From Microbacterium natoriense (GTDB taxonomy: Bacteria > Actinomycetota > Actinomycetes > Actinomycetales > Microbacteriaceae), in contig NZ_JAUSXV010000001.1 in assembly GCF_030816295.1 (NCBI RefSeq), positions 558,001-622,000 on the forward strand: a stretch of 64,000 nucleotides of DNA, written 5' to 3'. The position numbers and the translations under genes are program-made. The notes beneath the pieces are model-generated. The model was not told where the DNA came from. It saw only the letters and a list, made by a program, of their open reading frames with translations, and did not search any database. Positions 1 through 64,000 of this stretch are shown piece by piece. Positions within the stretch are counted from its first letter, which is position 1. Each line of letters opens with the position of its first letter.

Positions 1-1
1 C

Positions 2-307
2 TCGGGCTGGCAGGCGGCCCTGGCCCGTGAGAACGTGGTGCTGCAGTGGGACGAGCTCGCCGGCGCCGACACCGCGAAGCACTCCGAACCGGTGTCGCTC
101 GAGCGCGGTCTGCTCACGGTGAAGTGCGATTCGACGGCGTGGGCGAAGAACCTGCAGTACATGCGCGCGACGATCCTCACCGAGATCGGCCGACGCTATC
201 CGGATGCCGGTGTGGAGAACCTCCGCTTCATCGGACCGGACGTCCCCTCGTGGAAATGGGGCCCCAGAGTCGTTCCAGGGCGGGGTCCGCGCGATACCTA
301 CGGGTAG
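2..307 (+). CDS. dciA: DciA family (DUF721) protein, 3' part only
   Basis: The open frame runs in from the window edge, so the start and N-terminus are missing. About 101 residues remain. They carry the typical DciA/DUF721 C-terminal core: a strand ending in KCDSTAWAKNLQYMR, a helix, and the tail PSWKWGPRVVPGRGPRDTYG that is common in actinobacterial members. DciA proteins are the ancestral loaders of the replicative helicase DnaB at oriC. Lying directly before gyrB on the same strand matches the usual dnaA-dnaN-recF-dciA-gyrB-gyrA order. The identity rests on family resemblance and synteny. The GTG at 35 is internal and is not the start. Confidence 0.85.
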   Translation, partial: SGWQAALARENVVLQWDELAGADTAKHSEPVSLERGLLTVKCDSTAWAKNLQYMRATILTEIGRRYPDAGVENLRFIGPDVPSWKWGPRVVPGRGPRDTYG

Positions 308-384
308 GAGACCAGTTATGGGGTCTGAATCGCTCAGAAGGCCACACACGGCGTTCTAGCCGACATTTGATCATGAAAGCCCGC

Positions 385-390
385 TAGAAT
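385..390 (+). promoter_or_regulatory. Candidate -10 element (TAGAAT) for gyrB
   Basis: TAGAAT lies 37 bases before the gyrB ATG at 427, and GGAG at 411-414 serves as a plausible ribosome site. No convincing -35 hexamer stands at 16-18 bases upstream. The same TAGAAT form recurs before other genes in the window. Confidence 0.45.
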
Positions 391-426
391 GGGAGTTCGT
401 GATATCGATGTGGAGACTGCCCTCTG

Positions 427-2497
<2,071 letters not shown>

Positions 2498-2502
2498 CAT
2501 GC

Positions 2503-2582
2503 ATTTCGTCTCGCTCCGCTCGCTCAACGACCCGTGCTCTTCCCCGGTCGTCGAGCGAGGAGCGCAGCGACGAGACGAAACG
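2503..2582. repeat. Palindromic dispersed repeat between gyrB and gyrA
   Basis: The left arm (2503-2532, TTTCGTCTCGCTCCGCTCGC then TCAACGACC) is answered by a near-perfect inverted right arm (2547-2582, GGTCGTCGAGCGAGGAGCGC then AGCGACGAGACGAAAC). A related element lies at 24039-24140. As RNA it would fold into a long hairpin between two gyrase genes that usually lie closer together. It resembles a REP-type element of the genus. Confidence 0.75.
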
Positions 2583-2617
2583 CCTCACGATGACTCTTCC
2601 AGACGAGAGATGAACAC

Positions 2618-5181
<2,564 letters not shown>

Positions 5182-5185
<4 letters not shown>

Positions 5186-5586
5186 GCACAGTAGCCGACA
5201 AGCTGGCGAAGAAGTCCACGCGCAAGACCAGCGGCAAGCAGGTTCGCCTGCGCCTGGTCTACGTCGACTTCTGGTCGGCCGTGAAGCTCTCCTTCCTGGG
5301 TGCCGTCGCACTCGCGATCGTCACGATGGTGTCGTTCTTCCTGATCTACATGGTTCTGCAGGCCACGGGCATCATCGCCCAGGCCGACGACTTCGTCGCG
5401 CAGTTCACAGACAACAGCATCCGCCTCACCGAGGTTGCGGGTCTTCCGCAGGTCATGGCGTTCGCCGCCGTGGTGTCGATCCTCAACCTGATCGTCTTCA
5501 CGGTGCTCGGCGCCGTGGTCGCGGGCATCTACAACCTGGCGGTCAAGGTCACAGGCGGCCTGCTCGTCGGCTTCATGTCGAACTGA
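5182..5586 (+). CDS. DUF3566 membrane protein
   Basis: A 134-residue membrane protein that follows gyrA in many actinobacteria. A basic N-terminal cytoplasmic segment rich in Lys/Arg (residues 1-30, [10 protein letters not shown]) precedes [18 protein letters not shown], typical of DUF3566. Two hydrophobic helices follow at about residues 33-57 and 94-120. Its start overlaps the gyrA stop by 4 bases and a strong terminator follows, so it is the last gene of the gyrase transcript. The function of the family is not established. Linkage to gyrA suggests an accessory housekeeping role at most. Confidence 0.88.
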
Positions 5587-5597
5587 CCTTCAGCTCA

Positions 5598-5633
5598 CGA
5601 GAAAGGCGGATGCTCCGGCATCCGCCTTTCTCG
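5598..5633. terminator. Bidirectional terminator after the gyrA operon
   Basis: Perfect 16-bp stem (arms 5598-5613 and 5618-5633) with loop TCCG. It lies between the DUF3566 stop and the convergent VIT-family gene, so it can serve both transcripts. Confidence 0.85.
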
Positions 5634-5636
5634 TTC

Positions 5637-6347
5637 TCACACGATGCCGGTGGTGCCGAGCAGCGTGCCGATCAGCCACGTCGCGGCGAGGGCGAGCCCG
5701 CCGCCGATGACGAGTCTGATCGCGGCGCGCGCCGGTCGCGATCCGCCGATCCGGGCGCTCACCGCCCCCGTGACGGCCAGAGCGATCAGCACGGCGGCGA
5801 AGGTGATCGGCACACGGACGGACGCCGGGGGCAGCAGGATCGCGAGCAGGGGGAGCAGCGCCCCGAGCGTGAAGGCGATCGCGGATGACATCGCCGCATG
5901 CCAGGGATTGACCAGGTCGTCCTGGTCGATGCCGAGCTCGACCTCGAGATGGGCCGCGAGCGCGTCGTGCGCGGTGAGCTCTTCGGCGACCCTGCGTGCG
6001 GTGTCCTCACTGAGACCGCGGTCTCGATACAGACCTGTGAGCTCGGCGAGCTCGGCATCGGGCATCGTCCGCAGCTCCTCGCGCTCTTTCGCGATCAGTG
6101 CCCTTTCGCTGTCGCGTTGGCTGCTCACCGAGACGTACTCGCCGAGTGCCATCGAGATCGCTCCGCCGACGAGCCCGGCGAGGCCGGCCGTCAGCAACGC
6201 CGCGTTGTCGGTCGTCGCGCCGGCGACGCCGACCACGAGAGACGCCACCGAGACGATCCCGTCGTTCGCGCCGAGCACGCCGGCCCGCAGCCAGTTCAGG
6301 CGCTGGCCGAGTCCGCCTTCGTGCGCCTCGCCCTCATGAGTGGTCAT
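5637..6347 (-). CDS. VIT1/CCC1-family Fe2+/Mn2+ transporter-like membrane protein
   Basis: About 236 residues of the vacuolar iron transporter (VIT1/CCC1) family, expected to move Fe2+ or Mn2+ across the membrane. The hallmark N-terminus is present: LRAGVLGANDGIVSVASLVVGVAGA, then the second helix GAISMALGEYVSVSSQRD with the conserved MALGEY. A cytoplasmic helical hairpin with Glu-rich EREELRTMPDAELAEL forms the metal-binding domain, and three more hydrophobic segments end the protein. ATG at 6347 (MTTHEGEAHEGG) is chosen because the family motif begins soon after it. An upstream in-frame ATG at 6446 would add an unlikely Arg-rich leader. It diverges from the sensor kinase gene. Confidence 0.85.
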   Translation of the reverse strand: MTTHEGEAHEGGLGQRLNWLRAGVLGANDGIVSVASLVVGVAGATTDNAALLTAGLAGLVGGAISMALGEYVSVSSQRDSERALIAKEREELRTMPDAELAELTGLYRDRGLSEDTARRVAEELTAHDALAAHLEVELGIDQDDLVNPWHAAMSSAIAFTLGALLPLLAILLPPASVRVPITFAAVLIALAVTGAVSARIGGSRPARAAIRLVIGGGLALAATWLIGTLLGTTGIV

Positions 6348-6463
6348 GGTGACAGTGAACCAGAAGCCTGCGGGGCCGGGGCCGTCGGCGGTAGGGAAAA
6401 CCCGAAGCGCACTGTCCGGGTGCCTCCGTGTCGCGCGCTTCCGCACCGCCGTACCTTGGGACT

Positions 6464-7729
6464 ATGACCACACAGACTGCGACCCCACGGGACACGGGCA
6501 CGGCGAGACCGCCGCTGCGGATCGTCCTGACGATCCTTCATCTCGGCGCACTCGGTGTCCTGGGCGCCGCGATCCTCGGAACCCTCTCGGGCCTGTTCGG
6601 CGCCGGCCTCGGACTCCTCTTCGTCTTCGGCGTCGGCATCTTCCTGCTCATCGGGTTCGTGTACGCGCTGTTCGGCCTCGGCTGGTTCGAGGTCGAGAGG
6701 ATCGCAGCTCTCTACAAAGTGCCGATCGCGCCGCTCCGGCGACGCCGCAGCGTCCACACCGGCTTCGCCGGGTGGATCCGCTCGATCGGGCGGCAGGTGA
6801 TCGACGGACGCATGTGGCGGGCGCTGGCGAACTTCGCGCTCGCGTGCATCGCCGGTGGACTCGTGCTGCGCCTCGTCTGGGGAGTGGTGTGGTCGGCGAT
6901 GATCTCGTTCGCACCCCTCACCGGCGACGGCGTGGTGGCAGGGCCCTTCGGCAACGTGATCGAGGCGTCGTGGGCGCCTCTGGTCGGCATCCTCGGTGTT
7001 CTCGCGTCCGCCGCGGGCATCGTCGGGCTGGCCCTGTTGCATCGGGTGCTGTCGCTCGCGATCGTCGCCCAGAGCCGCGAAGCCGAGCTCACCGAGCGCG
7101 TGCGCACCACCACCGCCCAGCGCGAAGGCGCGGTACGGGCGGCCGATGTCGAGCGCACCCGCATCGAGCGCGACCTGCATGACGGCGTGCAGCCTCGGCT
7201 GGTATCGGTCGGCATGACGCTCGGGCTCGCGCATCAGAAGATCGACGACGACCCGGCGGCGGCCAAGGAGCTGATCTCCGAGGCGCACACGTCGACCAAG
7301 GCGGCGATCACCGAGCTCAGGCAGCTCGCCCGCGGCATCCACGCCTCCGTTCTCGACGACCGTGGTCTCGACGCCGCACTCTCGGCGCTGGCCAGCCGAT
7401 CGCACATACCGGTGAGCCTCGACGTCCGGATGGAAGGACGCTGCAGCCGCGAGGCCGAGGCGGCCGTGTACTTCGCGATCGCCGAGTCGCTCACCAACGC
7501 GGCCAAGCACTCGCGAGCCAGCGAGGCCAGGGTCATCGTGCGACTCCGCGAGGGCAACGTCCTCTGGGCACGCGTCGAAGACAACGGCATGGGCGGCGCG
7601 CAGGTGCAGCCGGGCGGAGGTCTCGACGGCATCTCGAACCGCATCCTCGCGGCCGGCGGAACGTTCCGCCTCGACAGCCCCTTCGGTGGCCCGACCAGTC
7701 TCGAGGTGAACGTGCCATGCGCATCCTGA
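6464..7729 (+). CDS. Sensor histidine kinase (HisKA_3, NarL/LiaS type)
   Basis: About 421 residues. The N-terminal half has roughly four membrane helices. The C-terminal half has the HisKA_3 dimerisation motif with the phosphoacceptor histidine in ERDLHDGVQPRL, and a HATPase domain with N-box SLTNAAKHSRAS and G-box-like EDNGMGG. It would autophosphorylate in response to an envelope signal and pass phosphate to the regulator whose gene overlaps it by 13 bases. The start chosen is ATG 6464 (MTTQTATPRD), preceded by TACCTTGGGAC and no Shine-Dalgarno, which suggests a leaderless mRNA. The architecture and neighbours resemble LiaRS-type envelope-stress systems, but the signal is unknown. Confidence 0.9.
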   Translation: MTTQTATPRDTGTARPPLRIVLTILHLGALGVLGAAILGTLSGLFGAGLGLLFVFGVGIFLLIGFVYALFGLGWFEVERIAALYKVPIAPLRRRRSVHTGFAGWIRSIGRQVIDGRMWRALANFALACIAGGLVLRLVWGVVWSAMISFAPLTGDGVVAGPFGNVIEASWAPLVGILGVLASAAGIVGLALLHRVLSLAIVAQSREAELTERVRTTTAQREGAVRAADVERTRIERDLHDGVQPRLVSVGMTLGLAHQKIDDDPAAAKELISEAHTSTKAAITELRQLARGIHASVLDDRGLDAALSALASRSHIPVSLDVRMEGRCSREAEAAVYFAIAESLTNAAKHSRASEARVIVRLREGNVLWARVEDNGMGGAQVQPGGGLDGISNRILAAGGTFRLDSPFGGPTSLEVNVPCAS

Positions 7730-8406
7730 TCTGCGAGGACTCGGTCCTTCTGCGCGAAGGGCTCGTGCGTCTTCTCGAAGACGCCGGCCATCAGGTGGTC
7801 GCCGCCCTCTCCGACACCGAGGGACTGACGGAGGCGGTGGCGGATGCAGCGCCCGAGCTCTGCATCCTCGATGTCAGACTTCCGCCCACGTTCACCGACG
7901 AGGGGATCCGCGCCGCCCTCGGACTGCGCCAGACGAACCCTCAGCTGCCGCTGCTCGTGCTGTCGCAGTACGTCGAGGAGCGCTACGCATCCGATCTCAT
8001 CGCCGCCCAGGGCGGGCCGCTCGGGTACCTGCTCAAAGACCGGGTCGCCGATGTCACCGAGTTCCTCGAATCGGTGAACCGCATCTCTGAAGGGGCGACC
8101 GTGCTCGATCCCGAGGTCGTGGCGCAGCTGCTCATGCGGCGCCATCGCGACGATCGGATGCTGCGCCTCACCGAGCGCGAGCGCACCGTGCTCGCACTGA
8201 TCGCCGAGGGCAAGTCGAATCAGGCGATCGCCGCGCTGCTCTTCCTCTCCGAGGCGAGCATCGAGAAGCACATCACATCCATCTTCCAGAAGCTGGGCCT
8301 CGAGCAGGACGAATCGGGAAACCGCCGCGTGCTCGCCGCTCTCGCTCACATCGAGAATCTCGGCGGCGCGACGCCGCCGGCCGGTCAGACAGGAGCCGCA
8401 CGATGA
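7717..8406 (+). CDS. Response regulator, NarL/LuxR family
   Basis: 229 residues. The receiver domain (about 1-120) has the acidic pair Glu7/Asp8, phosphoacceptor Asp52 in CILDVRLPP, and conserved Lys107 in YLLKDR. The LuxR-type helix-turn-helix (about 155-215) shows LTERERTVLALIAEGKSNQAI and SEASIEKHITSIFQKL. It overlaps the kinase gene upstream and its stop overlaps the next start (ATGA), so kinase, regulator and adhesin-like protein form one coupled operon. It should bind DNA once phosphorylated by the kinase; targets are not visible here. Confidence 0.93.
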   Translation: MRILICEDSVLLREGLVRLLEDAGHQVVAALSDTEGLTEAVADAAPELCILDVRLPPTFTDEGIRAALGLRQTNPQLPLLVLSQYVEERYASDLIAAQGGPLGYLLKDRVADVTEFLESVNRISEGATVLDPEVVAQLLMRRHRDDRMLRLTERERTVLALIAEGKSNQAIAALLFLSEASIEKHITSIFQKLGLEQDESGNRRVLAALAHIENLGGATPPAGQTGAAR

Positions 8407-9218
8407 GCATCAGTACTCCCCCGCCCGCCCGCACCGCCGGGCAGCCGTGGATCACCATCACCCTCGCCGTCTTCGGCGGCCTCGCGCTGGCGGGAGCCGG
8501 CGCGACGGCCGCGGTCGCGGCGTCGGCGGACCTCGATCGCACCGACGTGGTGCAGCGGATCGACGTCGACGGCGTCGAGAGCCTCGATCTCGACGCCAGC
8601 GCGAGCGACGTGCGGGTCGAGTTCGGCGACGTCGACGAGGCGGAGCTGTCGGTCAAGGGTGGTCGAGGCGGCGCGTGGACCATCGAGAGAGATGGCGACG
8701 AGCTTCTCGTCCGCAGCCCTGATTCGGGGTTCGGCTGGTGGTTCGGGCGTTGGTTCGACGACGACCGCACGGCCGTGCTGACGCTGCCGACCGAGCTCGA
8801 AGGACTCGACGCGAGCTTCAGGCTCAACGCGGGCGGGCTCGACATCACCGGTTCGTACGGCGAGCTCGACCTCGAACTCGCCGCCGGCGATCTGAACGTC
8901 GACGGATCCGCGCGGTCACTCGAGGCCGACGTCAGCGCGGGGGGCGCCGATCTGCTCCTCGACGGTGTGGACGAAGCCGACCTCTCGGTGGCGGCCGGAG
9001 ACCTCTCCGTCGAGCTGACCGGTTCGGCGCCGAGTCGTGTGACGATCACCGCGAACGCCGGTTCGGCCGATCTCACCCTGCCCGACACCGGGTATCACGT
9101 CACCCAGAGCGTGAGCGCCGGCGAGCTCGACAACAGGCTCGAGCAGTCGTCGGACTCGCGGAACTCGATCGAGGTGACCCTCTCCGCGGGGACGGTCACA
9201 CTGCGTCCGGGCAGTTGA
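8403..9218 (+). CDS. Membrane-anchored DUF4097/LiaF-like beta-repeat protein
   Basis: 271 residues. A short cytoplasmic N-terminus and one membrane helix (about 17-40, ITITLAVFGGLALAGAGATA) are followed by an extracellular beta-strand repeat domain rich in Asp, Leu and Gly (ESLDLDASASDVRVEFGDVD, GGLDITGSYGELDLELAAGD, and similar units), typical of DUF4097 'putative adhesin' proteins. It is translationally coupled to the response regulator. By analogy with LiaF/LiaG beside LiaRS, it may modulate the sensor kinase or respond to envelope stress. This role is inferred from architecture and linkage. A terminator follows. Confidence 0.78.
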   Translation: MSISTPPPARTAGQPWITITLAVFGGLALAGAGATAAVAASADLDRTDVVQRIDVDGVESLDLDASASDVRVEFGDVDEAELSVKGGRGGAWTIERDGDELLVRSPDSGFGWWFGRWFDDDRTAVLTLPTELEGLDASFRLNAGGLDITGSYGELDLELAAGDLNVDGSARSLEADVSAGGADLLLDGVDEADLSVAAGDLSVELTGSAPSRVTITANAGSADLTLPDTGYHVTQSVSAGELDNRLEQSSDSRNSIEVTLSAGTVTLRPGS

Positions 9219-9224
9219 TCGAGA

Positions 9225-9258
9225 AGCGGATGCCGGGCGGCAGTGCCCGGCATCCGCT
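9225..9258 (+). terminator. Terminator of the two-component operon
   Basis: 14-bp perfect stem, AGCGGATGCCGGGC (9225-9238) with GCCCGGCATCCGCT (9245-9258), followed by GTTCCTT. Confidence 0.85.
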
Positions 9259-9314
9259 GTTCCTTGCCCCGATTGGGATTCTGGCTGATCTTCGGGTAAA
9301 GTCTTTGAGGTTGC

Positions 9315-9391
9315 GGGGCTATAGCTCAGGCGGTTAGAGCGCTTCACTGATAATGAAGAGGTCCCAGGTTCAAGTCCTGGTAGCCCCACCA
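9315..9391 (+). tRNA. tRNA-Ile (anticodon GAT)
   Basis: Acceptor arms GGGGCTA and TAGCCCC, anticodon loop CTGATAA (GAT), TTCAAGT T-loop, discriminator A and an encoded CCA (9389-9391). A canonical cloverleaf of 77 bases including CCA. Confidence 0.97.
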
Positions 9392-9414
9392 TCAAACTCA
9401 AGAAATCCCGTTAC

Positions 9415-9487
9415 GGGGCCTTAGCTCAGTTGGTAGAGCGCCTGCTTTGCAAGCAGGATGTCAGGAGTTCGAATCTCCTAGGCTCCA
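9415..9487 (+). tRNA. tRNA-Ala (anticodon TGC)
   Basis: Acceptor arms GGGGCCT and AGGCTCC keep the G3:U70 pair that identifies alanine tRNA. The anticodon is TGC in loop TTTGCAA, and the T-loop is TTCGAAT. CCA is not encoded, unlike in the neighbouring tRNA-Ile. Confidence 0.97.
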
Positions 9488-9495
9488 CAGAGATC

Positions 9496-9531
9496 CGAAG
9501 AGGGCCCGAGCGTATGCGCGGGCCCTCTTCG
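9496..9531 (+). terminator. Terminator after the tRNA pair
   Basis: 13-bp perfect stem CGAAGAGGGCCCG (9496-9508) with CGGGCCCTCTTCG (9519-9531). Confidence 0.85.
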
Positions 9532-9550
9532 CGTATGCGAGAGTGGAGGC

Positions 9551-10084
9551 ATGGCATCTCCGCAGGCGCTCAGCGAGCCGGATCGACGGCTCGTCGCTCT
9601 GTGGGCGGCTGACTGCGCAGAGCGGGTGCTGCCTCTGTTCGACGCCGAGGCGCCGGATGACGACAGGGCGCGAGACGGCATCGCTCGCGCCCGAGCGTTC
9701 GGGCGGGGCGAGCTCGATACGGCCGAGGAGATCCGCAGGCGATTCGTCGCCGGCCGCGCGGCTCATTCGGCGACGTCACCCGCGGCAGTCGCCGCCGCGC
9801 GTTCGGCCGGGCAGGCATCAGGTGTGGCGCACATGGGGGCGCATGCTCTGGGCGCCGCCGCCTACGCGGCCAAGGCCGCCTCCCTCGCGGCGGTCGATCA
9901 CGACGCTGCCCACCGCGACGAGGTCGGCTGGCAGCTGGGTCACATGAGCGACGAGGTCCGTGCCGCGTTTGCGCGCCTTCCGCTGCTGGGAACGGACTCG
10001 GCTGGCCCCCTGGGCGCGGGCCTGCTGGCATCCGGAGCGCTCGGGGCGACCATCCGGGAGATCCAGGCGGAGCTGCGGAGTTGA
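9551..10084 (+). CDS. Imm-5-like putative immunity protein
   Basis: 177 residues, Ala-rich and helical. The opening LSEPDRRLVALWAADCAERVLPLFDAEAP, followed by ARAFGRGELDTAEEIRRR and the helix AHMGAHALGAAAYAAKAASLAA, resembles the Imm-5-like putative immunity proteins encoded near polymorphic toxin loci. Such proteins would neutralise a cognate toxin in the cytoplasm. No toxin gene is visible beside it. The start follows GGAGG closely. Its stop region overlaps the TTG start of the next gene (TTGA), so the two are coupled. Family assignment is by recognised pattern and was not searched. Confidence 0.68.
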   Translation: MASPQALSEPDRRLVALWAADCAERVLPLFDAEAPDDDRARDGIARARAFGRGELDTAEEIRRRFVAGRAAHSATSPAAVAAARSAGQASGVAHMGAHALGAAAYAAKAASLAAVDHDAAHRDEVGWQLGHMSDEVRAAFARLPLLGTDSAGPLGAGLLASGALGATIREIQAELRS

Positions 10085-11163
10085 CGAACTCGTCGGAGGA
10101 TGCCGTCTCGTGTCTGCTGGCCGGTCCGCGAGGCCGTCGGCTGTGCCTGCAGTACGCCCTTAATGTGTCGCCTTCGATCGGTACGCCCCTCTTCCAGCTC
10201 TCGCATCGGGCTGCTCCGCAATCCTCCGCGCTGCTGATCATCGGTGACGGGGAGCCGGCCGAGGAGCCCGACTACACCCTCGAGCACCTGGCCGAGCTGA
10301 TCACGTCGATCGCTGTGCCGCCTCCCAGCGGCGAGACCCTGCACGCTGCGCTCCGTGACTCCGTGGACGCAGCGCGCTATTGGCAGGAGCCCGACGGCGC
10401 CGACGTGGTCGCGACTCACCCCGCAGTCCTCGCGTCGCTCGCGGGCATCGCACGTGCCATCGTCGCGTCGCCTGTCGCGGCGTCGTGGGACTCTCCGTCC
10501 GACCCGCAGCAGTGGGCCGTGGACTGGCGCGCGGCCGCAGACGCCGGTCCTTTGCCGACGAACGCCGCGAGGCTGTTGACCGACTGGGACCGTGACCGGC
10601 GTGAGGACGAGAAGCGCGCACCTCGGGAGAGCCCACGAGACGTGCAGACGATCTTCACGGGCACGTGGTGGTCGCTGCCGATGAGCCTTCTGCAGACGCG
10701 CGGGAGCGTGCGCGCCGCGCTCGAGCTGTACGAGGATTCCTTCGGCCCGGAAGCGGCGACGGTGATCCCCGTGCGCGGCACCGGTCGAATCTGCGAGATC
10801 CGTTCCGCGGAAGACTGGGCGCGACTGTGCCTGCGCTACCCGGTCGAGGTCACGGCATCCCGTCGCCACGATTGGTATCGCGTCACCGGTCGCGACGGAC
10901 GCTGGATCATCCCCGATTGGACGCGGGTCGCGGCCGACTGGGATGCCGTGCACCTCACCGTGCTCGGTTACCTCAGCGCCGCGACCAGGCTGATACCGGT
11001 CGATGACGAATACGCATCGGTCATCGGAGGCTGGGCGCCTGATTCGACGGTGTGGCTCACCGACTCCGCTCGGGAGTCGGCGCCCCGGCAGCACTGGGCC
11101 CGCCCCGATGGACGGAGCGAGTGGATCCGACAGGAACCGGGCGCCGACGGCATCCGTCCGTGA
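10081..11163 (+). CDS. Hypothetical protein coupled to the Imm-5-like gene
   Basis: A 360-residue soluble protein with no family I recognise, no signal peptide and no membrane helix. The likely TTG start overlaps the stop of the preceding immunity-like gene by 4 bases, which implies co-expression. The C-terminal third is rich in Trp and Arg/Asp (DWYRVTGRDGRWIIPDWTRV) and looks like a compact alpha/beta domain. GC and codon use match the surroundings, so the frame is convincing. It might be a second immunity component or an unrelated protein. No function is claimed. Confidence 0.7.
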   Translation: MTNSSEDAVSCLLAGPRGRRLCLQYALNVSPSIGTPLFQLSHRAAPQSSALLIIGDGEPAEEPDYTLEHLAELITSIAVPPPSGETLHAALRDSVDAARYWQEPDGADVVATHPAVLASLAGIARAIVASPVAASWDSPSDPQQWAVDWRAAADAGPLPTNAARLLTDWDRDRREDEKRAPRESPRDVQTIFTGTWWSLPMSLLQTRGSVRAALELYEDSFGPEAATVIPVRGTGRICEIRSAEDWARLCLRYPVEVTASRRHDWYRVTGRDGRWIIPDWTRVAADWDAVHLTVLGYLSAATRLIPVDDEYASVIGGWAPDSTVWLTDSARESAPRQHWARPDGRSEWIRQEPGADGIRP

Positions 11164-11254
11164 TCTGCGCGCATGATTCGAAGGAGTTCTCTCGTTCTGA
11201 AGGAGGAATCTCGCCGAACTCTCCTCCCGATCGTGTGTTCTCCTTCGGAACGCG

Positions 11255-11665
11255 TCAGCCGATCGACACTGCTCGGCCCAGCCGGATGCCGGTGTCGAGA
11301 GCCGTCTGGATCACGTCGAGCAACTGTCGTCCGTCGGACGTGACGAAGTAGTCCGAGAGGTCCGTGATGCTCGCTGCGATGTCGTCGCCCCACGGTGGCG
11401 CGGCGGCCGGGTCGTCGAGGTCCCAGATGAGGGCGGATGGCGGAAGCAGAGTCAGCTGCCGGCGAATGTCAGAGAGCTCACCCCTGGCCGCATCCAGATG
11501 ACTGACGTCGAGTTCGCCGTGCTGATACAGATCGCCGAGGCGCGGGAAACGGCGTCCGCGCGCGCCGTCTTCCAGCCGACCGGTGACGGTGTCGAAGAAC
11601 GCGCCGAGGAAAGCGCCCGTTCCGATCGGATACGCGATCGGACCGACTCGAAGGCTCACGCCCAT
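11255..11665 (-). CDS. Imm70-like immunity protein
   Basis: 136 residues. The pattern GxLRVGPIAYPIGTGAFLGAFF at the N-terminus, then LYQHGELD, LTLLPPSALIWDLDD, PPWGDDIAASITDLSDYFVTS and DGRQLLDVIQTAL follows the layout I know for immunity protein 70 (Imm70), a family encoded downstream of polymorphic or contact-dependent toxins. A GGAGGGAG ribosome site precedes ATG 11665. It converges on the Imm-5-like pair, so two different immunity families lie within about 2 kb with no toxin in sight. The identification is from memory of the family and would need a profile search. Confidence 0.7.
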   Translation of the reverse strand: MGVSLRVGPIAYPIGTGAFLGAFFDTVTGRLEDGARGRRFPRLGDLYQHGELDVSHLDAARGELSDIRRQLTLLPPSALIWDLDDPAAAPPWGDDIAASITDLSDYFVTSDGRQLLDVIQTALDTGIRLGRAVSIG

Positions 11666-11746
11666 TCGCTACTCCCTCCGCCACGATCGAAGACCACTCT
11701 ACGAGCGCGGGGGCAAGCGCGCCGACCAGTGCGCAAGCCCGCGGGA

Positions 11747-12571
11747 TCAGCCCCGCTTCGCGAACCTCTTCCGCGTCTCGGCATCCGCGGTGTACACCAC
11801 GAGCTGCACGTCGGTCTGGTCTGAGGGCCGCATCTGATGGTGCTCGAACACGAGCCTGCCCAGGGTCGGATGCTGGAACACCCGCTCGCGCGACTCGAAA
11901 CCGCCGACGCCGTGACTCTCCCAGCGCTCCCGGAACTCGCCGCTCGCGTCCATCAGCCGCCCGACCAGGTCGCGGTAGCGGGTGTCGCCCAGCCGGGGCC
12001 CGACCTCGGCCCGGAACTCGGCCAGGAAACGACGGCTCGTGTCATCCCAGTCGTCGAGCAGCGACCGCACCGCGGGATCGGTGAAGATCAGCCACAGCAG
12101 ATTGCGATCCTCGGGGTCGACGGTGGCGACGTTCGGGTACAGCGCCTCGTACGCCGCGTTCCACCCGGCGATCCCCCAGTCCGGCGCCAGGGCGTAGGCC
12201 GGATGCTCGTCGAGCGCGTCGAGGAAGCGCTGCACGTGCGCCGGTGCCGTGGCGACGGCGGAATGCGTGCCGGGCCGGGACGGCGCGAAGCCCGCGAGCG
12301 TCAGCGCGTAGTCGTGCTCGGCGACCGTCAACCGCAGCGCGGTGGCGACGGCATCCAGCACCTGTCTCGACGGGTTGATGTCGCGCCCCTGCTCCAGCCA
12401 GGTGTACCAAGTGACGCTGACCCCCGAGAGATACGAGATCTCCTCGCGGCGGAGGCCCGCAGCACGACCCCGACCGGCGGGCGGCAGCCCGAACGACGCG
12501 CGATCCAGGGTCGACCGCCGGGCGCGCAGGAACGCGCCGAGCTCCTTGCGCTGCTGCTCGTCCGTCGTCAC
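11747..12571 (-). CDS. XRE-family regulator with MmyB-like ligand-binding domain
   Basis: About 274 residues. The N-terminal helix-turn-helix reads LGAFLRARRSTLD...GLRREEISYLSGVSVTWYTWLEQGRDI, a signature of MmyB-type XRE regulators. The C-terminal half is a PAS-like MmyB ligand domain (NLLWLIFTDPAVRSLLDDWD, VGPRLGDTRYRDLVGRL, RVFQHPTLGRLVFEHHQMRP). These proteins usually repress a divergent metabolic gene. GTG 12571 is preferred because AAGGG lies 9 bases upstream; GTG 12580 is the alternative. A TAGTG-N4-CACTA palindrome lies in the gap toward ilvD. Confidence 0.88.
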   Translation of the reverse strand: MTTDEQQRKELGAFLRARRSTLDRASFGLPPAGRGRAAGLRREEISYLSGVSVTWYTWLEQGRDINPSRQVLDAVATALRLTVAEHDYALTLAGFAPSRPGTHSAVATAPAHVQRFLDALDEHPAYALAPDWGIAGWNAAYEALYPNVATVDPEDRNLLWLIFTDPAVRSLLDDWDDTSRRFLAEFRAEVGPRLGDTRYRDLVGRLMDASGEFRERWESHGVGGFESRERVFQHPTLGRLVFEHHQMRPSDQTDVQLVVYTADAETRKRFAKRG

Positions 12572-12599
12572 ATCACACACCCTTCATCATCAACAAACC

Positions 12600-12613
12600 T
12601 AGTGCTCTCACTA
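12600..12613. promoter_or_regulatory. Candidate operator of the MmyB-like regulator
   Basis: Perfect palindrome TAGTG-CTCT-CACTA in the 94-base gap between the divergent regulator and ilvD, overlapping possible -10 sequence (TAGTAT, 12616-12621). Sites of this form often lie beside MmyB-type regulators. The assignment is inferred from position. Confidence 0.5.
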
Positions 12614-12665
12614 CTAGTATCAGCGCCGTCTTCCGGCGACGCACCTGAGCGACCAGGGTGGAAGA

Positions 12666-14570
12666 ATGCCCACCCCTCTTCGCTCCCGCACCGTCACGCA
12701 CGGCCGCAACGCCGCCGGCGCCCGCGCCCTGTTCCGCGCCGCCGGTGTGAACGCCGCCGACTTCGGCAAGCCCATGATCGCCGTCGCGAACAGCTTCACC
12801 GAGTTCGTGCCCGGCCACACGCACTTGCAGCCCGTCGGGCGCATCGTCTCCGACGCGATCTCGGCCGCAGGCGGCATCCCGCGCGAGTTCAACACGATCG
12901 CGGTCGACGATGGCATCGCGATGGGACACGGGGGGATGCTCTACTCCCTCCCCTCGCGCGACCTGATCGCCGACTCGGTCGAGTACATGGTCAATGCGCA
13001 CCAGGCCGATGCGCTCGTGTGCATCTCGAACTGCGACAAGATCACCCCGGGCATGCTCATGGCCGCTCTTCGACTGAACATCCCCACGGTCTTCGTCTCG
13101 GGCGGTCCGATGGAGTCCGGCCGCGCCACGCTCGTCGACGGCTCGGTCCGCACGCTCGACCTCGTCGACGCGATCTCCGAGGCGGCCAACGACACGGTGT
13201 CGGACGCCGACATCCAGCGCATCGAGGAGAACGCCTGCCCGACGTGCGGCTCGTGCTCGGGCATGTTCACCGCGAACTCGATGAACTGCCTGGTCGAGGC
13301 GCTCGGCCTCGCCCTGCCCGGCAACGGCTCGGTGCTCGCGACCCACACCGCGCGCCGCGCGCTCTACGAGAAGGCCGGCGAGGTCGCCGTGCAGATCACC
13401 AAGGCGTTCTACGACGAGGACGACGCCTCGGTGCTCCCTCGCGCGGTCGCGAGCCCGGCGGCCTTCGCGAACGCCATGGCCCTCGACATCGCGATGGGCG
13501 GCTCGACCAACACGATCCTGCATCTGCTCGCCGCCGCGCACGAGGCAGGCATCGACTTCGGTCTCGACGAGATCGACGAGATCTCGCGGCGAGTGCCGTG
13601 CCTCGCAAAGATCGCGCCGAACCCGGCCTACGGCCGCATGTACTACATGGAAGACGTGCACCGGGCGGGCGGCATCCCCGCCGTCCTCGGCGAACTGCGC
13701 CGTGGCGGCCTACTCGACGAGAACGTCAGCACGATCCACTCCGAGTCGTTCGCCGCCTGGCTGGACGACTGGGACATCCGCGGCGGCAAGGTCACCGACA
13801 CCGCCAAGGACCTCTGGTACGCCGCACCCGCCGGCGTGCGCTCGTCGAGCGCCTTCTCGCAGTCCGAGCGCTGGGCTGCGCTCGACGAAGACGCCGAGAG
13901 CGGATGCATCCGCGATATCGCGCACGCCTACTCGGTCGACGGCGGTCTCGCCGTGCTGCGCGGCAACATCGCGGTCGACGGCGCCGTCGTGAAGACCGCG
14001 GGCGTCGACCCGTCGATCCTCGTGTTCTCCGGACCTGCCGTGGTCTGCGAGTCGCAGGACGAGGCCGTCGCGAAGATCCTCGGCAAGAAGGTGCAGCCCG
14101 GCGATGTCGTCGTCATCCGCTACGAGGGCCCCAAGGGCGGACCGGGGATGCAGGAGATGCTGCACCCGACATCGTTCCTCAAGGGACGCGGACTCGGCAA
14201 GGTCTGCGCGCTCATCACCGACGGGCGCTTCTCGGGCGGCACGTCGGGCCTGTCGATCGGCCACGTCTCGCCCGAAGCGGCGAGCGGCGGCGTGATCGCG
14301 CTCGTCGAAGACGGCGACATCATCGACATCGACATCCCGACCCGCGGGCTGAGCCTGCGCGTCGACGACTCCGTGCTCGAAGAGCGCCGTGCGCGCCTGC
14401 TCGATAACGGCGGCTACCGTCCCGTCGATCGGCAGCGCCCGGTCTCCCTGGCGCTGCGCGCCTACGCCGCGATGGCGACCTCGGCCGACCGCGGCGCCGT
14501 GCGCGACGTCGAGGCCGTGGAGCGTGCGCTGCGGGAGCAGGAGATCCGTCAGGCGGGTGCGCTCGTCTGA
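12666..14570 (+). CDS. ilvD: Dihydroxy-acid dehydratase
   Basis: 634 residues, the long form of the enzyme, which dehydrates 2,3-dihydroxy-3-methylbutanoate and -pentanoate in valine and isoleucine synthesis. Iron-sulfur ligands are visible at Cys123 ([10 protein letters not shown]) and in [17 protein letters not shown] (Cys191, 194, 197). The active-site region [20 protein letters not shown] is intact near residue 520. Blocks such as [19 protein letters not shown] closely match the enterobacterial type. The neighbours are a MmyB-type regulator and a class V aminotransferase, and no other ilv gene lies nearby. ATG 12666 sits a few bases after GTGGAAG. Confidence 0.95.
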
Positions 14571-14750
14571 CGCACGTCGTGTGTGAAACGTCGGACTCTC
14601 GAGCCGACACGCCGTGATGCGGATGCCGCGGGCCGACGTGTCGACCCGGAACTCCGGCGTTTCGCGCAGGACTCGTCGAAGGGTTCGATGCCGGTTCCCC
14701 ATTCCCGGCGGGTCTGCCGCTGGCCGTGCCGGACTGACAGACTGGGCAGC

Positions 14751-15881
14751 ATGAGCCTTCCCCACCACGACATCGACCCGGATGGCCTGCTCGAGTACTC
14801 GGTCGTCTTCACCGATCGGTCCCTCAATCACATGTCGGCGCGCTTCATCGGCGTGATGCAGCAGAGCCTCGAGATCCTGCGCGAGGCGTACAACGCCACG
14901 GACGCCGTCATCATCAACGGCGGGGGCAGCTACGCCATGGAGTCGGTGGCGCGGCAGCTCGCCACCGGACGTCGGGCGCTCGTCGTCCGCAACGGCCTGT
15001 TCTCGTACCGCTGGTCGCAGATCCTCGACACAGGCGGCATCGCGGCATCCGTGATCGTCTGCACCGCTCGGCCCGACAGCGACGACGTGCAGGCGCAGTG
15101 GAGTCCGGCGCCCATCGACGAGGTGGTCGCAGCCGTCCGCAGCGCCCGACCGGAGGTCGTCTTCGCGCCGCACGTCGAGACGGCCGCGGGCATCATCCTC
15201 TCCGACGACTACGTGCGCGCCCTCGCCGAGGCGGTTCACGAAGTCGGGGGTGTGCTGGTCCTCGACTGCATCGCGTCCGGCGCGATGTGGGTCGACATGC
15301 AGGATCTTGACGTCGACGTGCTCATCAGCGCCCCGCAGAAGGGGTGGAGCGGAACGCCCGGCACCGGCTTCGTCATGCTGGGCGAGCGAGGGAGGGATGC
15401 CGTCGCCGCCGGTTCGTCGACCAGTTTCGCTCTCGATCTCGGCCGATGGCTCTCGATCGCCGACGGCTACCGTGACGGCACCGCGGGCTATCACGCGACG
15501 ATGCCGACCGACTCGATCGCTCGCAACCTCGCCCAGATGATCGAGACGCGCGGGCACGGGTTCACCGCTCTCCGCAACGCGCAGGTCGAACTCGGAACGC
15601 GCGTTCGCGCACTGCTCGCCGAGCGGGGATTCCCGTCTGTCGCGGCGGAGGATTTCGCCGCGCCGAGCGTCGTGGTGGTGCACACCGACGATCCGGGTCT
15701 CTGCAGCGGGGCGCTGTTCCGCGAGCAGGGGGTGCAGATCGCCGCAGGCGTGCCCCTGCACTGCGACGAGCCGGAGTCGTTCTCGACCTTCCGCATCGGC
15801 CTCTTCGGACTCGACAAGCTGACAGACGTCGACGGCACGGTCGAGCGCTTGGCTGCCGCCCTCGACCGGATCGGACGCTGA
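14751..15881 (+). CDS. Class V aminotransferase (alanine-glyoxylate type)
   Basis: 376 residues, PLP-dependent fold type I, resembling alanine-glyoxylate or serine-pyruvate aminotransferases. The PLP lysine is in LISAPQKGWSGTPGTGFVML, with GGGSYAMESVARQLATG near the N-terminus and VLVLDCIASGAMWVDM for the PLP aspartate region. The natural start is ATG 14751 (MSLPHHDIDPDG). Earlier in-frame starts would add an Arg-rich stretch unlike the family. The gene stands alone on the + strand, 180 bases after ilvD. I see no defined element in that gap. The exact substrate cannot be read from the sequence. Confidence 0.85.
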   Translation: MSLPHHDIDPDGLLEYSVVFTDRSLNHMSARFIGVMQQSLEILREAYNATDAVIINGGGSYAMESVARQLATGRRALVVRNGLFSYRWSQILDTGGIAASVIVCTARPDSDDVQAQWSPAPIDEVVAAVRSARPEVVFAPHVETAAGIILSDDYVRALAEAVHEVGGVLVLDCIASGAMWVDMQDLDVDVLISAPQKGWSGTPGTGFVMLGERGRDAVAAGSSTSFALDLGRWLSIADGYRDGTAGYHATMPTDSIARNLAQMIETRGHGFTALRNAQVELGTRVRALLAERGFPSVAAEDFAAPSVVVVHTDDPGLCSGALFREQGVQIAAGVPLHCDEPESFSTFRIGLFGLDKLTDVDGTVERLAAALDRIGR

Positions 15882-15924
15882 GTCGTCCCCGAACGTCGAG
15901 CGCCGTCGGCCTAGAATCGGAGAC

Positions 15925-16203
15925 GTGCTCATCGGTCTCATGCGTCCCGTCGAAACGACCTCCGTCGCCGTCGAAGGGGCGAGTCTCGAAGAGATCCAGA
16001 CTCAGCTCGAGGCGCACCGCCCGGCGGGTTTCGACCTGGTCTCGTCGCCGGTCGAGATGATCAAGGGCGCGGCCGTGCTGAAGGCCGTCGGCACCTATGC
16101 CCGCCGCGATCAGGTGACCGAGATCCAGGCTGACGACCTCGATGCTCTGCACGCCACGGTGCCCGAGGGCTGGCAGCTGCTGAACGTCCGCACCGCTTCC
16201 TGA
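15925..16203 (+). CDS. Conserved small hypothetical protein
   Basis: 92 residues, no membrane segment, unrecognised family. The GTG start lies 7 bases after TAGAAT (15912-15917), the spacing expected of a leaderless mRNA, which supports the gene being real and expressed. The composition is mixed alpha/beta (TTSVAVEGASLEEIQTQLEAH, VPEGWQLLNVRTAS). It lies 13 bases before the next gene on the same strand and may be cotranscribed with it. Confidence 0.7.
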   Translation: MLIGLMRPVETTSVAVEGASLEEIQTQLEAHRPAGFDLVSSPVEMIKGAAVLKAVGTYARRDQVTEIQADDLDALHATVPEGWQLLNVRTAS

Positions 16204-16216
16204 CATCGTCGAGTCG

Positions 16217-16900
16217 ATGACGGCGGGATCGGATGCGGACGAGCTGGCGCGACTGCGTGCCCGCGCCTACGGCCGCGACGCCGATATCCAGGCCGACCCG
16301 CATGCGCTGCAGCGGCTGAACGAGCTGGAGAACGCCCCGGTCGAGGCGCATCCTGGGGGAGGCGAACCGCCTGCCCTCACAGACGAGACGCCGACGGTCG
16401 AGCAGGAGCACACAGATGCGGAACCCGTGTCGCCGCTCAAAGCACGACGGCGATCACCGCTTTCGCGCCGGGCGCTGGCAGGCGTCTGGATCTCCAGCGT
16501 GCTCCTCGCCGGCTTCGCAGGCGCCGGTATCGGCGCCGCGGTCGGCAGCCATGACCCCTCCGTCATCGCGGTACTGTCCGAGGCGCCGGGACTCGGTCCG
16601 CCGACTGACTTCGAGGGCCCCGATTTCCCCGACGCGATCCGTTTCCAGGACTATCTCGGGCTCGAGATCATCGCCTACACGATGCCGGAAGCCGACGGAA
16701 CAACCGCACAGAACTGCATCGCGGTCGCCGATTCCTCCGTGGGTGGCCGGGGAGGCTGCTTGCCGCCGGGACTCGACACGATCGCCGTGATCGAGGTCAC
16801 CGCCAGCAGTCCGCGACCCCTCCGCGATCGCCATCCCGCCGGCAGCATCATCCAGTTCACGCGCACCGGGGATCGGATCGAGGTGCGCGCGAGCGAGTGA
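16217..16900 (+). CDS. Hypothetical single-pass membrane protein
   Basis: 227 residues. A charged cytoplasmic N-terminus (residues 1-75, many Ala/Arg/Glu and Pro) leads to a single membrane helix at about 90-115 (VWISSVLLAGFAGAGIGAAVG) and an extracytoplasmic C-terminus of about 110 residues. The last part includes two cysteines (NCIAVADSSVGGRGGCLPPG) that could form a disulfide. It follows the 92-residue gene by 13 bases and converges on aroG with a 3-base gap. The family is not recognised. Confidence 0.7.
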   Translation: MTAGSDADELARLRARAYGRDADIQADPHALQRLNELENAPVEAHPGGGEPPALTDETPTVEQEHTDAEPVSPLKARRRSPLSRRALAGVWISSVLLAGFAGAGIGAAVGSHDPSVIAVLSEAPGLGPPTDFEGPDFPDAIRFQDYLGLEIIAYTMPEADGTTAQNCIAVADSSVGGRGGCLPPGLDTIAVIEVTASSPRPLRDRHPAGSIIQFTRTGDRIEVRASE

Positions 16901-16903
16901 CGA

Positions 16904-17980
16904 TCAGCGACGTCGGCGCACGCCCTCGGCCAGCTGAGCAAGCGCGATCTCCGTCGCATCCCACCCCATGCAGGCATCCGTCACGCTCTGACCGCGCACG
17001 AGTCCCGCGGGGCCGACCGAGACGTCGAGTTTCTGCGCTCCGGCGACGAGGTTGCTCTCGAGCATGATGCCCGCGATCGCGCGTCCGTCGCCGCCGATCT
17101 GCACGGCGAGCTCGGCGGCGACTTCCGACTGTCGAACGTGGTCCTTGCCGCTGTTGCCGTGGCTGGCGTCGACGACGAGTCGGTTGGTCAGCCCCGCAGC
17201 GGAGAGCCGCTCCGATGCCCGCTGCACGTGCTCGACGCTGTAGTTGGGACCGTCCGCGCCGCCGCGCAGGATCACCGAGGTGTCGGGGTTTCCCGTGGTG
17301 GTGACCAGGCTCGCCCGGCCGTCGGCGCCGATGCCCAGGAACGCCTGCGGAGCGGATGCCGCGGCTGCAGCATCCAGCGCCACCTGCAGGCCGCCGTCGG
17401 TGCCGTTCTTGAAACCGATCGGCATCGAGAGCCCGCTGGCGAGCTGGCGATGGATCTGACTCTCGGTCGTGCGTGCCCCGATCGCACCCCAGCTGACCAG
17501 GTCGGCGGTGTACTGCGGGCTGATCGGCTCGAGGAACTCGGTGGCGCACGGCATCCCGAGCGCCGTGACATCACGCAGGAACGCGCGCGCCATCCGGAGC
17601 CCCGCCTCGATGTCGTGACTGCCGTCGAGGTGCGGGTCGTTGATCAGGCCCTTCCAGCCGACCGTCGTGCGCGGCTTCTCGAAGTACGTGCGCATCACCA
17701 CGAGAAGGTCGTCGCGGTGCTTCTCGGCCTCGCGCGCCAGGCGGCCCGCGTACTCCAGGCCGGGCTCCGGGTCGTGGATCGAGCACGGCCCGACGACGAC
17801 GAGCAGTCGGTCGTCCTCACCCGACATGATGCGGCGCACCTCTTCGCGGGTGCGTGAGACGAGGGCCGCGCGCTCGTCTCCGACCGGCAGCTCGGCCGCG
17901 ATGTCCGCGGGCGAGGGGATCGTCGTGAAGCTGGCGACGTGCAGGTCGGCGGTGGCGTCGATGGTGGCGGCGTCGTGCAT
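16904..17980 (-). CDS. aroG: Phospho-2-dehydro-3-deoxyheptonate aldolase (DAHP synthase, class I)
   Basis: 358 residues. It condenses phosphoenolpyruvate and erythrose 4-phosphate, the first step of the shikimate pathway. Class I alpha motifs include VVGPCSIHDP, MRTYFEKPRTTVGWKGLINDP, ATEFLEPISPQYTADLVSWGAIGARTTESQ, PIGFKNGTDG, VVDASHGNSGKDH and IMLESNLVAG. The start ATG 17980 (MHDAATIDATADL) is chosen from family alignment. An in-frame TTG at 18136 would read through the leader region. Upstream lies a leader peptide rich in aromatic codons with alternative hairpins, so transcription is probably attenuated by charged Trp, Tyr or Phe tRNA. Confidence 0.95.
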   Translation of the reverse strand: MHDAATIDATADLHVASFTTIPSPADIAAELPVGDERAALVSRTREEVRRIMSGEDDRLLVVVGPCSIHDPEPGLEYAGRLAREAEKHRDDLLVVMRTYFEKPRTTVGWKGLINDPHLDGSHDIEAGLRMARAFLRDVTALGMPCATEFLEPISPQYTADLVSWGAIGARTTESQIHRQLASGLSMPIGFKNGTDGGLQVALDAAAAASAPQAFLGIGADGRASLVTTTGNPDTSVILRGGADGPNYSVEHVQRASERLSAAGLTNRLVVDASHGNSGKDHVRQSEVAAELAVQIGGDGRAIAGIMLESNLVAGAQKLDVSVGPAGLVRGQSVTDACMGWDATEIALAQLAEGVRRRR

Positions 17981-18038
17981 GGTCGGGTTCCTGTCCGGTG
18001 AAGGGCGGACCCCGGTGCAGAGCCCGCCGAAACGGCGA

Positions 18039-18118
18039 AAGCCAGAGCGAATGCTCTGGCTTGTCGGCTCTGAAGGTTCGGTACGCGTCAGTGTCGCGAC
18101 GGCCCCTCCAGAGCCGAC
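18039..18118 (-). promoter_or_regulatory. Candidate transcription attenuator of aroG
   Basis: Read on the minus strand: segment 1 (18118-18109, GTCGGCTCTG inside the leader peptide codons) pairs over 10 bases with segment 2 (18072-18063, CAGAGCCGAC). Further down, AAGCCAGAGC-ATTC-GCTCTGGCTT (18062-18039) makes a 10-bp hairpin followed by TTCGCCGTTTC, a terminator candidate. CAGAGC of segment 2 can compete with the terminator's own arm for GCTCTG. A ribosome stalled on the Trp/Tyr/Phe codons would cover segment 1 and free segment 2, the usual logic of leader-peptide attenuation. Confidence 0.68.
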
Positions 18119-18144
18119 TCGAAATACGCATACCAATTGGTCAT
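18088..18144 (-). CDS. Aromatic leader peptide upstream of aroG
   Basis: An 18-residue frame, MTNWYAYFESALEGPSRH, starting at ATG 18144 and ending in TGA 18088. Codons 4, 5, 7 and 8 encode Trp, Tyr, Tyr and Phe, the three end products of the pathway that aroG starts. The codons just after this cluster form one arm of a stem that competes with a terminator-like hairpin. Leader peptides with aromatic codons are known before DAHP synthase genes of other actinobacteria. It is too short for normal gene calling. Expression is inferred from codon content and RNA layout. Confidence 0.72.
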   Translation of the reverse strand: MTNWYAYFESALEGPSRH

Positions 18145-18172
18145 GGAGACGACCCTACCGCATTCCGAGACC

Positions 18173-18619
18173 TCAACCGGCTGCGAGTCGGACCCGCTCA
18201 GCGAGGAACGCCCGGTTCGCGTCGTCGAGTTCGAGGATCGCGTAGGCCACCGGCCAGAGCGTGCCCTCGTCGAGGTTCGCCGGCTGCTCGAACCCGAACG
18301 TGCCGTAACGCGTCTTGAACTTGCTGGCCGGCTGGAAGAAGCACAGCACCTTGCCGTCCTTGCCCCACGCGGGCATGCCGTAGTACGTGCGCGGGACGAG
18401 GTGCGGAGCGGCCTCGGTGACGAGGGCGTGCAGCCCCTCGCCGATCACGCGGTCGGAGTCCGACAGCTTCTCGAGGGCGGCCTTGAGATCAGCCTCACCC
18501 TCTGCCCGGACGTCCTCGGGAGACTTCTTCGCACGGGAGCGCGCGGTCTTCTTCTCGGCGGCGGCGGCCTTCATGGCGTCGCGTTCTTCGGCAGTGAAGT
18601 TCTTCTCGTTGTCAGCCAT
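18173..18619 (-). CDS. DUF1801 / YdhG-like domain protein
   Basis: 148 residues. A Lys/Ala-rich N-terminal helix region (1-45, AEEKKTARSRAKKSPEDV region) precedes a DUF1801-type domain with VPRTYYGMPAWGKDGKVLCFFQPASKFKTRYGTFGF, a pattern also found in YdhG/CyaY-like 'iron chaperone' annotations. The biochemical role of the family is uncertain. AGGAAAGG precedes ATG 18619 at good spacing. It stands alone between the aroG leader and a Nudix gene. Confidence 0.82.
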   Translation of the reverse strand: MADNEKNFTAEERDAMKAAAAEKKTARSRAKKSPEDVRAEGEADLKAALEKLSDSDRVIGEGLHALVTEAAPHLVPRTYYGMPAWGKDGKVLCFFQPASKFKTRYGTFGFEQPANLDEGTLWPVAYAILELDDANRAFLAERVRLAAG

Positions 18620-18746
18620 GATGGGCCTTTCCTGTCGTTGGTGTCTTCAGCGTACGGATGCCTCGGCCGTCGTCACTTCTCGATTCGTGATCGATCGTCG
18701 GTCACACGGCCCTCGGCGGGTCGCGGCGCGGGATATTGTGTGATCC

Positions 18747-19184
18747 ATGGACATGCGCGTCGCGGCATATGCCGTCGTCACCGATGACGACGACCGCATC
18801 CTCCTCGCGCGATGGGTCGACGGACGACGAGTCGCCTGGACGATGCCGGGGGGCGGGCTGGAGCCGGGTGAGGCCCCCGAGGACGCTGTGCGCAGGGAGC
18901 TCCGCGAAGAGACGGGCTACACGGTCAAAGTGGGCGAGCTTCTCGGCATCCACTCCCGGGTGATCCCCGCCAGCCAGCGCGTGCAGAAATCCGATTCGCC
19001 CCTGCACACCCTGCGCATCGTCTACCGCGCGCAGGTCACCGGGGGCAAGCTGCGCTTCGAGCACGACGGTTCGACCGACATGGCCGAGTGGTTCACCCGC
19101 AAGTCAGTCGCGGAGCTGCAGCGGGTCAAGCTCGTCGACATCGCGCTGCGCATGGCGGGTCTCTACGCGCCGGCCGGCTCCTGA
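18747..19184 (+). CDS. Nudix hydrolase
   Basis: 145 residues. It carries the full Nudix box GGGLEPGEAPEDAVRRELRE followed by ETGY (about residues 35-58), which binds Mg2+ and hydrolyses nucleoside diphosphates linked to another moiety. The substrate cannot be told from the sequence. No Shine-Dalgarno is visible; TATTGT lies 10-15 bases before ATG 18747, suggesting leaderless expression. Its 3' end overlaps the convergent YbaK-family gene by 22 bases. Confidence 0.92.
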   Translation: MDMRVAAYAVVTDDDDRILLARWVDGRRVAWTMPGGGLEPGEAPEDAVRRELREETGYTVKVGELLGIHSRVIPASQRVQKSDSPLHTLRIVYRAQVTGGKLRFEHDGSTDMAEWFTRKSVAELQRVKLVDIALRMAGLYAPAGS

Positions 19185-19669
19185 TCGGGCCGAGGAGTTT
19201 CGGGCACCGAGATGTCGGCGACGGTCGCGCCGTAGGCGGCGATCAGATCATCGGCCTCGACGAACAGGCTGTACCCGTGCGCGCCCGCTCCCATCGCGAT
19301 GCGCTGACCGACGATCGTCTCATCGGCGTACACGGGCCAATCGGTGGTGCTGCCGATCGGCACGATCGTGCCGCGCTCGTAACCCGTGGCCGCCAGCGCG
19401 AGCTCCGGTTCAGGCAGACGCAGCTTGTTCACGCCGACGATGGCGCGCAGCTTCGGCCACGAGATCGACCGGCCCCCGGGCACGAGGGCGAACAGGTAGG
19501 TGTCGTCCGCACGCTTGACCACGAGGGTCTTCACGATGCCGGAGGGGTCGATGCCGAGGATCTCGGCCGCCTCGAACAGGCTCCGCGCGTTCGGCCGCTC
19601 GCGGATCTCGATCTCGAGACCACGGGCGGCCGCGGCATCCCGAACCCGGGAGTGCGACTCGTCTGTCAC
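19163..19669 (-). CDS. YbaK/EbsC-family aminoacyl-tRNA deacylase
   Basis: 168 residues from GTG 19669. The YbaK fold motifs include ARSLFEAAEILGIDPSGIVKTLVVK with the conserved Lys, YLFALVPGGRSISWPKLRAIVG, and GYERGTIVPIGSTTDWPVYAD with the GxxxG and Asp. Such enzymes clear mischarged aminoacyl-tRNA (Cys-tRNAPro and similar). The start overlaps the previous gene's stop as GTGA, so it is coupled to the upstream membrane-anchored protein. The longer open frame upstream is Arg-rich shadow sequence and was rejected. The tail overlaps the Nudix gene by 22 bases. Confidence 0.88.
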   Translation of the reverse strand: MTDESHSRVRDAAAARGLEIEIRERPNARSLFEAAEILGIDPSGIVKTLVVKRADDTYLFALVPGGRSISWPKLRAIVGVNKLRLPEPELALAATGYERGTIVPIGSTTDWPVYADETIVGQRIAMGAGAHGYSLFVEADDLIAAYGATVADISVPETPRPDQEPAGA

Positions 19670-20163
19670 GCGTCGGGTGCTGCGAGCGGGTCGTCTGCGA
19701 CCCAGAGCTCGTCGTCGGCGCGCAGTGCCTGCCAGGCGGCGTAGAGCACTCCGGCGGCGGCGGCCGCGCCGAGGATCAGGGCGACGATCGAGCCGAGGCC
19801 CGGGCCCTTCTTCTCGGGAACGACGACGCGCGCGCGAGGTGCGATGCCCTGACGCTTGGCGTTCGCGATGTCCCACGCGGTGAGCGCGGTGCCCACGACA
19901 CCGCCGACGATCGGGACGACCTTGTCGTCGACGACGTGCTTGCCGAAGCGCACGCCCTGATCGACGACCGGGGCCACCTTGCGGTTGTACGTGTCCTGCA
20001 CGACAGGCACGACCTGCTCCCGGTTGAAGTGGCCGAGCTGGCGGCCGGCTTCGCGGGCCACATCGGCGGCGTGGCCGACGAGCACCTGCTGGTTCTCCCA
20101 GAGCTGGGTCGCTTCTTCCTGAAGACGACGCAGTTCCTTCTTCCGCTTACGGCTGAGGCTCAC
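19666..20163 (-). CDS. Conserved hypothetical protein with C-terminal membrane helix
   Basis: 165 residues from GTG 20163, chosen because GGAGAG precedes it at 4-9 bases; an ATG at 20199 would add 12 residues. A basic N-terminus (SRKRKKELRRLQEEATQLWE), an amphipathic middle (HVVDDKVVPIVGGVVGTALTAWDIANAKRQG) and a membrane helix at about 125-148 (GSIVALILGAAAAAGVLYAAW) are followed by the acidic tail ADDELWVADDPLAAPDA. Similar proteins occur across Microbacteriaceae without known function. It is coupled to the YbaK-family gene. Confidence 0.78.
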   Translation of the reverse strand: MSLSRKRKKELRRLQEEATQLWENQQVLVGHAADVAREAGRQLGHFNREQVVPVVQDTYNRKVAPVVDQGVRFGKHVVDDKVVPIVGGVVGTALTAWDIANAKRQGIAPRARVVVPEKKGPGLGSIVALILGAAAAAGVLYAAWQALRADDELWVADDPLAAPDA

Positions 20164-20308
20164 GATGCTCTCCTGTCCATTGGAGTACGGGTTCCCCATC
20201 TTGCCACGCCTGGCTGGAAGGGGGGAGGGAATCGCCGCCCCCTTGCGTCATCGCCCGATTGGTGCCAGGACCCGGCCAACTCACCGAAAGCTCTGCGAGA
20301 ATATGGGC

Positions 20309-20866
20309 ATGGTTCTCGCTTCTCATGTCGCAACCCTGCACACCAACCACGGTGACATCGTCATCAACCTCTTCGGCGATCACGCTCCGAAGACGGTCGC
20401 GAACTTCGTCGGCCTCGCCGACGGCACCAAGGAATGGACCGATCCCGCCACCGGCAAGCCGGGCGAGGGTCCCCTCTACAAGGACGTCATCTTCCACCGC
20501 ATCATCCCGAACTTCATGATCCAGGGCGGCGACCCGCTCGGTCAGGGCGTCGGCGGCCCCGGCTACAACTTCGACGACGAGATCAACGCGGAGCTCCACT
20601 TCAACGAGCCCTACATCCTCGCGATGGCCAACGCCGGTCTTCGTCGCAATGCCATCACGGGTCAGGTCGAAGGCACCAACGGGTCGCAGTTCTTCATCAC
20701 CACCGACCCGACTCCGTGGCTGCAGGGCAAGCACACGATCTTCGGCGAGGTCGCCGACGACGCGTCGAAGGCCGTCGTAGACGCCATCGCCGCCGTGCCG
20801 ACCGCCGCGGGCGACCGCCCGATCGAGCCGGTCGTCCTCCAGTCGATCGACATCGTCGCGGCCTGA
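20309..20866 (+). CDS. ppiA: Cyclophilin-type peptidyl-prolyl cis-trans isomerase
   Basis: 185 residues. The cyclophilin core shows VIFHRIIPNFMIQGGDP (catalytic Arg), ANAGLRRNAITGQVEGTNGSQFFITT, and WLQGKHTIFGEV (binding Trp and His). No signal peptide, so a cytoplasmic protein-folding enzyme. ATG 20309 is preferred over ATG 20303 because GAGAAT (20297-20302) is a good -10 for a leaderless mRNA starting there, and no Shine-Dalgarno is present. The rhomboid gene follows 20 bases downstream on the same strand and may be cotranscribed. Confidence 0.95.
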   Translation: MVLASHVATLHTNHGDIVINLFGDHAPKTVANFVGLADGTKEWTDPATGKPGEGPLYKDVIFHRIIPNFMIQGGDPLGQGVGGPGYNFDDEINAELHFNEPYILAMANAGLRRNAITGQVEGTNGSQFFITTDPTPWLQGKHTIFGEVADDASKAVVDAIAAVPTAAGDRPIEPVVLQSIDIVAA

Positions 20867-20886
20867 CGCCGAGCGAGCCGATCCGG

Positions 20887-21762
20887 ATGACGAGCCCCGA
20901 GTTCACGAGCAATCGCGACAACTTCTGCTATCGGCATCCGGATCGGCAGAGCTTCGCGCTCTGCCAGCGGTGCATGCGCACCATCTGCCCTGAGTGCCAG
21001 ACTCAGGCCGCGGTCGGGGTGATCTGCCCCGAATGCATGAAGGCTGATCGCAACAACCGCACACCCGCCCAGAAGAAGGCGGCCCGCCGGTGGCGCGGTG
21101 GCGGTTCCCTGGCCATCGCCCGCAGCGGCAAGCCCGTCGTCACCTATGCGCTCCTGGCCGTGACGTCGCTCATCGGACTGCTGCAGCTGATCCCCGGGCT
21201 GTACGGACCCATCACGAACACTCTGCTGTTCAACTCGATCTTCCTCGATCCACGGCTGTTCGAACCGTGGCGGCTGCTGACCGCGCTGTTCGTGCACGGC
21301 AACTTCATCCATCTCGCGTTGAACATGCTCGGCCTCTGGATGCTGGGGCAGACACTCGAGCCGATGCTCGGTCGTGCACGCTTCCTCGCGCTCTATCTGA
21401 TCAGCGGCCTGGGCGGATCCGTCGGCGTCGCCCTGATCGCACCGGGCACCTCGACGGTCGGCGCCTCCGGGGCCATCTTCGGTCTCATGGCCGCATTGCT
21501 CATCATCGGCCGCCACATCGGCGCCAACGTCACCGGCATCATGGTGATCCTGGGCATCAACCTCGTCTACGGATTCTTCGTCTCGGGCATCGCCTGGCAG
21601 GCGCACGTCGGCGGGCTCGCGATCGGTGCCCTCGTCGCCTTCGTCCTTACCCGTACACGCCGTCGTGAACAGCGCACCTGGCAGATCATCTGGCTCTCGG
21701 TTATCACCATCCTGTTGATCGTTGCAGGACTGGTCGCGGGGCCACTGCTTCTTAACGCCTGA
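20887..21762 (+). CDS. Rhomboid-family intramembrane serine protease with N-terminal zinc ribbon
   Basis: 291 residues. The first 50 residues form a zinc-ribbon-like module (CYRHPDR, CQRCMRTICPECQ, CPEC). Six or seven membrane helices follow, with HGNFIHLALNMLGLWMLG, catalytic Ser194 in GASGAIFGL and catalytic His240 in WQAHVGGLAIG. It cleaves within membranes; substrates are unknown. Position next to ppiA and near crgA is common in actinobacteria. A 335-base gap follows, which holds DnaA-box-like sites, two direct repeats and a terminator. Confidence 0.93.
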   Translation: MTSPEFTSNRDNFCYRHPDRQSFALCQRCMRTICPECQTQAAVGVICPECMKADRNNRTPAQKKAARRWRGGGSLAIARSGKPVVTYALLAVTSLIGLLQLIPGLYGPITNTLLFNSIFLDPRLFEPWRLLTALFVHGNFIHLALNMLGLWMLGQTLEPMLGRARFLALYLISGLGGSVGVALIAPGTSTVGASGAIFGLMAALLIIGRHIGANVTGIMVILGINLVYGFFVSGIAWQAHVGGLAIGALVAFVLTRTRRREQRTWQIIWLSVITILLIVAGLVAGPLLLNA

Positions 21763-21792
21763 TCGAGAGTTGTTAACAGGGTTTTCAACCCC

Positions 21793-21844
21793 TGTGAATA
21801 ACACCGGTGTAATTCTCCCCAGCTGTGGAGAGATCTGTGGATAA
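21793..21844. promoter_or_regulatory. Cluster of DnaA-box-like sites
   Basis: TGTGGATAA at 21836-21844 is the exact complement of the DnaA box TTATCCACA. TGTGAATAA (21793-21801) differs by one base and TGTGGAGAG (21824-21832) is weaker. TGTTAACAG lies just upstream at 21771-21779. All lie in a non-coding gap of 335 bases, roughly 21 kb from gyrB. Confidence 0.5.
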
Positions 21845-21966
21845 CTCTCGCTCTGGGTTTTTGCGCCGACGGGCTCCGGGATGCTGTCCCCGCTCGCAGA
21901 GCGGGGACCCTCCCGCTTCGCGGGCCCCTCCCGATGCTCACGGCTGACAGCATCCCTGCGCCCTCA

Positions 21967-22013
21967 CGCATCGCTTCGCTCGCTGCACCGGGGGTCGCAT
22001 CGCTTCGCTCGCT
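21967..22013. repeat. Two direct copies of CGCATCGCTTCGCTCGCT
   Basis: 18-base copies at 21967-21984 and 21996-22013, with a 29-base period, in the rhomboid-crgA gap. The GCTTCGCTCGCT core is shared with the palindromic repeats at 2503 and 24039. Confidence 0.65.
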
Positions 22014-22050
22014 CGGGGCGTGGGGGTGAAGTGGGCTGTTCCGGGGACGA

Positions 22051-22081
22051 AAAAGGCCTCCCGCTTGGCGGGAGGCCTTTT
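22051..22081. terminator. Bidirectional terminator between rhomboid and crgA
   Basis: 14-bp perfect stem, AAAAGGCCTCCCGC with GCGGGAGGCCTTTT and loop TTG. T-runs on both sides fit the convergent gene arrangement. Confidence 0.93.
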
Positions 22082-22097
22082 AAAGTGGATGCGGGCG

Positions 22098-22337
22098 TCA
22101 GCGCCAGCGCGTCGTCATGAGGAAGCCGATCAGCGCGATGCCGAGGCCGATCGCGAGGTTCCAGTTGCCGAGACCCGGGATCGGGAAAGCCATGCCGGAG
22201 ATGTAGAACACCAGGATCCAGACCAGGCCCAGCAGCATGAAGCCGACCATCACGGGCTTGAACCACACCGCGTTGGGCGCGGCGTCGCCTTCGGCGCGCG
22301 TCACTTCGGGTTCGTCGATCTTGCGGTCTCGTGCCAT
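22098..22337 (-). CDS. crgA: Cell division protein CrgA
   Basis: 79 residues with two membrane helices (about 26-46 and 58-75) joined by a short loop. WFKPVMVGFMLLGLVWILVFY and the FPIPGLGNWNLAIGLGIALIGF stretch are typical of CrgA, a small divisome protein that helps coordinate FtsZ, FtsI and peptidoglycan enzymes in actinobacteria. TAGAAT (complement of 22344-22349) lies 6 bases before the ATG, so a leaderless mRNA is likely. It diverges from the sortase gene and belongs to the conserved block with pknAB, pbpA and rodA. Confidence 0.95.
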   Translation of the reverse strand: MARDRKIDEPEVTRAEGDAAPNAVWFKPVMVGFMLLGLVWILVFYISGMAFPIPGLGNWNLAIGLGIALIGFLMTTRWR

Positions 22338-22431
22338 GCCGACATTCTACCCATGAGAGCGCCGGCCTTCATATCGGGCGTTCGCCGGCAGCCGAGGCAC
22401 GCCCACAGCAATGCCGGATAGGATCAGCGCC

Positions 22432-23226
22432 ATGAGTGCATCCGTCGTCTCGGGGGAGCGACGCAAGCAGAGACGCCGCCCCCGTTCGCGCGCGACCGTC
22501 ACCAGCATGCTCGGCGAATTGCTGCTGACGGCCGGTGTGATCGTGCTGCTCTTCGTCGCCTGGCAGATGTGGATCGGCGACATCATCATCAACGCGCAGA
22601 AGAACGACGAGGGCGCCGCGATCTCGCAGCAGCTCGCTGCATCACCTGCCCCCGAACCTCCTCCGTTCGAGAAGACCGATGACGGGACGATCGTCTATCA
22701 GCCCGTGATCCCCGCAGCGCCGGCCGAAGGCGAATGGCTGGGTCAGATGCTCATCCCTCGCTTCGGCGCGGACTACAACAAGGGCATCTACGGCGGCACG
22801 ACCCGCGCCAAGACTCTCGATCACCTCGGCATCGGCGTCTACACCGACTCGAAGATGCCGGGCGAGGTGGGCAATTTCGCCATGGCGGGGCACCGCACCA
22901 CCTGGGGCAAGCCGTTCAACCAGCTCGACAAGCTGCAAGTGGGCGACGCGATCGTCGTCGAGACGCCCGACGGGTGGTTCACCTACCGCTTCCGCACTCT
23001 TGAGTACGTCAAGCCGAACCAGACCGAGGTGCTGCTCGACGTGCCTCAGATGCCGGGCGTCGAGACCGGCGAGCGCTACATCACGCTGACCGCCTGCTCT
23101 CCCCTGTACTCGCTCGCCGAGCGCATCGTCGCGTACGGCGTCTACGAGAGCTTCCAGCCGCGCGCCGAGGGCCCGCCCACGGCGCTGACCGATCCGCCGC
23201 CGCCCCCGGCCGCGCCGTCGGTGTAG
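22432..23226 (+). CDS. Class E sortase
   Basis: 264 residues. A basic cytoplasmic N-terminus and one membrane anchor (about 27-50) precede the sortase beta-barrel. The catalytic His is in NFAMAGHRTTWGKPF, the catalytic Cys in YITLTACSPLYSLAER, and a basic residue follows. Class E sortases anchor surface proteins with LAXTG-type signals to peptidoglycan in high-GC Gram-positives. The tail is proline-rich (PPPPPAAPSV). TAGGAT at 22419-22424 lies 7 bases before ATG 22432, giving a leaderless start. A 51-residue membrane protein and a glutamine amidotransferase follow closely. Confidence 0.93.
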   Translation: MSASVVSGERRKQRRRPRSRATVTSMLGELLLTAGVIVLLFVAWQMWIGDIIINAQKNDEGAAISQQLAASPAPEPPPFEKTDDGTIVYQPVIPAAPAEGEWLGQMLIPRFGADYNKGIYGGTTRAKTLDHLGIGVYTDSKMPGEVGNFAMAGHRTTWGKPFNQLDKLQVGDAIVVETPDGWFTYRFRTLEYVKPNQTEVLLDVPQMPGVETGERYITLTACSPLYSLAERIVAYGVYESFQPRAEGPPTALTDPPPPPAAPSV

Positions 23227-23241
23227 GGAACGAGAGGAATC

Positions 23242-23397
23242 ATGTACGCCGCACTCTGGCGCCTGCTGCCCGGTCCGTGGTGGCTGAAGCTGTTCATCCT
23301 GCTCGTTCTCGTGACCGCCGTGCTCTACGCGCTCTTCTGGTACGTCTTCCCCTGGGTGAGCCCGTTCATCACACCGGGTGAGGTCGACGTCGAATGA
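23242..23397 (+). CDS. Small membrane protein, 51 residues
   Basis: Reads MYAALWRLLPGPWWLKLFIL and continues through a single membrane helix (about 16-40), ending ITPGEVDVE. GAGAGGAAT provides a ribosome site before ATG 23242, and the stop overlaps the next gene's ATG (ATGA). It is therefore translationally coupled to the amidotransferase and sits between it and the sortase, an arrangement I recall from other actinobacteria. Function unknown. Its short length makes it easy to miss. Confidence 0.78.
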   Translation: MYAALWRLLPGPWWLKLFILLVLVTAVLYALFWYVFPWVSPFITPGEVDVE

Positions 23398-24029
23398 CGC
23401 GAGTGCTCGTCGTGGACAACCACGACAGCTTCGTGCACACCCTCGTCGGCTACCTGCACGAACTCGGCGCCGACGTCTCGATGGTCGAAGCGGACGCGAT
23501 CGATGCGGCGGGTCTCGAGGGACTCTTTCCCGAGTTCGACGCCGTCATGCTCTCCCCCGGTCCCGGCGCTCCCGCAGACGCCGGTGCGTCGATCGACGCG
23601 GTTCGTCTCGCGGCCGAGAAGCGGATGCCGCTGCTCGGAGTCTGTCTCGGTCATCAGTGCATCGCCGAGGCGTTCGGGGCCGTCGTCTCGGAGGCGCCGG
23701 AGCTCATGCACGGCATGGTCTCGGCCGTGGTGCACGACGGCTCGGCGCTGTTCGACGGCATCCCCTCGCCGTTCGACGTCGGCCGCTACCACTCGCTCGC
23801 CGTCGCGGCATCGGCTCTGCCCGCCCAGCTGCGGGTCACGGCACGCACCGGCACGGGCACCGTCATGGCACTCGCCCATGCCGAACTGCCGATTCTCGGG
23901 GTGCAGTTCCACCCCGAGAGCGTGCTCACCGAGGGCGGCTACCGGATGCTCGCGAACTGGCTGGCGTCCGTCGGCGATGCGGATGCCGTCGCACGTGCCG
24001 AGTCCCTGCATCCTCTCGCCCGCGGCTGA
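23394..24029 (+). CDS. pabA: Class I glutamine amidotransferase, PabA/TrpG type
   Basis: 211 residues. It is the glutaminase component of aminodeoxychorismate or anthranilate synthase, supplying ammonia to a chorismate-using partner. The N-terminus VLVVDNHDSFVHTLVGYL, oxyanion motif LSPGPGAP, nucleophile Cys in GVCLGHQCIAEAFG, and the His/Glu pair in QFHPESVLTEGG are all present. No synthase component lies next to it, so pabA rather than trpG is chosen because this genomic position beside pknB is usually annotated that way. The start overlaps the previous small gene by 4 bases. Confidence 0.85.
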   Translation: MTRVLVVDNHDSFVHTLVGYLHELGADVSMVEADAIDAAGLEGLFPEFDAVMLSPGPGAPADAGASIDAVRLAAEKRMPLLGVCLGHQCIAEAFGAVVSEAPELMHGMVSAVVHDGSALFDGIPSPFDVGRYHSLAVAASALPAQLRVTARTGTGTVMALAHAELPILGVQFHPESVLTEGGYRMLANWLASVGDADAVARAESLHPLARG

Positions 24030-24038
24030 GGCCACCCG

Positions 24039-24140
24039 CTCGTTGAGCCGAGACGATACGCAGTTTCCGCCCACGACTTCAGCTGGAACTGCGTTTCCTC
24101 GCTGCGTTTCGTCTCGCTTCGCTCGCTCGCTCAACGACCG
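24039..24140. repeat. Dispersed inverted repeat after pabA
   Basis: CTCGTTGAGCCGAGACGATA at the left is answered by TTTCGTCTCGCTTCGCTCGC then TCGCTCAACGACC at the right, around CAGTTTCCGC...GCGTTTCC. The right arm matches the element between gyrB and gyrA (2503-2532). It lies between the convergent pabA and pknB. Confidence 0.75.
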
Positions 24141-24155
24141 GGGAGCAGGGCGGAA

Positions 24156-25862
24156 CTACCCGGCGGGCGCCGCGCAGAAGCGCAGTTCGACGGTCGAGCC
24201 GATCGCGATGTCGCCCGGTGCTTCCGACATGGAGATGACGGTCGCGGGATCGGTCGCGGGGCAGTCGGTGAGCTCGGTGGGCTGGGCCGCCAACCCGATC
24301 TGCTCGAGCTGCCGGGTCGCGGCATCCACCGTCCAGCCGGTGAGATCCGTGAGCGTCACGCGTCCACTCGCGACCACGAGGTTCACGACGGTGTCGGGGG
24401 CGATCTCGGCATCCGCCTTCTCGCTCGCCTCCATGACCGTGTCTGCCTGAAGACTCTTGTCGTTGCGCTGGATCACGGTGCCGAGCTGCAGACCTGCGGC
24501 CGACAGCGCGTCCTTCGCCTGCGGGAGCGACAGACCCACGAGAGTCGGCACGACGACGGTCTCTTTGCCCGAGGAGACGTAGACGGTGATCTCGTCTCCC
24601 TCGGCGACCGCGACGCCGGCCTGGGGATCGGTGCGGATGACGTTGCCCTCGACGATCTCCGAGCTCGATTCGAGCACGAGCTTGGCGGTGAGATCGAGCT
24701 CGCTCAGCGCATTCTGCGCGCGCTCCGACGACATGTCGACGACGTTGGGCACGGTGCGCGAGGTCGAGGGCGTATCAGGGCTGCTGATCGAGACGACCCA
24801 GAACAGCACCGAGGTCAGCAGCACCGCCAGCAGCGCGACGCCCGCCCAGATCCAGGCGACCGGAGGACCCGACTGCGTGCGCGTCATGGTCGTGTCGGAC
24901 GACAGCTGGCGCAGCGAACGGGCGGTCTCCTGAGCCTGCTTCGGGCTGGGACCGTACAGCTCGCTGGTGAGCGCGCCGATCTCTTTGCGGCTCGGTGCAC
25001 GACCCTCGACAGCGGCGTCGAGCGCGGCGCGGAAATGCGCGGCGTCGGGGTAGCGCTGGTACGGGTCTTTCGCGAGGGCGCGCAGCACGATCGGGTCGAG
25101 GGCTCCCGGGGAGTCCTCGTTGACCTCGCTCGGCGCGAGCGGCGTCTCGCTGACGTGCTGATAGGCGACGGCGACCGGCGATTCTCCGCGGAACGGCTGG
25201 CGTCCCGTGAGCAGCTCGTAGAGCACGACGCCGGTGGAGTACAGGTCGGCGCGAGCGTCGACGGGCTCACCCTTCGCCTGCTCGGGCGAGAAGTATGCGG
25301 CTGTGCCGATGATCTGCGTGGTCTCGGCGACGGTCGATGAGGAGTCGGACACGGCACGGGCGATGCCGAAGTCCATGACCTTGACCTGGCCCTTTTCGGT
25401 CACCATGACGTTGCCCGGCTTGATGTCGCGGTGCACGACACCCGCGCGATGCGAATAGTCGAGGGCTTCGAGGATGCCGTCGACGTAGCGCACGGCGTCG
25501 TCGACCGACACGGGTCCGGCCGAGATGATGTCCTTCAGCAGGGTGCCGTGGATGAGCTCCATGACGATGTACGGGGTGACGGTCCCGGACGGGGCCCCTG
25601 AGCCTGCCTGCGGGTCGGCCTCGTCACCCGCATCGAAGACCCGCACGATCGACGGGTGCGACATGCGCGACGCCGACTGCGCCTCGAGGCGGAAGCGCGT
25701 GCGGAACGCGGTGTCGCGTGCGAGCTCCGGATCGAGGATCTTGATCGCCACGGCGCGCCCCAGAGTCAGGTCGAACCCGCGGTACACCTTGGCCATGCCG
25801 CCGTGACCGATGAGCTCGTCGACGCGGTATCGACCCGCGAGAACACGTGGCTCTGTGGACAC
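24156..25862 (-). CDS. pknB: Serine/threonine protein kinase with PASTA domains
   Basis: 568 residues. The cytoplasmic kinase domain (about 10-275) has the glycine-rich loop IGHGGMAKVYRG, Lys41, the catalytic HRDIKPGN (Asp146), DFG at 164 and APE-like SPEQ. A membrane helix lies near residues 335-360, followed by about three extracellular PASTA repeats (VPNVVDMSSERAQNALSELD; VPTLVGLSLPQAKDALSAAG; LTDLTGWTVDAATRQLEQIG). PASTA kinases sense peptidoglycan fragments or lipid II and control cell wall synthesis and division. It is the last gene of the fhaA-pknB operon, 57 bases after pknA. Confidence 0.95.
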   Translation of the reverse strand: MSTEPRVLAGRYRVDELIGHGGMAKVYRGFDLTLGRAVAIKILDPELARDTAFRTRFRLEAQSASRMSHPSIVRVFDAGDEADPQAGSGAPSGTVTPYIVMELIHGTLLKDIISAGPVSVDDAVRYVDGILEALDYSHRAGVVHRDIKPGNVMVTEKGQVKVMDFGIARAVSDSSSTVAETTQIIGTAAYFSPEQAKGEPVDARADLYSTGVVLYELLTGRQPFRGESPVAVAYQHVSETPLAPSEVNEDSPGALDPIVLRALAKDPYQRYPDAAHFRAALDAAVEGRAPSRKEIGALTSELYGPSPKQAQETARSLRQLSSDTTMTRTQSGPPVAWIWAGVALLAVLLTSVLFWVVSISSPDTPSTSRTVPNVVDMSSERAQNALSELDLTAKLVLESSSEIVEGNVIRTDPQAGVAVAEGDEITVYVSSGKETVVVPTLVGLSLPQAKDALSAAGLQLGTVIQRNDKSLQADTVMEASEKADAEIAPDTVVNLVVASGRVTLTDLTGWTVDAATRQLEQIGLAAQPTELTDCPATDPATVISMSEAPGDIAIGSTVELRFCAAPAG

Positions 25863-25919
25863 GGACTAAACCCCCTGGAAAACCTGATGACGGTGCGAAC
25901 AGCCTACGACGCGGTGCTT

Positions 25920-27650
25920 CTAGTTGCCTGTATCGCCGCCGCCGTCGAGCGTCGGAAGGATCGGCGACGACTGGCCCTGAGGCGAGACGTCGGAGGGACG
26001 CTCGCCGCAGAAGGCGCGATACGTCGCCGTGACGACCTGCCCGGCCTTGCCGGTGTCGACCGTGAACGTCGAGGTGCGGGTGTTCGCGTCGAAGCTGCTC
26101 ACCGGCGTCCCGTTGGCGAAGGTGCCGTTCGTCAGCGTGACTTCATAGGCGGTGAGATTGCTGGTGCCCGAGGGGCAGGTGAAGTTGGTCCAGTTGAGCG
26201 TCGCCTGGCCGCCCTCGATGATCGTGGCCGCAGCCGAGAACGTCGGTGCGTTCGTCGGTGCGCCGATCGGGATCTGATCGGTGTACACGAACAGGGCGAT
26301 CGCGTCGCCCTTCTGCAGAAGACCCGTGGGGCTCACGCGCTCGACCGTTCCGACCTGGTTGGCATCGGATGCGGGCGAGCCGTCCTGGCAGGCCGGGAGG
26401 AGTCCGGCGTCCGTGGCGATCTGCGTCGCCTCGTCACAGCTCAGACCGACGAGGCCCAGGCCGTCGACGTTGACCGGCGGCTCTTCCGTCTCGGTCTGGG
26501 TCGGCTTCGGCGTCGGGGTGTCCTTCGGCGTCTGCGACGTGGTCGATGACGTGGTGGGGTCGGCATCGCCTCCGGCGTTCTGACCGAACAGCGTCCACAA
26601 GGTGCCGCCGAGAACGATCACGAGAAGTGCGATCAGCGCGATCAGCGGCCACGTCCACGGACTGCGCTTCTTCTTCTCGGGCTCTTCGACCTCGCCGTCG
26701 GCAGGCAGGCTGGCCGTGGTCGGGAGGATGCGGGTCGCGCCGTCGTCGTCGGATGACGACAGCATCCGCGTCGCGTCGTCGACTCCGCCGCCCGTTGCGA
26801 TCGCCGGCACCGCGATGGCGGCCGAGTTCAGGTCGCCGCGGCGCAGCGCCTGTGCGGCGCGCGCGACGGTCGCCGAGGAAGACGGGCGGTCTGCCGGCTT
26901 CTTCGCGATCATCGCCATCACGAGGTTCTGCACAGGGATCGGCACGGTCGGGGGCAGCGGCGGCGGCTGCTCGTTGATCTGCGCCATCGCGATCGCGACC
27001 TGCGACTCACCGGTGAAGGGGCGCTTCCCCGCGAGGCATTCGTACGCGACGATGCCCAGCGAGTAGGTGTCTGTGGCGGGCGAGGCGGGGTGGCCCGACG
27101 CCTGCTCGGGCGACAGATACTGCACGGTGCCCATGACCTGACCGGTCGCCGTGAGCGGCACCTGGTCGGCGATGCGGGCGATGCCGAAGTCGGTGATCTT
27201 GACACGGCCGTCGGGCGTGATCAGCAGGTTTCCCGGCTTGATGTCGCGGTGCACGAGGCCAGCGGCGTGCGCGGCCTGCAGAGCGGATGCCGTCTGAGCG
27301 ACGATGTCGAGCGTCTTGTCTGCGCTCAGCGCGCCGTCGCGCTCGAGGATGGTCGAGAGGGCTTCACCGGGAACGAGCTCCATGACGAGGAAGGCGCTGC
27401 CGTTCTCCTCGCCGTAGTCGAACACACTCGCGATGCCCTCGTGGTTGACGAGCGCCGCGTGCCGCGCCTCCGCGCGGAATCGCTCGAGGAACCCGGGGTC
27501 CCCCATGTACTCGTCCTTGAGGATCTTGATGGCGACGGTGCGTCCGATGACGTGATCCGTCGCCTCCCACACCTCGCCCATGCCGCCGATCGCAATACGC
27601 GACTGCAGCTCGTAGCGACCACCGAACGACACACCCTGCGTCGGTCTCAT
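25920..27650 (-). CDS. pknA: Serine/threonine protein kinase PknA-like, with extended extracellular region
   Basis: 576 residues. The kinase domain (about 10-270) has [10 protein letters not shown], Lys42, HRDIKPGN with Asp136, and DFGIAR. After a linker come a membrane helix at about 332-355 and a Thr/Pro-rich stalk. The extracellular part has one PASTA-like unit ([20 protein letters not shown]) and an Ig/fibronectin-like beta domain ([13 protein letters not shown] region to TYRAFCGE), which is more than the usual PknA carries. The start overlaps the pbpA stop by 4 bases. With PknB and PstP it should control division and septal peptidoglycan synthesis by phosphorylating FHA proteins and others. 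Confidence 0.9.
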
Positions 27651-29101
27651 CTGCCCAGCACCGCCTCTATGACCTTCTTCGCAATCGGAGCGGCGATGGT
27701 GTCGCCGGATCCGGACTGCCCTTTACCGCCGCCGTTCTCGACGACGACTGCTACCGCCACCGCGGGATCGTCCGCCGGCGCGAAGCCGGTGAACCACAAC
27801 GTGTACGGATCGCTTCCGTTCTCCGCGGTTCCGGTCTTACCGGCCACGTCGACCCCGTCTATTCTTGCACCCTGCGCCGCTCCGGTATTGACGCTCGCGA
27901 CCATCGCCGCGGTCACCGCGTCGGCGACAGCCTTGTCGGTCGCCCTGGCGAACTCGGTGCCGTCGTAGGAGCGCACGACCGAGAGGTCGTTGCCGATCAC
28001 GGCATCGACCATGTGCGGGTTCATCACCACTCCGTCGTTCGCGAGTCCGGCCGCGACCATCGCGATCTGCAGCGGCGTCGACGTGACCTTGCCCTGACCG
28101 AATCCGGTGAGCGCGGTCTGCGCATCGTCGAGCGCACGGGGGTAGCTGGATGCGGTCGATGCGACCGGCGTGTCGAAGCTCTTGTTGAAGCCGAACTTCT
28201 CGGCCATCTCGCGGATCGCGTCGTCGCCGATCTGCACCGCGAGCTCGGCCATCGGGATGTTGCAGCTCAGCCGCAGCGCCTCGGCGATCGTGACGGTGTC
28301 GCCGGGTCCGCACGCGGTTCCCCATGCGTTCGAGACCGTGTTGTTCGACTGAGGCAACTGGTAGCGAGCGGGGTTCGGCAGGGTCGAGTCGGGCGTCCAG
28401 TCGCCTGTGGCGAACGCGGCGGCCGCCACGAGGATCTTGAACGTCGAACCCGGAGGGTTCAAGCCACCGGCGATCGCCCGGTTGTACAGCGGGTTCGTCG
28501 GGTCGGCGTCGAGCTGGTCGTAGGCCGCGTTCGCCGCGTCGGCGTCGTGCGTGGCGAGGAGATTCGTGTCGAATCCAGGAGTGGAGACCATCGCGAGGAT
28601 GCGCCCGGTCTTTGGCTCGATCGCGACCACCGCGCCCTGCAGACCCTGCAGCGCCTCGTAGGCCGCCCGCTGGGCCGCAGTGTTCAGCGACAGCTCGACG
28701 CTGAGCCCGGTCTGCGGCTGACCCGACACGATCCGCTCGATCTCCGAGAAGAAGGCGCTCGAGCCGGTGCCGGAGAGATCGGCGTTCAGCGCCTTCTCGA
28801 TGCCGGTCGCCGACTGCAGGGCCGGGTTGAAGTAGCCGGTCACCGGCTCCCACATCGCGGCATCCGTGTACACGCGCTGGAACTGGTAGATGTCATCGCT
28901 GGGCACGGACGATGCGATCGCGACGCCGTCGACGATGATCGATCCTCGCTGGATCTCGTAGCTGTCGAGACGGGTGCGCTTGTTGTTGCTGTTCTGACCG
29001 AGCGCATCGGCGTCGACCACCTGGATCCAGCTCGCCGCAGCGAACAGCGACAGGAACATGAACAGCATCACGATGCTGAGGCGACGCAGTTCTTTGGTCA
29101 T
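27647..29101 (-). CDS. pbpA: Class B penicillin-binding protein (transpeptidase)
   Basis: 484 residues. A short N-terminal membrane anchor (about 8-27) is followed by a PBP dimerisation-type region and the transpeptidase domain with all three catalytic motifs: SxxK as GSTFK (Ser219, Lys222), SxN as SCN (279-281), and KTGT (422-425). It crosslinks peptidoglycan, probably at the septum or poles, together with the RodA-type glycosyltransferase encoded just upstream. A gap of 82 bases to rodA holds a dispersed repeat, while the downstream pknA overlaps by 4 bases. Confidence 0.95.
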
Positions 29102-29150
29102 GCGACGCCCCCTGGGGTGGAGTGCACAGCGGTCACTGAGCGAGGAGCGC

Positions 29151-29171
29151 CCTTCGACAGGCTCAGGGACC
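29151..29171. repeat. Dispersed 21-bp repeat, copy 2
   Basis: CTTCGACAGGCTCAGGGAC preceded by CACTGAGCGAGGAGCGC, in the pbpA-rodA gap. Other copies are at 457-477 and 55578-55598. Confidence 0.65.
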
Positions 29172-29183
29172 CATGGATGGCAG

Positions 29184-30569
29184 TCATCCGATCACCATCC
29201 TCGGCTGGGAGCGCACGGCATCCGAGATCCGCAGCAGCAGGGCGACGATGAGCCAGTTCGCGACCAGCGATGAGCCGCCGGCCGCGAGGAACGGCGTGGT
29301 GAGTCCCGTGAGCGGGATGACGCGCGTGACGCCGCCGACCATGATGAACACCTGCAGCGCGATCGTGAACGACAGCCCGGTGGCGAGCAGCTTGCCGAAG
29401 TCGTCTTGCCCGGCGAGGCCGATGCGGATGCCGCGGCTCACGAACACCATGTACAGGCAGAGGATCGCGAACAGCCCGATCAGGCCGATCTCCTCGCCGA
29501 GGCTGGTGATGATGTAGTCGCTCTGCGCGAGCGGGGTGACCTCGGGGCGGCCCTGGCCCCAGCCGGTGCCCACGAGCCCGCCGTGAGCGAGTCCGAACAG
29601 GCCCTGCATGGGCTGGTACCCGGCGCGGTCGGGGTCGACCTGCTTCGGGTCGAACAGGAACAGCCAGTTGATGAACCGTCCGTGCACGTAGCTGAGGACC
29701 TGCGTGGCGACCACGGCGCCCGCGAGCACGAGTCCGAGGCCGATGAGCACCCAGCTCGTCTTGCCGGTGGCGACGTAGAGCATCGCGACGAACATGCCGA
29801 AGATGAGGGTTCCGGTGCCGAGGTCGCGCTGGAACACGATGATGCCGAGCGAGATGACCCAGACGACGAGGACCGGGCCGAGCTCGCGCATGCGCGGCCA
29901 TGTGATGCCGAGGAACCGCGTTCCCACCGAGGTGAGGCTCTCGCGGGTGCGCACGAGGTAGCCGGCGAAGAAGACGGCGAGGCAGAGTTTCGCGATCTCA
30001 CCGGGCTGGAACGAGATGAATCCGCCGAGCGACACCCAGACGGCGGCGTTCGCCTCGTCGACGCGGAGCCCGGGGACGAACGGGAGCAGCAGCAGAACGA
30101 TGCCGGTGAGGCCGAAGATGTAGGTGTATCGGAACAGCACGCGATAGTTGCGCAGCAGGATGACGACTGCGATCGCCCCGGCGAGCGAGATCGCCGTCCA
30201 CGCCAGCTGCTTCGTCGAGTAGGCATCCCAGCCGGTGTAGGCCTTCGCGATGTCGATGCGGTAGATCATCGCGATGCCGAGGCCCGTGAGCAGCGTCGCG
30301 ATCGGCAGCACGAAGGGGTCGGCGTCGCGGGCGACCACGCGCAGCACGATGTGCAGCGCGAAGGCGAGGGCGGCCAGGCCGCCGCCGATCGCGAGGATCA
30401 TCGGGTCGATCACGCCGAGGGCGCCCAGCTGCACCAGGGTCAGAGACGCACCGCTGATCACGGTGGCGAACAGCAGCAGACCGAATTCGCGGTTTCGCTG
30501 CGTCTGCGGCATCCGGATGCTGCGGAGCGCCTTGATGACGTTGGTGTCGGCGGCGACGTCGGTGCTCAT
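29184..30569 (-). CDS. rodA: FtsW/RodA/SpoVE-family peptidoglycan glycosyltransferase
   Basis: 461 residues, about ten to twelve membrane helices. SEDS family features include WVSLGGFISFQPGEIAKLCLAVFFAGYL, with the conserved Gln-Pro-(S/G)-Glu, and FQRDLGTGTLIFGMF, LGEEIGLIGLFAILCLY and GLTTPFLAAGGSSLVANW. It polymerises lipid II and acts with the class B PBP encoded next. The start overlaps the pstP stop by 4 bases. In this operon the gene is usually called rodA although its role can be septal or polar. Confidence 0.95.
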   Translation of the reverse strand: MSTDVAADTNVIKALRSIRMPQTQRNREFGLLLFATVISGASLTLVQLGALGVIDPMILAIGGGLAALAFALHIVLRVVARDADPFVLPIATLLTGLGIAMIYRIDIAKAYTGWDAYSTKQLAWTAISLAGAIAVVILLRNYRVLFRYTYIFGLTGIVLLLLPFVPGLRVDEANAAVWVSLGGFISFQPGEIAKLCLAVFFAGYLVRTRESLTSVGTRFLGITWPRMRELGPVLVVWVISLGIIVFQRDLGTGTLIFGMFVAMLYVATGKTSWVLIGLGLVLAGAVVATQVLSYVHGRFINWLFLFDPKQVDPDRAGYQPMQGLFGLAHGGLVGTGWGQGRPEVTPLAQSDYIITSLGEEIGLIGLFAILCLYMVFVSRGIRIGLAGQDDFGKLLATGLSFTIALQVFIMVGGVTRVIPLTGLTTPFLAAGGSSLVANWLIVALLLRISDAVRSQPRMVIG

Positions 30570-31864
30570 CCTGCACCCTCCGTCGGCGTCGGCACGGGTG
30601 TCGGCAGCGGGGTCTGCGTCTGCTGCGAGGTGATCGCGTCAGCGCCGGCCTGCAGGCGGGCGACGATCGCCTCGGCATCAGACAGCGAGCGGGCCGTGAT
30701 CGTGCGTTCGACCGAGAGGCGCTGGTACTCGGGCAGGTCGGCGAGCAGGATTTCGGTGTCGCGCAGCGGCGTCGAGAGCGTGATCGGCCCGATGTTCTGC
30801 TGCACGCCCTGGAAGATCACGACGCTGTCGTCGTCGGCGCCGATGAAGTAGCGCGTCTGGGTCCAGCTGTAGGCCGCGAAGGCCGCGATGCCGAGCATGA
30901 CCAGCACCACGAGCATCCCGGCGATCCAGCCCAGGCGTCGCCTCTTGGCGCGTCGGCGGTCCTCTTCGATGAGCTCCTCGAGGTACTCGGGTGCCGGTTC
31001 GAAGTGGCTGGGCTCGTTCGCCGCCTGGCGTACGGGGTGCAGCCAGTTGCTGAGCGCCGAGCGGGCCGCGGGGATCGTGATGTTCGCCGGGTTCGAGGCC
31101 GATCCGACGATGGTCGGGGTGCCCGAGGAGATCGCGTGCTGACCGCCGACGTCGACGAGCACCATCGTGACGTTGTCGGGGGCTCCGCCGTCGAGCGCCT
31201 GCTTGAGCAGGGTGTCGGCCGTGCGACCGGGAGCGGCGCCCATGCGCATCGCCTTGAGGATGTGCGCCTCGTCGACCACACCGGAGAGCCCGTCGGAGCA
31301 CAGCAGCCAGCGGTCGCCCGGCTGGGTGTGCATGACGAACATGTCGAGCTCGGGGTCGGCGTCCATGTCGCTGAGCACCCGCATCAGCACCGAGCGGCGC
31401 GGGTGATAGCGCGCCTCCTCCGGCGTGATGCGGCCCGAGTCGACGAGCCGCTGCACGAAGGTGTGGTCGGCGGTGATCTGGGTGAGCGCGTCGTCGCGGT
31501 AGAGGTAGATGCGCGAGTCGCCGATGTGGCCGATGACGGCGTAGTCGTCGACCATGATGATGGCGCTGAGAGTGGTGCCGAGTCCGGCGAGCTCCGGGCG
31601 CTCCTTGGCCGCGCGGATCAGGTCGCCCGCGGCCGTGGTCGCGGCGGCCTGCAGCGATGCCTGCGCGTCATCGGTCGACGCGTAGACCTGGTCGAGCGGC
31701 TCCATGCGGTGGATCGCGATGCTCGAGGCTACGTCGCCGCCCGCGTGGCCGCCCATGCCGTCGGCGACGACGAACAGGTTCGCTCCGGAGTATCCGGAGT
31801 CCTGGTTGTTGGAGCGGACCTTCCCGGTGTGGGAGATCGCGACGCTCGAGCCCTCGAAGACCAT
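30566..31864 (-). CDS. pstP: PP2C-family serine/threonine phosphatase
   Basis: 432 residues. The PP2C catalytic domain (about 5-235) carries SHTGKVRSNNQDSG, LFVVADGMGGHAGGDVASSIA, TTLSAIIMVDDYAVIGHIGDSR and LLCSDGLSGVVDE, with the metal-binding Asp residues. A linker and one membrane helix (about 308-330, AGMLVVLVMLGIAAFAAYSW) lead to an extracellular tail rich in Pro and Thr. It dephosphorylates the PASTA kinases and their substrates. Tight overlap with rodA and a 12-base gap to fhaB show one operon. Confidence 0.95.
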   Translation of the reverse strand: MVFEGSSVAISHTGKVRSNNQDSGYSGANLFVVADGMGGHAGGDVASSIAIHRMEPLDQVYASTDDAQASLQAAATTAAGDLIRAAKERPELAGLGTTLSAIIMVDDYAVIGHIGDSRIYLYRDDALTQITADHTFVQRLVDSGRITPEEARYHPRRSVLMRVLSDMDADPELDMFVMHTQPGDRWLLCSDGLSGVVDEAHILKAMRMGAAPGRTADTLLKQALDGGAPDNVTMVLVDVGGQHAISSGTPTIVGSASNPANITIPAARSALSNWLHPVRQAANEPSHFEPAPEYLEELIEEDRRRAKRRRLGWIAGMLVVLVMLGIAAFAAYSWTQTRYFIGADDDSVVIFQGVQQNIGPITLSTPLRDTEILLADLPEYQRLSVERTITARSLSDAEAIVARLQAGADAITSQQTQTPLPTPVPTPTEGAG

Positions 31865-31876
31865 GCGTACGGAGCC

Positions 31877-32392
31877 TTACGCTCTCAGCTCGAATGTCGT
31901 GGCGCCCACCTTGATGGGCGTGCCGAGGGAGAGCGAGACGGCGGCGCCGGTGACGCGCTTGCCGTTCACGTAGGTGCCGTTCGTGGAGTCGAGGTCTTCG
32001 ATCGTCCAGGTGTCTCCACGGAGCACGAGCCGCGCGTGATGGCTGGAGGTGTAGTCGTCGCGGATCACCAGCGCCGACTCGCTCGAGCGTCCGATCGACA
32101 GGCTCTCGCCCGTGACGGGCAGCTCGAGGCCGGCCTTGGGGCCGGAGGTGATCACGAGTCGCTTGGCGGTCGCGACGGTGGCGGGGCCGGTCGAGGGCCT
32201 CGCGGATGCCGGCTTCGATGCCGCCGGTGCGGCGGGTGCGGGTGCCGGGACCGCGGCGGCCTGGTCGGCCGGGAGCTTTCGCACCTTCACGCCGAAGAGG
32301 TCGGCGCGCAGGGAGTAGACCACGGCGAACACGAAGAACCACAGCAGCAGGAGGAATCCGAGCCGCAGCAGGAGAAGAGGAAGCTCGGCCAT
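31877..32392 (-). CDS. fhaB: FHA-domain protein FhaB
   Basis: 171 residues. An N-terminal membrane helix (about 5-28, LLLLRLGFLLLLWFFVFAVV) and an Ala/Pro-rich linker lead to a C-terminal FHA domain (about 88-168) with LSIGRSSES, SSHHARL and TNGTYVNG, the phosphothreonine-binding residues. FhaB (FipA partner) links the PknA/PknB kinases with the divisome. It overlaps the end of fhaA (TGATG). Confidence 0.93.
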   Translation of the reverse strand: MAELPLLLLRLGFLLLLWFFVFAVVYSLRADLFGVKVRKLPADQAAAVPAPAPAAPAASKPASARPSTGPATVATAKRLVITSGPKAGLELPVTGESLSIGRSSESALVIRDDYTSSHHARLVLRGDTWTIEDLDSTNGTYVNGKRVTGAAVSLSLGTPIKVGATTFELRA

Positions 32393-33117
32393 CAGATCAC
32401 TCCGAAGGCGCGGGTCGCGTCGTCGTCGCGCGGCCGCGCGGGCCGTGCGGGAGCGGTGATCGGGACGATCTTGAAGACGAGGTCGGTGCGACCGATCGTG
32501 ATGGTCGTGTCGGTCGGCAGGGCCGCCTCGCGGAGCTTCTCACCGTTGACCTTGGTGCCGTTGGTCGAACCCAGATCACGCATCATCGCGCGCTCGCCGT
32601 CCCACAGGATCTCGACGTGCTTGCGGCTGGATCCGGCATCGGAGATCGTGATGTCGGCATCCGATCCGCGTCCGACGATGGTCCGAGCGCGGGTGAGCGC
32701 GTGGCGGCGTCCGTCGACGTCGACCACGGCCTGCCAGCTGACCCGGCCCTCGACCGTGCCCGAGGTCACGCGGACGGTGCCCGTCGTGATGCTCTCGTCT
32801 GCTTCGAGCGAGATCGAAAGAGGGCCGGAGAAGCTGTAGCCCTGGGACTTCGCGTGCGTGGTGAGGAGCGCGTGGAGCTCATCGGTCAGCGCCCCGCCCA
32901 GTGCCAGCATCCGCTCCGCATCGTCGGGGCTGAGCCGCACGACGTAGCTGTTGGGCGTGATGATGCGGTCGCGGCTGACCACAGCGGCCTTCGTGTCCGC
33001 CTCGCGCCGCAGCGCCGAGGCGATCTCGACGGGCTGGATGCCGCTGCGGAAGGTCTTCGCGAACGCGCTGTTCACTGCGCGCTCGAGACCCTTCTCAAAG
33101 CTGTCAAGTAGTCCCAC
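32392..33117 (-). CDS. fhaA: FHA-domain protein FhaA with DUF3662 domain
   Basis: 241 residues from GTG 33117, chosen because AGAGGAG lies 5 bases before it and the family begins GLLDSFEKGLERAVNSAFAKTFRSG. The N-terminal DUF3662 region (1-120) is followed by a FHA domain (about 145-225) with TIVGRGSDADI, SSRKHVEI and STNGTKVNG. In mycobacteria FhaA binds phosphorylated MviN and regulates peptidoglycan precursor supply. It heads the operon that runs to pknB. Confidence 0.93.
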   Translation of the reverse strand: MGLLDSFEKGLERAVNSAFAKTFRSGIQPVEIASALRREADTKAAVVSRDRIITPNSYVVRLSPDDAERMLALGGALTDELHALLTTHAKSQGYSFSGPLSISLEADESITTGTVRVTSGTVEGRVSWQAVVDVDGRRHALTRARTIVGRGSDADITISDAGSSRKHVEILWDGERAMMRDLGSTNGTKVNGEKLREAALPTDTTITIGRTDLVFKIVPITAPARPARPRDDDATRAFGVI

Positions 33118-33353
33118 TGGGCTCCTCTGGCATGCCGACCGGTGGGTACATCGTAGCCAGGTGTCCTGAGTGAACGCCGTTGCGCGGCGGATTCCTGGAC
33201 GGCGTCGGGGGTTGTGCCGGGTTGCGAGATCGGGGTTTCGGGACGACCTCCGGCGCGGGAACACCGGTCTCGCGGGGTTCGTCGGGCCGAGTTTTCGTCG
33301 GGCCGGAACGCGTGATATCTTTGGGAAGTTGAGTTCTTCGGAGCGAGACGCTC

Positions 33354-33436
33354 GCGCGAGTGGCGGAATGGTAGACGCGCTGGCTTCAGGTGCCAGTGTC
33401 CTTATGGACGTGGGGGTTCAAGTCCCCCCTCGCGCA
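33354..33436 (+). tRNA. tRNA-Leu (anticodon CAG)
   Basis: Acceptor arms GCGCGAG and CTCGCGC, anticodon loop TTCAGGT (CAG), a long variable arm GTCC-TTAT-GGAC as expected for class II leucine tRNA, T-loop TTCAAGT, discriminator A, CCA not encoded. The 236-base gap upstream shows only a possible -10 (TATCTT near 33316). Confidence 0.97.
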
Positions 33437-33442
33437 CAGCGA

Positions 33443-33476
33443 GAAGAAGACCCGGTCTGATGACCGGGTCTTCTTC
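33443..33476 (+). terminator. Terminator after tRNA-Leu
   Basis: 15-bp perfect stem GAAGAAGACCCGGTC with GACCGGGTCTTCTTC, loop TGAT. Confidence 0.93.
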
Positions 33477-33527
33477 GTTGAAGGGCTGCTGTGCGCTTCC
33501 CTACGCTCCCCAGGTAGCGTCTCTCTC

Positions 33528-34136
33528 ATGACCTCCCCGTGGTTGCCGAAGCCGACTCTGCCCGGCGATCGCGTGACGCTGCGTCCGTTCACGGCGGCGG
33601 ATGCCGAGGCGATGGGCATCATCCTCGCCGATCCCGACGTGCTCAGGCTCACGGGTTCGGTCACCTCGAGCGCCGAGATCGAGCAGGCGAGTCCCCTCCC
33701 TGACGAACGCACGCGTGACTGGTATGCGACCCGCGCCGGGGTCGACGAGCGCCTCGATCTGGCCATCATCGACAGTGCGACCGGCGCACTCGTCGGAGAG
33801 GTCGTGCTCAACGACTACGACGCCAACAGCAGCTCGGCGAATTTCCGCACGCTCATCGGGCCGGAGGGCCGCGGCCGAGGCCTCGGCACCGAGGCCGCCC
33901 GGCTGATCATCGGCTACGGATTCGAGAAGATCGGCCTGCACCGGATCGGCCTCGACGTGTACGCGGTCAACCCGCGGGCCCAGCACGTCTACGAGAGCGT
34001 CGGCTTCGTCGTCGAGGGGATCAAGCGCGACGCCTTCGCCTTCGACGGCGAGTACGTCGACGAGGTGTGGATGTCGATCCTCGCCGACGAATGGGCGGCG
34101 CACCGCGGGCGGCCCGGGTTGGCCGCGCGAGGCTGA
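33528..34136 (+). CDS. GNAT-family N-acetyltransferase (RimJ/RimL-like)
   Basis: 202 residues. The acetyl-CoA binding motif A reads IGPEGRGRGLGTEAARLIIGYGFEKIGLHRI, and motif B LDVYAVNPRAQHVYESVGFVVEG. This form resembles RimJ/RimL-type transferases that modify protein N-termini or small amines. ATG 33528 is chosen because the domain opens with VTLRPFTAADAEAM soon after it. TAGCGT lies 8-13 bases upstream, which would suit a leaderless mRNA. A single gene between tRNA-Leu and the GH32 operon. Confidence 0.9.
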   Translation: MTSPWLPKPTLPGDRVTLRPFTAADAEAMGIILADPDVLRLTGSVTSSAEIEQASPLPDERTRDWYATRAGVDERLDLAIIDSATGALVGEVVLNDYDANSSSANFRTLIGPEGRGRGLGTEAARLIIGYGFEKIGLHRIGLDVYAVNPRAQHVYESVGFVVEGIKRDAFAFDGEYVDEVWMSILADEWAAHRGRPGLAARG

Positions 34137-34180
34137 CGAGTCGAAGGCCGCTTGAGTGCGTCCCGTCGAAGACTCGCGCT

Positions 34181-34239
34181 GATTAACCGCTTGACCAATC
34201 TCTATAGCCCCCGCTAGCATCGTGCGTAACCGATTAACC
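34181..34239 (+). promoter_or_regulatory. Promoter and candidate LacI operators of the GH32 operon
   Basis: TTGACC (34191-34196) and TAGCAT (34215-34220), with 18 bases between, form a good promoter. GATTAACC occurs at 34181-34188, just before the -35, and again at 34232-34239, just after the expected transcription start. The first is part of GATT-N12-AATC and the second of TAACC-GATTA, both partly symmetric with a central CG or similar. A LacI-family repressor is encoded at the end of the operon. Confidence 0.6.
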
Positions 34240-34257
34240 AATGGCGATAGGACGGGC

Positions 34258-35732
34258 ATGGACCAGCGAGGGTTCTACCAACCGGAAGACGGATGGGTCG
34301 GGGATGTCATCCCCTGGCAGGAAGACGGCGTCTTCCACCTCTTCTACCTGCACGAGACGCGACGCACCCCCAAAGAGGGGATGCCGTGGCACCGCATCAC
34401 GACGGAGAATCTCGTCGACTTCGCCGAGCAGGGCGAGGCCATCGCGTCCGCCAGCCACGACGCCGACGACTTCAACATCTACACCGGCAGCATCGTGCAG
34501 GGCGGCGACGGCGTGCACCACGCCTTCTACACGGGTCAGAATCCCGACCGTCGCGGGGCTGACGGACTGCCGCTGCAGCTCGTCATGCACGCGACCAGCC
34601 ATGACGGCATGGCCACCTGGCAGCGTCACCCCGAGCACACCTTCGGTGCGACGGCCGGCTACGAGACGGCCGACTGGCGCGACCCCTTCGTCTTCCGCGA
34701 CGAGGAACGCGGGGTCTGGCGGATGCTCATCACCGCCCGCCATGTCGACGGTCCCACCCGTCGTCGCGGCGTCGTCGCGCAGTGCATCTCGCACGACCTC
34801 GTCACCTGGGAGCCGGCGGCGCCGTTCTGGGACCCGCGCCGAGGCGTCGCCCACGAATGCCCCGAGGTCTTCCAATGGGGCGACTGGTGGTATCTCGTCG
34901 CCTCCGAGTTCAGCGACTCCTTCACGACCCGCTACCGGATGTCACGCTCCGTCGACGGGCCCTGGATCGTGCCGGAGCACGACACCCTCGACGGCCGCGC
35001 GTTCTACGCCGCCAAGTCCGCAGCGCGCGGAGACCGCCGACTGTTCTTCGGCTGGATCGCCTCCCGCGAGGGTTCGATCGATGACGGCGCCTGGCAATGG
35101 GCGGGAACGCTCTCTGTGCTCGAAGCCGAGCAGCGCTCCGACGGAACCCTCGCGTTCCACCCGGCCGGCGAACTGCGTGAGACCTTCGGCACCGGCGCGG
35201 CCGCCCTCCCGGCGAACACTGTGCTCAGCGCCCCCGACGGCTACACGAGCGCGCTGACCGACGCCGACGCCCCCGATTCCTTCCGGCTCACCGCCGTGTT
35301 CGACATCGACGAGGGCACCCGCGAATGCGGAGTGCTGCTGCGTGCGAGCGCCGACGGCGACCGCGGGTACTCCCTCCGGCTCGAACCGCAGCGGGACCGC
35401 CTCGTCCTCGACCGCTGGCCCCGACGCTCGACCGGAACAGAGCAGTGGCAGATCTCGGGCGACGTGCCCTACGTGATCGAACTCGAACGACCCGTCCACT
35501 TGCCGGCGCCGGTCGGCATGAGCTCGAGGTGATCGTCGATGGCGACCTCTGCGTGGCGACGGTCGACGACGCCGTCGTGCTCAGCACCCGCCTCTACGAC
35601 CATCGCACCGGCCGGGTCGGTGCATTCGCCGGCGACGGCTCTGTCACCCTCGAGAGCTTCACGCTCCACGAACGCGCCGATCGCAGCATCTGCGCGGCCG
35701 AATCCGCCACGGCATCCGCAGTTCTGTCCTGA
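34258..35732 (+). CDS. Glycoside hydrolase family 32 protein, with an apparent frameshift
   Basis: A beta-fructosidase-type enzyme (levanase, fructanase or sucrose hydrolase), cytoplasmic because no signal is seen. Family 32 features: FYQPEDGWVGDVIPW replaces the usual N-terminal motif, the DWRDPFVF acid/base region with RDP, and HECPEVF with the catalytic Glu. The first frame stops at 35532 after LPAPVGMSSR, but the beta-sandwich C-terminus continues in another frame (HELEVIVDGDLCVATVDDAV to SAVLS) to 35732. One missing base at about 35509-35511 explains this; restored length is 491 residues. It leads an operon with an ABC sugar importer and LacI. Confidence 0.82.
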
Positions 35733-35776
35733 CCGCACCACCAGTTACCCGCATCATGAATCGAAGGAGATTGACC

Positions 35777-37114
35777 ATGACCCGACCTGCGCGCAGGATG
35801 GCGTTCTTCGCCGCAGCCGCCGCGACCGCGATCGTCCTGTCCGGCTGCACGGGCGCCGCGACCGGCGCCGACCCGACCGACGTCGACCCCGAGGGTGAGA
35901 TCGTCCCTCGTGAGATCTCGTGGCTGCTGTCGCGCCCTGCCGACGGCGGAGTGATCACCGCTATGGAACAGATCGCCGACGAGTACGCCGCCGACCACCC
36001 CGGCTTCAAGCTCAACCTGATCACCACACCCGACCGCCCCTCGTACATCCAGAAGTACGAGACCCTGGCCGCGGCGAACAAGCTCCCTGAGCTGTTCGAC
36101 ACCGACGCGACCCCGTTCGCCCAGAAGCTCGCCGGGCAGGGTCGCATGGTCGACGTCGACCTGCTCCTCGACGACCTCGGCCTGTCCGACGACTACCGGG
36201 AGGCGGCTCTGAACTACCAGCGCTTCGACGACGGCTCGCTGTACATGGTGCCTTTCGAGTTCCAGCTCGAGTTCTTCTGGTACAACACGGAGCTGTTCGA
36301 GAACGCCGGCGTACAGGTCCCCGCGACGCTCGACGACTTTCCGAAGATGTGCACCGACCTCCGCGCTGCAGGCATCACACCCATCGCCCTCGACGGCCAG
36401 GACCAGTGGCCGCTGGAGCGGTACATGGCCTACTACCCCTTCCGCCTCGAAGGCCCCGGCTACGTGCAGGACCTCAAGAACGGCAAGGCGAAGTTCTCCG
36501 ATCCTGCCGGCCGTGCCGCCGCCGAGTGGCTGTACGAACTGGGACAGGCCGGATGCTTCTCCGAGGGCTTCTCGGCGACCGGCTACGCCGACGCACAGGC
36601 GCAGTTCACGTCGGGGAAGGCGGCCGTCTACAACATCGGCACCTGGGAACTCGGCAACCTCGCGACCGACGCGCTCGATCCCGCCGTGCGTGATGCGGTC
36701 GACTACTTCACGCTGCCCACGATCGACGGCGCGGCCACTGCCGACAACGAGTACGTGACACCCTCGGGCATCGGCATGGCAGTGAACGCGAAGACCTACG
36801 ACCCGCTCGTTCGGGACTTCCTCGCCTTCGCCCTCGAGCGGTACCCCGCACTCGTGGCGGAGACCGGCGCCTTCTCGCCGACGTCGAACGTCGAGACGAC
36901 AGTTCCCGCAGGCGCCACGCCGCTCTACACGAAGGCGCTCGAGCAGGCGAACGACGTCGGCTTGGCCATCGCGATGCCGTGGGACACCCAGCTCGACCCG
37001 GCGACCAACACCTGCCTGCAGCAGGAGCTCACCCTTCTGGTGCAGGGCGAGATCACGCCAGACGAGTTCATCGAGACCATGGATGCCGCTCTCGCGGAGA
37101 ACAGCGATGGCTGA
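35777..37114 (+). CDS. ABC transporter sugar-binding lipoprotein
   Basis: 445 residues. A lipoprotein signal with the lipobox LSGC (Cys24) is followed by an extracellular solute-binding domain of the sugar type (family 1): EISWLLSRPADGGVITAMEQIADEYAADHPG and LPELFDTDATPFAQKLAGQG. ATG 35777 is used because AAGGAG precedes it; an earlier ATG 35756 is less well placed. It delivers an oligosaccharide to the two permeases encoded next. No ATPase gene is in the cluster, so a shared MsiK-like ATPase elsewhere probably powers it. Confidence 0.92.
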   Translation: MTRPARRMAFFAAAAATAIVLSGCTGAATGADPTDVDPEGEIVPREISWLLSRPADGGVITAMEQIADEYAADHPGFKLNLITTPDRPSYIQKYETLAAANKLPELFDTDATPFAQKLAGQGRMVDVDLLLDDLGLSDDYREAALNYQRFDDGSLYMVPFEFQLEFFWYNTELFENAGVQVPATLDDFPKMCTDLRAAGITPIALDGQDQWPLERYMAYYPFRLEGPGYVQDLKNGKAKFSDPAGRAAAEWLYELGQAGCFSEGFSATGYADAQAQFTSGKAAVYNIGTWELGNLATDALDPAVRDAVDYFTLPTIDGAATADNEYVTPSGIGMAVNAKTYDPLVRDFLAFALERYPALVAETGAFSPTSNVETTVPAGATPLYTKALEQANDVGLAIAMPWDTQLDPATNTCLQQELTLLVQGEITPDEFIETMDAALAENSDG

Positions 37115-38066
37115 AGCCCTGACAGCCGAGGCGGGGGCGGTACGTCCGCGCCCGCCTCGGCGCTCCTCCCGCATGAGCACCTCGATGCTGCCGAGACGCT
37201 CGGCTCTGTCGGTCGCGGTGTTCCTCGTTCCGCCGCTGCTGCTGTACGGCGTCGCGGTTCTGCTGCCGATCCTGCAGTCGCTGGTGCTCAGCTTCTTCCG
37301 CTGGGACGGCATCACGGACATGCTCTTCGTCGGCATCGACAACTACATCAAGATGTTCACGCGCGACGACGTCTTCTGGATCGCGTTCGGCAACGCCCTC
37401 GGGTATCTCGCGATCTGCCTCGTGCTGCAGCTCGGCGGCGCGCTGGTCGTAGCCAGCCTCCTCACCGCGCTCCCGCGGGCGCGAGAGGTCGTGAAGACGC
37501 TCTACCTGCTGCCCGCGATCATCTCCACCGTCGCGATCGCCTTCCTGTTCCAGCGCATCTACTCGCTCGACCCGGTCGGCCTCATCAACCAGGTTCTCGC
37601 CTGGGTGGGGCTCGAGGGGCTGCAGACGGCGTGGCTCTCCACCGTGCAGACCGTGCTCGCAGCCGTGTCGATCCCCGAAGGCTGGCGCTTCACCGGCCTG
37701 TACATGCTGATCATCTACGCCGCGCTCATCTCGGTGCCGCAGGAGCTGGAAGAGGCGGCACGCCTGGACGGCGCCTCCTGGTGGCAGGTGTTCTGGCGCA
37801 TCCGCTTCCCCCACATCCGCCCGGTGTGGATCACGACCACGATCATGGCGACGACCTTCGCCCTGCGCGGCTTCGACATCCCCTACCTGCTCACCGGCGG
37901 CGGACCAGGACAGGCATCCGAACTGCTCACCACGTACATGTACAAGACGGCGTTCGTGCATACCGACTACGGCTACGCCAGCGCGATCTCGGTGTTCATC
38001 GTGGTCGAGTGCCTCGTCGCCGTCGGAATCATCCTGCTCATGCTCCGTCGAAGGGACGACTCATGA
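37107..38066 (+). CDS. ABC sugar transporter permease, MalF type
   Basis: 319 residues. About six membrane helices with a long cytoplasmic N-terminus. The inner-membrane EAA loop reads VPQELEEAARLDGASWWQVFWRI, which contacts the ATPase. The start overlaps the binding-protein gene by 8 bases and its own stop overlaps the next permease (ATGA), so the operon is coupled. Sugar type is not set by the sequence, but the GH32 neighbour points to fructo-oligosaccharides or sucrose. Confidence 0.93.
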   Translation: MAEALTAEAGAVRPRPPRRSSRMSTSMLPRRSALSVAVFLVPPLLLYGVAVLLPILQSLVLSFFRWDGITDMLFVGIDNYIKMFTRDDVFWIAFGNALGYLAICLVLQLGGALVVASLLTALPRAREVVKTLYLLPAIISTVAIAFLFQRIYSLDPVGLINQVLAWVGLEGLQTAWLSTVQTVLAAVSIPEGWRFTGLYMLIIYAALISVPQELEEAARLDGASWWQVFWRIRFPHIRPVWITTTIMATTFALRGFDIPYLLTGGGPGQASELLTTYMYKTAFVHTDYGYASAISVFIVVECLVAVGIILLMLRRRDDS

Positions 38067-38971
38067 CCGTGCTCGCAGCCCCGCCCGCCGCACCCGCGCC
38101 GCCCGCCTCGCGTCCCCAGCGGATCCGCCGCACCGGCAGCACTCGCCTGCAGGTGCAGCGGACCCTGCTGACCGTGACCGTCGCCCTGATCGTCATCGTG
38201 CAGGTGTACCCGCTGGCGTGGCTGTTCCTGACGAGCTTCCGCACGGCGAACGACTTCGCCGCCGGCAACCCGTTCGCGCTGCCGTCGTCGTTCACGCTCG
38301 AGAACTACGGGCGAGCGTTCACGACGGGCAACCTCTGGCTGAACATTCTGAACAGCCTGATCGTCACTCTGGGGGCGAGCGCGCTGATCGTGGTGGCCGG
38401 CATGATGGCGGCTTTCGCCCTGCAGGTGCTCGGGTTCCGGTTCAGCGGATTCGTGCGCGCGCTGTTCCTCCTGGGCATCATCGTCCCGGTGCAGATCGCC
38501 CTGGTGCCGCTGTTCATCGACTACTCGCAGGTCGGGCTCCTCGACACGCACCTGTCGATGATCATCCCGCTCGCGGCGTTCGCCCTGCCGATGTCGGTCT
38601 ACCTGTTCTCGTCGTTCTACGAGTACATCCCACGGGAGACCTACGAGGCGGCCTCGCTCGACGGCGCGGGACCGTACCGGATCTTCCTCAGGATCACGTC
38701 GCCGCTGTCGGTCAACACGATCATCACGGTGGTGCTGGTGAACAGCATCTTCATCTGGAACGACTTCATCTTCGCGAACACCTTCGTGCTCTCCGACGGG
38801 CTGAAGACCATCCCGCTCGGTCTGCAGAACTACATTGGGGCGATGGGGAACACCGATTGGACGGCGACCTTCGCCGCCGTGTGCGTCACGGTGACGCCGC
38901 TGCTGTTGGTGTTCCTGGTCTTGAACAAGGCGATGATCTACGGCCTGGAGAGCGGAGCGACCAAGGGATGA
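38063..38971 (+). CDS. ABC sugar transporter permease, MalG type
   Basis: 302 residues. The N-terminus is Ala/Pro-rich, followed by six membrane helices and the EAA loop IPRETYEAASLDGAGPYRIFLRI. It pairs with the MalF-type permease. ATG 38063 overlaps the previous stop by 4 bases; its stop overlaps the LacI start in the same way. Confidence 0.93.
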   Translation: MTVLAAPPAAPAPPASRPQRIRRTGSTRLQVQRTLLTVTVALIVIVQVYPLAWLFLTSFRTANDFAAGNPFALPSSFTLENYGRAFTTGNLWLNILNSLIVTLGASALIVVAGMMAAFALQVLGFRFSGFVRALFLLGIIVPVQIALVPLFIDYSQVGLLDTHLSMIIPLAAFALPMSVYLFSSFYEYIPRETYEAASLDGAGPYRIFLRITSPLSVNTIITVVLVNSIFIWNDFIFANTFVLSDGLKTIPLGLQNYIGAMGNTDWTATFAAVCVTVTPLLLVFLVLNKAMIYGLESGATKG

Positions 38972-39984
38972 GCACCTCTTCGGGAGCGCACGGGGGCAGC
39001 GTGACCATGCGCGACGTCGCGAAGGCGGCGGGCGTGTCGGTGGCGACCGTGTCGCACGTCGTCAACGACAAGGCCGGTGCGCGCATCGGCGAGGACACGA
39101 GGCTGCGGGTGCAGGAGGCGGTCGCCGCGCTCGGCTACCGGCCGAATGCGCTCGCCAAGACCCTGTCGCAGGGCACGTCGCGCTTCATCGGGCTGGTCAC
39201 CGATCAGGTCGCCACCACGCCCTTCGCCGGTCAGATCATCCACGGCGCTCAGGATGAGGCGTGGAAGCACGGGTACGTGCTGCTCGTCGCCAACACGGAT
39301 GGCAACGAAGCAGTGGAGGGCGACGCGATCGCGATGATGTTGGAGCACCAGGTGCACGGCATCCTCTACTCGACCTGGTACCACCGCGAGATCGCCGTGC
39401 CGGAGGCGCTGCATCAGACCGACACGGTTCTGGTCGACTGCTTCGCCTCGGAGAGCGGCCTTCCCTCCGTCGTTCCCGACGAGGTGCAGGGAGGGCGCAC
39501 CGCGACCCAGGAGCTGCTCGCGGCGGGACATCGCCGCATCGCCTTCATCAACACCACCACGCCCTCGCCGGCGCAGTCCGGACGACTGGCCGGCTACCGG
39601 TCGGCGCTCGAAGAGGCCGGAATCGCGTTCGACGAGGCCCTCGTGGTGCCGGCCTCACCGGAGCAGGAAGGCGGATACGACGCGACGGCGGCGATTCTCG
39701 CCTCCGGTGCGACGGCAGTGTTCTGCCACAACGACCGCGTCGCGATGGGTCTCTACGACGGGCTTCGTGATCAGGGCCTGCGCATTCCCGACGACATCGC
39801 CGTGATCGGCTTCGACAATCAGGAGGTCATCGCCGCGCACTTGCGCCCGCCGCTGTCGACCGTCGCCCTGCCGCACTACGAACTCGGCGCCACCGGGGTG
39901 CGCGTGCTGCTGGGAATGGAGTCGGCTCCGACGAGCGGGCCGCTCCTCATCGCGTGCCCGTCGATTCGGCGAGAGTCCGTCTAG
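38968..39984 (+). CDS. LacI-family transcriptional regulator
   Basis: 338 residues. The N-terminal helix-turn-helix MRDVAKAAGVSVATVSHVVND is followed by the hinge helix and a periplasmic-binding-protein-like sensor domain. Coupling to the transport operon by ATGA overlap and the repeated GATTAACC motif around the operon promoter suggest autoregulated repression of the whole GH32 cluster, released by a sugar inducer. The effector is not identifiable. The last gene of the operon; a 136-base gap without clear structure follows. Confidence 0.93.
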   Translation: MSTSSGAHGGSVTMRDVAKAAGVSVATVSHVVNDKAGARIGEDTRLRVQEAVAALGYRPNALAKTLSQGTSRFIGLVTDQVATTPFAGQIIHGAQDEAWKHGYVLLVANTDGNEAVEGDAIAMMLEHQVHGILYSTWYHREIAVPEALHQTDTVLVDCFASESGLPSVVPDEVQGGRTATQELLAAGHRRIAFINTTTPSPAQSGRLAGYRSALEEAGIAFDEALVVPASPEQEGGYDATAAILASGATAVFCHNDRVAMGLYDGLRDQGLRIPDDIAVIGFDNQEVIAAHLRPPLSTVALPHYELGATGVRVLLGMESAPTSGPLLIACPSIRRESV

Positions 39985-40120
39985 CCGCAGTGCCCGATGC
40001 GCGTGCCGCGCCCCAAGCGCGCAATGCGCCAGTGTCCTCTACAGCCGCAGACCCGTCAACCCCCGCTCGTCTCCGCCCCGCTCACCGATACGTTCGCGGG
40101 AACGAACAGAGGAGATGGCG

Positions 40121-40288
40121 ATGAGCGATCCGCACAACACCCACGGAACCCCCGGCCCGAATGAAGAGGCCGACACCGCGTCCGGTGGCGCCCCGGAAGA
40201 GCCCGACGACACGTCGACCGACGACATCCTCGACGACGAGACGACGGACGACGACGGCGCGCCGGTCGAGAACCCCTCCGGCGGCTGA
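40121..40288 (+). CDS. Small acidic hypothetical protein, 55 residues
   Basis: Reads MSDPHNTHGTPGPNEEADTA and onward, about one third Asp/Glu and with a high share of Pro, Gly, Ser and Thr, so probably disordered. A good AGAGGAG site lies 7 bases before ATG 40121; ATG 40115 is too close to it. It is below common length cut-offs. A second small acidic gene of similar character occurs at 50748. No function can be assigned. Confidence 0.6.
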   Translation: MSDPHNTHGTPGPNEEADTASGGAPEEPDDTSTDDILDDETTDDDGAPVENPSGG

Positions 40289-40318
40289 CCGCCCGCGCCG
40301 AAGCGCAGTGGTACCGGA

Positions 40319-41548
40319 TTACCGGACGTGCGCCTCGAGCCAGGGAACCGGGTTGATCTGGGCGCCGTTGATGCGCACCTCGAAGTGCAGGCAGGAGCCG
40401 ATCGTGTAGCCGGTGTTGCCGACTCGGCCCAGGAACTGCCCCGCGACGACGTGATCGCCGGGCTGCACGGCGCGGGTGCCGTAGTTCATGTGCCCGTAGA
40501 GGGTCGTCACGCTGCCGTCTTCGTCGTGCTGCACCTGCACGGTCACGCCGTAGCCGCCGTAGCTGTCCTGAGACATCGTCACGACGCCGTCGGCCGACGC
40601 GTAGATGGGCGTGCCGATGGGAGCCGCGTAATCCTGCCCCATGTGGCTTCGGCCGGGACGGCTCGCCCCGAATCCGTCGGTCATCGTGTACGTGCCTGCC
40701 GCCATCGGGATGATGATCTGACCCGGCTTGGCGATGGGCGGGACGCCGCTGCGCGCGGTGGCCGCGGCGACGGCCTGCAGATCCCTCAGCTCGTCAGGTG
40801 TGGTCGCCGAGAACTCGCCGCTCACCACCACGTCGGGGAGCACGTCGGCGCTCGCGGTGAAGGACTGCGTGCGCAGATCTGCGGAGGCCGACGCCGTCAC
40901 CGCCGCAGTCTCTCCGCGCACCATGCCGAGCGCGGGGAGGGCCGTTCCGCCCACCAGGGTCGCGACGGCCAGCGCTGCTCCCGTCATCTGCCAGATCCGC
41001 CGACGGCTCGAGGCGGGAGCCGAGCGCACGGGCCGTGCCGGTCGCGCTGACGTCGCAGCCGTGCTCGCCGGCCGACGACGGGGACCGGCCGTCGTGCGGG
41101 CGCGGCCGTTGCGGGCGGAGGAAGCGGATGCCGTGACCGGCTCCTCGTCGACGGACTCGGTCTCGTCGGCCAGGGTCTCGGCGGCCACGGTCTCGGCGGC
41201 GACGGTCTCGACGGAAGGAACCTCGGACGCCGCGGGCTCCGCGTCTGCGACGGGAGAGTCGGGCGCGAGCGGAGCATCGGATGCAACGGGCTCCGGCGCG
41301 GCAAGCGGCTCTTCGGATGCGGCGGCGGGGGCGGTGGCCGGTTCGGCAGAGGGCTGCTCGGCGTCGGCGGCGGCTTCTGCCATCGGGCTGGTCGCTGCCG
41401 CCTCGACGGTCTGCACCACGGCTGCGGCGACGGCCGCCTGCGCACGGCGACGGTCGCGGCGGAGCATCGGGGCAGGGGTGATCGGGTCCGCGGCGGGCGC
41501 CTCGTCGAGAGGCGCAGAAGACGGCGCGGTTTCGGGGGAACGCGAAAT
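40319..41548 (-). CDS. M23-family metallopeptidase, with a non-canonical or missing start
   Basis: A long Ala/Glu/Ser/Thr-rich low-complexity N-terminus precedes a basic stretch, a membrane helix (WQMTGAALAVATLVGGTALPALG) and the C-terminal LytM/M23 zinc peptidase domain with SRPGRSHMGQDYAAPIGTPIYA (HxxxD), TTLYGHM and CLHFEVRI (HxH-type ligand). It should cut peptidoglycan crosslinks or act as a scaffold. The first ATG in frame (41467) has no ribosome site. GAGGAG at 41559-41564 instead lies before ATC (41551) and ATT (41548), neither a usual start. The boundary given is the ATT. Confidence 0.8.
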   Translation of the reverse strand: MSRSPETAPSSAPLDEAPAADPITPAPMLRRDRRRAQAAVAAAVVQTVEAAATSPMAEAAADAEQPSAEPATAPAAASEEPLAAPEPVASDAPLAPDSPVADAEPAASEVPSVETVAAETVAAETLADETESVDEEPVTASASSARNGRARTTAGPRRRPASTAATSARPARPVRSAPASSRRRIWQMTGAALAVATLVGGTALPALGMVRGETAAVTASASADLRTQSFTASADVLPDVVVSGEFSATTPDELRDLQAVAAATARSGVPPIAKPGQIIIPMAAGTYTMTDGFGASRPGRSHMGQDYAAPIGTPIYASADGVVTMSQDSYGGYGVTVQVQHDEDGSVTTLYGHMNYGTRAVQPGDHVVAGQFLGRVGNTGYTIGSCLHFEVRINGAQINPVPWLEAHVR

Positions 41549-41691
41549 GATGATGAAGCTCCTCGGGCAGGCGGTATCATCCGTTATCGATCTGTAACTT
41601 TAGGACGATTCGCCGCGGGGCCCAAATCGAGCGGCATTCTCACGGCTCAGTCACAGACGGAGGCGTCGCGCACCCAGCGAAGACAGGTGAA

Positions 41692-41715
41692 GGCCGGATC
41701 CTCACGGACCCGGCC
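41692..41715 (-). other. Hairpin downstream of no gene on this strand; upstream of the MFS stop
   Basis: 10-bp stem GGCCGGATCC with GGACCCGGCC around TCAC. It follows the MFS stop (41739) on the minus strand, so it probably ends that transcript before the M23 gene. Confidence 0.6.
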
Positions 41716-41738
41716 CTCACTCGTTCATCGGTCGTCGA

Positions 41739-43070
41739 TCACTTCGCCTCGGCGGCCAGACGACTCTCGATCAGGTCGTCCACGCGCTGACGATCACGCG
41801 GGTAGCAACGGTACAGAAGGCTGAGGAACGCCGCGTTCACGAGCATCAGGAGCACGAGCACCCAGAGGAACACGGCCTGCAGCCCGAACGCATCGGCGAG
41901 CACGCCGGCGACGAACGTGAACGCCGCCCATCCGATCACCTCGAAGATCGTCAGGTAGATCACGAAGCCCTGTGCCCGGAGCTCCGGCGACATCACCGAC
42001 ATGAGGATGGGCCGGTTCACGCCGGGGTTGAGGCCCTGCGTGAGGCCCATCAGTCCCCAGAAAGCCGCGTAGAACGCGATGGAGCCGACGTCGAACTGCG
42101 TGGCGAAGAAGGCGACGACGGCGAACAGCACCTGTGCGGTCTGGAGGAAGACGACTCGGGCGTTCGGCCCGCCGCGGCGATCCAGCGCCGACACGACGAA
42201 GCCGCCGCCCACGGTTCCGAGGAAGTAGCCGATGCCGAACGGCAGCGCGACGATCGCGGCCGTGGCGACGTCGAAGCCGCGCTCGGTGACGAGGAACTGC
42301 ACGCCGAACACGGCGATGAGCAGATGGCCGGAGAGCAGCCGTGACCCCATCATCACGCTGAAGGTCGGGATCTTCATCAAGGCGATCGAGTCCTTCAGCC
42401 GCGGGCGGGCGTACTCGATCTTCGCGGCCTCGGCGCCGTAGTCGGACGCGCCGACCTCAGTCTCCTTGAAGAACACCAGCACGAGGAACCCGGTCAGCAC
42501 GAGCAGCGCGCCCACGCCCCAGAATCCCCAGCGCCAGCCCGATTCCCACAGCGAGAGCAGGCCGATGAGCGGGCCGATGACCGAGCTGAGCACGGCGGAG
42601 ATCCCGTACAGCATCCCCACTGCCCGTCCTCGAGACTTGTCATCGAAGGAATCGGCGATGACGGCGTTCGTGATCGGTGTGAGCCCGATGACAGCGCCCG
42701 CCTGGAGGGTCTGCAGGAGGAGCAGCAGGAGGAAGTTGTCGGCGAAGCCGGATGCCGCGGCCAGCGCACCGCTCAGCAGCGTGCTGACGAAGATCGCCTG
42801 ACGCCGGGTGGTGCGGTTGGCGTACCAGACCCAGAACGGACCGAAGGGGACGCCGATGAGGCGGCCCAGTGTCGAGAGCAGACCGAGCTCGGTGTTGCCC
42901 AGCCCGAGGGTCTTCGCGATGGCGGGGAACAGCGTGGTGGTGAGGCCGCCTTCGCCGCTCTCGACGACCGTGACCCCGACGAGTGTGGAGAGGTTGCGCC
43001 AGCGCCCCTTCACCTTCACTGATCGGGAGGCCGCGGTCGGGTCCGCCGGCGCCGTTGTGGCCGTGTTCAT
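41739..43070 (-). CDS. MFS transporter, sulfatase-locus associated
   Basis: 443 residues, twelve predicted membrane helices. MFS signatures include GRLIGVPFGPFWVWYANRTTRRQAI in the helix 2-3 loop and DKSRGRAVGMLYG in a later loop. ATG 43070 is preceded by AAAGGGA. Two 15-base repeats at 43123-43161 contain AAGTGGAATGC and lie just before it. The same ACAAGTG core occurs at the PadR and sulfatase promoters, so this exporter or importer is probably controlled with them and may carry a sulfated substrate or product. That link is inferred. Confidence 0.9.
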   Translation of the reverse strand: MNTATTAPADPTAASRSVKVKGRWRNLSTLVGVTVVESGEGGLTTTLFPAIAKTLGLGNTELGLLSTLGRLIGVPFGPFWVWYANRTTRRQAIFVSTLLSGALAAASGFADNFLLLLLLQTLQAGAVIGLTPITNAVIADSFDDKSRGRAVGMLYGISAVLSSVIGPLIGLLSLWESGWRWGFWGVGALLVLTGFLVLVFFKETEVGASDYGAEAAKIEYARPRLKDSIALMKIPTFSVMMGSRLLSGHLLIAVFGVQFLVTERGFDVATAAIVALPFGIGYFLGTVGGGFVVSALDRRGGPNARVVFLQTAQVLFAVVAFFATQFDVGSIAFYAAFWGLMGLTQGLNPGVNRPILMSVMSPELRAQGFVIYLTIFEVIGWAAFTFVAGVLADAFGLQAVFLWVLVLLMLVNAAFLSLLYRCYPRDRQRVDDLIESRLAAEAK

Positions 43071-43122
43071 GTGAATCCCTTTCGTCATTGAAATGGTCGA
43101 CGGCAAGCTGCGTCAAGTCATT

Positions 43123-43161
43123 GCACAAGTGGAATGCAGTAATAGTCCACTAGTGGAATGC
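43123..43161 (-). promoter_or_regulatory. Candidate PadR operators upstream of the MFS gene
   Basis: Two direct copies, GCACAAGTGGAATGC (43123-43137) and CCACTAGTGGAATGC (43147-43161), 24 bases apart. The second includes the perfect palindrome CCACTAGTGG. The core ACAAGTG recurs at 43904-43910 and 43981-43987. Confidence 0.6.
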
Positions 43162-43265
43162 TCGCTGTCAACACTGAATCGTCGACGGGCGGGTGCGGGA
43201 GCGAGGGCGCGCCGACGATCATTCCCGCCACGGCGAGTCGTCGCGGCGACGTCGGGGGATCCCGC

Positions 43266-43859
43266 TCAGAGCGCGGCGGATGCCGTCGGGGCCGGAGCGG
43301 GGAGCGTGCCGTCGAGCAGCTCCCGTCGCAGCTCCTCGAGCTGCGCGATGTGCAGGTCGATCTGCTGCGTGCCGTGCTGATGCAGCCGTTCGCCCATGGA
43401 CGCGGCCAGGGCGCGGTCGAACTCGATCGCCGTGCCCTCCTGGATCGTGCGGTCGCGGAACCGGTACTTGGCGACCTGTTCGCGCCGCGCCTCGAGTTCG
43501 ATCTCGACGAGGGCGATGAGCTTCTCGGGGGTGAGGTACCCCGCAAACCCCAGGCGCGCGGCGAACTCCGGATCCTGGAAGCGGCTGGGAGGCGTGTAGG
43601 GGCCCTCGAGCCAGTCGCGGAAGACCGTCATCCCGTCCGCGGTGACGCGGTAGATCTTGGCATCCTGTGCGCCTGGGCGCTCGTCGACCGAGTAGGCCAC
43701 CCAGCCGCGATCGGCCATCGATGAGAGCGAGCGATAGACCTGGCTCATCGTCGTGTTCGAGCGGAGGAAGCGGCCGTGGTAGTCGAGGAACTTCTTGATC
43801 TCGTAGCCCGTGCGCGGCATCTCGCCGATGAGTCCGAGGAGGAGGTGCTCAAGCTTCAT
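43266..43859 (-). CDS. PadR-family transcriptional regulator
   Basis: 197 residues. The winged-helix domain opens MKLEHLLLGLIGEMPRTGYEIKKFL and continues through SQVYRSLSSMADRGWVAY, typical PadR. The C-terminal dimer domain (PEKLIALVEIELEARREQVAKYR) is long and helical. ATG 43859 matches the family N-terminus. It lies between the MFS gene and the divergent sulfatase gene; the shared ACAAGTG motif at all three promoters suggests that it represses the set and itself. Confidence 0.9.
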   Translation of the reverse strand: MKLEHLLLGLIGEMPRTGYEIKKFLDYHGRFLRSNTTMSQVYRSLSSMADRGWVAYSVDERPGAQDAKIYRVTADGMTVFRDWLEGPYTPPSRFQDPEFAARLGFAGYLTPEKLIALVEIELEARREQVAKYRFRDRTIQEGTAIEFDRALAASMGERLHQHGTQQIDLHIAQLEELRRELLDGTLPAPAPTASAAL

Positions 43860-43895
43860 GGATCCGGTCCGGACGGGGGCGAGGGGAACTCTCGA

Positions 43896-43990
43896 AGAAT
43901 GACACAAGTGCTATCCGCTGTCAACGAGCCGACGTTGACAGATCGCTGCGGCACATGGGATCGTGAGGGGAACTTATTCTACAAGTGTCA
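43896..43990. promoter_or_regulatory. Divergent PadR/sulfatase promoter region with ACAAGTG sites
   Basis: On the minus strand TTGACA (complement of 43919-43924) and CATTCT (complement of 43896-43901) are 17 bases apart, and GACACAAGTG (43901-43910) sits inside that promoter. On the plus strand TATTCT (43975-43980) is followed directly by ACAAGTGTCA (43981-43990), before the sulfatase ATG at 44028 with its AGAAGGAG site. Both positions suit repression. Confidence 0.58.
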
Positions 43991-44027
43991 TGGTCTGTGA
44001 AGGCGGTGGCGAGAAGGAGACGCGACG

Positions 44028-45767
44028 ATGCGGGCGATCATGGTCATGTTCGACAGCCTCAACCGGCACATGCTGCCGCCCTACGGCTCAGAGGAGATCG
44101 AGGCGCCGAACTTCCGTCGGCTGGCCGAGCGCACGGTCACCTTCGACAACTTCTATGCGGGCTCGATGCCGTGCATGCCCGCACGGCGCGAACTGCATAC
44201 GGGTCGATACAACTTCCTGCATCGCAGCTGGGGTCCGCTCGAGCCCTTCGACGATTCGATGCCTGAGATCCTCGGACGCAACGGCGTGCACACGCACCTC
44301 GCCAGCGACCATCCCCACTACTGGGAGGACGGCGGAGCAACGTACCACCCGCGCTACACCACGTGGGAGTTCTTCCGAGGTCAGGAAGGCGACCCGTGGA
44401 AGGCCGACGTCGCAGCCGAGCCGCACGGGACGACAGGGTTCAAGGGTCGCCTGCATCGGCAGGACGCGATCAACCGCGGCTACCTCCGGCGCGAGGCGGA
44501 TCATCCGCAGACTCTCACCTTCGACGCCGGAGTGGAGTTCCTGCAGACGAACGCCGACGCCGATCGCTGGTTCGTGCAGATCGAGTGCTTCGACCCTCAC
44601 GAGCCGTTCTTCACGTACGACGAGTACAAGAAGCTCTACCCGCACGACTACGACGGGCCCGAGTTCGACTGGCCGTCGTACTCCAAGGTCACCGAACCCG
44701 AGGATCAGGTGGAGCACGCGCGCTTCGAATACAAGGCGCTCGTGAGCATGTGCGACCGCTCCCTGGGGCGGGTGCTCGACGTGATGGACGAACACGATAT
44801 GTGGGACGACACGCTCCTCATCGTCAACACCGACCACGGCTTCCTCCTGGGCGAGCACGGATGGTGGGCGAAGAGCGTTCAGCCGTGGTTCAACGAGCTC
44901 GTGCACCTGCCCGCCTTCGTCTGGGACCCCCGCACCCGTCGTTCGGGCGAGCGCAGCGCAGATCTCGTGCAGACCATCGACATCGCTCCGACGCTCCTCG
45001 ACTTCTTCGGTGTCGACCCGACCGAGGACATGCTCGGAGCTCCGTTTCAGAGCGTCTCCCGCGACGGTGCGCTGTTCGGCATCCACGGCGGCCACGTCAA
45101 CGTCACCGACGGCCGTTACGTCTACATGCGCGCATGCGCCACGGCCGAGAACTCTCCGCTCGAGGAGTACACGCTCATGCCCACGCACATGCGCGGACGC
45201 TTCGATCCGGCGGAGTTCGCCGGCGCCGAGCTCTCCGAGCCGTTCTCGTTCACGAAGGGCATCCGCCCGCTGCGGCTCACCGGTCGCGCGCAGATCAATC
45301 CCTTCAACTACGGGACGCTGCTCTTCGACCTCCACGAAGACCCCGCCCAGGAGCATCCGCTCGACGACGCCGCCGTCGAGCTGCGGATGCTGAGGCTCCT
45401 CGCCCGCCTGCTGCGCGAGAACGACGCGCCCGCGAGCCAGTTCGAACGCCTCGGCATCCCGGTGGATGACGAGCCGGGCGACGAGCACCTTCTCGTGCAC
45501 GACCAGCGCGACCGCGCGACGGCGGCGGCGATCCCCATGCCGGCGCTCGACGAGTTCGCCCACGGGACGTTCGGCCTCGCCACCCCGGTGCCCGAGCTGC
45601 TCGCGCACCCGGTGTCGCGCGAGATCGTCACGCGCTACGCGCCGATGCTCGCGCAGAGCGAGATCCTCGGGATGCTGGGGAGCACGAGCCTGTACAGCCT
45701 CGCCGCGGTGGTCGGAATGCCGGTGCCGCAGCTGCATCGGGTCGCCGACGAGCTCGCGGCGATCTAG
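44028..45767 (+). CDS. Sulfatase, Cys-type, formylglycine-dependent
   Basis: 579 residues. The arylsulfatase signature is SMPCMPARRELHTGR, in which Cys49 of the CxPxR core is converted to formylglycine; Asp9 and later Asp/His (NTDHGFLLGEHGWW) bind the metal. No signal peptide, so it acts on an intracellular sulfate ester. The C-terminus is longer than in minimal sulfatases. It is followed 9 bases later by the gene for the formylglycine-generating enzyme that activates it. The natural substrate is unknown. Confidence 0.93.
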   Translation: MRAIMVMFDSLNRHMLPPYGSEEIEAPNFRRLAERTVTFDNFYAGSMPCMPARRELHTGRYNFLHRSWGPLEPFDDSMPEILGRNGVHTHLASDHPHYWEDGGATYHPRYTTWEFFRGQEGDPWKADVAAEPHGTTGFKGRLHRQDAINRGYLRREADHPQTLTFDAGVEFLQTNADADRWFVQIECFDPHEPFFTYDEYKKLYPHDYDGPEFDWPSYSKVTEPEDQVEHARFEYKALVSMCDRSLGRVLDVMDEHDMWDDTLLIVNTDHGFLLGEHGWWAKSVQPWFNELVHLPAFVWDPRTRRSGERSADLVQTIDIAPTLLDFFGVDPTEDMLGAPFQSVSRDGALFGIHGGHVNVTDGRYVYMRACATAENSPLEEYTLMPTHMRGRFDPAEFAGAELSEPFSFTKGIRPLRLTGRAQINPFNYGTLLFDLHEDPAQEHPLDDAAVELRMLRLLARLLRENDAPASQFERLGIPVDDEPGDEHLLVHDQRDRATAAAIPMPALDEFAHGTFGLATPVPELLAHPVSREIVTRYAPMLAQSEILGMLGSTSLYSLAAVVGMPVPQLHRVADELAAI

Positions 45768-45776
45768 GACATACCC

Positions 45777-46784
45777 GTGAACGACGGCGTCGTGGGGTGC
45801 GGATGCGGGTGCGGAATGCCCCCACGCCCGATCTCGCAGAACATCGAGATCGGATCCCGTCCGGCGCTCGTGGTCCCGCCCGTGGCGCCGTCGTCGAGCT
45901 CGAGCGGCCATCTGGTCGAGCAGGTGCGGATGCCGGCGGGAACCCTGCTGATGGGCGACTCCTCCGGCGACCACAACCCCGGAGACGGCGAGCTGCCGGT
46001 GCACCCCGTCGACGTCGCCGCGTTCGAGATCGATGCGACCACCGTCACCAACGCGGACTTCGCGCGTTTCGTCGCCGAGACCGGATACCGCACCGAAGCC
46101 GAGCTGTTCGGGTACTCGGCAGTCTTCCACCTCGTGGTCGAGGCCGACCCCGCAGACGTCATGGGGCCGGCAGGCGGCACGCCCTGGTGGTTCGGTGTGC
46201 GTGGTGCCGACTGGGCACACCCGCGGGGGCGCAAGTCGGACCTCGACGGCCTCGAGGAGCATCCCGTCGTCCATGTGAGCTGGAACGATGCTCAGGCGTA
46301 CTGCGGGTGGGCCGGGCGCCGGCTTCCCTCCGAGGTCGAGTGGGAGTACGCCTCGAGAGGCGGCCTGGTCGGCGCGAGGTATCCCTGGGGTGACGAAGAC
46401 GTCGACGAGGGCGGGTGGAGGGCCAACATCTGGCAGGGCGTGTTCCCGCGCGTGAACACGGCCGAGGACGGATGGTTGACGACCGCGCCCGTGCGCTCGT
46501 TCGCACCGAACGGCTACGGCCTGTGGCAGACCGTGGGCAACGTGTGGGAGTGGTGCGCCGACGCGTTCGCCGCCGACGCGCATCTGCGGCGAGCGGAGGG
46601 CCGTCCCGCAGAACACGGATCGCCCGGGTCGTCGAGAGTTCTCCGCGGCGGCAGCTACCTGTGCCATTCTTCGTACTGCAACAGGTACCGGAACTCCGCG
46701 CGGTCGTCGAACACACCGGACTCGTCGATGGGCAACGCCGGATTCCGCACCGTCTCCGCGGCGGGCAGAGAGGTGGAATCATGA
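45777..46784 (+). CDS. Formylglycine-generating enzyme
   Basis: 335 residues. FGE oxidises the sulfatase active-site Cys to formylglycine using O2 and copper. Conserved parts: MPAGTLLMGD, HPVVHVSWNDAQAYCGWAGRRLPSEVEWEYASRGG, VGNVWEWCADAF, and the catalytic pair in SYLCHSSYCNRYRNSAR (Cys296, Cys301). The extreme N-terminus has Cys8, Cys10 and Cys12 in GVVGCGCGCGM, an unusual cluster. GTG 45777 is used; ATG 45816 would omit that cluster. Its stop overlaps the next gene (ATGA). Confidence 0.93.
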   Translation: MNDGVVGCGCGCGMPPRPISQNIEIGSRPALVVPPVAPSSSSSGHLVEQVRMPAGTLLMGDSSGDHNPGDGELPVHPVDVAAFEIDATTVTNADFARFVAETGYRTEAELFGYSAVFHLVVEADPADVMGPAGGTPWWFGVRGADWAHPRGRKSDLDGLEEHPVVHVSWNDAQAYCGWAGRRLPSEVEWEYASRGGLVGARYPWGDEDVDEGGWRANIWQGVFPRVNTAEDGWLTTAPVRSFAPNGYGLWQTVGNVWEWCADAFAADAHLRRAEGRPAEHGSPGSSRVLRGGSYLCHSSYCNRYRNSARSSNTPDSSMGNAGFRTVSAAGREVES

Positions 46785-47140
46785 CGAGAAGACGGTTCCC
46801 AGACCGCGTCTATCGCGAGGGGGCCGAGCCAGACCCGCGATTCAGCCTCGCGAACGAACGCACCTTTCTCGCGTGGTTGCGCACCGCGCTCGCGATGTAC
46901 GCGGCGGCCTTCGCGCTCGAGGCCCTGTCGCTGCCAGAGGCGGTCGGGTGGCGTATCGCCGCCGCCGCGGTGTTCCTGCTTCTCGGCACGCTCGCCGCAG
47001 TGCAGGCGTGGTTCGGATGGAGCGCCGCAGAGAAGGCGTTGCGCCGCTCGGCGCCCCTGCCTGGCCTCGGGGTCGGGGGCGTCATCGTCATCGGCGTCGT
47101 CGTCGCTGCAGGCCTCGTGACGATCGGCATGTTCGTGTGA
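46781..47140 (+). CDS. DUF202 (YidH-like) membrane protein
   Basis: 119 residues, three membrane helices. The DUF202 opening FSLANERTFLAWLRTALAMYAAAFAL is clear. Function unknown for the family. It is coupled to the FGE gene through ATGA and to a second DUF202 gene, so the pair sits between sulfatase maturation and copper genes. Confidence 0.85.
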   Translation: MTRRRFPDRVYREGAEPDPRFSLANERTFLAWLRTALAMYAAAFALEALSLPEAVGWRIAAAAVFLLLGTLAAVQAWFGWSAAEKALRRSAPLPGLGVGGVIVIGVVVAAGLVTIGMFV

Positions 47141-47472
47141 GCGAGGGTCCCCGTTCGATCTTCGACAGCGGCCTGCAGCCCGAGCGGACCCTGCTCGCGT
47201 GGCGACGGACCTGCCTCGCCTTCGCCACCGCCAACCTGATCGCCCTGCGCTTCACGATCGAGCTCGCGGGTGCCGTCGCGGTCATGATCGCGCTCGCAGG
47301 CACCGCACTCGCGCTCGCCGCGTACGCGCTCGCCGCCGTGGGCTACCGGCGCACCACGGCGAGCCTGATCCGTGACGGCGTGCTCGACCGCAGCGCACTG
47401 CCGCTGCTTCTGGCGACCGCGTCGACCTTGCTGCTCGGAGTCGCTGCGGGGATCTTCCTCGTACTGGACTGA
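47137..47472 (+). CDS. DUF202 membrane protein, second copy
   Basis: 111 residues, three membrane helices, opening FDSGLQPERTLLAWRRTCLAFATANLIALR. It is a different branch of DUF202 from the neighbour, with which it overlaps by 4 bases (GTGA), so the two probably act as a heteromeric pair. No function is known. Confidence 0.85.
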   Translation: MSEGPRSIFDSGLQPERTLLAWRRTCLAFATANLIALRFTIELAGAVAVMIALAGTALALAAYALAAVGYRRTTASLIRDGVLDRSALPLLLATASTLLLGVAAGIFLVLD

Positions 47473-47510
47473 GACGCGGGCCGACGATGCCGCCCTGGCA
47501 TAATGAACCC

Positions 47511-48116
47511 GTGCGTCAGTCCCGGAAGCCCGCCGTCCTGCGCGGCTTCGCGGCGTCGGCGCTGGCGATCTTCGTGGCTCTCGCCGGGCACGTCACGGCC
47601 GGCGGCACCATGCCCGGCCCTCTGGGCATCCTGGTGCCGTGGGTGCTGTCCTTCATGGTCTGCGTGCTGCTGGCCGGCCGCCGGCTCTCGGCCGTGCGGC
47701 TGAGCGTCTCGGTCGCCGTGAGCCAGTTCCTCTTCCACGCGCTGTTCGTCCTGGGCACGATCACGCCCTCAGGGACCGTCGGCGGTCACGTGCACGGCGC
47801 ACCGCTGCAGCTTCCTCCGACGGAGGGGCTCAGCGCCACCGCGGCGGCAGACGGCATGATGTGGTTCGGGCACCTCGTCGCGGCGCTGATCACGATCGTC
47901 GCCCTGCATCGTGGCGAGAGCATGCTGCTCGCTCTGCGCGATCTCGCGGAGCAGAGCGTCCGCTGGTTGCGTCGTCGCATCGACGCGATCCTCTTCACGC
48001 CGACCCCCTCGCCTGTCGGCTCCCCGACTGCGTCCCGCGAACCCGAGGCCCTTCGCGACCTCGCATTCCTCTCCCCTTTCCGCGGGCGCGCTCCGCCGGT
48101 TCTCGCCGCCGTCTGA
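47511..48116 (+). CDS. Hypothetical membrane protein near copper genes
   Basis: 201 residues from GTG 47511. The first 130 residues contain four hydrophobic stretches. Several His residues lie near the membrane segments (AGHVTAGGTMPG, GGHVHGAPLQLPP, WFGHLVAALITIVALHRGE), which could bind metal. The C-terminal 60 residues are basic and Pro/Ser-rich. CATAAT (47499-47504) lies 6 bases before the GTG, suggesting a leaderless mRNA and a separate promoter. It precedes CopC and PCuAC genes, so a copper role is possible but not shown. Confidence 0.72.
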   Translation: MRQSRKPAVLRGFAASALAIFVALAGHVTAGGTMPGPLGILVPWVLSFMVCVLLAGRRLSAVRLSVSVAVSQFLFHALFVLGTITPSGTVGGHVHGAPLQLPPTEGLSATAAADGMMWFGHLVAALITIVALHRGESMLLALRDLAEQSVRWLRRRIDAILFTPTPSPVGSPTASREPEALRDLAFLSPFRGRAPPVLAAV

Positions 48117-48240
48117 TCCGCGTCGTCGCGACTCCTCCGAGTCCTTCGGCGATTCCCGTCGCGTGCCATCCGGCGCAGCCGGTGTCGCGATTCCCGTCCG
48201 AGGCGTCGATCGACGACGCCCGTCGAGAGGTCCGTCCTGC

Positions 48241-48852
48241 ATGTCCCCTGTCCGCAGATTCGCGGCGGGTGCGCTCGCGGCGGTCGTCGTGATCCTCGCG
48301 ACCGCCCTGCCTGCATCCGCTCATGATTCGCTCACCTCGAGCACACCCGAAACCGACGAAAGGCTCTCCGCCCCGCCCGACGGCATCTCGCTCACCTTCA
48401 GCGGCGAGCTGCTCACGCTCGGCGATTCGATGACGGGCGCCGTGGTGCTCGTCGTGGACGAGGAGGGCCGGGAATGGGCTGACGGCGACGCCGTCGTGAA
48501 CGGCAACAGCGTCACGCTGGCGGTGAAGCCGGGCATGCCCGAGGCGGGCTACCAGGTGCGCTGGCAGGTCATCTCCGAGGATGGGCATCCGATCTCGGGA
48601 GTCATCCCGTTCACGATCGGCGACGCAGCGCCGATGAAGGGCGAACAAGCGGGAACCGGCGGTGCGAACCCACCGTCGACGACGACGGATCAAGCGGCTG
48701 ACGAAGCCGACGGTGCGGTGCGGACGCTGCTCGTCGCTGCAGGCGGAGCGGCCGTCGCCGCGATCGCCTACCTCCTCTATCGATTCCTCCGTCGCCGGAA
48801 GGCGACGGCCGCGGCGCCCGACGAGGGCGACCCTGCGGACTCTCAACTCTGA
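48241..48852 (+). CDS. CopC-family copper-binding protein
   Basis: 203 residues. A signal peptide cut after ASA puts His28 at the mature N-terminus (HDSLTSSTPETDERL), a CopC copper ligand. The beta-barrel continues with ISLTFSGELLTLGDSM and ISEDGHPISGVIPFTI, with the second His. A membrane helix at about 163-185 and a basic end anchor it. It carries copper outside the membrane. It lies 11 bases before the PCuAC gene. Confidence 0.88.
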   Translation: MSPVRRFAAGALAAVVVILATALPASAHDSLTSSTPETDERLSAPPDGISLTFSGELLTLGDSMTGAVVLVVDEEGREWADGDAVVNGNSVTLAVKPGMPEAGYQVRWQVISEDGHPISGVIPFTIGDAAPMKGEQAGTGGANPPSTTTDQAADEADGAVRTLLVAAGGAAVAAIAYLLYRFLRRRKATAAAPDEGDPADSQL

Positions 48853-48863
48853 AAGGCAACAAC

Positions 48864-49383
48864 ATGGACACCACTGCAAAGAAATCGACCCTGCACGTGG
48901 CCGCGGTGATCGCGGCCGCCATGCTCGCACTCACCGGCTGTGCATCGGCCTCGCCCGCGGCGGAAGCCGAGAAGGTCGCCGCCGCCGACACCGTCACGAT
49001 CGATGACCGCCTGGGTCAAGGCGGCGGACGAGGGCATGTCCGCTGGATTCGGGATGCTCCGCAACTCCGGAGAACAGGACGTGACCGTCGTCTCGGCGCA
49101 GACCGAAGCGTCGAGCATGGTCGAGTTGCACGAAACCGTCGAGAACGACGCCGGCGAGATGGTGATGCGCGAGCGAGAGGGCGGTTTCGTCATTCCGGCC
49201 GGAGGCACGCTCACACTGGAGCCGGGGGCGAACCACATCATGCTGATGGATCTGGCGAAGCCGCTGAAGGCCGGAGACGAAGTGGCCTTCACGCTGACGT
49301 TCTCCGATGGCTCGACGGTCGACTTCACGGCACCGGTCAAGGACTACTCCGGCGCCAACGAGAACTACGACACGGATCAGTGA
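48864..49383 (+). CDS. PCuAC-type copper chaperone lipoprotein, with an apparent frameshift
   Basis: The start gives a lipoprotein signal with LTGC (MDTTAKKSTLHVAAVIAAAM) and ADTVTIDD; the conserved remainder AWVKAADEGMSAGFGMLRNS runs in another frame to TGA 49381. One extra C at about 49007 separates them; without it the protein has 172 residues. Copper-binding residues are visible in MVELHETV, MVMREREGGF and NHIMLMDL, the H-M-x10-M-x21-H-x-M layout. The chaperone would deliver Cu(I) outside the cell. Its stop overlaps the next ATG (TGATG). Confidence 0.82.
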
Positions 49384-50606
49384 TGTCGGCGCCCCTCGAG
49401 GGCGCTCGATCCGACCGCGCCGGTTCCTCCCGGCGGCAGTTCCTCCTCGGAGGGGCTGTCGCCGGGCTGGGGGCGGCGGCTGCGGTCGGCATCGACTACG
49501 CCCTGAATCAGAAACCGGCGCCCGCTGCGCCGTCCGAGCCGATGAACGGCGAAGAGAGCGTGCCGTTCTTCGGTGCGCACCAGGTGGGCGTCGACACTTC
49601 GGCTCAAGCCCACGGGATGTTCATCGCGCTCGACCTGTTCGACGCCGTCGACCGTGACGGGATCATCCGCCTGCTGCGGATCCTCACCGATGACGCGGCG
49701 AGGCTGACCCAGGGCAGGCCCGCCCTCGCCGACTCGGAACCCGAGCTCGCCGCGAGCCCCGCACGTCTCACCGTCACCTTCGGTTTCGGCGCGCGGCTCG
49801 TGGCGAGGGCGAGCGCGCAGTCGCCGGCCTGGCTCGCTCCCCTGCCGACCTTCGGGATCGACGAGCTGCAGCCGGAGTTCTCCGACGGAGACCTGCTCAT
49901 CCAGATCGCGGCCGACGACCCCCTCACCGTCGCGCACGCGGCGCGGATGCTGCTGAAGGACTCGAGGTCGTTCGCCGTCGTGCGCTGGACGCAGGCGGGC
50001 TTCCGCCGTGCGTACGGCACCGAGCGCCCGGGAACGACGATGCGCAACCTGTTCGGCCAAGTCGACGGCACGGCCAACCCGCGACCCGGCACCCAGGAGT
50101 TCGACGACGTCGTGTGGTCGCGCGACGGGTGGCTCGCCGGCGGGACCGGCGTCGTGATCCGACGCATCCGGATGGACCTCGACAAATGGGATCGCCTGGA
50201 TCGCAGCGGTCGAGAGGCGTCCGTCGGGCGCCGACTCTCGAACGGTGCGCCGCTCACCGGCGGCGAGGAGTTCGACGAGCCGGACTTCGACGCGAAGACG
50301 GCGATCGGCTTCCCGGTGATCCCTCAGTTCGCGCACATCCGGCGTGCGCGGGGGGAGGATGCCGAGAAGATCTTCCGGCGCGCCTACAACTACGAGGAGC
50401 GACCCATCGGCGCGGGACTGTCCGACTCCGGCCTGATCTTCGTGTCCTTCCAGGCCGACGTCGCGCGGCAATTCACGCCGATGCAGTGGCGCCTCGCCGA
50501 ACTCGACCTGTTGAACGAGTGGACGACGCCGATCGGCTCCGCGGTCTTCGCCGTCCCGCCCGGATGCGAAGAGGGCGGGTTCATCGGAGACACGCTCTTC
50601 GCCTGA
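49383..50606 (+). CDS. Dyp-type heme peroxidase, Tat-exported (EfeB-like)
   Basis: 407 residues. The Tat signal SSRRQFLLGGAVAGLGAAAAV starts it. DyP motifs are the distal GxxDG region NLFGQVDGTANPRPG with the catalytic Asp, the heme-ligand His in PQFAHIRRARG, and the end motif RPIGAGLSDSGLIFVSFQ. The EfeB branch is linked to iron or heme, and copper proteins precede it here. No EfeU or EfeO genes are nearby. Confidence 0.92.
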   Translation: MSAPLEGARSDRAGSSRRQFLLGGAVAGLGAAAAVGIDYALNQKPAPAAPSEPMNGEESVPFFGAHQVGVDTSAQAHGMFIALDLFDAVDRDGIIRLLRILTDDAARLTQGRPALADSEPELAASPARLTVTFGFGARLVARASAQSPAWLAPLPTFGIDELQPEFSDGDLLIQIAADDPLTVAHAARMLLKDSRSFAVVRWTQAGFRRAYGTERPGTTMRNLFGQVDGTANPRPGTQEFDDVVWSRDGWLAGGTGVVIRRIRMDLDKWDRLDRSGREASVGRRLSNGAPLTGGEEFDEPDFDAKTAIGFPVIPQFAHIRRARGEDAEKIFRRAYNYEERPIGAGLSDSGLIFVSFQADVARQFTPMQWRLAELDLLNEWTTPIGSAVFAVPPGCEEGGFIGDTLFA

Positions 50607-50747
50607 TGTCGTCCGCCTGGTCCCTTCTCGACCGGCGGAGGGGACGAGGCGGCGACGGGATACTCCGGCGGCCCCTTCCTGTCAACGGGCCTGCCCCGTG
50701 CGCGCCGCGCGCGGATGCTGGTCTCCACCTGAACAGGAGAGGAGAGC

Positions 50748-50951
50748 ATGATGATGAATCCCGAAGCCTTCCTGGGCCCCCAGGAGCCGCTCGTGCCCGA
50801 GGAAGCGCCCGACGACTTCAGCGAGGGGACGTTCCCGCCGGAGTCCGACCAACCCGAGACGCAGGGCGAGGATCCGCTCGACGCCGAGATCGGCGAGGAC
50901 GGGCAGGGCGATCTCGACCTCCAGGACGACGAGGTGGATGCCGAGCGCTGA
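50748..50951 (+). CDS. Small acidic hypothetical protein, 67 residues
   Basis: Rich in Asp, Glu, Pro and Gln (for example EEAPDDFSEGTFPPESDQPE), likely disordered. GGAGAGGAGAG precedes the ATGATGATG run at 50748, so the exact start is one of three. No recognised family. Confidence 0.6.
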   Translation: MMMNPEAFLGPQEPLVPEEAPDDFSEGTFPPESDQPETQGEDPLDAEIGEDGQGDLDLQDDEVDAER

Positions 50952-50968
50952 ACCCTCGGAAAGAGCCG

Positions 50969-51865
50969 TCAGGCGGACGCTGCGTCCCGCAGGCACTCCA
51001 GGAACGCCCCGCGGACCGCGCTCTCGTCGTCCCGCGTGCGCCAGGCGGCCAGGAGCCGTGTCGTCGGTGATCCGGCGAGGGGTACGACGGCGATGGACGG
51101 CGGCACCAGCTGGCGGACCGACTCCGGCAGGATGCTGATCCCCACACCCGCCGCCACGAACCCCAGCGCCGTCTCCTGGTGCACGACCTCTTCGACCACG
51201 CGCATGCGTCCCGCCTGAGCGAGGAGCTCGGTCACCCGATCGACGTAACCGGGCATCAGCGCGCGGGGGTAGGCGATCATCGGTTCGGCGATGACGTCCT
51301 GGAGGGAGGCCTCGGTGCGACCCGCGAGCGCATGGCCGGCGGGCAGGCACGCCACGAGACGCTCCTCGAAGACCACGGCTGTCGACAGCGAATCGGCGCC
51401 GACTCCCGTCCGAGGGAGCTCGTCGCGGACGATGCCGATGTCGAGAGTGCCCGCACGGAGACGGTCGAACTGCTCGCCCGAGGTGAGCGGCACGAGTGTG
51501 AGGCTCACCTTCGGGCGTCTGGCGCGGAACAGTCGGACGACCTCCGGCAGCACGGTGTAGTTGGCCGAGCTGACGAAGCCGGCCGTCAACTGACCGGAGA
51601 GTCCGCCGACGTAGTCGCGCATGTCCGCCCGCACCGCGTCGACCTCGTCGAGGATCCGCCGCGCGCTCTCCTGCAGATGCATGCCCGCAGCGGTGAGAGC
51701 GACGCGGCGCGTGCTGCGGACGAACAGCGGCGTGCCCACTTCTCGCTCGAGACGTCCGATCTGCACGCTCAGCGGCGGCTGTGACATATGCAGCTTCTGC
51801 GCCGCGCGCCCGAAGTGGAGCTCGTCCGCGACGGCCATGAAGTACCGCAGCTGACGCAGTTCCAT
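50969..51865 (-). CDS. LysR-family transcriptional regulator
   Basis: 298 residues. The N-terminal helix-turn-helix MELRQLRYFMAVADELHFGRAAQKLHMSQPPLSVQIGRLE and the C-terminal substrate-binding domain are standard LysR. ATG 51865 is used; GTG 51874 would add three residues. It diverges from the amine-oxidase genes, with a perfectly symmetric candidate operator between them, and probably activates them in response to an amine. Confidence 0.93.
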   Translation of the reverse strand: MELRQLRYFMAVADELHFGRAAQKLHMSQPPLSVQIGRLEREVGTPLFVRSTRRVALTAAGMHLQESARRILDEVDAVRADMRDYVGGLSGQLTAGFVSSANYTVLPEVVRLFRARRPKVSLTLVPLTSGEQFDRLRAGTLDIGIVRDELPRTGVGADSLSTAVVFEERLVACLPAGHALAGRTEASLQDVIAEPMIAYPRALMPGYVDRVTELLAQAGRMRVVEEVVHQETALGFVAAGVGISILPESVRQLVPPSIAVVPLAGSPTTRLLAAWRTRDDESAVRGAFLECLRDAASA

Positions 51866-51910
51866 TCCCGGCACGATACGCGCCGTGTATTACCGATCCG
51901 TTACGGCCGC

Positions 51911-51981
51911 ATTGCGAGCGAAACGCTATCAATTGAAGGTGGAAAAGGTATTTGACCTGGGGTTGTTCTGACGGCTTATCT
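51911..51981. promoter_or_regulatory. LysR-type operator and amine-oxidase promoter
   Basis: ATTG-N2-AGCG-N3-CGCT-N2-CAAT (51911-51933) is a symmetric inverted repeat with the T-N11-A character of LysR sites. The + promoter follows: TTGACC (51952-51957) and TTATCT (51976-51981), 18 bases apart. Confidence 0.6.
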
Positions 51982-52013
51982 GGTGGTGAAGCACCCGATT
52001 TGGAGGACCCGAC

Positions 52014-53168
52014 ATGGCCGCAGACCCCACCCCCGACACCCGCATCGACATGCTCTACCTCAGTGAGCCCGAGGTCATCGCTGCGGGCATGAAGGACATG
52101 GAGCGGTGCATGGAGGTCATGGAGGAAGTGCTCGTGCTGGTCGCCAAGGGCGACTATCGGATGGCGGGGAGCTCGGCGAACTCGCACGGCGCCCAGATCG
52201 GCTTCCCCTCGTCGTCGCCTTTCCCGACGATGCCTCTGGATGCAGCCGACCGGCGCTTCATGGCCATGCCGGCCTACCTCGGCGGCCGCTTCGACGTCGC
52301 CGGCGTCAAGTGGTACGGCTCGAACGTCGACAACCGCGACAAGGGTCTTCCGCGCTCGATCCACCTGATCGTGCTGAACGACAAGGAGACGGGGGCGCCC
52401 TTCGCCATCATGTCGGGCAATCTCGAGAGCGCCTATCGCACGGCGGCCGTGCCGGGAGCGGCGGCCAAGAAGCTGGCGTCCGTGAACGCGAAGTCCCTGG
52501 GCATCATTGGCCCAGGCGCCATGAACAAGAGCGCGCTGCACGCCATGACCACGGCGCGCCCCACGCTCGACACGATCCGCATCAACGGACGCCGTCGTTC
52601 CACTTCCGAGGCGTTCGCCGCCTATGTGAAGGCGCACTATCCGCAGTTCACGACGATCGAGATCGCGGAGACGGTCGAAGAGGCCGTGCGCGATTCCGAC
52701 ATCGTCTCCGAAGCGGTCACGGGTCTGGTCGGCTCGGAGAACTATCCGTACATCGACGGCGACTGGATCAAGCCGGGCGCGTTCCTCAGCCTGCCGGCCA
52801 ATCTGCGCATGGACAAGGAGTACACCACCTCCGGCAAGGCCCGGCTCATCGCAGACGCCAAGAAGATCTACGAGGCATGGGCCGAGGAGTACCCCTCGCC
52901 CTCGCACGAGACCGCCTTCGGCATGATCGGCCTGTACTGGCAGGACCTCATCGACGCAGGCGAGCTCGACGAGTCGCGCGTGGTCAACATCGGCGACGTG
53001 TTCGACGGCACCGCGGTCGGCCGCGAGTTCGACGAGCAGCCCGTGCTGTTCAGCGTGGGAGGCATGGGCGTCGAGGATGTCGCCTGGGCCAAGACCGTCT
53101 ACGAGAACGCGGTCGCGAAGGGCATCGGCACCACGCTGAAGCTCTGGGACGCGCCTGACCTGGTCTGA
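52014..53168 (+). CDS. Ornithine cyclodeaminase-family protein, tyramine oxidase subunit B-like
   Basis: 384 residues. The OCD/mu-crystallin fold is seen in GNLESAYRTAAVPGAAAKKLA, SLGIIGPGAMNKSALHAMT (Rossmann GxGxM) and VFDGTAVGREFDEQPVLFSVGGMGVEDVAWA. I recognise the type annotated as tyramine oxidase subunit B. A GGAGG site precedes ATG 52014. It is cotranscribed with a FAD amine oxidase whose gene begins 3 bases after its stop. Whether the two form one enzyme is inferred. Confidence 0.82.
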   Translation: MAADPTPDTRIDMLYLSEPEVIAAGMKDMERCMEVMEEVLVLVAKGDYRMAGSSANSHGAQIGFPSSSPFPTMPLDAADRRFMAMPAYLGGRFDVAGVKWYGSNVDNRDKGLPRSIHLIVLNDKETGAPFAIMSGNLESAYRTAAVPGAAAKKLASVNAKSLGIIGPGAMNKSALHAMTTARPTLDTIRINGRRRSTSEAFAAYVKAHYPQFTTIEIAETVEEAVRDSDIVSEAVTGLVGSENYPYIDGDWIKPGAFLSLPANLRMDKEYTTSGKARLIADAKKIYEAWAEEYPSPSHETAFGMIGLYWQDLIDAGELDESRVVNIGDVFDGTAVGREFDEQPVLFSVGGMGVEDVAWAKTVYENAVAKGIGTTLKLWDAPDLV

Positions 53169-53171
53169 CCC

Positions 53172-54362
53172 GTGCACGACATCGACAGGCGGGAGTCCGC
53201 CACCTACGCCGTCATCGGCGCCGGTCTCAGCGGAGCCTCGGTCGCCTGGCGCCTCGCGGCGTCCGGCGCCGACGTGATCGTTCTCGAGCGCGACGTGCCG
53301 GCATCCGCCCTCGGCAGCTCGCACGGTTCGGCGCGCATCTTCCGCTACGGCTATCTCGACCCGTTCTACGCAGGACTCGTCGTGCGGGCGAAGAGCTCGT
53401 GGGACGAGCTCGAAGCGGCGAGCGGCAGGCGGCTGATCACGCCGAGCGGGTCGCTGGATTTCGGCGCCGTGCGCGATCCGCGCGGGCTCGCCGAGGTCCT
53501 CGAGACGGTGGGAGTTGAGCACGAGCTGCTCTCGAGCGCGGATGCCGCGACCCGCTGGCCCGGGCTGCGCTTCGACACCGAGGTGCTCTGGCACCCGGGC
53601 GCGGGCGTCATCGACGCCGAGGAGTCGGTGACCGCGATGCTCGATCTGGCCCGCGCGGCCGGCGCCCAGGTGCGCACCGAGTGGGAGGTCGCATCCGTGC
53701 GGCACGGATTCACCGGCTACCTGGTCACGTCGACGACCGGCCGCACCGTGCACGCCGAGCAGGTGATCGTCGCCGCGGGCGGATGGCTGCCCGCGCTGCT
53801 GGGCGAGCTCGACCTGCCGCCGGGCTTCGCCGACGCGCTGCCCGAGTTCGAGGTGCGCCAGGAGAACGCGTTCCACTACAGGTATCGGGATCAGAGCGAG
53901 CGGGGCGAGCCCGCCCGAGGATCTCAGACCTCGTGGCCGACCTTCATCTACAAGGGCGAGGACATCCAGACCTACGGGCTGCCGGGAGGCCGAGACGCGG
54001 AGTTCGCCGGACAGAAGATCGCCGAGTACAACGGCGGCCGCGTCATCCGCTCCGCCCGCGATCAGGACGGCGCGGTCGATCCGGACAACCGCGGACGTGT
54101 GACCGGATTCGTCGAGGAGTTCGCGCCGGGGCTGCAGGCCGAGTCCTACGCGGAGACCACCTGCCTGTTCACGAACGTGCCACGCGACGACATGATCATC
54201 GATCGAGCCGCCGGGGTCACGATCCTCTCGCCGTGCTCAGGTCAGGGCGCCAAGTTCGCTCCCCTGCTCGGCGAACTCGTGCACGATCTCGTCGCCGGAA
54301 CCGGACGATCGTCCGAGCGATTCCGCGCCGTCGGGCAGCGCTTCGCGGGAGCACTGCGATGA
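53172..54362 (+). CDS. FAD-dependent amine oxidase (DAO family)
   Basis: 396 residues. The N-terminal dinucleotide fold YAVIGAGLSGASVAWRLA and SSHGSARIFRYGYLD, with the His-Gly-Ser-Ala-Arg pattern of monomeric sarcosine and N-methyltryptophan oxidases, identify a DAO-family enzyme with likely covalent FAD (Cys in SPCSGQGAKFAPLLG near the C-terminus). It would oxidise an amine, releasing H2O2 and ammonia or methylamine. It follows the OCD-family gene by 3 bases and overlaps the amidohydrolase gene by 4 (ATGA). Confidence 0.87.
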   Translation: MHDIDRRESATYAVIGAGLSGASVAWRLAASGADVIVLERDVPASALGSSHGSARIFRYGYLDPFYAGLVVRAKSSWDELEAASGRRLITPSGSLDFGAVRDPRGLAEVLETVGVEHELLSSADAATRWPGLRFDTEVLWHPGAGVIDAEESVTAMLDLARAAGAQVRTEWEVASVRHGFTGYLVTSTTGRTVHAEQVIVAAGGWLPALLGELDLPPGFADALPEFEVRQENAFHYRYRDQSERGEPARGSQTSWPTFIYKGEDIQTYGLPGGRDAEFAGQKIAEYNGGRVIRSARDQDGAVDPDNRGRVTGFVEEFAPGLQAESYAETTCLFTNVPRDDMIIDRAAGVTILSPCSGQGAKFAPLLGELVHDLVAGTGRSSERFRAVGQRFAGALR

Positions 54363-55576
54363 GCGGCGACGCAAGCGCCCTCCTCGCCCAGATCGCGCAC
54401 ATCGGCGTCGATCCGGAGCGCGGCGGATACACCCGACCCGTGTTCTCGGCTCCCGAGCTCGAACTGAGAGCCTGGTTCATCGCGCAGGCCGATCATCGCG
54501 GACTCGACGTCGAGATCGACGGCAACGGCGTGATCTGGGCGTGGTGGGATGCTCCCGACGCGCGTCGCGTCGACGCGATCGCCACGGGCTCGCATCTCGA
54601 CTCCGTCCCGGGCGGAGGCAACCTCGACGGACCGCTCGGCATCGCCAGCGCGCTCGCCGCCGTCGACGTCCTTCGAGAGCGCGGCATCCGGCCCGTGCGA
54701 CCTCTCGTCGTCGCGGCGTTCCCCGAGGAAGAAGGGTCGCGCTTCGGCATCGCCTGCCTCGGCACACGGCTGCTCGCCGGGCTCGTCGACCCGCAACGCG
54801 TGCGAGAGCTGCGCGACGACAAGGGGGTCACCTTCGCCGAGGCGGCGAGGGGCGCCGGTCTCGACCCCGCACTGATCGGCCCCGATGCCGCCCGCCTCGC
54901 AGCGATCTCCGCTTTCGTCGAGCTGCACGTTGAGCAGGGCCGAGGTCTCGAGGACCTGGGGCAGTCCGTCGCACTCGCGGGAGCGATCATCGCCCACGGC
55001 CGCTGGCACGTGCGCATCGACGGCCGTGGAGATCACGCCGGCGCCACCCGGATGGCCGATCGACAGGACCCGGTCGTGGTCGCCGCCGAGACGGTGCGCG
55101 CGCTCCGTGCGCACGCTCTCGTGGTCGACGACGCCCGCGGGACGATCGGCCGCATCAAGGTCACCCCCGGCGGCACCAACGTGATCGCGGCATCCGTCGA
55201 CCTGTGGATGGACGTCCGCCATCGCGACGAGCCGGCGGTCAGGCGCATCGTCGAGGAGGTGACCGCCGCGACCGAGCGGTCGGCCGCCGCAGAGGGCTGC
55301 ACGGTCAAGGTGACCGAGCAGTCGTTCTCCCCCACCGTCGCGTTCGACAACGGACTCCGCGAGCGGATGCACGCGGTGCTCCCCGACGCCCCCGTGCTCG
55401 ACACGGGCGCCGGGCACGACGCGGGCGTGCTCGCCGGAGTCATCCCCACCGGCATGCTCTTCGTCCGCAATCCGACCGGCGCCTCGCACACACCTGCCGA
55501 GGCCGCCAGGCCCGAGGACGTCGCGGTGGGCGTGATCGCGCTGGCCGACGTGCTCGAAACCCTGATCACCCGCTGA
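54359..55576 (+). CDS. M20-family amidohydrolase (allantoate/N-carbamoyl amino acid type)
   Basis: 405 residues. Metal ligands appear as TGSHLDSVPGGGNLDGPLG, FPEEEGSRFG and ELHVEQGRGLED; the lid domain has GRGDHAGATRMADRQDP. These enzymes split allantoate, ureidoglycolate or N-carbamoyl amino acids, releasing ammonia. The start overlaps the amine-oxidase stop. It belongs with a nitrogen-acquisition block that continues with AmtB and PII. Confidence 0.9.
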   Translation: MSGDASALLAQIAHIGVDPERGGYTRPVFSAPELELRAWFIAQADHRGLDVEIDGNGVIWAWWDAPDARRVDAIATGSHLDSVPGGGNLDGPLGIASALAAVDVLRERGIRPVRPLVVAAFPEEEGSRFGIACLGTRLLAGLVDPQRVRELRDDKGVTFAEAARGAGLDPALIGPDAARLAAISAFVELHVEQGRGLEDLGQSVALAGAIIAHGRWHVRIDGRGDHAGATRMADRQDPVVVAAETVRALRAHALVVDDARGTIGRIKVTPGGTNVIAASVDLWMDVRHRDEPAVRRIVEEVTAATERSAAAEGCTVKVTEQSFSPTVAFDNGLRERMHAVLPDAPVLDTGAGHDAGVLAGVIPTGMLFVRNPTGASHTPAEAARPEDVAVGVIALADVLETLITR

Positions 55577-55577
55577 C

Positions 55578-55598
55578 CCTTCGACAGGCTCAGGGGCC
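55578..55598. repeat. Dispersed 21-bp repeat, copy 3
   Basis: CTTCGACAGGCTCAGGGGC between the amidohydrolase and amtB; one base differs from copy 2. Confidence 0.65.
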
Positions 55599-55625
55599 CA
55601 CCCTCACAATCGAAAGGAGAACGAC

Positions 55626-56897
55626 ATGGACATCACCTCGCAGGTCAACACCGGCTGGATGCTCACCGCAACCGTCGCCGTCACCCTCATGCTGCCCGGT
55701 CTCGCGCTGTACTACGGCGGCCTGTCGCGCACCAAGAACATCCTGAACACCATGATGATCGTGCTCGGCGGCTTCGCCGTCACCGCGGTCCTCTGGGTCC
55801 TGTACGGCTACGGCCTCACGCTCGGCGACTCGGTCGGCGGCGTGGGACTCATCGGAGACCCGACCGGGCTGTTCGGCATCCAGTCGCTGCTGGGCGCCGA
55901 GACGCCAGAGGGAGCCGTGCCCGGCATCCTCATCGCGGTCTTCCAGCTGATCTTCGCGGGCCTCACCGTCGGCATCATCGGCGGGGCGGTCGAAGGCCGG
56001 ATGAAGTTCTCCAGCTGGCTGGTCTTCGCCGGTCTCTGGGCGACGCTCGTGTACTTCCCCGTCGCGCACTGGGTTTTCGCCTTCGACTCCGCCGACGGCT
56101 CGGTCACGGGCGGCTGGATCGCGAACAGCCTGCACGCGATCGACTTCGCCGGCGGCACCGCCGTGCACATGAACGCGGGTGTCGCAGCCCTCGTGCTCGC
56201 GATCTTCCTCGGCAAGCGCCGGCACTTCCCGAACGTCGGACGACCGGGCAACCTGCCGATCGCGATCGTCGGCGGCGGGCTCCTCCTCGTCGGGTGGTAC
56301 GGCTTCAACGGCGGCTCGTCGGGTGGCATCAACGAGAGTGCGGGCGTCGCGGTCACCAACACCCTCGTCGCCGCCTGCGCCGGTCTTCTCGGCTGGCTCG
56401 TCGTCGAGCGGATCGTGCGGAAGGCGGCGACCTCGCTCGGTGCGATCTCCGGCGTGCTCGGCGGCCTCGTCGGAATCACCCCGGCCGCGAACTCCGTGTC
56501 TCCGATCGGTGCGATCATCATCGGCCTGCTCTCGGGAGTCGTCGCGTTCGCGACGCTCGGCCTGAAGGAGCGCTTCGGCTACGACGATGCACTCGACGCC
56601 GTCGCGATCCACATGTTCCCCGGCATCTTCGGCACCCTCGCGATCGGCTTCCTCGCCGACCCGGCTTCTCCGGCAGGGGCGCAGGGCATCTTCTTCGGCG
56701 GAGATGCGAGCCTGCTCGGCACACAGGCGATCGCGATCGTCGCGGTGTTCGCCTACACCGCAGTCGTCACCGCGCTGATCTCGTGGGTGCTCTCGAAGAC
56801 GATCGGTCTGCGGGTCGGCGACGGCATCGAGATCATGGGACTCGACACCACGCTGCACGCCGAGACCGCCTACGACCTGGACGACGTGCGCTCCTGA
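55626..56897 (+). CDS. amtB: Ammonium transporter
   Basis: 423 residues, eleven membrane helices. AmtB features: LPGLALYYGGLSRTKNILN, the pore His pair in FAGGTAVHMNAGVAALVLA and DAVAIHMFPGIFGTLAIG, and WYGFNGGS. It imports ammonium. AAAGGAGAAC precedes the ATG. The PII gene follows 28 bases later, the usual amtB-glnK pair, but the glnD gene usual in actinobacteria is absent. Confidence 0.96.
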   Translation: MDITSQVNTGWMLTATVAVTLMLPGLALYYGGLSRTKNILNTMMIVLGGFAVTAVLWVLYGYGLTLGDSVGGVGLIGDPTGLFGIQSLLGAETPEGAVPGILIAVFQLIFAGLTVGIIGGAVEGRMKFSSWLVFAGLWATLVYFPVAHWVFAFDSADGSVTGGWIANSLHAIDFAGGTAVHMNAGVAALVLAIFLGKRRHFPNVGRPGNLPIAIVGGGLLLVGWYGFNGGSSGGINESAGVAVTNTLVAACAGLLGWLVVERIVRKAATSLGAISGVLGGLVGITPAANSVSPIGAIIIGLLSGVVAFATLGLKERFGYDDALDAVAIHMFPGIFGTLAIGFLADPASPAGAQGIFFGGDASLLGTQAIAIVAVFAYTAVVTALISWVLSKTIGLRVGDGIEIMGLDTTLHAETAYDLDDVRS

Positions 56898-56925
56898 GCG
56901 CCGGTCCCCGAGAAAGGACATCATC

Positions 56926-57267
56926 ATGAAGCTCATCACCGCAGTCGTCCAGCCCGGCGCTCTCGAGCCGATCAAGACCGCCCTCGCCGAGATCGGCGTC
57001 ACCGGCATGACGATCCTCGACGCGAAGGGGCACGGAAGCCAGGTCGGAAAGGTCGAGGTGTACCGCTCGCAGCGGGTGAAGGTCGACTTCCTCCCCAAGA
57101 TCCAGATCGAGACGATCGTGACCGATGAGGAGCTCGAGTCGGCGCTCGAGGCGATCCAGGAGGCAGCGCGCACGGGCGCGATCGGCGACGGCAAGATCTG
57201 GGTCACAGACGTTCTGCAGGTCATCCGGGTTCGCACGGGAGAGACCGGCCCGACCGCGATCCGCTGA
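56926..57267 (+). CDS. glnK: PII nitrogen regulatory protein with altered T-loop
   Basis: 113 residues. The PII core is plain: MKLITAVVQPGALEPIKTAL and VDFLPKIQIETIVTDEE, with AARTGAIGDGKIWV (B-loop). It senses 2-oxoglutarate and ATP/ADP and would block AmtB. The T-loop reads GHGSQVGKVEVYRSQRVKV: Tyr46 is kept, but position 51, Tyr in most PII proteins and the site of uridylylation or adenylylation, is Val, and the usual QKGHTE has become QVGKVE. Regulation by covalent modification at this site is therefore unlikely. Confidence 0.93.
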   Translation: MKLITAVVQPGALEPIKTALAEIGVTGMTILDAKGHGSQVGKVEVYRSQRVKVDFLPKIQIETIVTDEELESALEAIQEAARTGAIGDGKIWVTDVLQVIRVRTGETGPTAIR

Positions 57268-57274
57268 GCACGTC

Positions 57275-57835
57275 ATGTCGCACGGCACCCGCGTGAAGTC
57301 CCTCATCGTCCGCCCGACGGACGTCGCCCCGCAGGCATGGGCGAACGGTCTCGGGGTCACGCGGGTGCTCGCCGCGCGACCGGGATGGCGCATCAGTCTC
57401 GCGGAGATCGAGGGGCGGATGCCGTTCTCGCCGTTCCTCGGAGCCGATCGCCTGTTGATCCCCCTCAGCCCTGCGGGCGTCGCGCTCGAGATCAACGGCC
57501 GCGTGAGCCGCGTGCCGCAGCACTCGGCGATCACGTTCCGCGGAGAGGATCAGGTCTTCGCAGACACCGGCTCGGGCCGGGTGACCGTGGTGAACCTGAT
57601 GGCTCGACGGTCGAGCGGACGCATGCAATGGGCGATCCGCCGAGTCTCGGGTGCGATCGCCGAGACCGCCGACGCGATCGTCGTGCTCGCAGGAAGGGTG
57701 GAGGTGCGCGGCGAGGTGGCGCCGCCGGGCGCCGTGATCCGACCGGACGCGCGGTCGATCGCGGTGTCCTCCCCCGACGCCTCGATCGCGATCATGCGGG
57801 TGCGTGAGCGCCGGCGGGATCGACCGCGGCTCTGA
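57275..57835 (+). CDS. HutD/Ves-family protein
   Basis: 186 residues. The HutD/Ves pattern is WANGLGVTRVLAARPGWRISLAEIEGRMPFSPFLGADRLLIPLSPAG, a cupin-like fold. HutD is associated with histidine use and nitrogen assimilation in other bacteria, but its biochemical role is unclear. It follows glnK by 7 bases and probably takes the place usually held by glnD. Confidence 0.82.
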   Translation: MSHGTRVKSLIVRPTDVAPQAWANGLGVTRVLAARPGWRISLAEIEGRMPFSPFLGADRLLIPLSPAGVALEINGRVSRVPQHSAITFRGEDQVFADTGSGRVTVVNLMARRSSGRMQWAIRRVSGAIAETADAIVVLAGRVEVRGEVAPPGAVIRPDARSIAVSSPDASIAIMRVRERRRDRPRL

Positions 57836-57860
57836 CGCTCGAGAGGCGCGAGATCGTGCG

Positions 57861-58859
57861 TTACTGCTCCCCTGAGCTCTTCTTGAACTGACGCTCCCAG
57901 TCGCGCAGTTCGCTGCGGCCGATCAGGGAGTCCAGCGAGACCTGGAAGAGCAGTCCCTTGCGTGCGTTCACCTGCTTGATGTTGTCGACGATCTGCGTGG
58001 TGACGGCGCTCAGCGCTTCGCGGACCTCGCCGATGCGCTCGTCGGGCGCGTCCCACAGATCCGGCCGCGTGAGCAGATCGAGCAGGTAATCGCGGTCGAG
58101 GGCGGCGACCAGACGGGCGAGCTTGTCGGAGTACTCGGCCTCGGCGATGACGCTCTGGTCTTCACCCGCCTTCGCATCCAGGCGGATGAACAGCTGCTCG
58201 ACGTGAGAGGCGAGCGCCTCGATGTTCGTCGCCGTCTCGGCGGCGATCGCGTTGCCCGCCACGGCGGCGTAGAAGGGGGCGAGCTCCCGCAGTCGATCGA
58301 CCCGCAGACGGATGCCGGGCGGCACCGGGTCGGCGCTCTCGAGGGAGGGCGCTGACGTGCGTCGCCGGCGAGCGACCAGACCGACGGCGGTGCCTACGGC
58401 CGCCACCAGCACGACGCCGCCGATGATCACTGGCATGAGGAGGTCGGCGCCGCCGGAGCCGCTGCCCGGGTTCCCGCCGGCCGGAACCTCGGCTGAGATC
58501 TCCTGCACGGTCTCGAGGAGTGAGGAGGTCAGGTCGGCGCCCTCGTTCTGGTTCGCGATCGAGACCGCATCGTCGACGACCGACGACTCCGCCATCAGGT
58601 CATCGCCGACGGCGACGATCACGGTGGGCTGGGATGCGGCATCCGTCAGCTTCTCGATGACATACGTGCTGTACGGAGCATCTTGCCCGGCCTGCACGGG
58701 GAGCACGACGACGACCATGTCGGAGGGCACGCTGCCCGACAGCTCTTCCTGAAGGCTCTGCCATCCGGAGACATCGTGATCGACGTACACGTTCGTCGAC
58801 TGGATGCCTTCGATGGCGTCGTCGATCCAGGGGTTCCCCGTCGATGAGAAATGGTGCAT
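57861..58859 (-). CDS. Hypothetical membrane protein, partner of the vWA lipoprotein
   Basis: 332 residues. The N-terminal 125 residues resemble an extracytoplasmic domain of unknown type (STNVYVDHDVSGWQSLQEEL; SDMVVVVLPVQAGQD), with no clear signal. A Gly/Ser linker and a membrane helix (about 140-163) lead to a long cytoplasmic helical C-terminus ending RDWERQFKKSSGEQ. It lies 7 bases after the vWA gene on the same strand, so the two are one operon. The family is not recognised. Confidence 0.75.
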   Translation of the reverse strand: MHHFSSTGNPWIDDAIEGIQSTNVYVDHDVSGWQSLQEELSGSVPSDMVVVVLPVQAGQDAPYSTYVIEKLTDAASQPTVIVAVGDDLMAESSVVDDAVSIANQNEGADLTSSLLETVQEISAEVPAGGNPGSGSGGADLLMPVIIGGVVLVAAVGTAVGLVARRRRTSAPSLESADPVPPGIRLRVDRLRELAPFYAAVAGNAIAAETATNIEALASHVEQLFIRLDAKAGEDQSVIAEAEYSDKLARLVAALDRDYLLDLLTRPDLWDAPDERIGEVREALSAVTTQIVDNIKQVNARKGLLFQVSLDSLIGRSELRDWERQFKKSSGEQ

Positions 58860-58866
58860 ATGCGCC

Positions 58867-60693
58867 TCAGAAGTTGTTGATCACGGAGGCGAAGACGAGA
58901 TCGATGCGCTCGGCGTTCGACGCGTCGAACAGCTGCCCGCCCGTGGCATCCGCGATCCGCTGCAGAGCAGAGGTGTCGGCTCCCTCTCCATACGCGATCG
59001 GGAATATACGCACAGGAGCGTCGCTTCCGCCCTCTTTGGTGCTCTTGCCGATCTTCGCGATCAGCGAGTCGAGCGAGGTGGCGGAGTCGGTGTCCTCGCC
59101 GTCGGAGAGCACGACGATCGCGTTGATGCGGCCGGGCTCGGCGCGTTCGCTCATGGCCTCGTAGGCAGTGAGGATCGCATCGTAGAGCGGCGTGCCGTTG
59201 CGTTGCGCGTAGTGCAGATCCTCAAGTGAGGAGTCGAGCTTCTCGCCGTCCGACCCGAGCGCGGTGACGTCGCGCAGAATCTGTATGCCTTCACCGGCAT
59301 CCGATGAGATCCCCGTGGTGAACGCCCAGACGCCCACCTCGTCGGTGGAGCGGAAGTGATCGAGTGTGGTCTGCGCTCCCTGGATCGCTCCGTCGAGGCG
59401 AGACCGCCCGTCGCCGATCGGGTCGTCCATCGAGCCGGAGATGTCGATGAGTTCGAGCACGGAGGAGGGCTTGCGCACCTGCGTCCACTGATCGATCGCT
59501 GTCGAGATGACGTCGACGTCGGGTTTGGGCAGCGTCACCGCCGGCTGCGCGGGATCGACGCCGAAGTTCGCCGTGAACAGCTTGCCGAGCGGCACCGATT
59601 CGTCGAGTGGACGGAAGCCGTACTCGGGCAGGATCTTCTGGGCGTCGGTCGTCTGCAGGAAGGCGGCGAAGGCTTCTCCGGCAGTGCGCTGCTCGGCGGT
59701 GACCCACTGGGCGCCGAGCACCGTGACGGGGTTGTCCGACCACATCGAGCCGCCCGCGGGGTACACCGCCACCAGCTTGGTCTTGGGCGGGGTCAGGGTC
59801 TCACCCGGCTGCACCGTGTGCGAATCGGGGTTGCCCTGGTTGTAGTTGAGGAGCGAGGTCTCCTCGAGAGCCACCGCCGAGACGTAGGCAGAGCCGTTCG
59901 AGCCGTTCTGCGTCTCGTCGTAGAGCGTCGACAGGACGTTGCCTGTGGTGTCGCCGTAGTGGATCACGCACTCCTCGAACACGCGGGAGAAGTCGGCTGC
60001 GGCGTCGACGTCGGCCGAGGTGAGATCCGCCGATTTGCCGGATGCTTCGTACGACTGCATCAGGATCGTCGAGAGTCCCGTCGTCGAGGTGTTCGGGTTC
60101 GTCTTCGAGATCTTGAACGCGCCCCAGATGTCCTTCCCGACACTCCCCCAGCCCTCCGGGTCCTGGCACAGCTGCGACAGGTCGGTGATGCTGATCGGCT
60201 TGTCGGGCCAGCCGAGAGCCTTCGCCATCGGTTCGGGCATGCCGAACACGACCGGGGTGCGGGTGAACGACGCAGGTTCCCCGACGAGATTCGCCGACGC
60301 GGCGGCGGCGACGCGGTCGGTCCACACCGTGGAGGCCGGTGACCACAGCGTCGGCCACAGGTCGTGATCGTCGCTGGGCCAGTCGTCGCCCGCGGTGAGA
60401 TAGCGTGCGGCGTTGCCGGACGAGACGTTGATCGGTCGCACGGTCGCGCAGGTCTTCAGGCCGTCGTGCTCGGGCGAGTCCTTGAAGGCCTCGGCGAGCT
60501 TGTCGAGCATGTTCACCTTCTCCGACGACGTCGCGATGGTGATGTGCGTGCAGCCGTCCGAGGGGAAACCCTGTCCTTCGGTGTCGGTTCCCGTGTCGTC
60601 GCCCGGCGTGCAGGCCGACAGGACCAGAGCGATGAGGGCCGTGGCCGCGATGGCGGCCGGCGTTCTGCGGAGGATCCTGCGTCGCGGGCTCAT
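58867..60693 (-). CDS. Lipoprotein with substrate-binding and vWA domains
   Basis: 608 residues. The lipoprotein signal has the lipobox LSAC (Cys28). Residues about 45-380 form an ABC-type substrate-binding fold (ITIATSSEKVNMLDKLAEAF; LWPTLWSPASTVWTD; PVTVLGAQWVTAEQRTAGEAFAAFL). The C-terminal half is a von Willebrand factor A domain with the MIDAS DISGSM and VVLSDGEDTDSATS, so it binds a metal ion and probably a protein or the cell wall. Such fused proteins are known in actinobacteria but their role is unknown. Confidence 0.85.
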   Translation of the reverse strand: MSPRRRILRRTPAAIAATALIALVLSACTPGDDTGTDTEGQGFPSDGCTHITIATSSEKVNMLDKLAEAFKDSPEHDGLKTCATVRPINVSSGNAARYLTAGDDWPSDDHDLWPTLWSPASTVWTDRVAAAASANLVGEPASFTRTPVVFGMPEPMAKALGWPDKPISITDLSQLCQDPEGWGSVGKDIWGAFKISKTNPNTSTTGLSTILMQSYEASGKSADLTSADVDAAADFSRVFEECVIHYGDTTGNVLSTLYDETQNGSNGSAYVSAVALEETSLLNYNQGNPDSHTVQPGETLTPPKTKLVAVYPAGGSMWSDNPVTVLGAQWVTAEQRTAGEAFAAFLQTTDAQKILPEYGFRPLDESVPLGKLFTANFGVDPAQPAVTLPKPDVDVISTAIDQWTQVRKPSSVLELIDISGSMDDPIGDGRSRLDGAIQGAQTTLDHFRSTDEVGVWAFTTGISSDAGEGIQILRDVTALGSDGEKLDSSLEDLHYAQRNGTPLYDAILTAYEAMSERAEPGRINAIVVLSDGEDTDSATSLDSLIAKIGKSTKEGGSDAPVRIFPIAYGEGADTSALQRIADATGGQLFDASNAERIDLVFASVINNF

Positions 60694-60737
60694 GGGCCTA
60701 GGGTATCCAGATAATCGTCTCCCGATCACTGATCCCG

Positions 60738-61187
60738 TCAGGTGAGCGCCGAAGTCCCCTGCAGCGCGTGCACGACGGGTGAGAGCTCGGGCTGCGCGAC
60801 CGCCTCGCCGAGCGTGCGTTCGAGTGTCTCGTCGTGGATGGGATGCGCCTTCTCGTACAGCTCGCGCCCGGTCGGGGTCAGCTCGGTGTAGATGCCGCGG
60901 CGGTCGTCGGCGCACAGGATGCGGGTGAGCAGCCCGCGATCCTCGAGACGCGTGACGAGTCGTGTGGTGGCGCTCGGGCTCAGCGCCGCCGCGCGGGCCA
61001 GCTGCTGCATCCGCATGTGCCAGCCGTCCTGCCGGCTGAGCGCGTCGAGCACGGTGTATTCGACGACGGAGAGATCGACGGATGCTCCGAGTGCGCGTTC
61101 GAGCTCGGTCTCGATGATTCCGTGCAGAGCCGCCAGGGTGCGCCATCCGCGTGCCCGGATCTCGACGGCGTCGTCGGAGATGCCCAT
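60738..61187 (-). CDS. MarR-family transcriptional regulator
   Basis: 149 residues. Winged helix-turn-helix of MarR type: MQQLARAAALSPSATTRLVTRLEDRGLLTRILCADDRRGIYTELTPTG. ATG 61187 is used since the family alignment starts there. It diverges from the MFS efflux gene across a promoter region with mirrored AAAGTAGTTGC arms and should repress both until a ligand (often a phenolic or drug) binds. Confidence 0.92.
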   Translation of the reverse strand: MGISDDAVEIRARGWRTLAALHGIIETELERALGASVDLSVVEYTVLDALSRQDGWHMRMQQLARAAALSPSATTRLVTRLEDRGLLTRILCADDRRGIYTELTPTGRELYEKAHPIHDETLERTLGEAVAQPELSPVVHALQGTSALT

Positions 61188-61199
61188 GATGTCCTCCAC

Positions 61200-61281
61200 A
61201 AAAGTAGTTGCTTGCGCGGGATAATTGCGTGTGCAATGATTAATGCTCGCGACGCAAAATCCCGCGTCTGCAACTACTTTA
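61200..61281. promoter_or_regulatory. Mirrored MarR operator arms between marR and MFS genes
   Basis: AAAAGTAGTTGC (61200-61211) and its complement GCAACTACTTTA (61270-61281) frame the region, each followed inward by CGCGGGAT within 15 bases, so each divergent promoter carries the same half-site arrangement. Confidence 0.6.
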
Positions 61282-61295
61282 GCAGAGAGCTCATC

Positions 61296-62483
61296 ATGCC
61301 ACTCGGACTCATCGCACTCGCCATCGGCGCCTTCGGGATCGGACTCACAGAGTTCGTGATCATGGGCCTGCTGCCCGAGGTCGCCGCCGATTTCGGCGTC
61401 ACCGAAGCCACCGCAGGCTGGCTCATCTCGGGCTATGCGCTCAGCGTCGTCGTCGGCGCCCTCGGCCTCACGGCGGCAACCACACGACTGCCACGCAAAC
61501 CCGTTCTGCTGGGACTCGTCGTGCTGTTCATCGCGGGCAACGCGCTCACCGCGCTGGCCGCCGACTACCCGGCGGCCATGGCCGGCCGCATCATCGCCGC
61601 GCTGTGCCACGGCGCGTTCTTCGGCATCGGCTCGGTCGTCGCGGCAGACCTCGTCGCTCCGGCCAAGAAGGCCCGCGCGATCGCCATCATGTTCACGGGA
61701 CTCACGGCCGCCAACGTGTTCGGCGTGCCATTCGGCACGTTCGTCGGACAGCAGTTCGGCTGGCGTGCGACGTTCTGGGCCATCTCCGCGATCGGAGTGG
61801 TCGCCTTCGCCGGCATCGCGCTGCTCGTCACCGTACCGCCCGCCACGAGTGAGAAGGTGAGCCTGGTGCACGAGCTCCGCGCCTTCCGCTCCAGGCAGGT
61901 CTGGCTCTCACTCACCGTGACCGTGCTCGCGTACGGCGGCATGTTCGGCGCCTTCACCTACATCGCGTACACGCTCACCGGGGTCACCGGCTTCGCGGCC
62001 TCCGCCGTGCCGTGGCTGCTCGTGCTGTTCGGGATCGGCCTCGTGATCGGCAACGCCGTGGGCGGACGCCTCGCCGATCGCTCGATCGACCGCACGCTGC
62101 TCGGCTTCACCGGTCTGCTGCTGCTGATCCTGATCACCTTCGGACTGCTCGCCTGGTCGCAGCCCGCCACCATCGCGATCCTCGTGCTGCTCGGCGCGTT
62201 CGGCTTCGGCACGGTTCCCGGCCTGCAGAGCCGCATCATGCAGTACGCAGGCGGAGCCCCCACGCTCGCATCCGGCGCCAACATCGGCGCCTTCAACGTC
62301 GGCAACGCGCTGGGCGCGTGGGCCGGCGGCGTCGGCATCGCTGCAGGGCTCGGCTACACCTCGCCCATCTGGATCGGCGCCGCCATCACGGCATCCGGTC
62401 TGGTCGTGATGACCGTCGCCGCCCTCACGGCGCGACCCGCCCGGCACTCTGCGACCGGCACCGTCCGCACCGTCGCCGCCTGA
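61296..62483 (+). CDS. MFS efflux transporter, DHA1 family
   Basis: 395 residues, twelve membrane helices. DHA1 pattern: FGIGLTEFVIMGLLPEVAADFGVTEATAGWLISGYAL, then LCHGAFFGIGSVVAADLV and a motif C-like GIGLVIGNAVGGRLADRS. It resembles AraJ/drug exporters. Paired with the divergent marR gene and followed by an aldo/keto reductase in a possible detoxification operon. ATG 61296 is used; an earlier frame is the minus-strand shadow of marR. Confidence 0.9.
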   Translation: MPLGLIALAIGAFGIGLTEFVIMGLLPEVAADFGVTEATAGWLISGYALSVVVGALGLTAATTRLPRKPVLLGLVVLFIAGNALTALAADYPAAMAGRIIAALCHGAFFGIGSVVAADLVAPAKKARAIAIMFTGLTAANVFGVPFGTFVGQQFGWRATFWAISAIGVVAFAGIALLVTVPPATSEKVSLVHELRAFRSRQVWLSLTVTVLAYGGMFGAFTYIAYTLTGVTGFAASAVPWLLVLFGIGLVIGNAVGGRLADRSIDRTLLGFTGLLLLILITFGLLAWSQPATIAILVLLGAFGFGTVPGLQSRIMQYAGGAPTLASGANIGAFNVGNALGAWAGGVGIAAGLGYTSPIWIGAAITASGLVVMTVAALTARPARHSATGTVRTVAA

Positions 62484-62508
62484 CCGTACCCCCACAGAAA
62501 GCAAGAGA

Positions 62509-63333
62509 ATGACCATCCCCACCCGCACCCTGAACAACGGCATCGAGATGCCCCAGCTCGGTTTCGGAGTCTTCCAGGTGCCGGATGCCGAGACGACCGC
62601 GGCCGTGTCGGTGGCGCTCGAGGCCGGCTACCGGAGCATCGACACCGCCGCGATCTACGGCAACGAGGCGGGCGTCGGTCGAGCGCTGGCGGAGTCGGGC
62701 ATCGCCCGCGACGACCTCTTCGTCACCTCGAAGGTCTGGATCAGCGACCACGGCTACGACAGCACTCTGCGCGCGTACGACGCCGCGTTAGAGCGACTGG
62801 GTCTCGACCACCTCGACCTGTTCCTCATCCATTGGCCGATTCCCGCTGCGGGCACCTATCCCGAGACGTGGCGCGCTCTCGAGAAGCTCTACGCCGACGG
62901 ACGCGTGCGAGCGATCGGCGTCTCGAACTTCGAGCCCGAGCATCTCGTGCGTCTCGAGACCGAGTCGGGCATCGTTCCCGCGGTGAACCAGGTCGAGCTG
63001 CACCCCGCGCTGCAGAACCGTGCGGTCGTCGAGGCGAACAGCGCTCGCGGCATCGTGACCGAGGCGTGGAGCCCGCTCGCCCAGGGGGCGGTGCTCGGCG
63101 ACCCGGCCGTGCTCTCGATCGCCGAGCTCCACGGGAGGACCCCTGCGCAGGTCGTGCTCCGCTGGCACCTGCAGCAGAGGCGCATCGTGATCCCGAAGTC
63201 GGTGACGCCCGCGCGCATCGCCGAGAACCTCGACGTCTTCGGCTTCGACCTGTCGGCGGACGAGCTCGCGGCGATCGACGGGCTCGAACGCGATGGCCGC
63301 ACCGGCCCGCACCCGGCGGAGTTCAACGGATGA
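62509..63333 (+). CDS. Aldo/keto reductase (2,5-diketogluconate reductase-like)
   Basis: 274 residues, a TIM barrel. Catalytic set: Asp and Tyr in YRSIDTAAIYGNE, Lys in FVTSKVWISDHG, His in DLFLIHWP; the NADPH-binding end is IVIPKSVTPARIAENLDVFGF. AKR5-type reductases act on aldehydes, ketones or 2,5-diketogluconate. AAAGCAAGAG lies before ATG 62509. It may be cotranscribed with the MFS gene 25 bases upstream. Its end overlaps the convergent aroE-like gene by 11 bases. Confidence 0.93.
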   Translation: MTIPTRTLNNGIEMPQLGFGVFQVPDAETTAAVSVALEAGYRSIDTAAIYGNEAGVGRALAESGIARDDLFVTSKVWISDHGYDSTLRAYDAALERLGLDHLDLFLIHWPIPAAGTYPETWRALEKLYADGRVRAIGVSNFEPEHLVRLETESGIVPAVNQVELHPALQNRAVVEANSARGIVTEAWSPLAQGAVLGDPAVLSIAELHGRTPAQVVLRWHLQQRRIVIPKSVTPARIAENLDVFGFDLSADELAAIDGLERDGRTGPHPAEFNG

Positions 63334-64000
63334 GATCGGGCTGCTGCGCCCGCATGAACTCCTCGGCCGTGCGCACCTGATCGGCGCTCGGGCGGATGCC
63401 GGTGTACAGCACGAACTGCTCGAGCGCCTGCAGCGTCGCGACCTCCGCGCCGGTGATGACGGTCTTCCCCGCGGCACGGCCGGCCCGCACCAGCGGGGTC
63501 TCGGCGGGCAGCGCCACGACGTCGAACACGACGGATGCCGCCGACACCTGCTCCTCGCTGAACGACAGGTCGTGCTCCTCCGCTCCCCCGGCCATGCCGA
63601 TGGGCGTGATGTTCACGATGATGTCCGCCGTGCGGGCGCCGGCGTCCGCGGTCCAGTCGAAGCCGTAGAGATCGGCGAGACCTCGCCCGTTCGCCTCATT
63701 GCGCGCCGCGATCGTCACGTTCGTGAATCCCGCGTCGCGGAAGGCGGCGGCGGTGGCCTTGGCCATGCCGCCCGAACCCTTCAGCAGCACAGCGGCTGCG
63801 GCATCCAGTCCGTTCCGCGCGATCAGCTGCGCGATGGCCGAGTAGTCGGTGTTGTACGCCGTGAGCACGCCGTCGTCGTTGACGATCGTGTTGACCGAAT
63901 CGATCGCGGAGGCGGAGGGATCCATGCGGTCGACGAGCGCGATCACGTCCTCCTTGTAGGGCATCGATATCGCGCATCCGCGGATGCCGAGACCGCGGAC
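63323..64000 (-). CDS. Shikimate dehydrogenase-like protein, 5' part cut by window end
   Basis: 225 residues are visible and the frame is open to the window edge. VRGLGIRGCAISMPYKEDVI is the conserved substrate region, followed by VLTAYNTDY, LLKGSGGMAKATAAAFRDAG (NADP-binding) and NITPIGMAGG. It would reduce 3-dehydroshikimate or quinate. The MPYKE motif with a preceding Ser points to the AroE/YdiB family. The apparent ATG at 63964 is internal. Confidence 0.87.
   Translation of the reverse strand, partial: VRGLGIRGCAISMPYKEDVIALVDRMDPSASAIDSVNTIVNDDGVLTAYNTDYSAIAQLIARNGLDAAAAVLLKGSGGMAKATAAAFRDAGFTNVTIAARNEANGRGLADLYGFDWTADAGARTADIIVNITPIGMAGGAEEHDLSFSEEQVSAASVVFDVVALPAETPLVRAGRAAGKTVITGAEVATLQALEQFVLYTGIRPSADQVRTAEEFMRAQQPDLIR

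Follow-up and report, generated by a model that had tools for sequence, protein, structure and literature searches.

The window (the whole stretch of 64,000 nucleotides of Microbacterium natoriense DNA analysed here) carries on its minus strand aroG, a class I DAHP synthase gene whose product scores 467.2 bits against TIGR00034 (cut-off 173.2) and 479.1 bits against NF009395, and also matches PF00793. Directly 5' of it lies an 18-codon frame, MTNWYAYFESALEGPSRH, which runs on the same strand from an ATG at 18144-18142 to a TGA at 18090-18088, with 107 nt between its stop and the aroG start. Read directly, its codons 4, 5, 7 and 8 are Trp (TGG), Tyr (TAT), Tyr (TAT) and Phe (TTC), in agreement with a preliminary description of this DNA that had reported such a frame before a DAHP synthase gene. 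The same arrangement, an aromatic leader directly 5' of a class I DAHP synthase gene, is a mark of the AroR family of C. glutamicum. The genes and signals of the locus are as follows:

18152..18157, minus: -10-like box TAGGGT, 7 nt 5' of the leader ATG (TAnnnT box in relatives)
18088..18144, minus: leader peptide gene MTNWYAYFESALEGPSRH (direct reading; conservation in relatives)
18121..18135, minus: putative sensor codons W4 TGG, Y5 TAT, A6 GCG, Y7 TAT and F8 TTC (direct reading)
16904..17980, minus: aroG, class I DAHP synthase, 358 aa (TIGR00034, NF009395, PF00793)

Within the 64 kb of the window, only three of 723 short frames (ATG or GTG start, 10-30 codons) carry four aromatic residues in five codons, and no such short frame was found in eight dinucleotide shuffles of the window. 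The two others (starts 23311 and 23320, plus strand) were discarded as leaders because they lie inside a 51-codon frame. This frame (LYALFWYVFPW, 23242-23397, plus strand) resembles a membrane peptide rather than a leader, and sits between what we take to be sortase-like and glutamine amidotransferase-like genes.

Directly 5' of the leader and in the same orientation, positions 18173-18619 (minus) encode a 148-residue protein with no Pfam or NCBIfam match at E 0.001, and read-through from this gene may contribute to transcription of the leader. Also near the aroG locus, positions 19166-19753 (minus) encode a protein with an aminoacyl-tRNA editing domain (PF04073).

Distribution of the leader and its aromatic codons

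Using the AroG protein as a query, we took the best 80 of 564 loci from named genomes, and found an aromatic leader before the class I DAHP synthase gene in 76 of these 80. Three of the 76 are from Corynebacterium, with a leader of the type RFYF; the leader is absent, among these best 80, at L096, L099, L101 and L103, which are labelled Rokubacteriota, Gammaproteobacteria and Chloroflexi. Likewise, among 299 genomes from the family of the window, 23 have a match to class I DAHP synthase and 21 of these 23 have the leader, with none at L008, a class I gene without a recognisable leader, or beside two aroG fragments of genome G063. Typical leaders read MTNRWYAYFSLALEGPASN in Arthrobacter and relatives, MTTRWYAYFESALEGP in Microbacterium, MQNRWFTYAMSAPEGPAAV in Brachybacterium and MSRRWQAYFGLALEEPAA in Microlunatus; that of the window is atypical, being without the Arg before Trp. 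One Arthrobacter-type aroG with its leader (L083) lies on a contig labelled Sporosarcina beigongshangi, whose label or assembly may be wrong.

A covariance model of the leader RNA (114 positions) matches, within the order, at least 57 of 396 genomes and, within the class, at least 41 of 393; the genome of the window counts in both figures, which are lower bounds because the filters were strict. The source genome has a single class I and a single class II DAHP synthase match; the leader model hits it once, before the class I gene, and its class II gene (PF01474) is at G000:C1:3188849-3190144. There were 91 genomes with a model match and the loci of 89 were retrieved, leaving out those in G543 and G545 as well as second, opposite-strand matches in G380, G546 and G572. 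All 89 precede a gene with a DAHP synthase domain, which is a class I DAHP synthase by tblastn in 78 and a DAHP synthase-chorismate mutase fusion in 11, the latter all of family f32 (L157-L160, L186-L189, L191, L192 and L195). The fusion genes have PF00793 and PF01817 in 4/4 and 7/7 cases, with PF00793 below its curated cut-off in L158 and L189; their leaders, where readable, have no Trp (e.g. MDRYFAFTEPAPEGRS), and four to six T follow the hairpin. In all, the idea of an aromatic leader before the DAHP synthase gene stands, and is broader than supposed.

A metabolite riboswitch or a T-box beside an incidental small frame would also give a compact, structured 5' region such as that found here. 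Nevertheless, no Rfam family except tRNA reaches its gathering score in the window, and at E values up to 1 the leader region yields just an 11-bit match, on the opposite strand. Moreover, few parts of the region are as conserved as the leader frame with its rare aromatic codons. We thus reject this explanation, which is extremely improbable, because no curated covariance model was matched and the leader frame itself is conserved.

Codon content was examined in 167 loci, what was left of a set of 181 after removal of those with no leader (L008, L024, L025, L096 and L099), two non-actinobacterial ones with chance frames (L101 and L103), the three from Corynebacterium, whose downstream architecture differs (L095, L104 and L105), and four duplicates (L002, L108, L119 and L136), of which two are the locus of the window itself and the others repeat L003 and L007. 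The window is represented by L026, a named record nearly identical to it. The 11 f32 loci, with no class I match, were outside the set, as was L038, for which no start was found, though its leader was recognised separately. Because some of the 167 loci may share the same or near-identical genomes, we also used 75 representatives; L097 was dropped after the 167-locus count, since its aroG start could not be placed.

Trp, Tyr and Phe are all present among leader residues 2-13 in 143 of the 167 loci, and the remainder have Tyr and Phe (15), Trp and Tyr (8) or Tyr alone (1). The order of the aromatics differs by clade (RWYAYF, which is WYAYF in the window, RWFTY, RWQFY, RWYWF, RWYWRF, YWRF and YRWF). 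The leader codons of the 75 representatives are TAT 117 times and TAC twice, TTT 51 times and TTC 17 times, whereas the counts in their aroG genes are TAT 2, TAC 350, TTT 9 and TTC 524. The 25 long frames of the window have 35 TAT and 218 TAC, and the Phe codon of its leader is the common TTC. A composition that is kept while the order is permuted, written in codons that are rare elsewhere, suggests that the signal is tRNA charging and decoding speed. The proposal, already made in the preliminary description, that one leader would sense all three aromatic end products is supported by composition. In one type within family f35, Trp is replaced by Arg (RRYPYF), and Trp is absent from residues 2-13 in 14/14 loci. 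These leaders, mostly RRYPYF, have Tyr and Phe but no Trp before the helix (L138-L147, L149, L150, L152 and L153); L138 has CGG in place of the Trp codon, and its partner segment 0' (see below) is CCGAC, not CCAAC.

A TAnnnT box lies 6-8 nt 5' of the leader start in 167/167 loci when the choice of start is weighted towards the box, and in 161/176 with a weaker weighting of the same kind; a sigma-70 scan found no promoter at the leader. As the TAGGGT box of the window ends 7 nt before the ATG, the leader peptide gene is probably translated from a leaderless start.

Alternative helices between the leader and aroG

The leader RNA of the window folds at -82 kcal/mol, compared with -58.2 +/- 4.1 kcal/mol in dinucleotide shuffles (z = -5.85; 0/200 shuffles as good). 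Between the leader and aroG there is a chain of alternative helices, the last one over the Shine-Dalgarno region of aroG; the chain is conserved, and the matching letters are clade-specific. Its elements, all on the minus strand, are in the window:

18126..18136, minus: segment 0 (UUGGUAUGCGU), which can pair with 0'
18105..18118, minus: segment 1 (GUCGGCUCUGGAGG), leader codons 9-14, in a 14-bp helix with segment 2
18078..18088, minus: segment 0' (ACGCGUACCGA), beginning at the last base of the stop codon
18063..18076, minus: segment 2 (CCUUCAGAGCCGAC), partner of 1, or of 5b via CAGAGCC
18039..18062, minus: hairpin 3:4 (AAGCCAGAGC-AUUC-GCUCUGGCUU), in both folds, with no T tract
18025..18037, minus: small hairpin 4t:5a (CGCCG UUU CGGCG)
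18018..18024, minus: segment 5b (GGCUCUG), which copies the core of segment 1 and with segment 2 closes a three-way junction
18004..18028, minus: hairpin 5:6 (GGCGGGCUCUG / CGGGGUCCGCC), putative anti-sequestor
17984..18014, minus: hairpin 6:7, putative sequestor, CGGGgUCC (18014-18007) with GGAaCCCG (17991-17984), one mismatch

Helix 1:2 (segments 18118-18105 and 18076-18063) has 14 bp with one G-U, and 7 of its 14 pairs show changes on both sides; the preliminary description had already noted that the later codons of the leader pair with a segment further 3', giving the helix 10 bases rather than 14. Hairpin 3:4, of 10 bp with the loop AUUC, also shows changes on both sides, in 7 of 10 pairs. 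Hairpin 6:7 pairs the GGA of the aroG Shine-Dalgarno AGGAA (17992-17988), so a helix covers the Shine-Dalgarno and start region, as in translational attenuation. For these helices an ungapped stem finder was used, because RNAduplex over-extended through large loops; RNAalifold recovered 1:2 alone on alignment A2, in which hairpin 3:4 was misaligned. Alignment A4 comprises 41 of 44 loci, since L032, L163 and L167 (insertions or a different 3' part) were omitted before aligning.

Swapping of partners between loci supports each helix of the chain, with a modest effect per locus. In the looser scoring, the native partner is better than the mean swap in 47/75 loci for 0:0', 52/75 for 2:5b, 57/75 for 4t:5a, 48/73 for 5:6 and 54/74 for 6:7. 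The windows for these helices were set by position; segments 1-4 were picked by best stem, which makes the scores of 1:2 and 3:4 in the swap test partly circular. L017, L023 and L081 were excluded in one helix scoring, with 73 and 41 loci left at the two thresholds, or 69/38 for 5:6 and 68/38 for 6:7, owing to short windows. The helix with the weakest support is 0:0', where a direct base count is weakly positive (both test bases paired in 27/47 native and 22/50 swapped combinations); it shares no bases with 1:2, and mutual exclusion of the two is a geometric argument. The comparison of relatives for aromatic codons and stems, proposed in the preliminary description, thus came out in its favour: the W/Y/F codons are kept, and the competing stems that accompany them are conserved and covary.

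Conservation of residues beyond the aromatics (ALEGP, APGG) could point to an arrest peptide, in which a free aromatic amino acid or a metabolite of the chorismate pathway, instead of tRNA charging, would be sensed in the ribosome tunnel; TnaC is an arrest peptide of this kind. Yet ALEGP and APGG are encoded by segment 1, so the pairing of the RNA explains those residues. In addition, the order of the aromatics is permuted, Trp is missing from all 14 loci of the f35 type described above, and the chain in the window would be only 3-7 residues long when the aromatic codons are read. For these reasons we rejected an arrest peptide, which we consider very improbable.

Folding was calculated with segment 2 either free or masked in 72 loci, a set also without L100. 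When the RNA ends just 5' of the Shine-Dalgarno region, 2:5b has a mean of 7.5 bp with segment 2 free, and 5:6 has at least 4 bp in 65/72 representatives with segment 2 masked versus 23/72 with it free. Thus, while the Shine-Dalgarno region has yet to be transcribed, the choice between 2:5b and 5:6 depends on whether segment 2 is available, and since masking favours 5:6, this choice would be made by helix 1:2. When the RNA is complete and segment 2 free, 2:5b and 6:7 occur together in the minimum-energy fold of 8 of 10 examples (L166 and L178 differ).

Equilibrium folding of the complete RNA shows no switch, neither in the representatives nor in the window. The mean unpaired fraction of the Shine-Dalgarno over the 72 loci is 0.447 with segment 2 free versus 0.433 with it masked (p 0.09), shifting in the predicted direction in 15/72 loci and in the opposite one in 24/72, and 6:7 has 7.2 versus 6.2 bp (p 0.41). 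For the window, with a ribosome at W4, Y5, Y7, F8 or the stop codon, 5:6 has 0.0 bp, 6:7 has 8.9 bp and accessibility is 0.43 throughout; its RNA prefers 5:6 when it ends at the aroG start codon, but 6:7 wins on adding 30 nt of aroG. Because 6:7 dominates at equilibrium either way, the open state would have to be kinetic. The median barrier to refolding in 73 loci (L026 added) is 7.0 kcal/mol on the branch of that open state versus 5.5 kcal/mol (higher in 39, lower in 23; p 0.028), and 9.9 versus 7.0 kcal/mol in the window, a small difference between branches. The equilibrium dominance of 6:7, together with this small difference in barrier, is the main weakness of a translational switch.

Hairpin 3:4 and the level of control

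In classical transcription attenuation, hairpin 3:4 would be an intrinsic or weak terminator whose formation is prevented by stalling on the aromatic codons. The strong conservation of 3:4 with compensatory changes agrees with this, and the same type of leader has T5-6 after the hairpin in three Corynebacterium loci (L095, L104 and L105) and T4-6 at the same place in the 11 f32 loci, which makes transcriptional control likely in those relatives; moreover, AroR is said, in excerpts of PMC11802643, to raise aroF transcription under Phe limitation. On the other hand, the tail after 3:4 in the window is TTTCGCC, with no T tract, a terminator scan of 17900-18300 found none, and the longest T run after 3:4 is at most 3 in 70 of 75 representatives. 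The hairpin also keeps 9.61 bp with segment 2 free and 9.25 bp with it masked, and by inspection we saw no other conserved segment that would break 3 or 4 apart. We discarded an antiterminator made of segments 2 and 4, which by inspection has 5-6 bp where present and is not kept in Paeniglutamicibacter. Lastly, a terminator would leave the conserved 2:5b, 5:6 and 6:7 unexplained. The preliminary description was thus right in placing a stem at 18039-18062, of 10 bp, but a role of this stem as the regulated terminator is not supported. A terminator mechanism probably does not apply in this lineage, and we regard this explanation as unlikely; the locus is better read as a translational version that has several exclusive helices. 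It may be that the relatives regulate transcription and the lineage of the window translation.

Control might also act at both levels, with 3:4 as a site of pausing or leaky termination that keeps RNA polymerase and ribosome in step, and the sequestor setting translation. UUCG(C/U)C is common 3' of 3:4 among the representatives, the hairpin is present in both folds, and the order of the segments suits a co-transcriptional choice. We hold this possibility tentatively, well short of even odds; it overlaps with the translational attenuation preferred below, and the odds given to the two are not exclusive.

Proposed mechanism and related systems

Our preferred reading is that the locus encodes a ribosome-mediated attenuator, probably acting on aroG translation, to which we give a probability of roughly 0.55. 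The leaderless 18-codon gene would be translated first. If Trp, Tyr or Phe were scarce, the ribosome would stall at codons 4-8, 5' of segment 1, allowing 1 to pair with 2 and leaving segment 5 free for 6; with 5:6 formed, 6 could not cover the Shine-Dalgarno region and AroG would be made. If aromatics were plentiful, the ribosome would reach the stop codon, near the middle of the loop of about 29 nt, and hinder 1:2, after which 0:0' could form, segment 2 would join 5b to close the three-way junction that surrounds hairpin 3:4, and 6:7 would form over the Shine-Dalgarno region and turn aroG off.

The geometry of the leader bears on the direction of this control. The first and last aromatic codons begin a median of 17 and 5 nt 5' of segment 1, and an ordinary ribosome covers from -14 to +12 or +15 of the P site. 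With this footprint, all pairs of 1:2 stay free (median) if the stall is at the first aromatic codon, and 8-11 of 15 (medians) if it is at the last; in the window, 14/14 pairs are left at W4 or Y5, 10-13 at Y7 and 7-10 at F8. Being 5' of segment 1, the aromatic codons would therefore let a stalled ribosome leave most of 1:2 free, and a stall that permits 1:2 would lead to 5:6 and an open ribosome binding site, the sign expected for a biosynthetic gene. The classical sign, with the stalled ribosome masking segment 1, would give 2:5b and 6:7, and hence turn aroG off under starvation. Segments 1 and 2 are separated by a loop of 29 nt (median; quartiles 27-30). The stop codon falls close to the centre of this loop, a position that would fit a terminating ribosome that keeps 1 and 2 apart, even though a median of 11 pairs of 1:2 lie outside the footprint of a ribosome at the stop codon; helix 0:0' would separate 1 and 2 without a ribosome. 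The competing helices of the preliminary description were borne out, but its classical layout gives way to a different geometry, and the output to a conserved helix over the aroG Shine-Dalgarno, which it did not include.

Extended to the whole group, our results could describe a widespread actinobacterial translational attenuator, in which one leaderless leader reads the tRNA charging of three aromatic amino acids and the textbook scheme is reversed, such that a stall upstream permits 1:2 and a terminating ribosome prevents it; a three-way junction and then an anti-sequestor would relay the outcome to the DAHP synthase ribosome binding site. The relatives with a T tract, in Corynebacterium and f32, would be its transcriptional versions. 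We consider this extension slightly less probable than its opposite. The aromatic pathway, with DAHP synthase controlling its entry, supplies both protein synthesis and many actinobacterial natural products. If true, a single leader integrating the supply of Trp, Tyr and Phe at translation would be a compact sensor and an added layer of regulation without an Rfam match, and its translational action would account for the missing T tract. Natural variants (Trp lost in the f35 type, and no Trp in the readable leaders of the fusion genes) make the amino acid specificity directly testable.

The AroR leader of aroF in C. glutamicum, reportedly described by Neshat et al. in 2014, bears out the statement in the preliminary description that leader-peptide control of DAHP synthase exists in another actinobacterium. 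In excerpts of two papers, AroR (Phe-Tyr-Phe) precedes aroF, whose transcription rises under Phe limitation while Tyr has no effect (PMC11802643; PMC4046766); in the excerpt of a third, the control is called translational, by Phe and Tyr (PMC7356990). AroR, as far as these excerpts describe it, is like the leader of the window in that it is short and aromatic and precedes a class I DAHP synthase gene, and differs in that its Phe-Tyr-Phe is without Trp. The Corynebacterium loci L095, L104 and L105 read RFYFG(G/E)(A/V)PG, similar in position and in part in sequence, the AroR sequence itself being outside this comparison, and they differ from the window in the T5-6 after the hairpin and in their downstream parts. 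The window, in turn, has Trp, Tyr and Phe, no T tract, and a conserved Shine-Dalgarno sequestor. A literature search, mostly of titles and the beginnings of abstracts, gave no report of the leader outside Corynebacterium among the matches listed, and one by peptide strings found no paper.

Other leaders share single traits with that of the window. According to an excerpt of PMC8632094, the uORFC-13-1 motif before aroF in Acholeplasma contains a run of U that encodes one or more Phe, beside an apparent intrinsic terminator; like the window, it has a small frame before a DAHP synthase gene, but in an unrelated lineage. The table of eight leader peptides of S. lividans, as excerpted from PMC8079986, has none before a DAHP synthase gene. 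The LEU element 5' of leuA in Actinobacteria has a run of leucine codons that pairs with the Shine-Dalgarno box, and a pseudoknot was proposed for it (Seliverstov 2005, excerpt of PMC1262725); for actinobacterial Phe or Tyr operons, the same excerpt reports that conserved RNA structures were not found. As far as that excerpt goes, the LEU element is similar to our case in its actinobacterial leader peptide, in a helix that involves the Shine-Dalgarno box, and in the lack of a clear terminator.

In the enteric trp, pheA and his leaders, a ribosome stalled on the sensor codons masks segment 1, which contains them, and a terminator is the output. The leader described here resembles these attenuators in its end-product codons, its alternative helices and the position of the ribosome as the putative input, and differs from them in that its codons are 5' of segment 1 and that the conserved output is a hairpin at the ribosome binding site. 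In translational attenuation of the ermC type, the signal is an antibiotic, and the stalled ribosome rearranges hairpins and frees the ribosome binding site. As in ermC, a stalled ribosome would free the binding site of aroG; unlike in ermC, the signal would be the charging of tRNAs for three amino acids.
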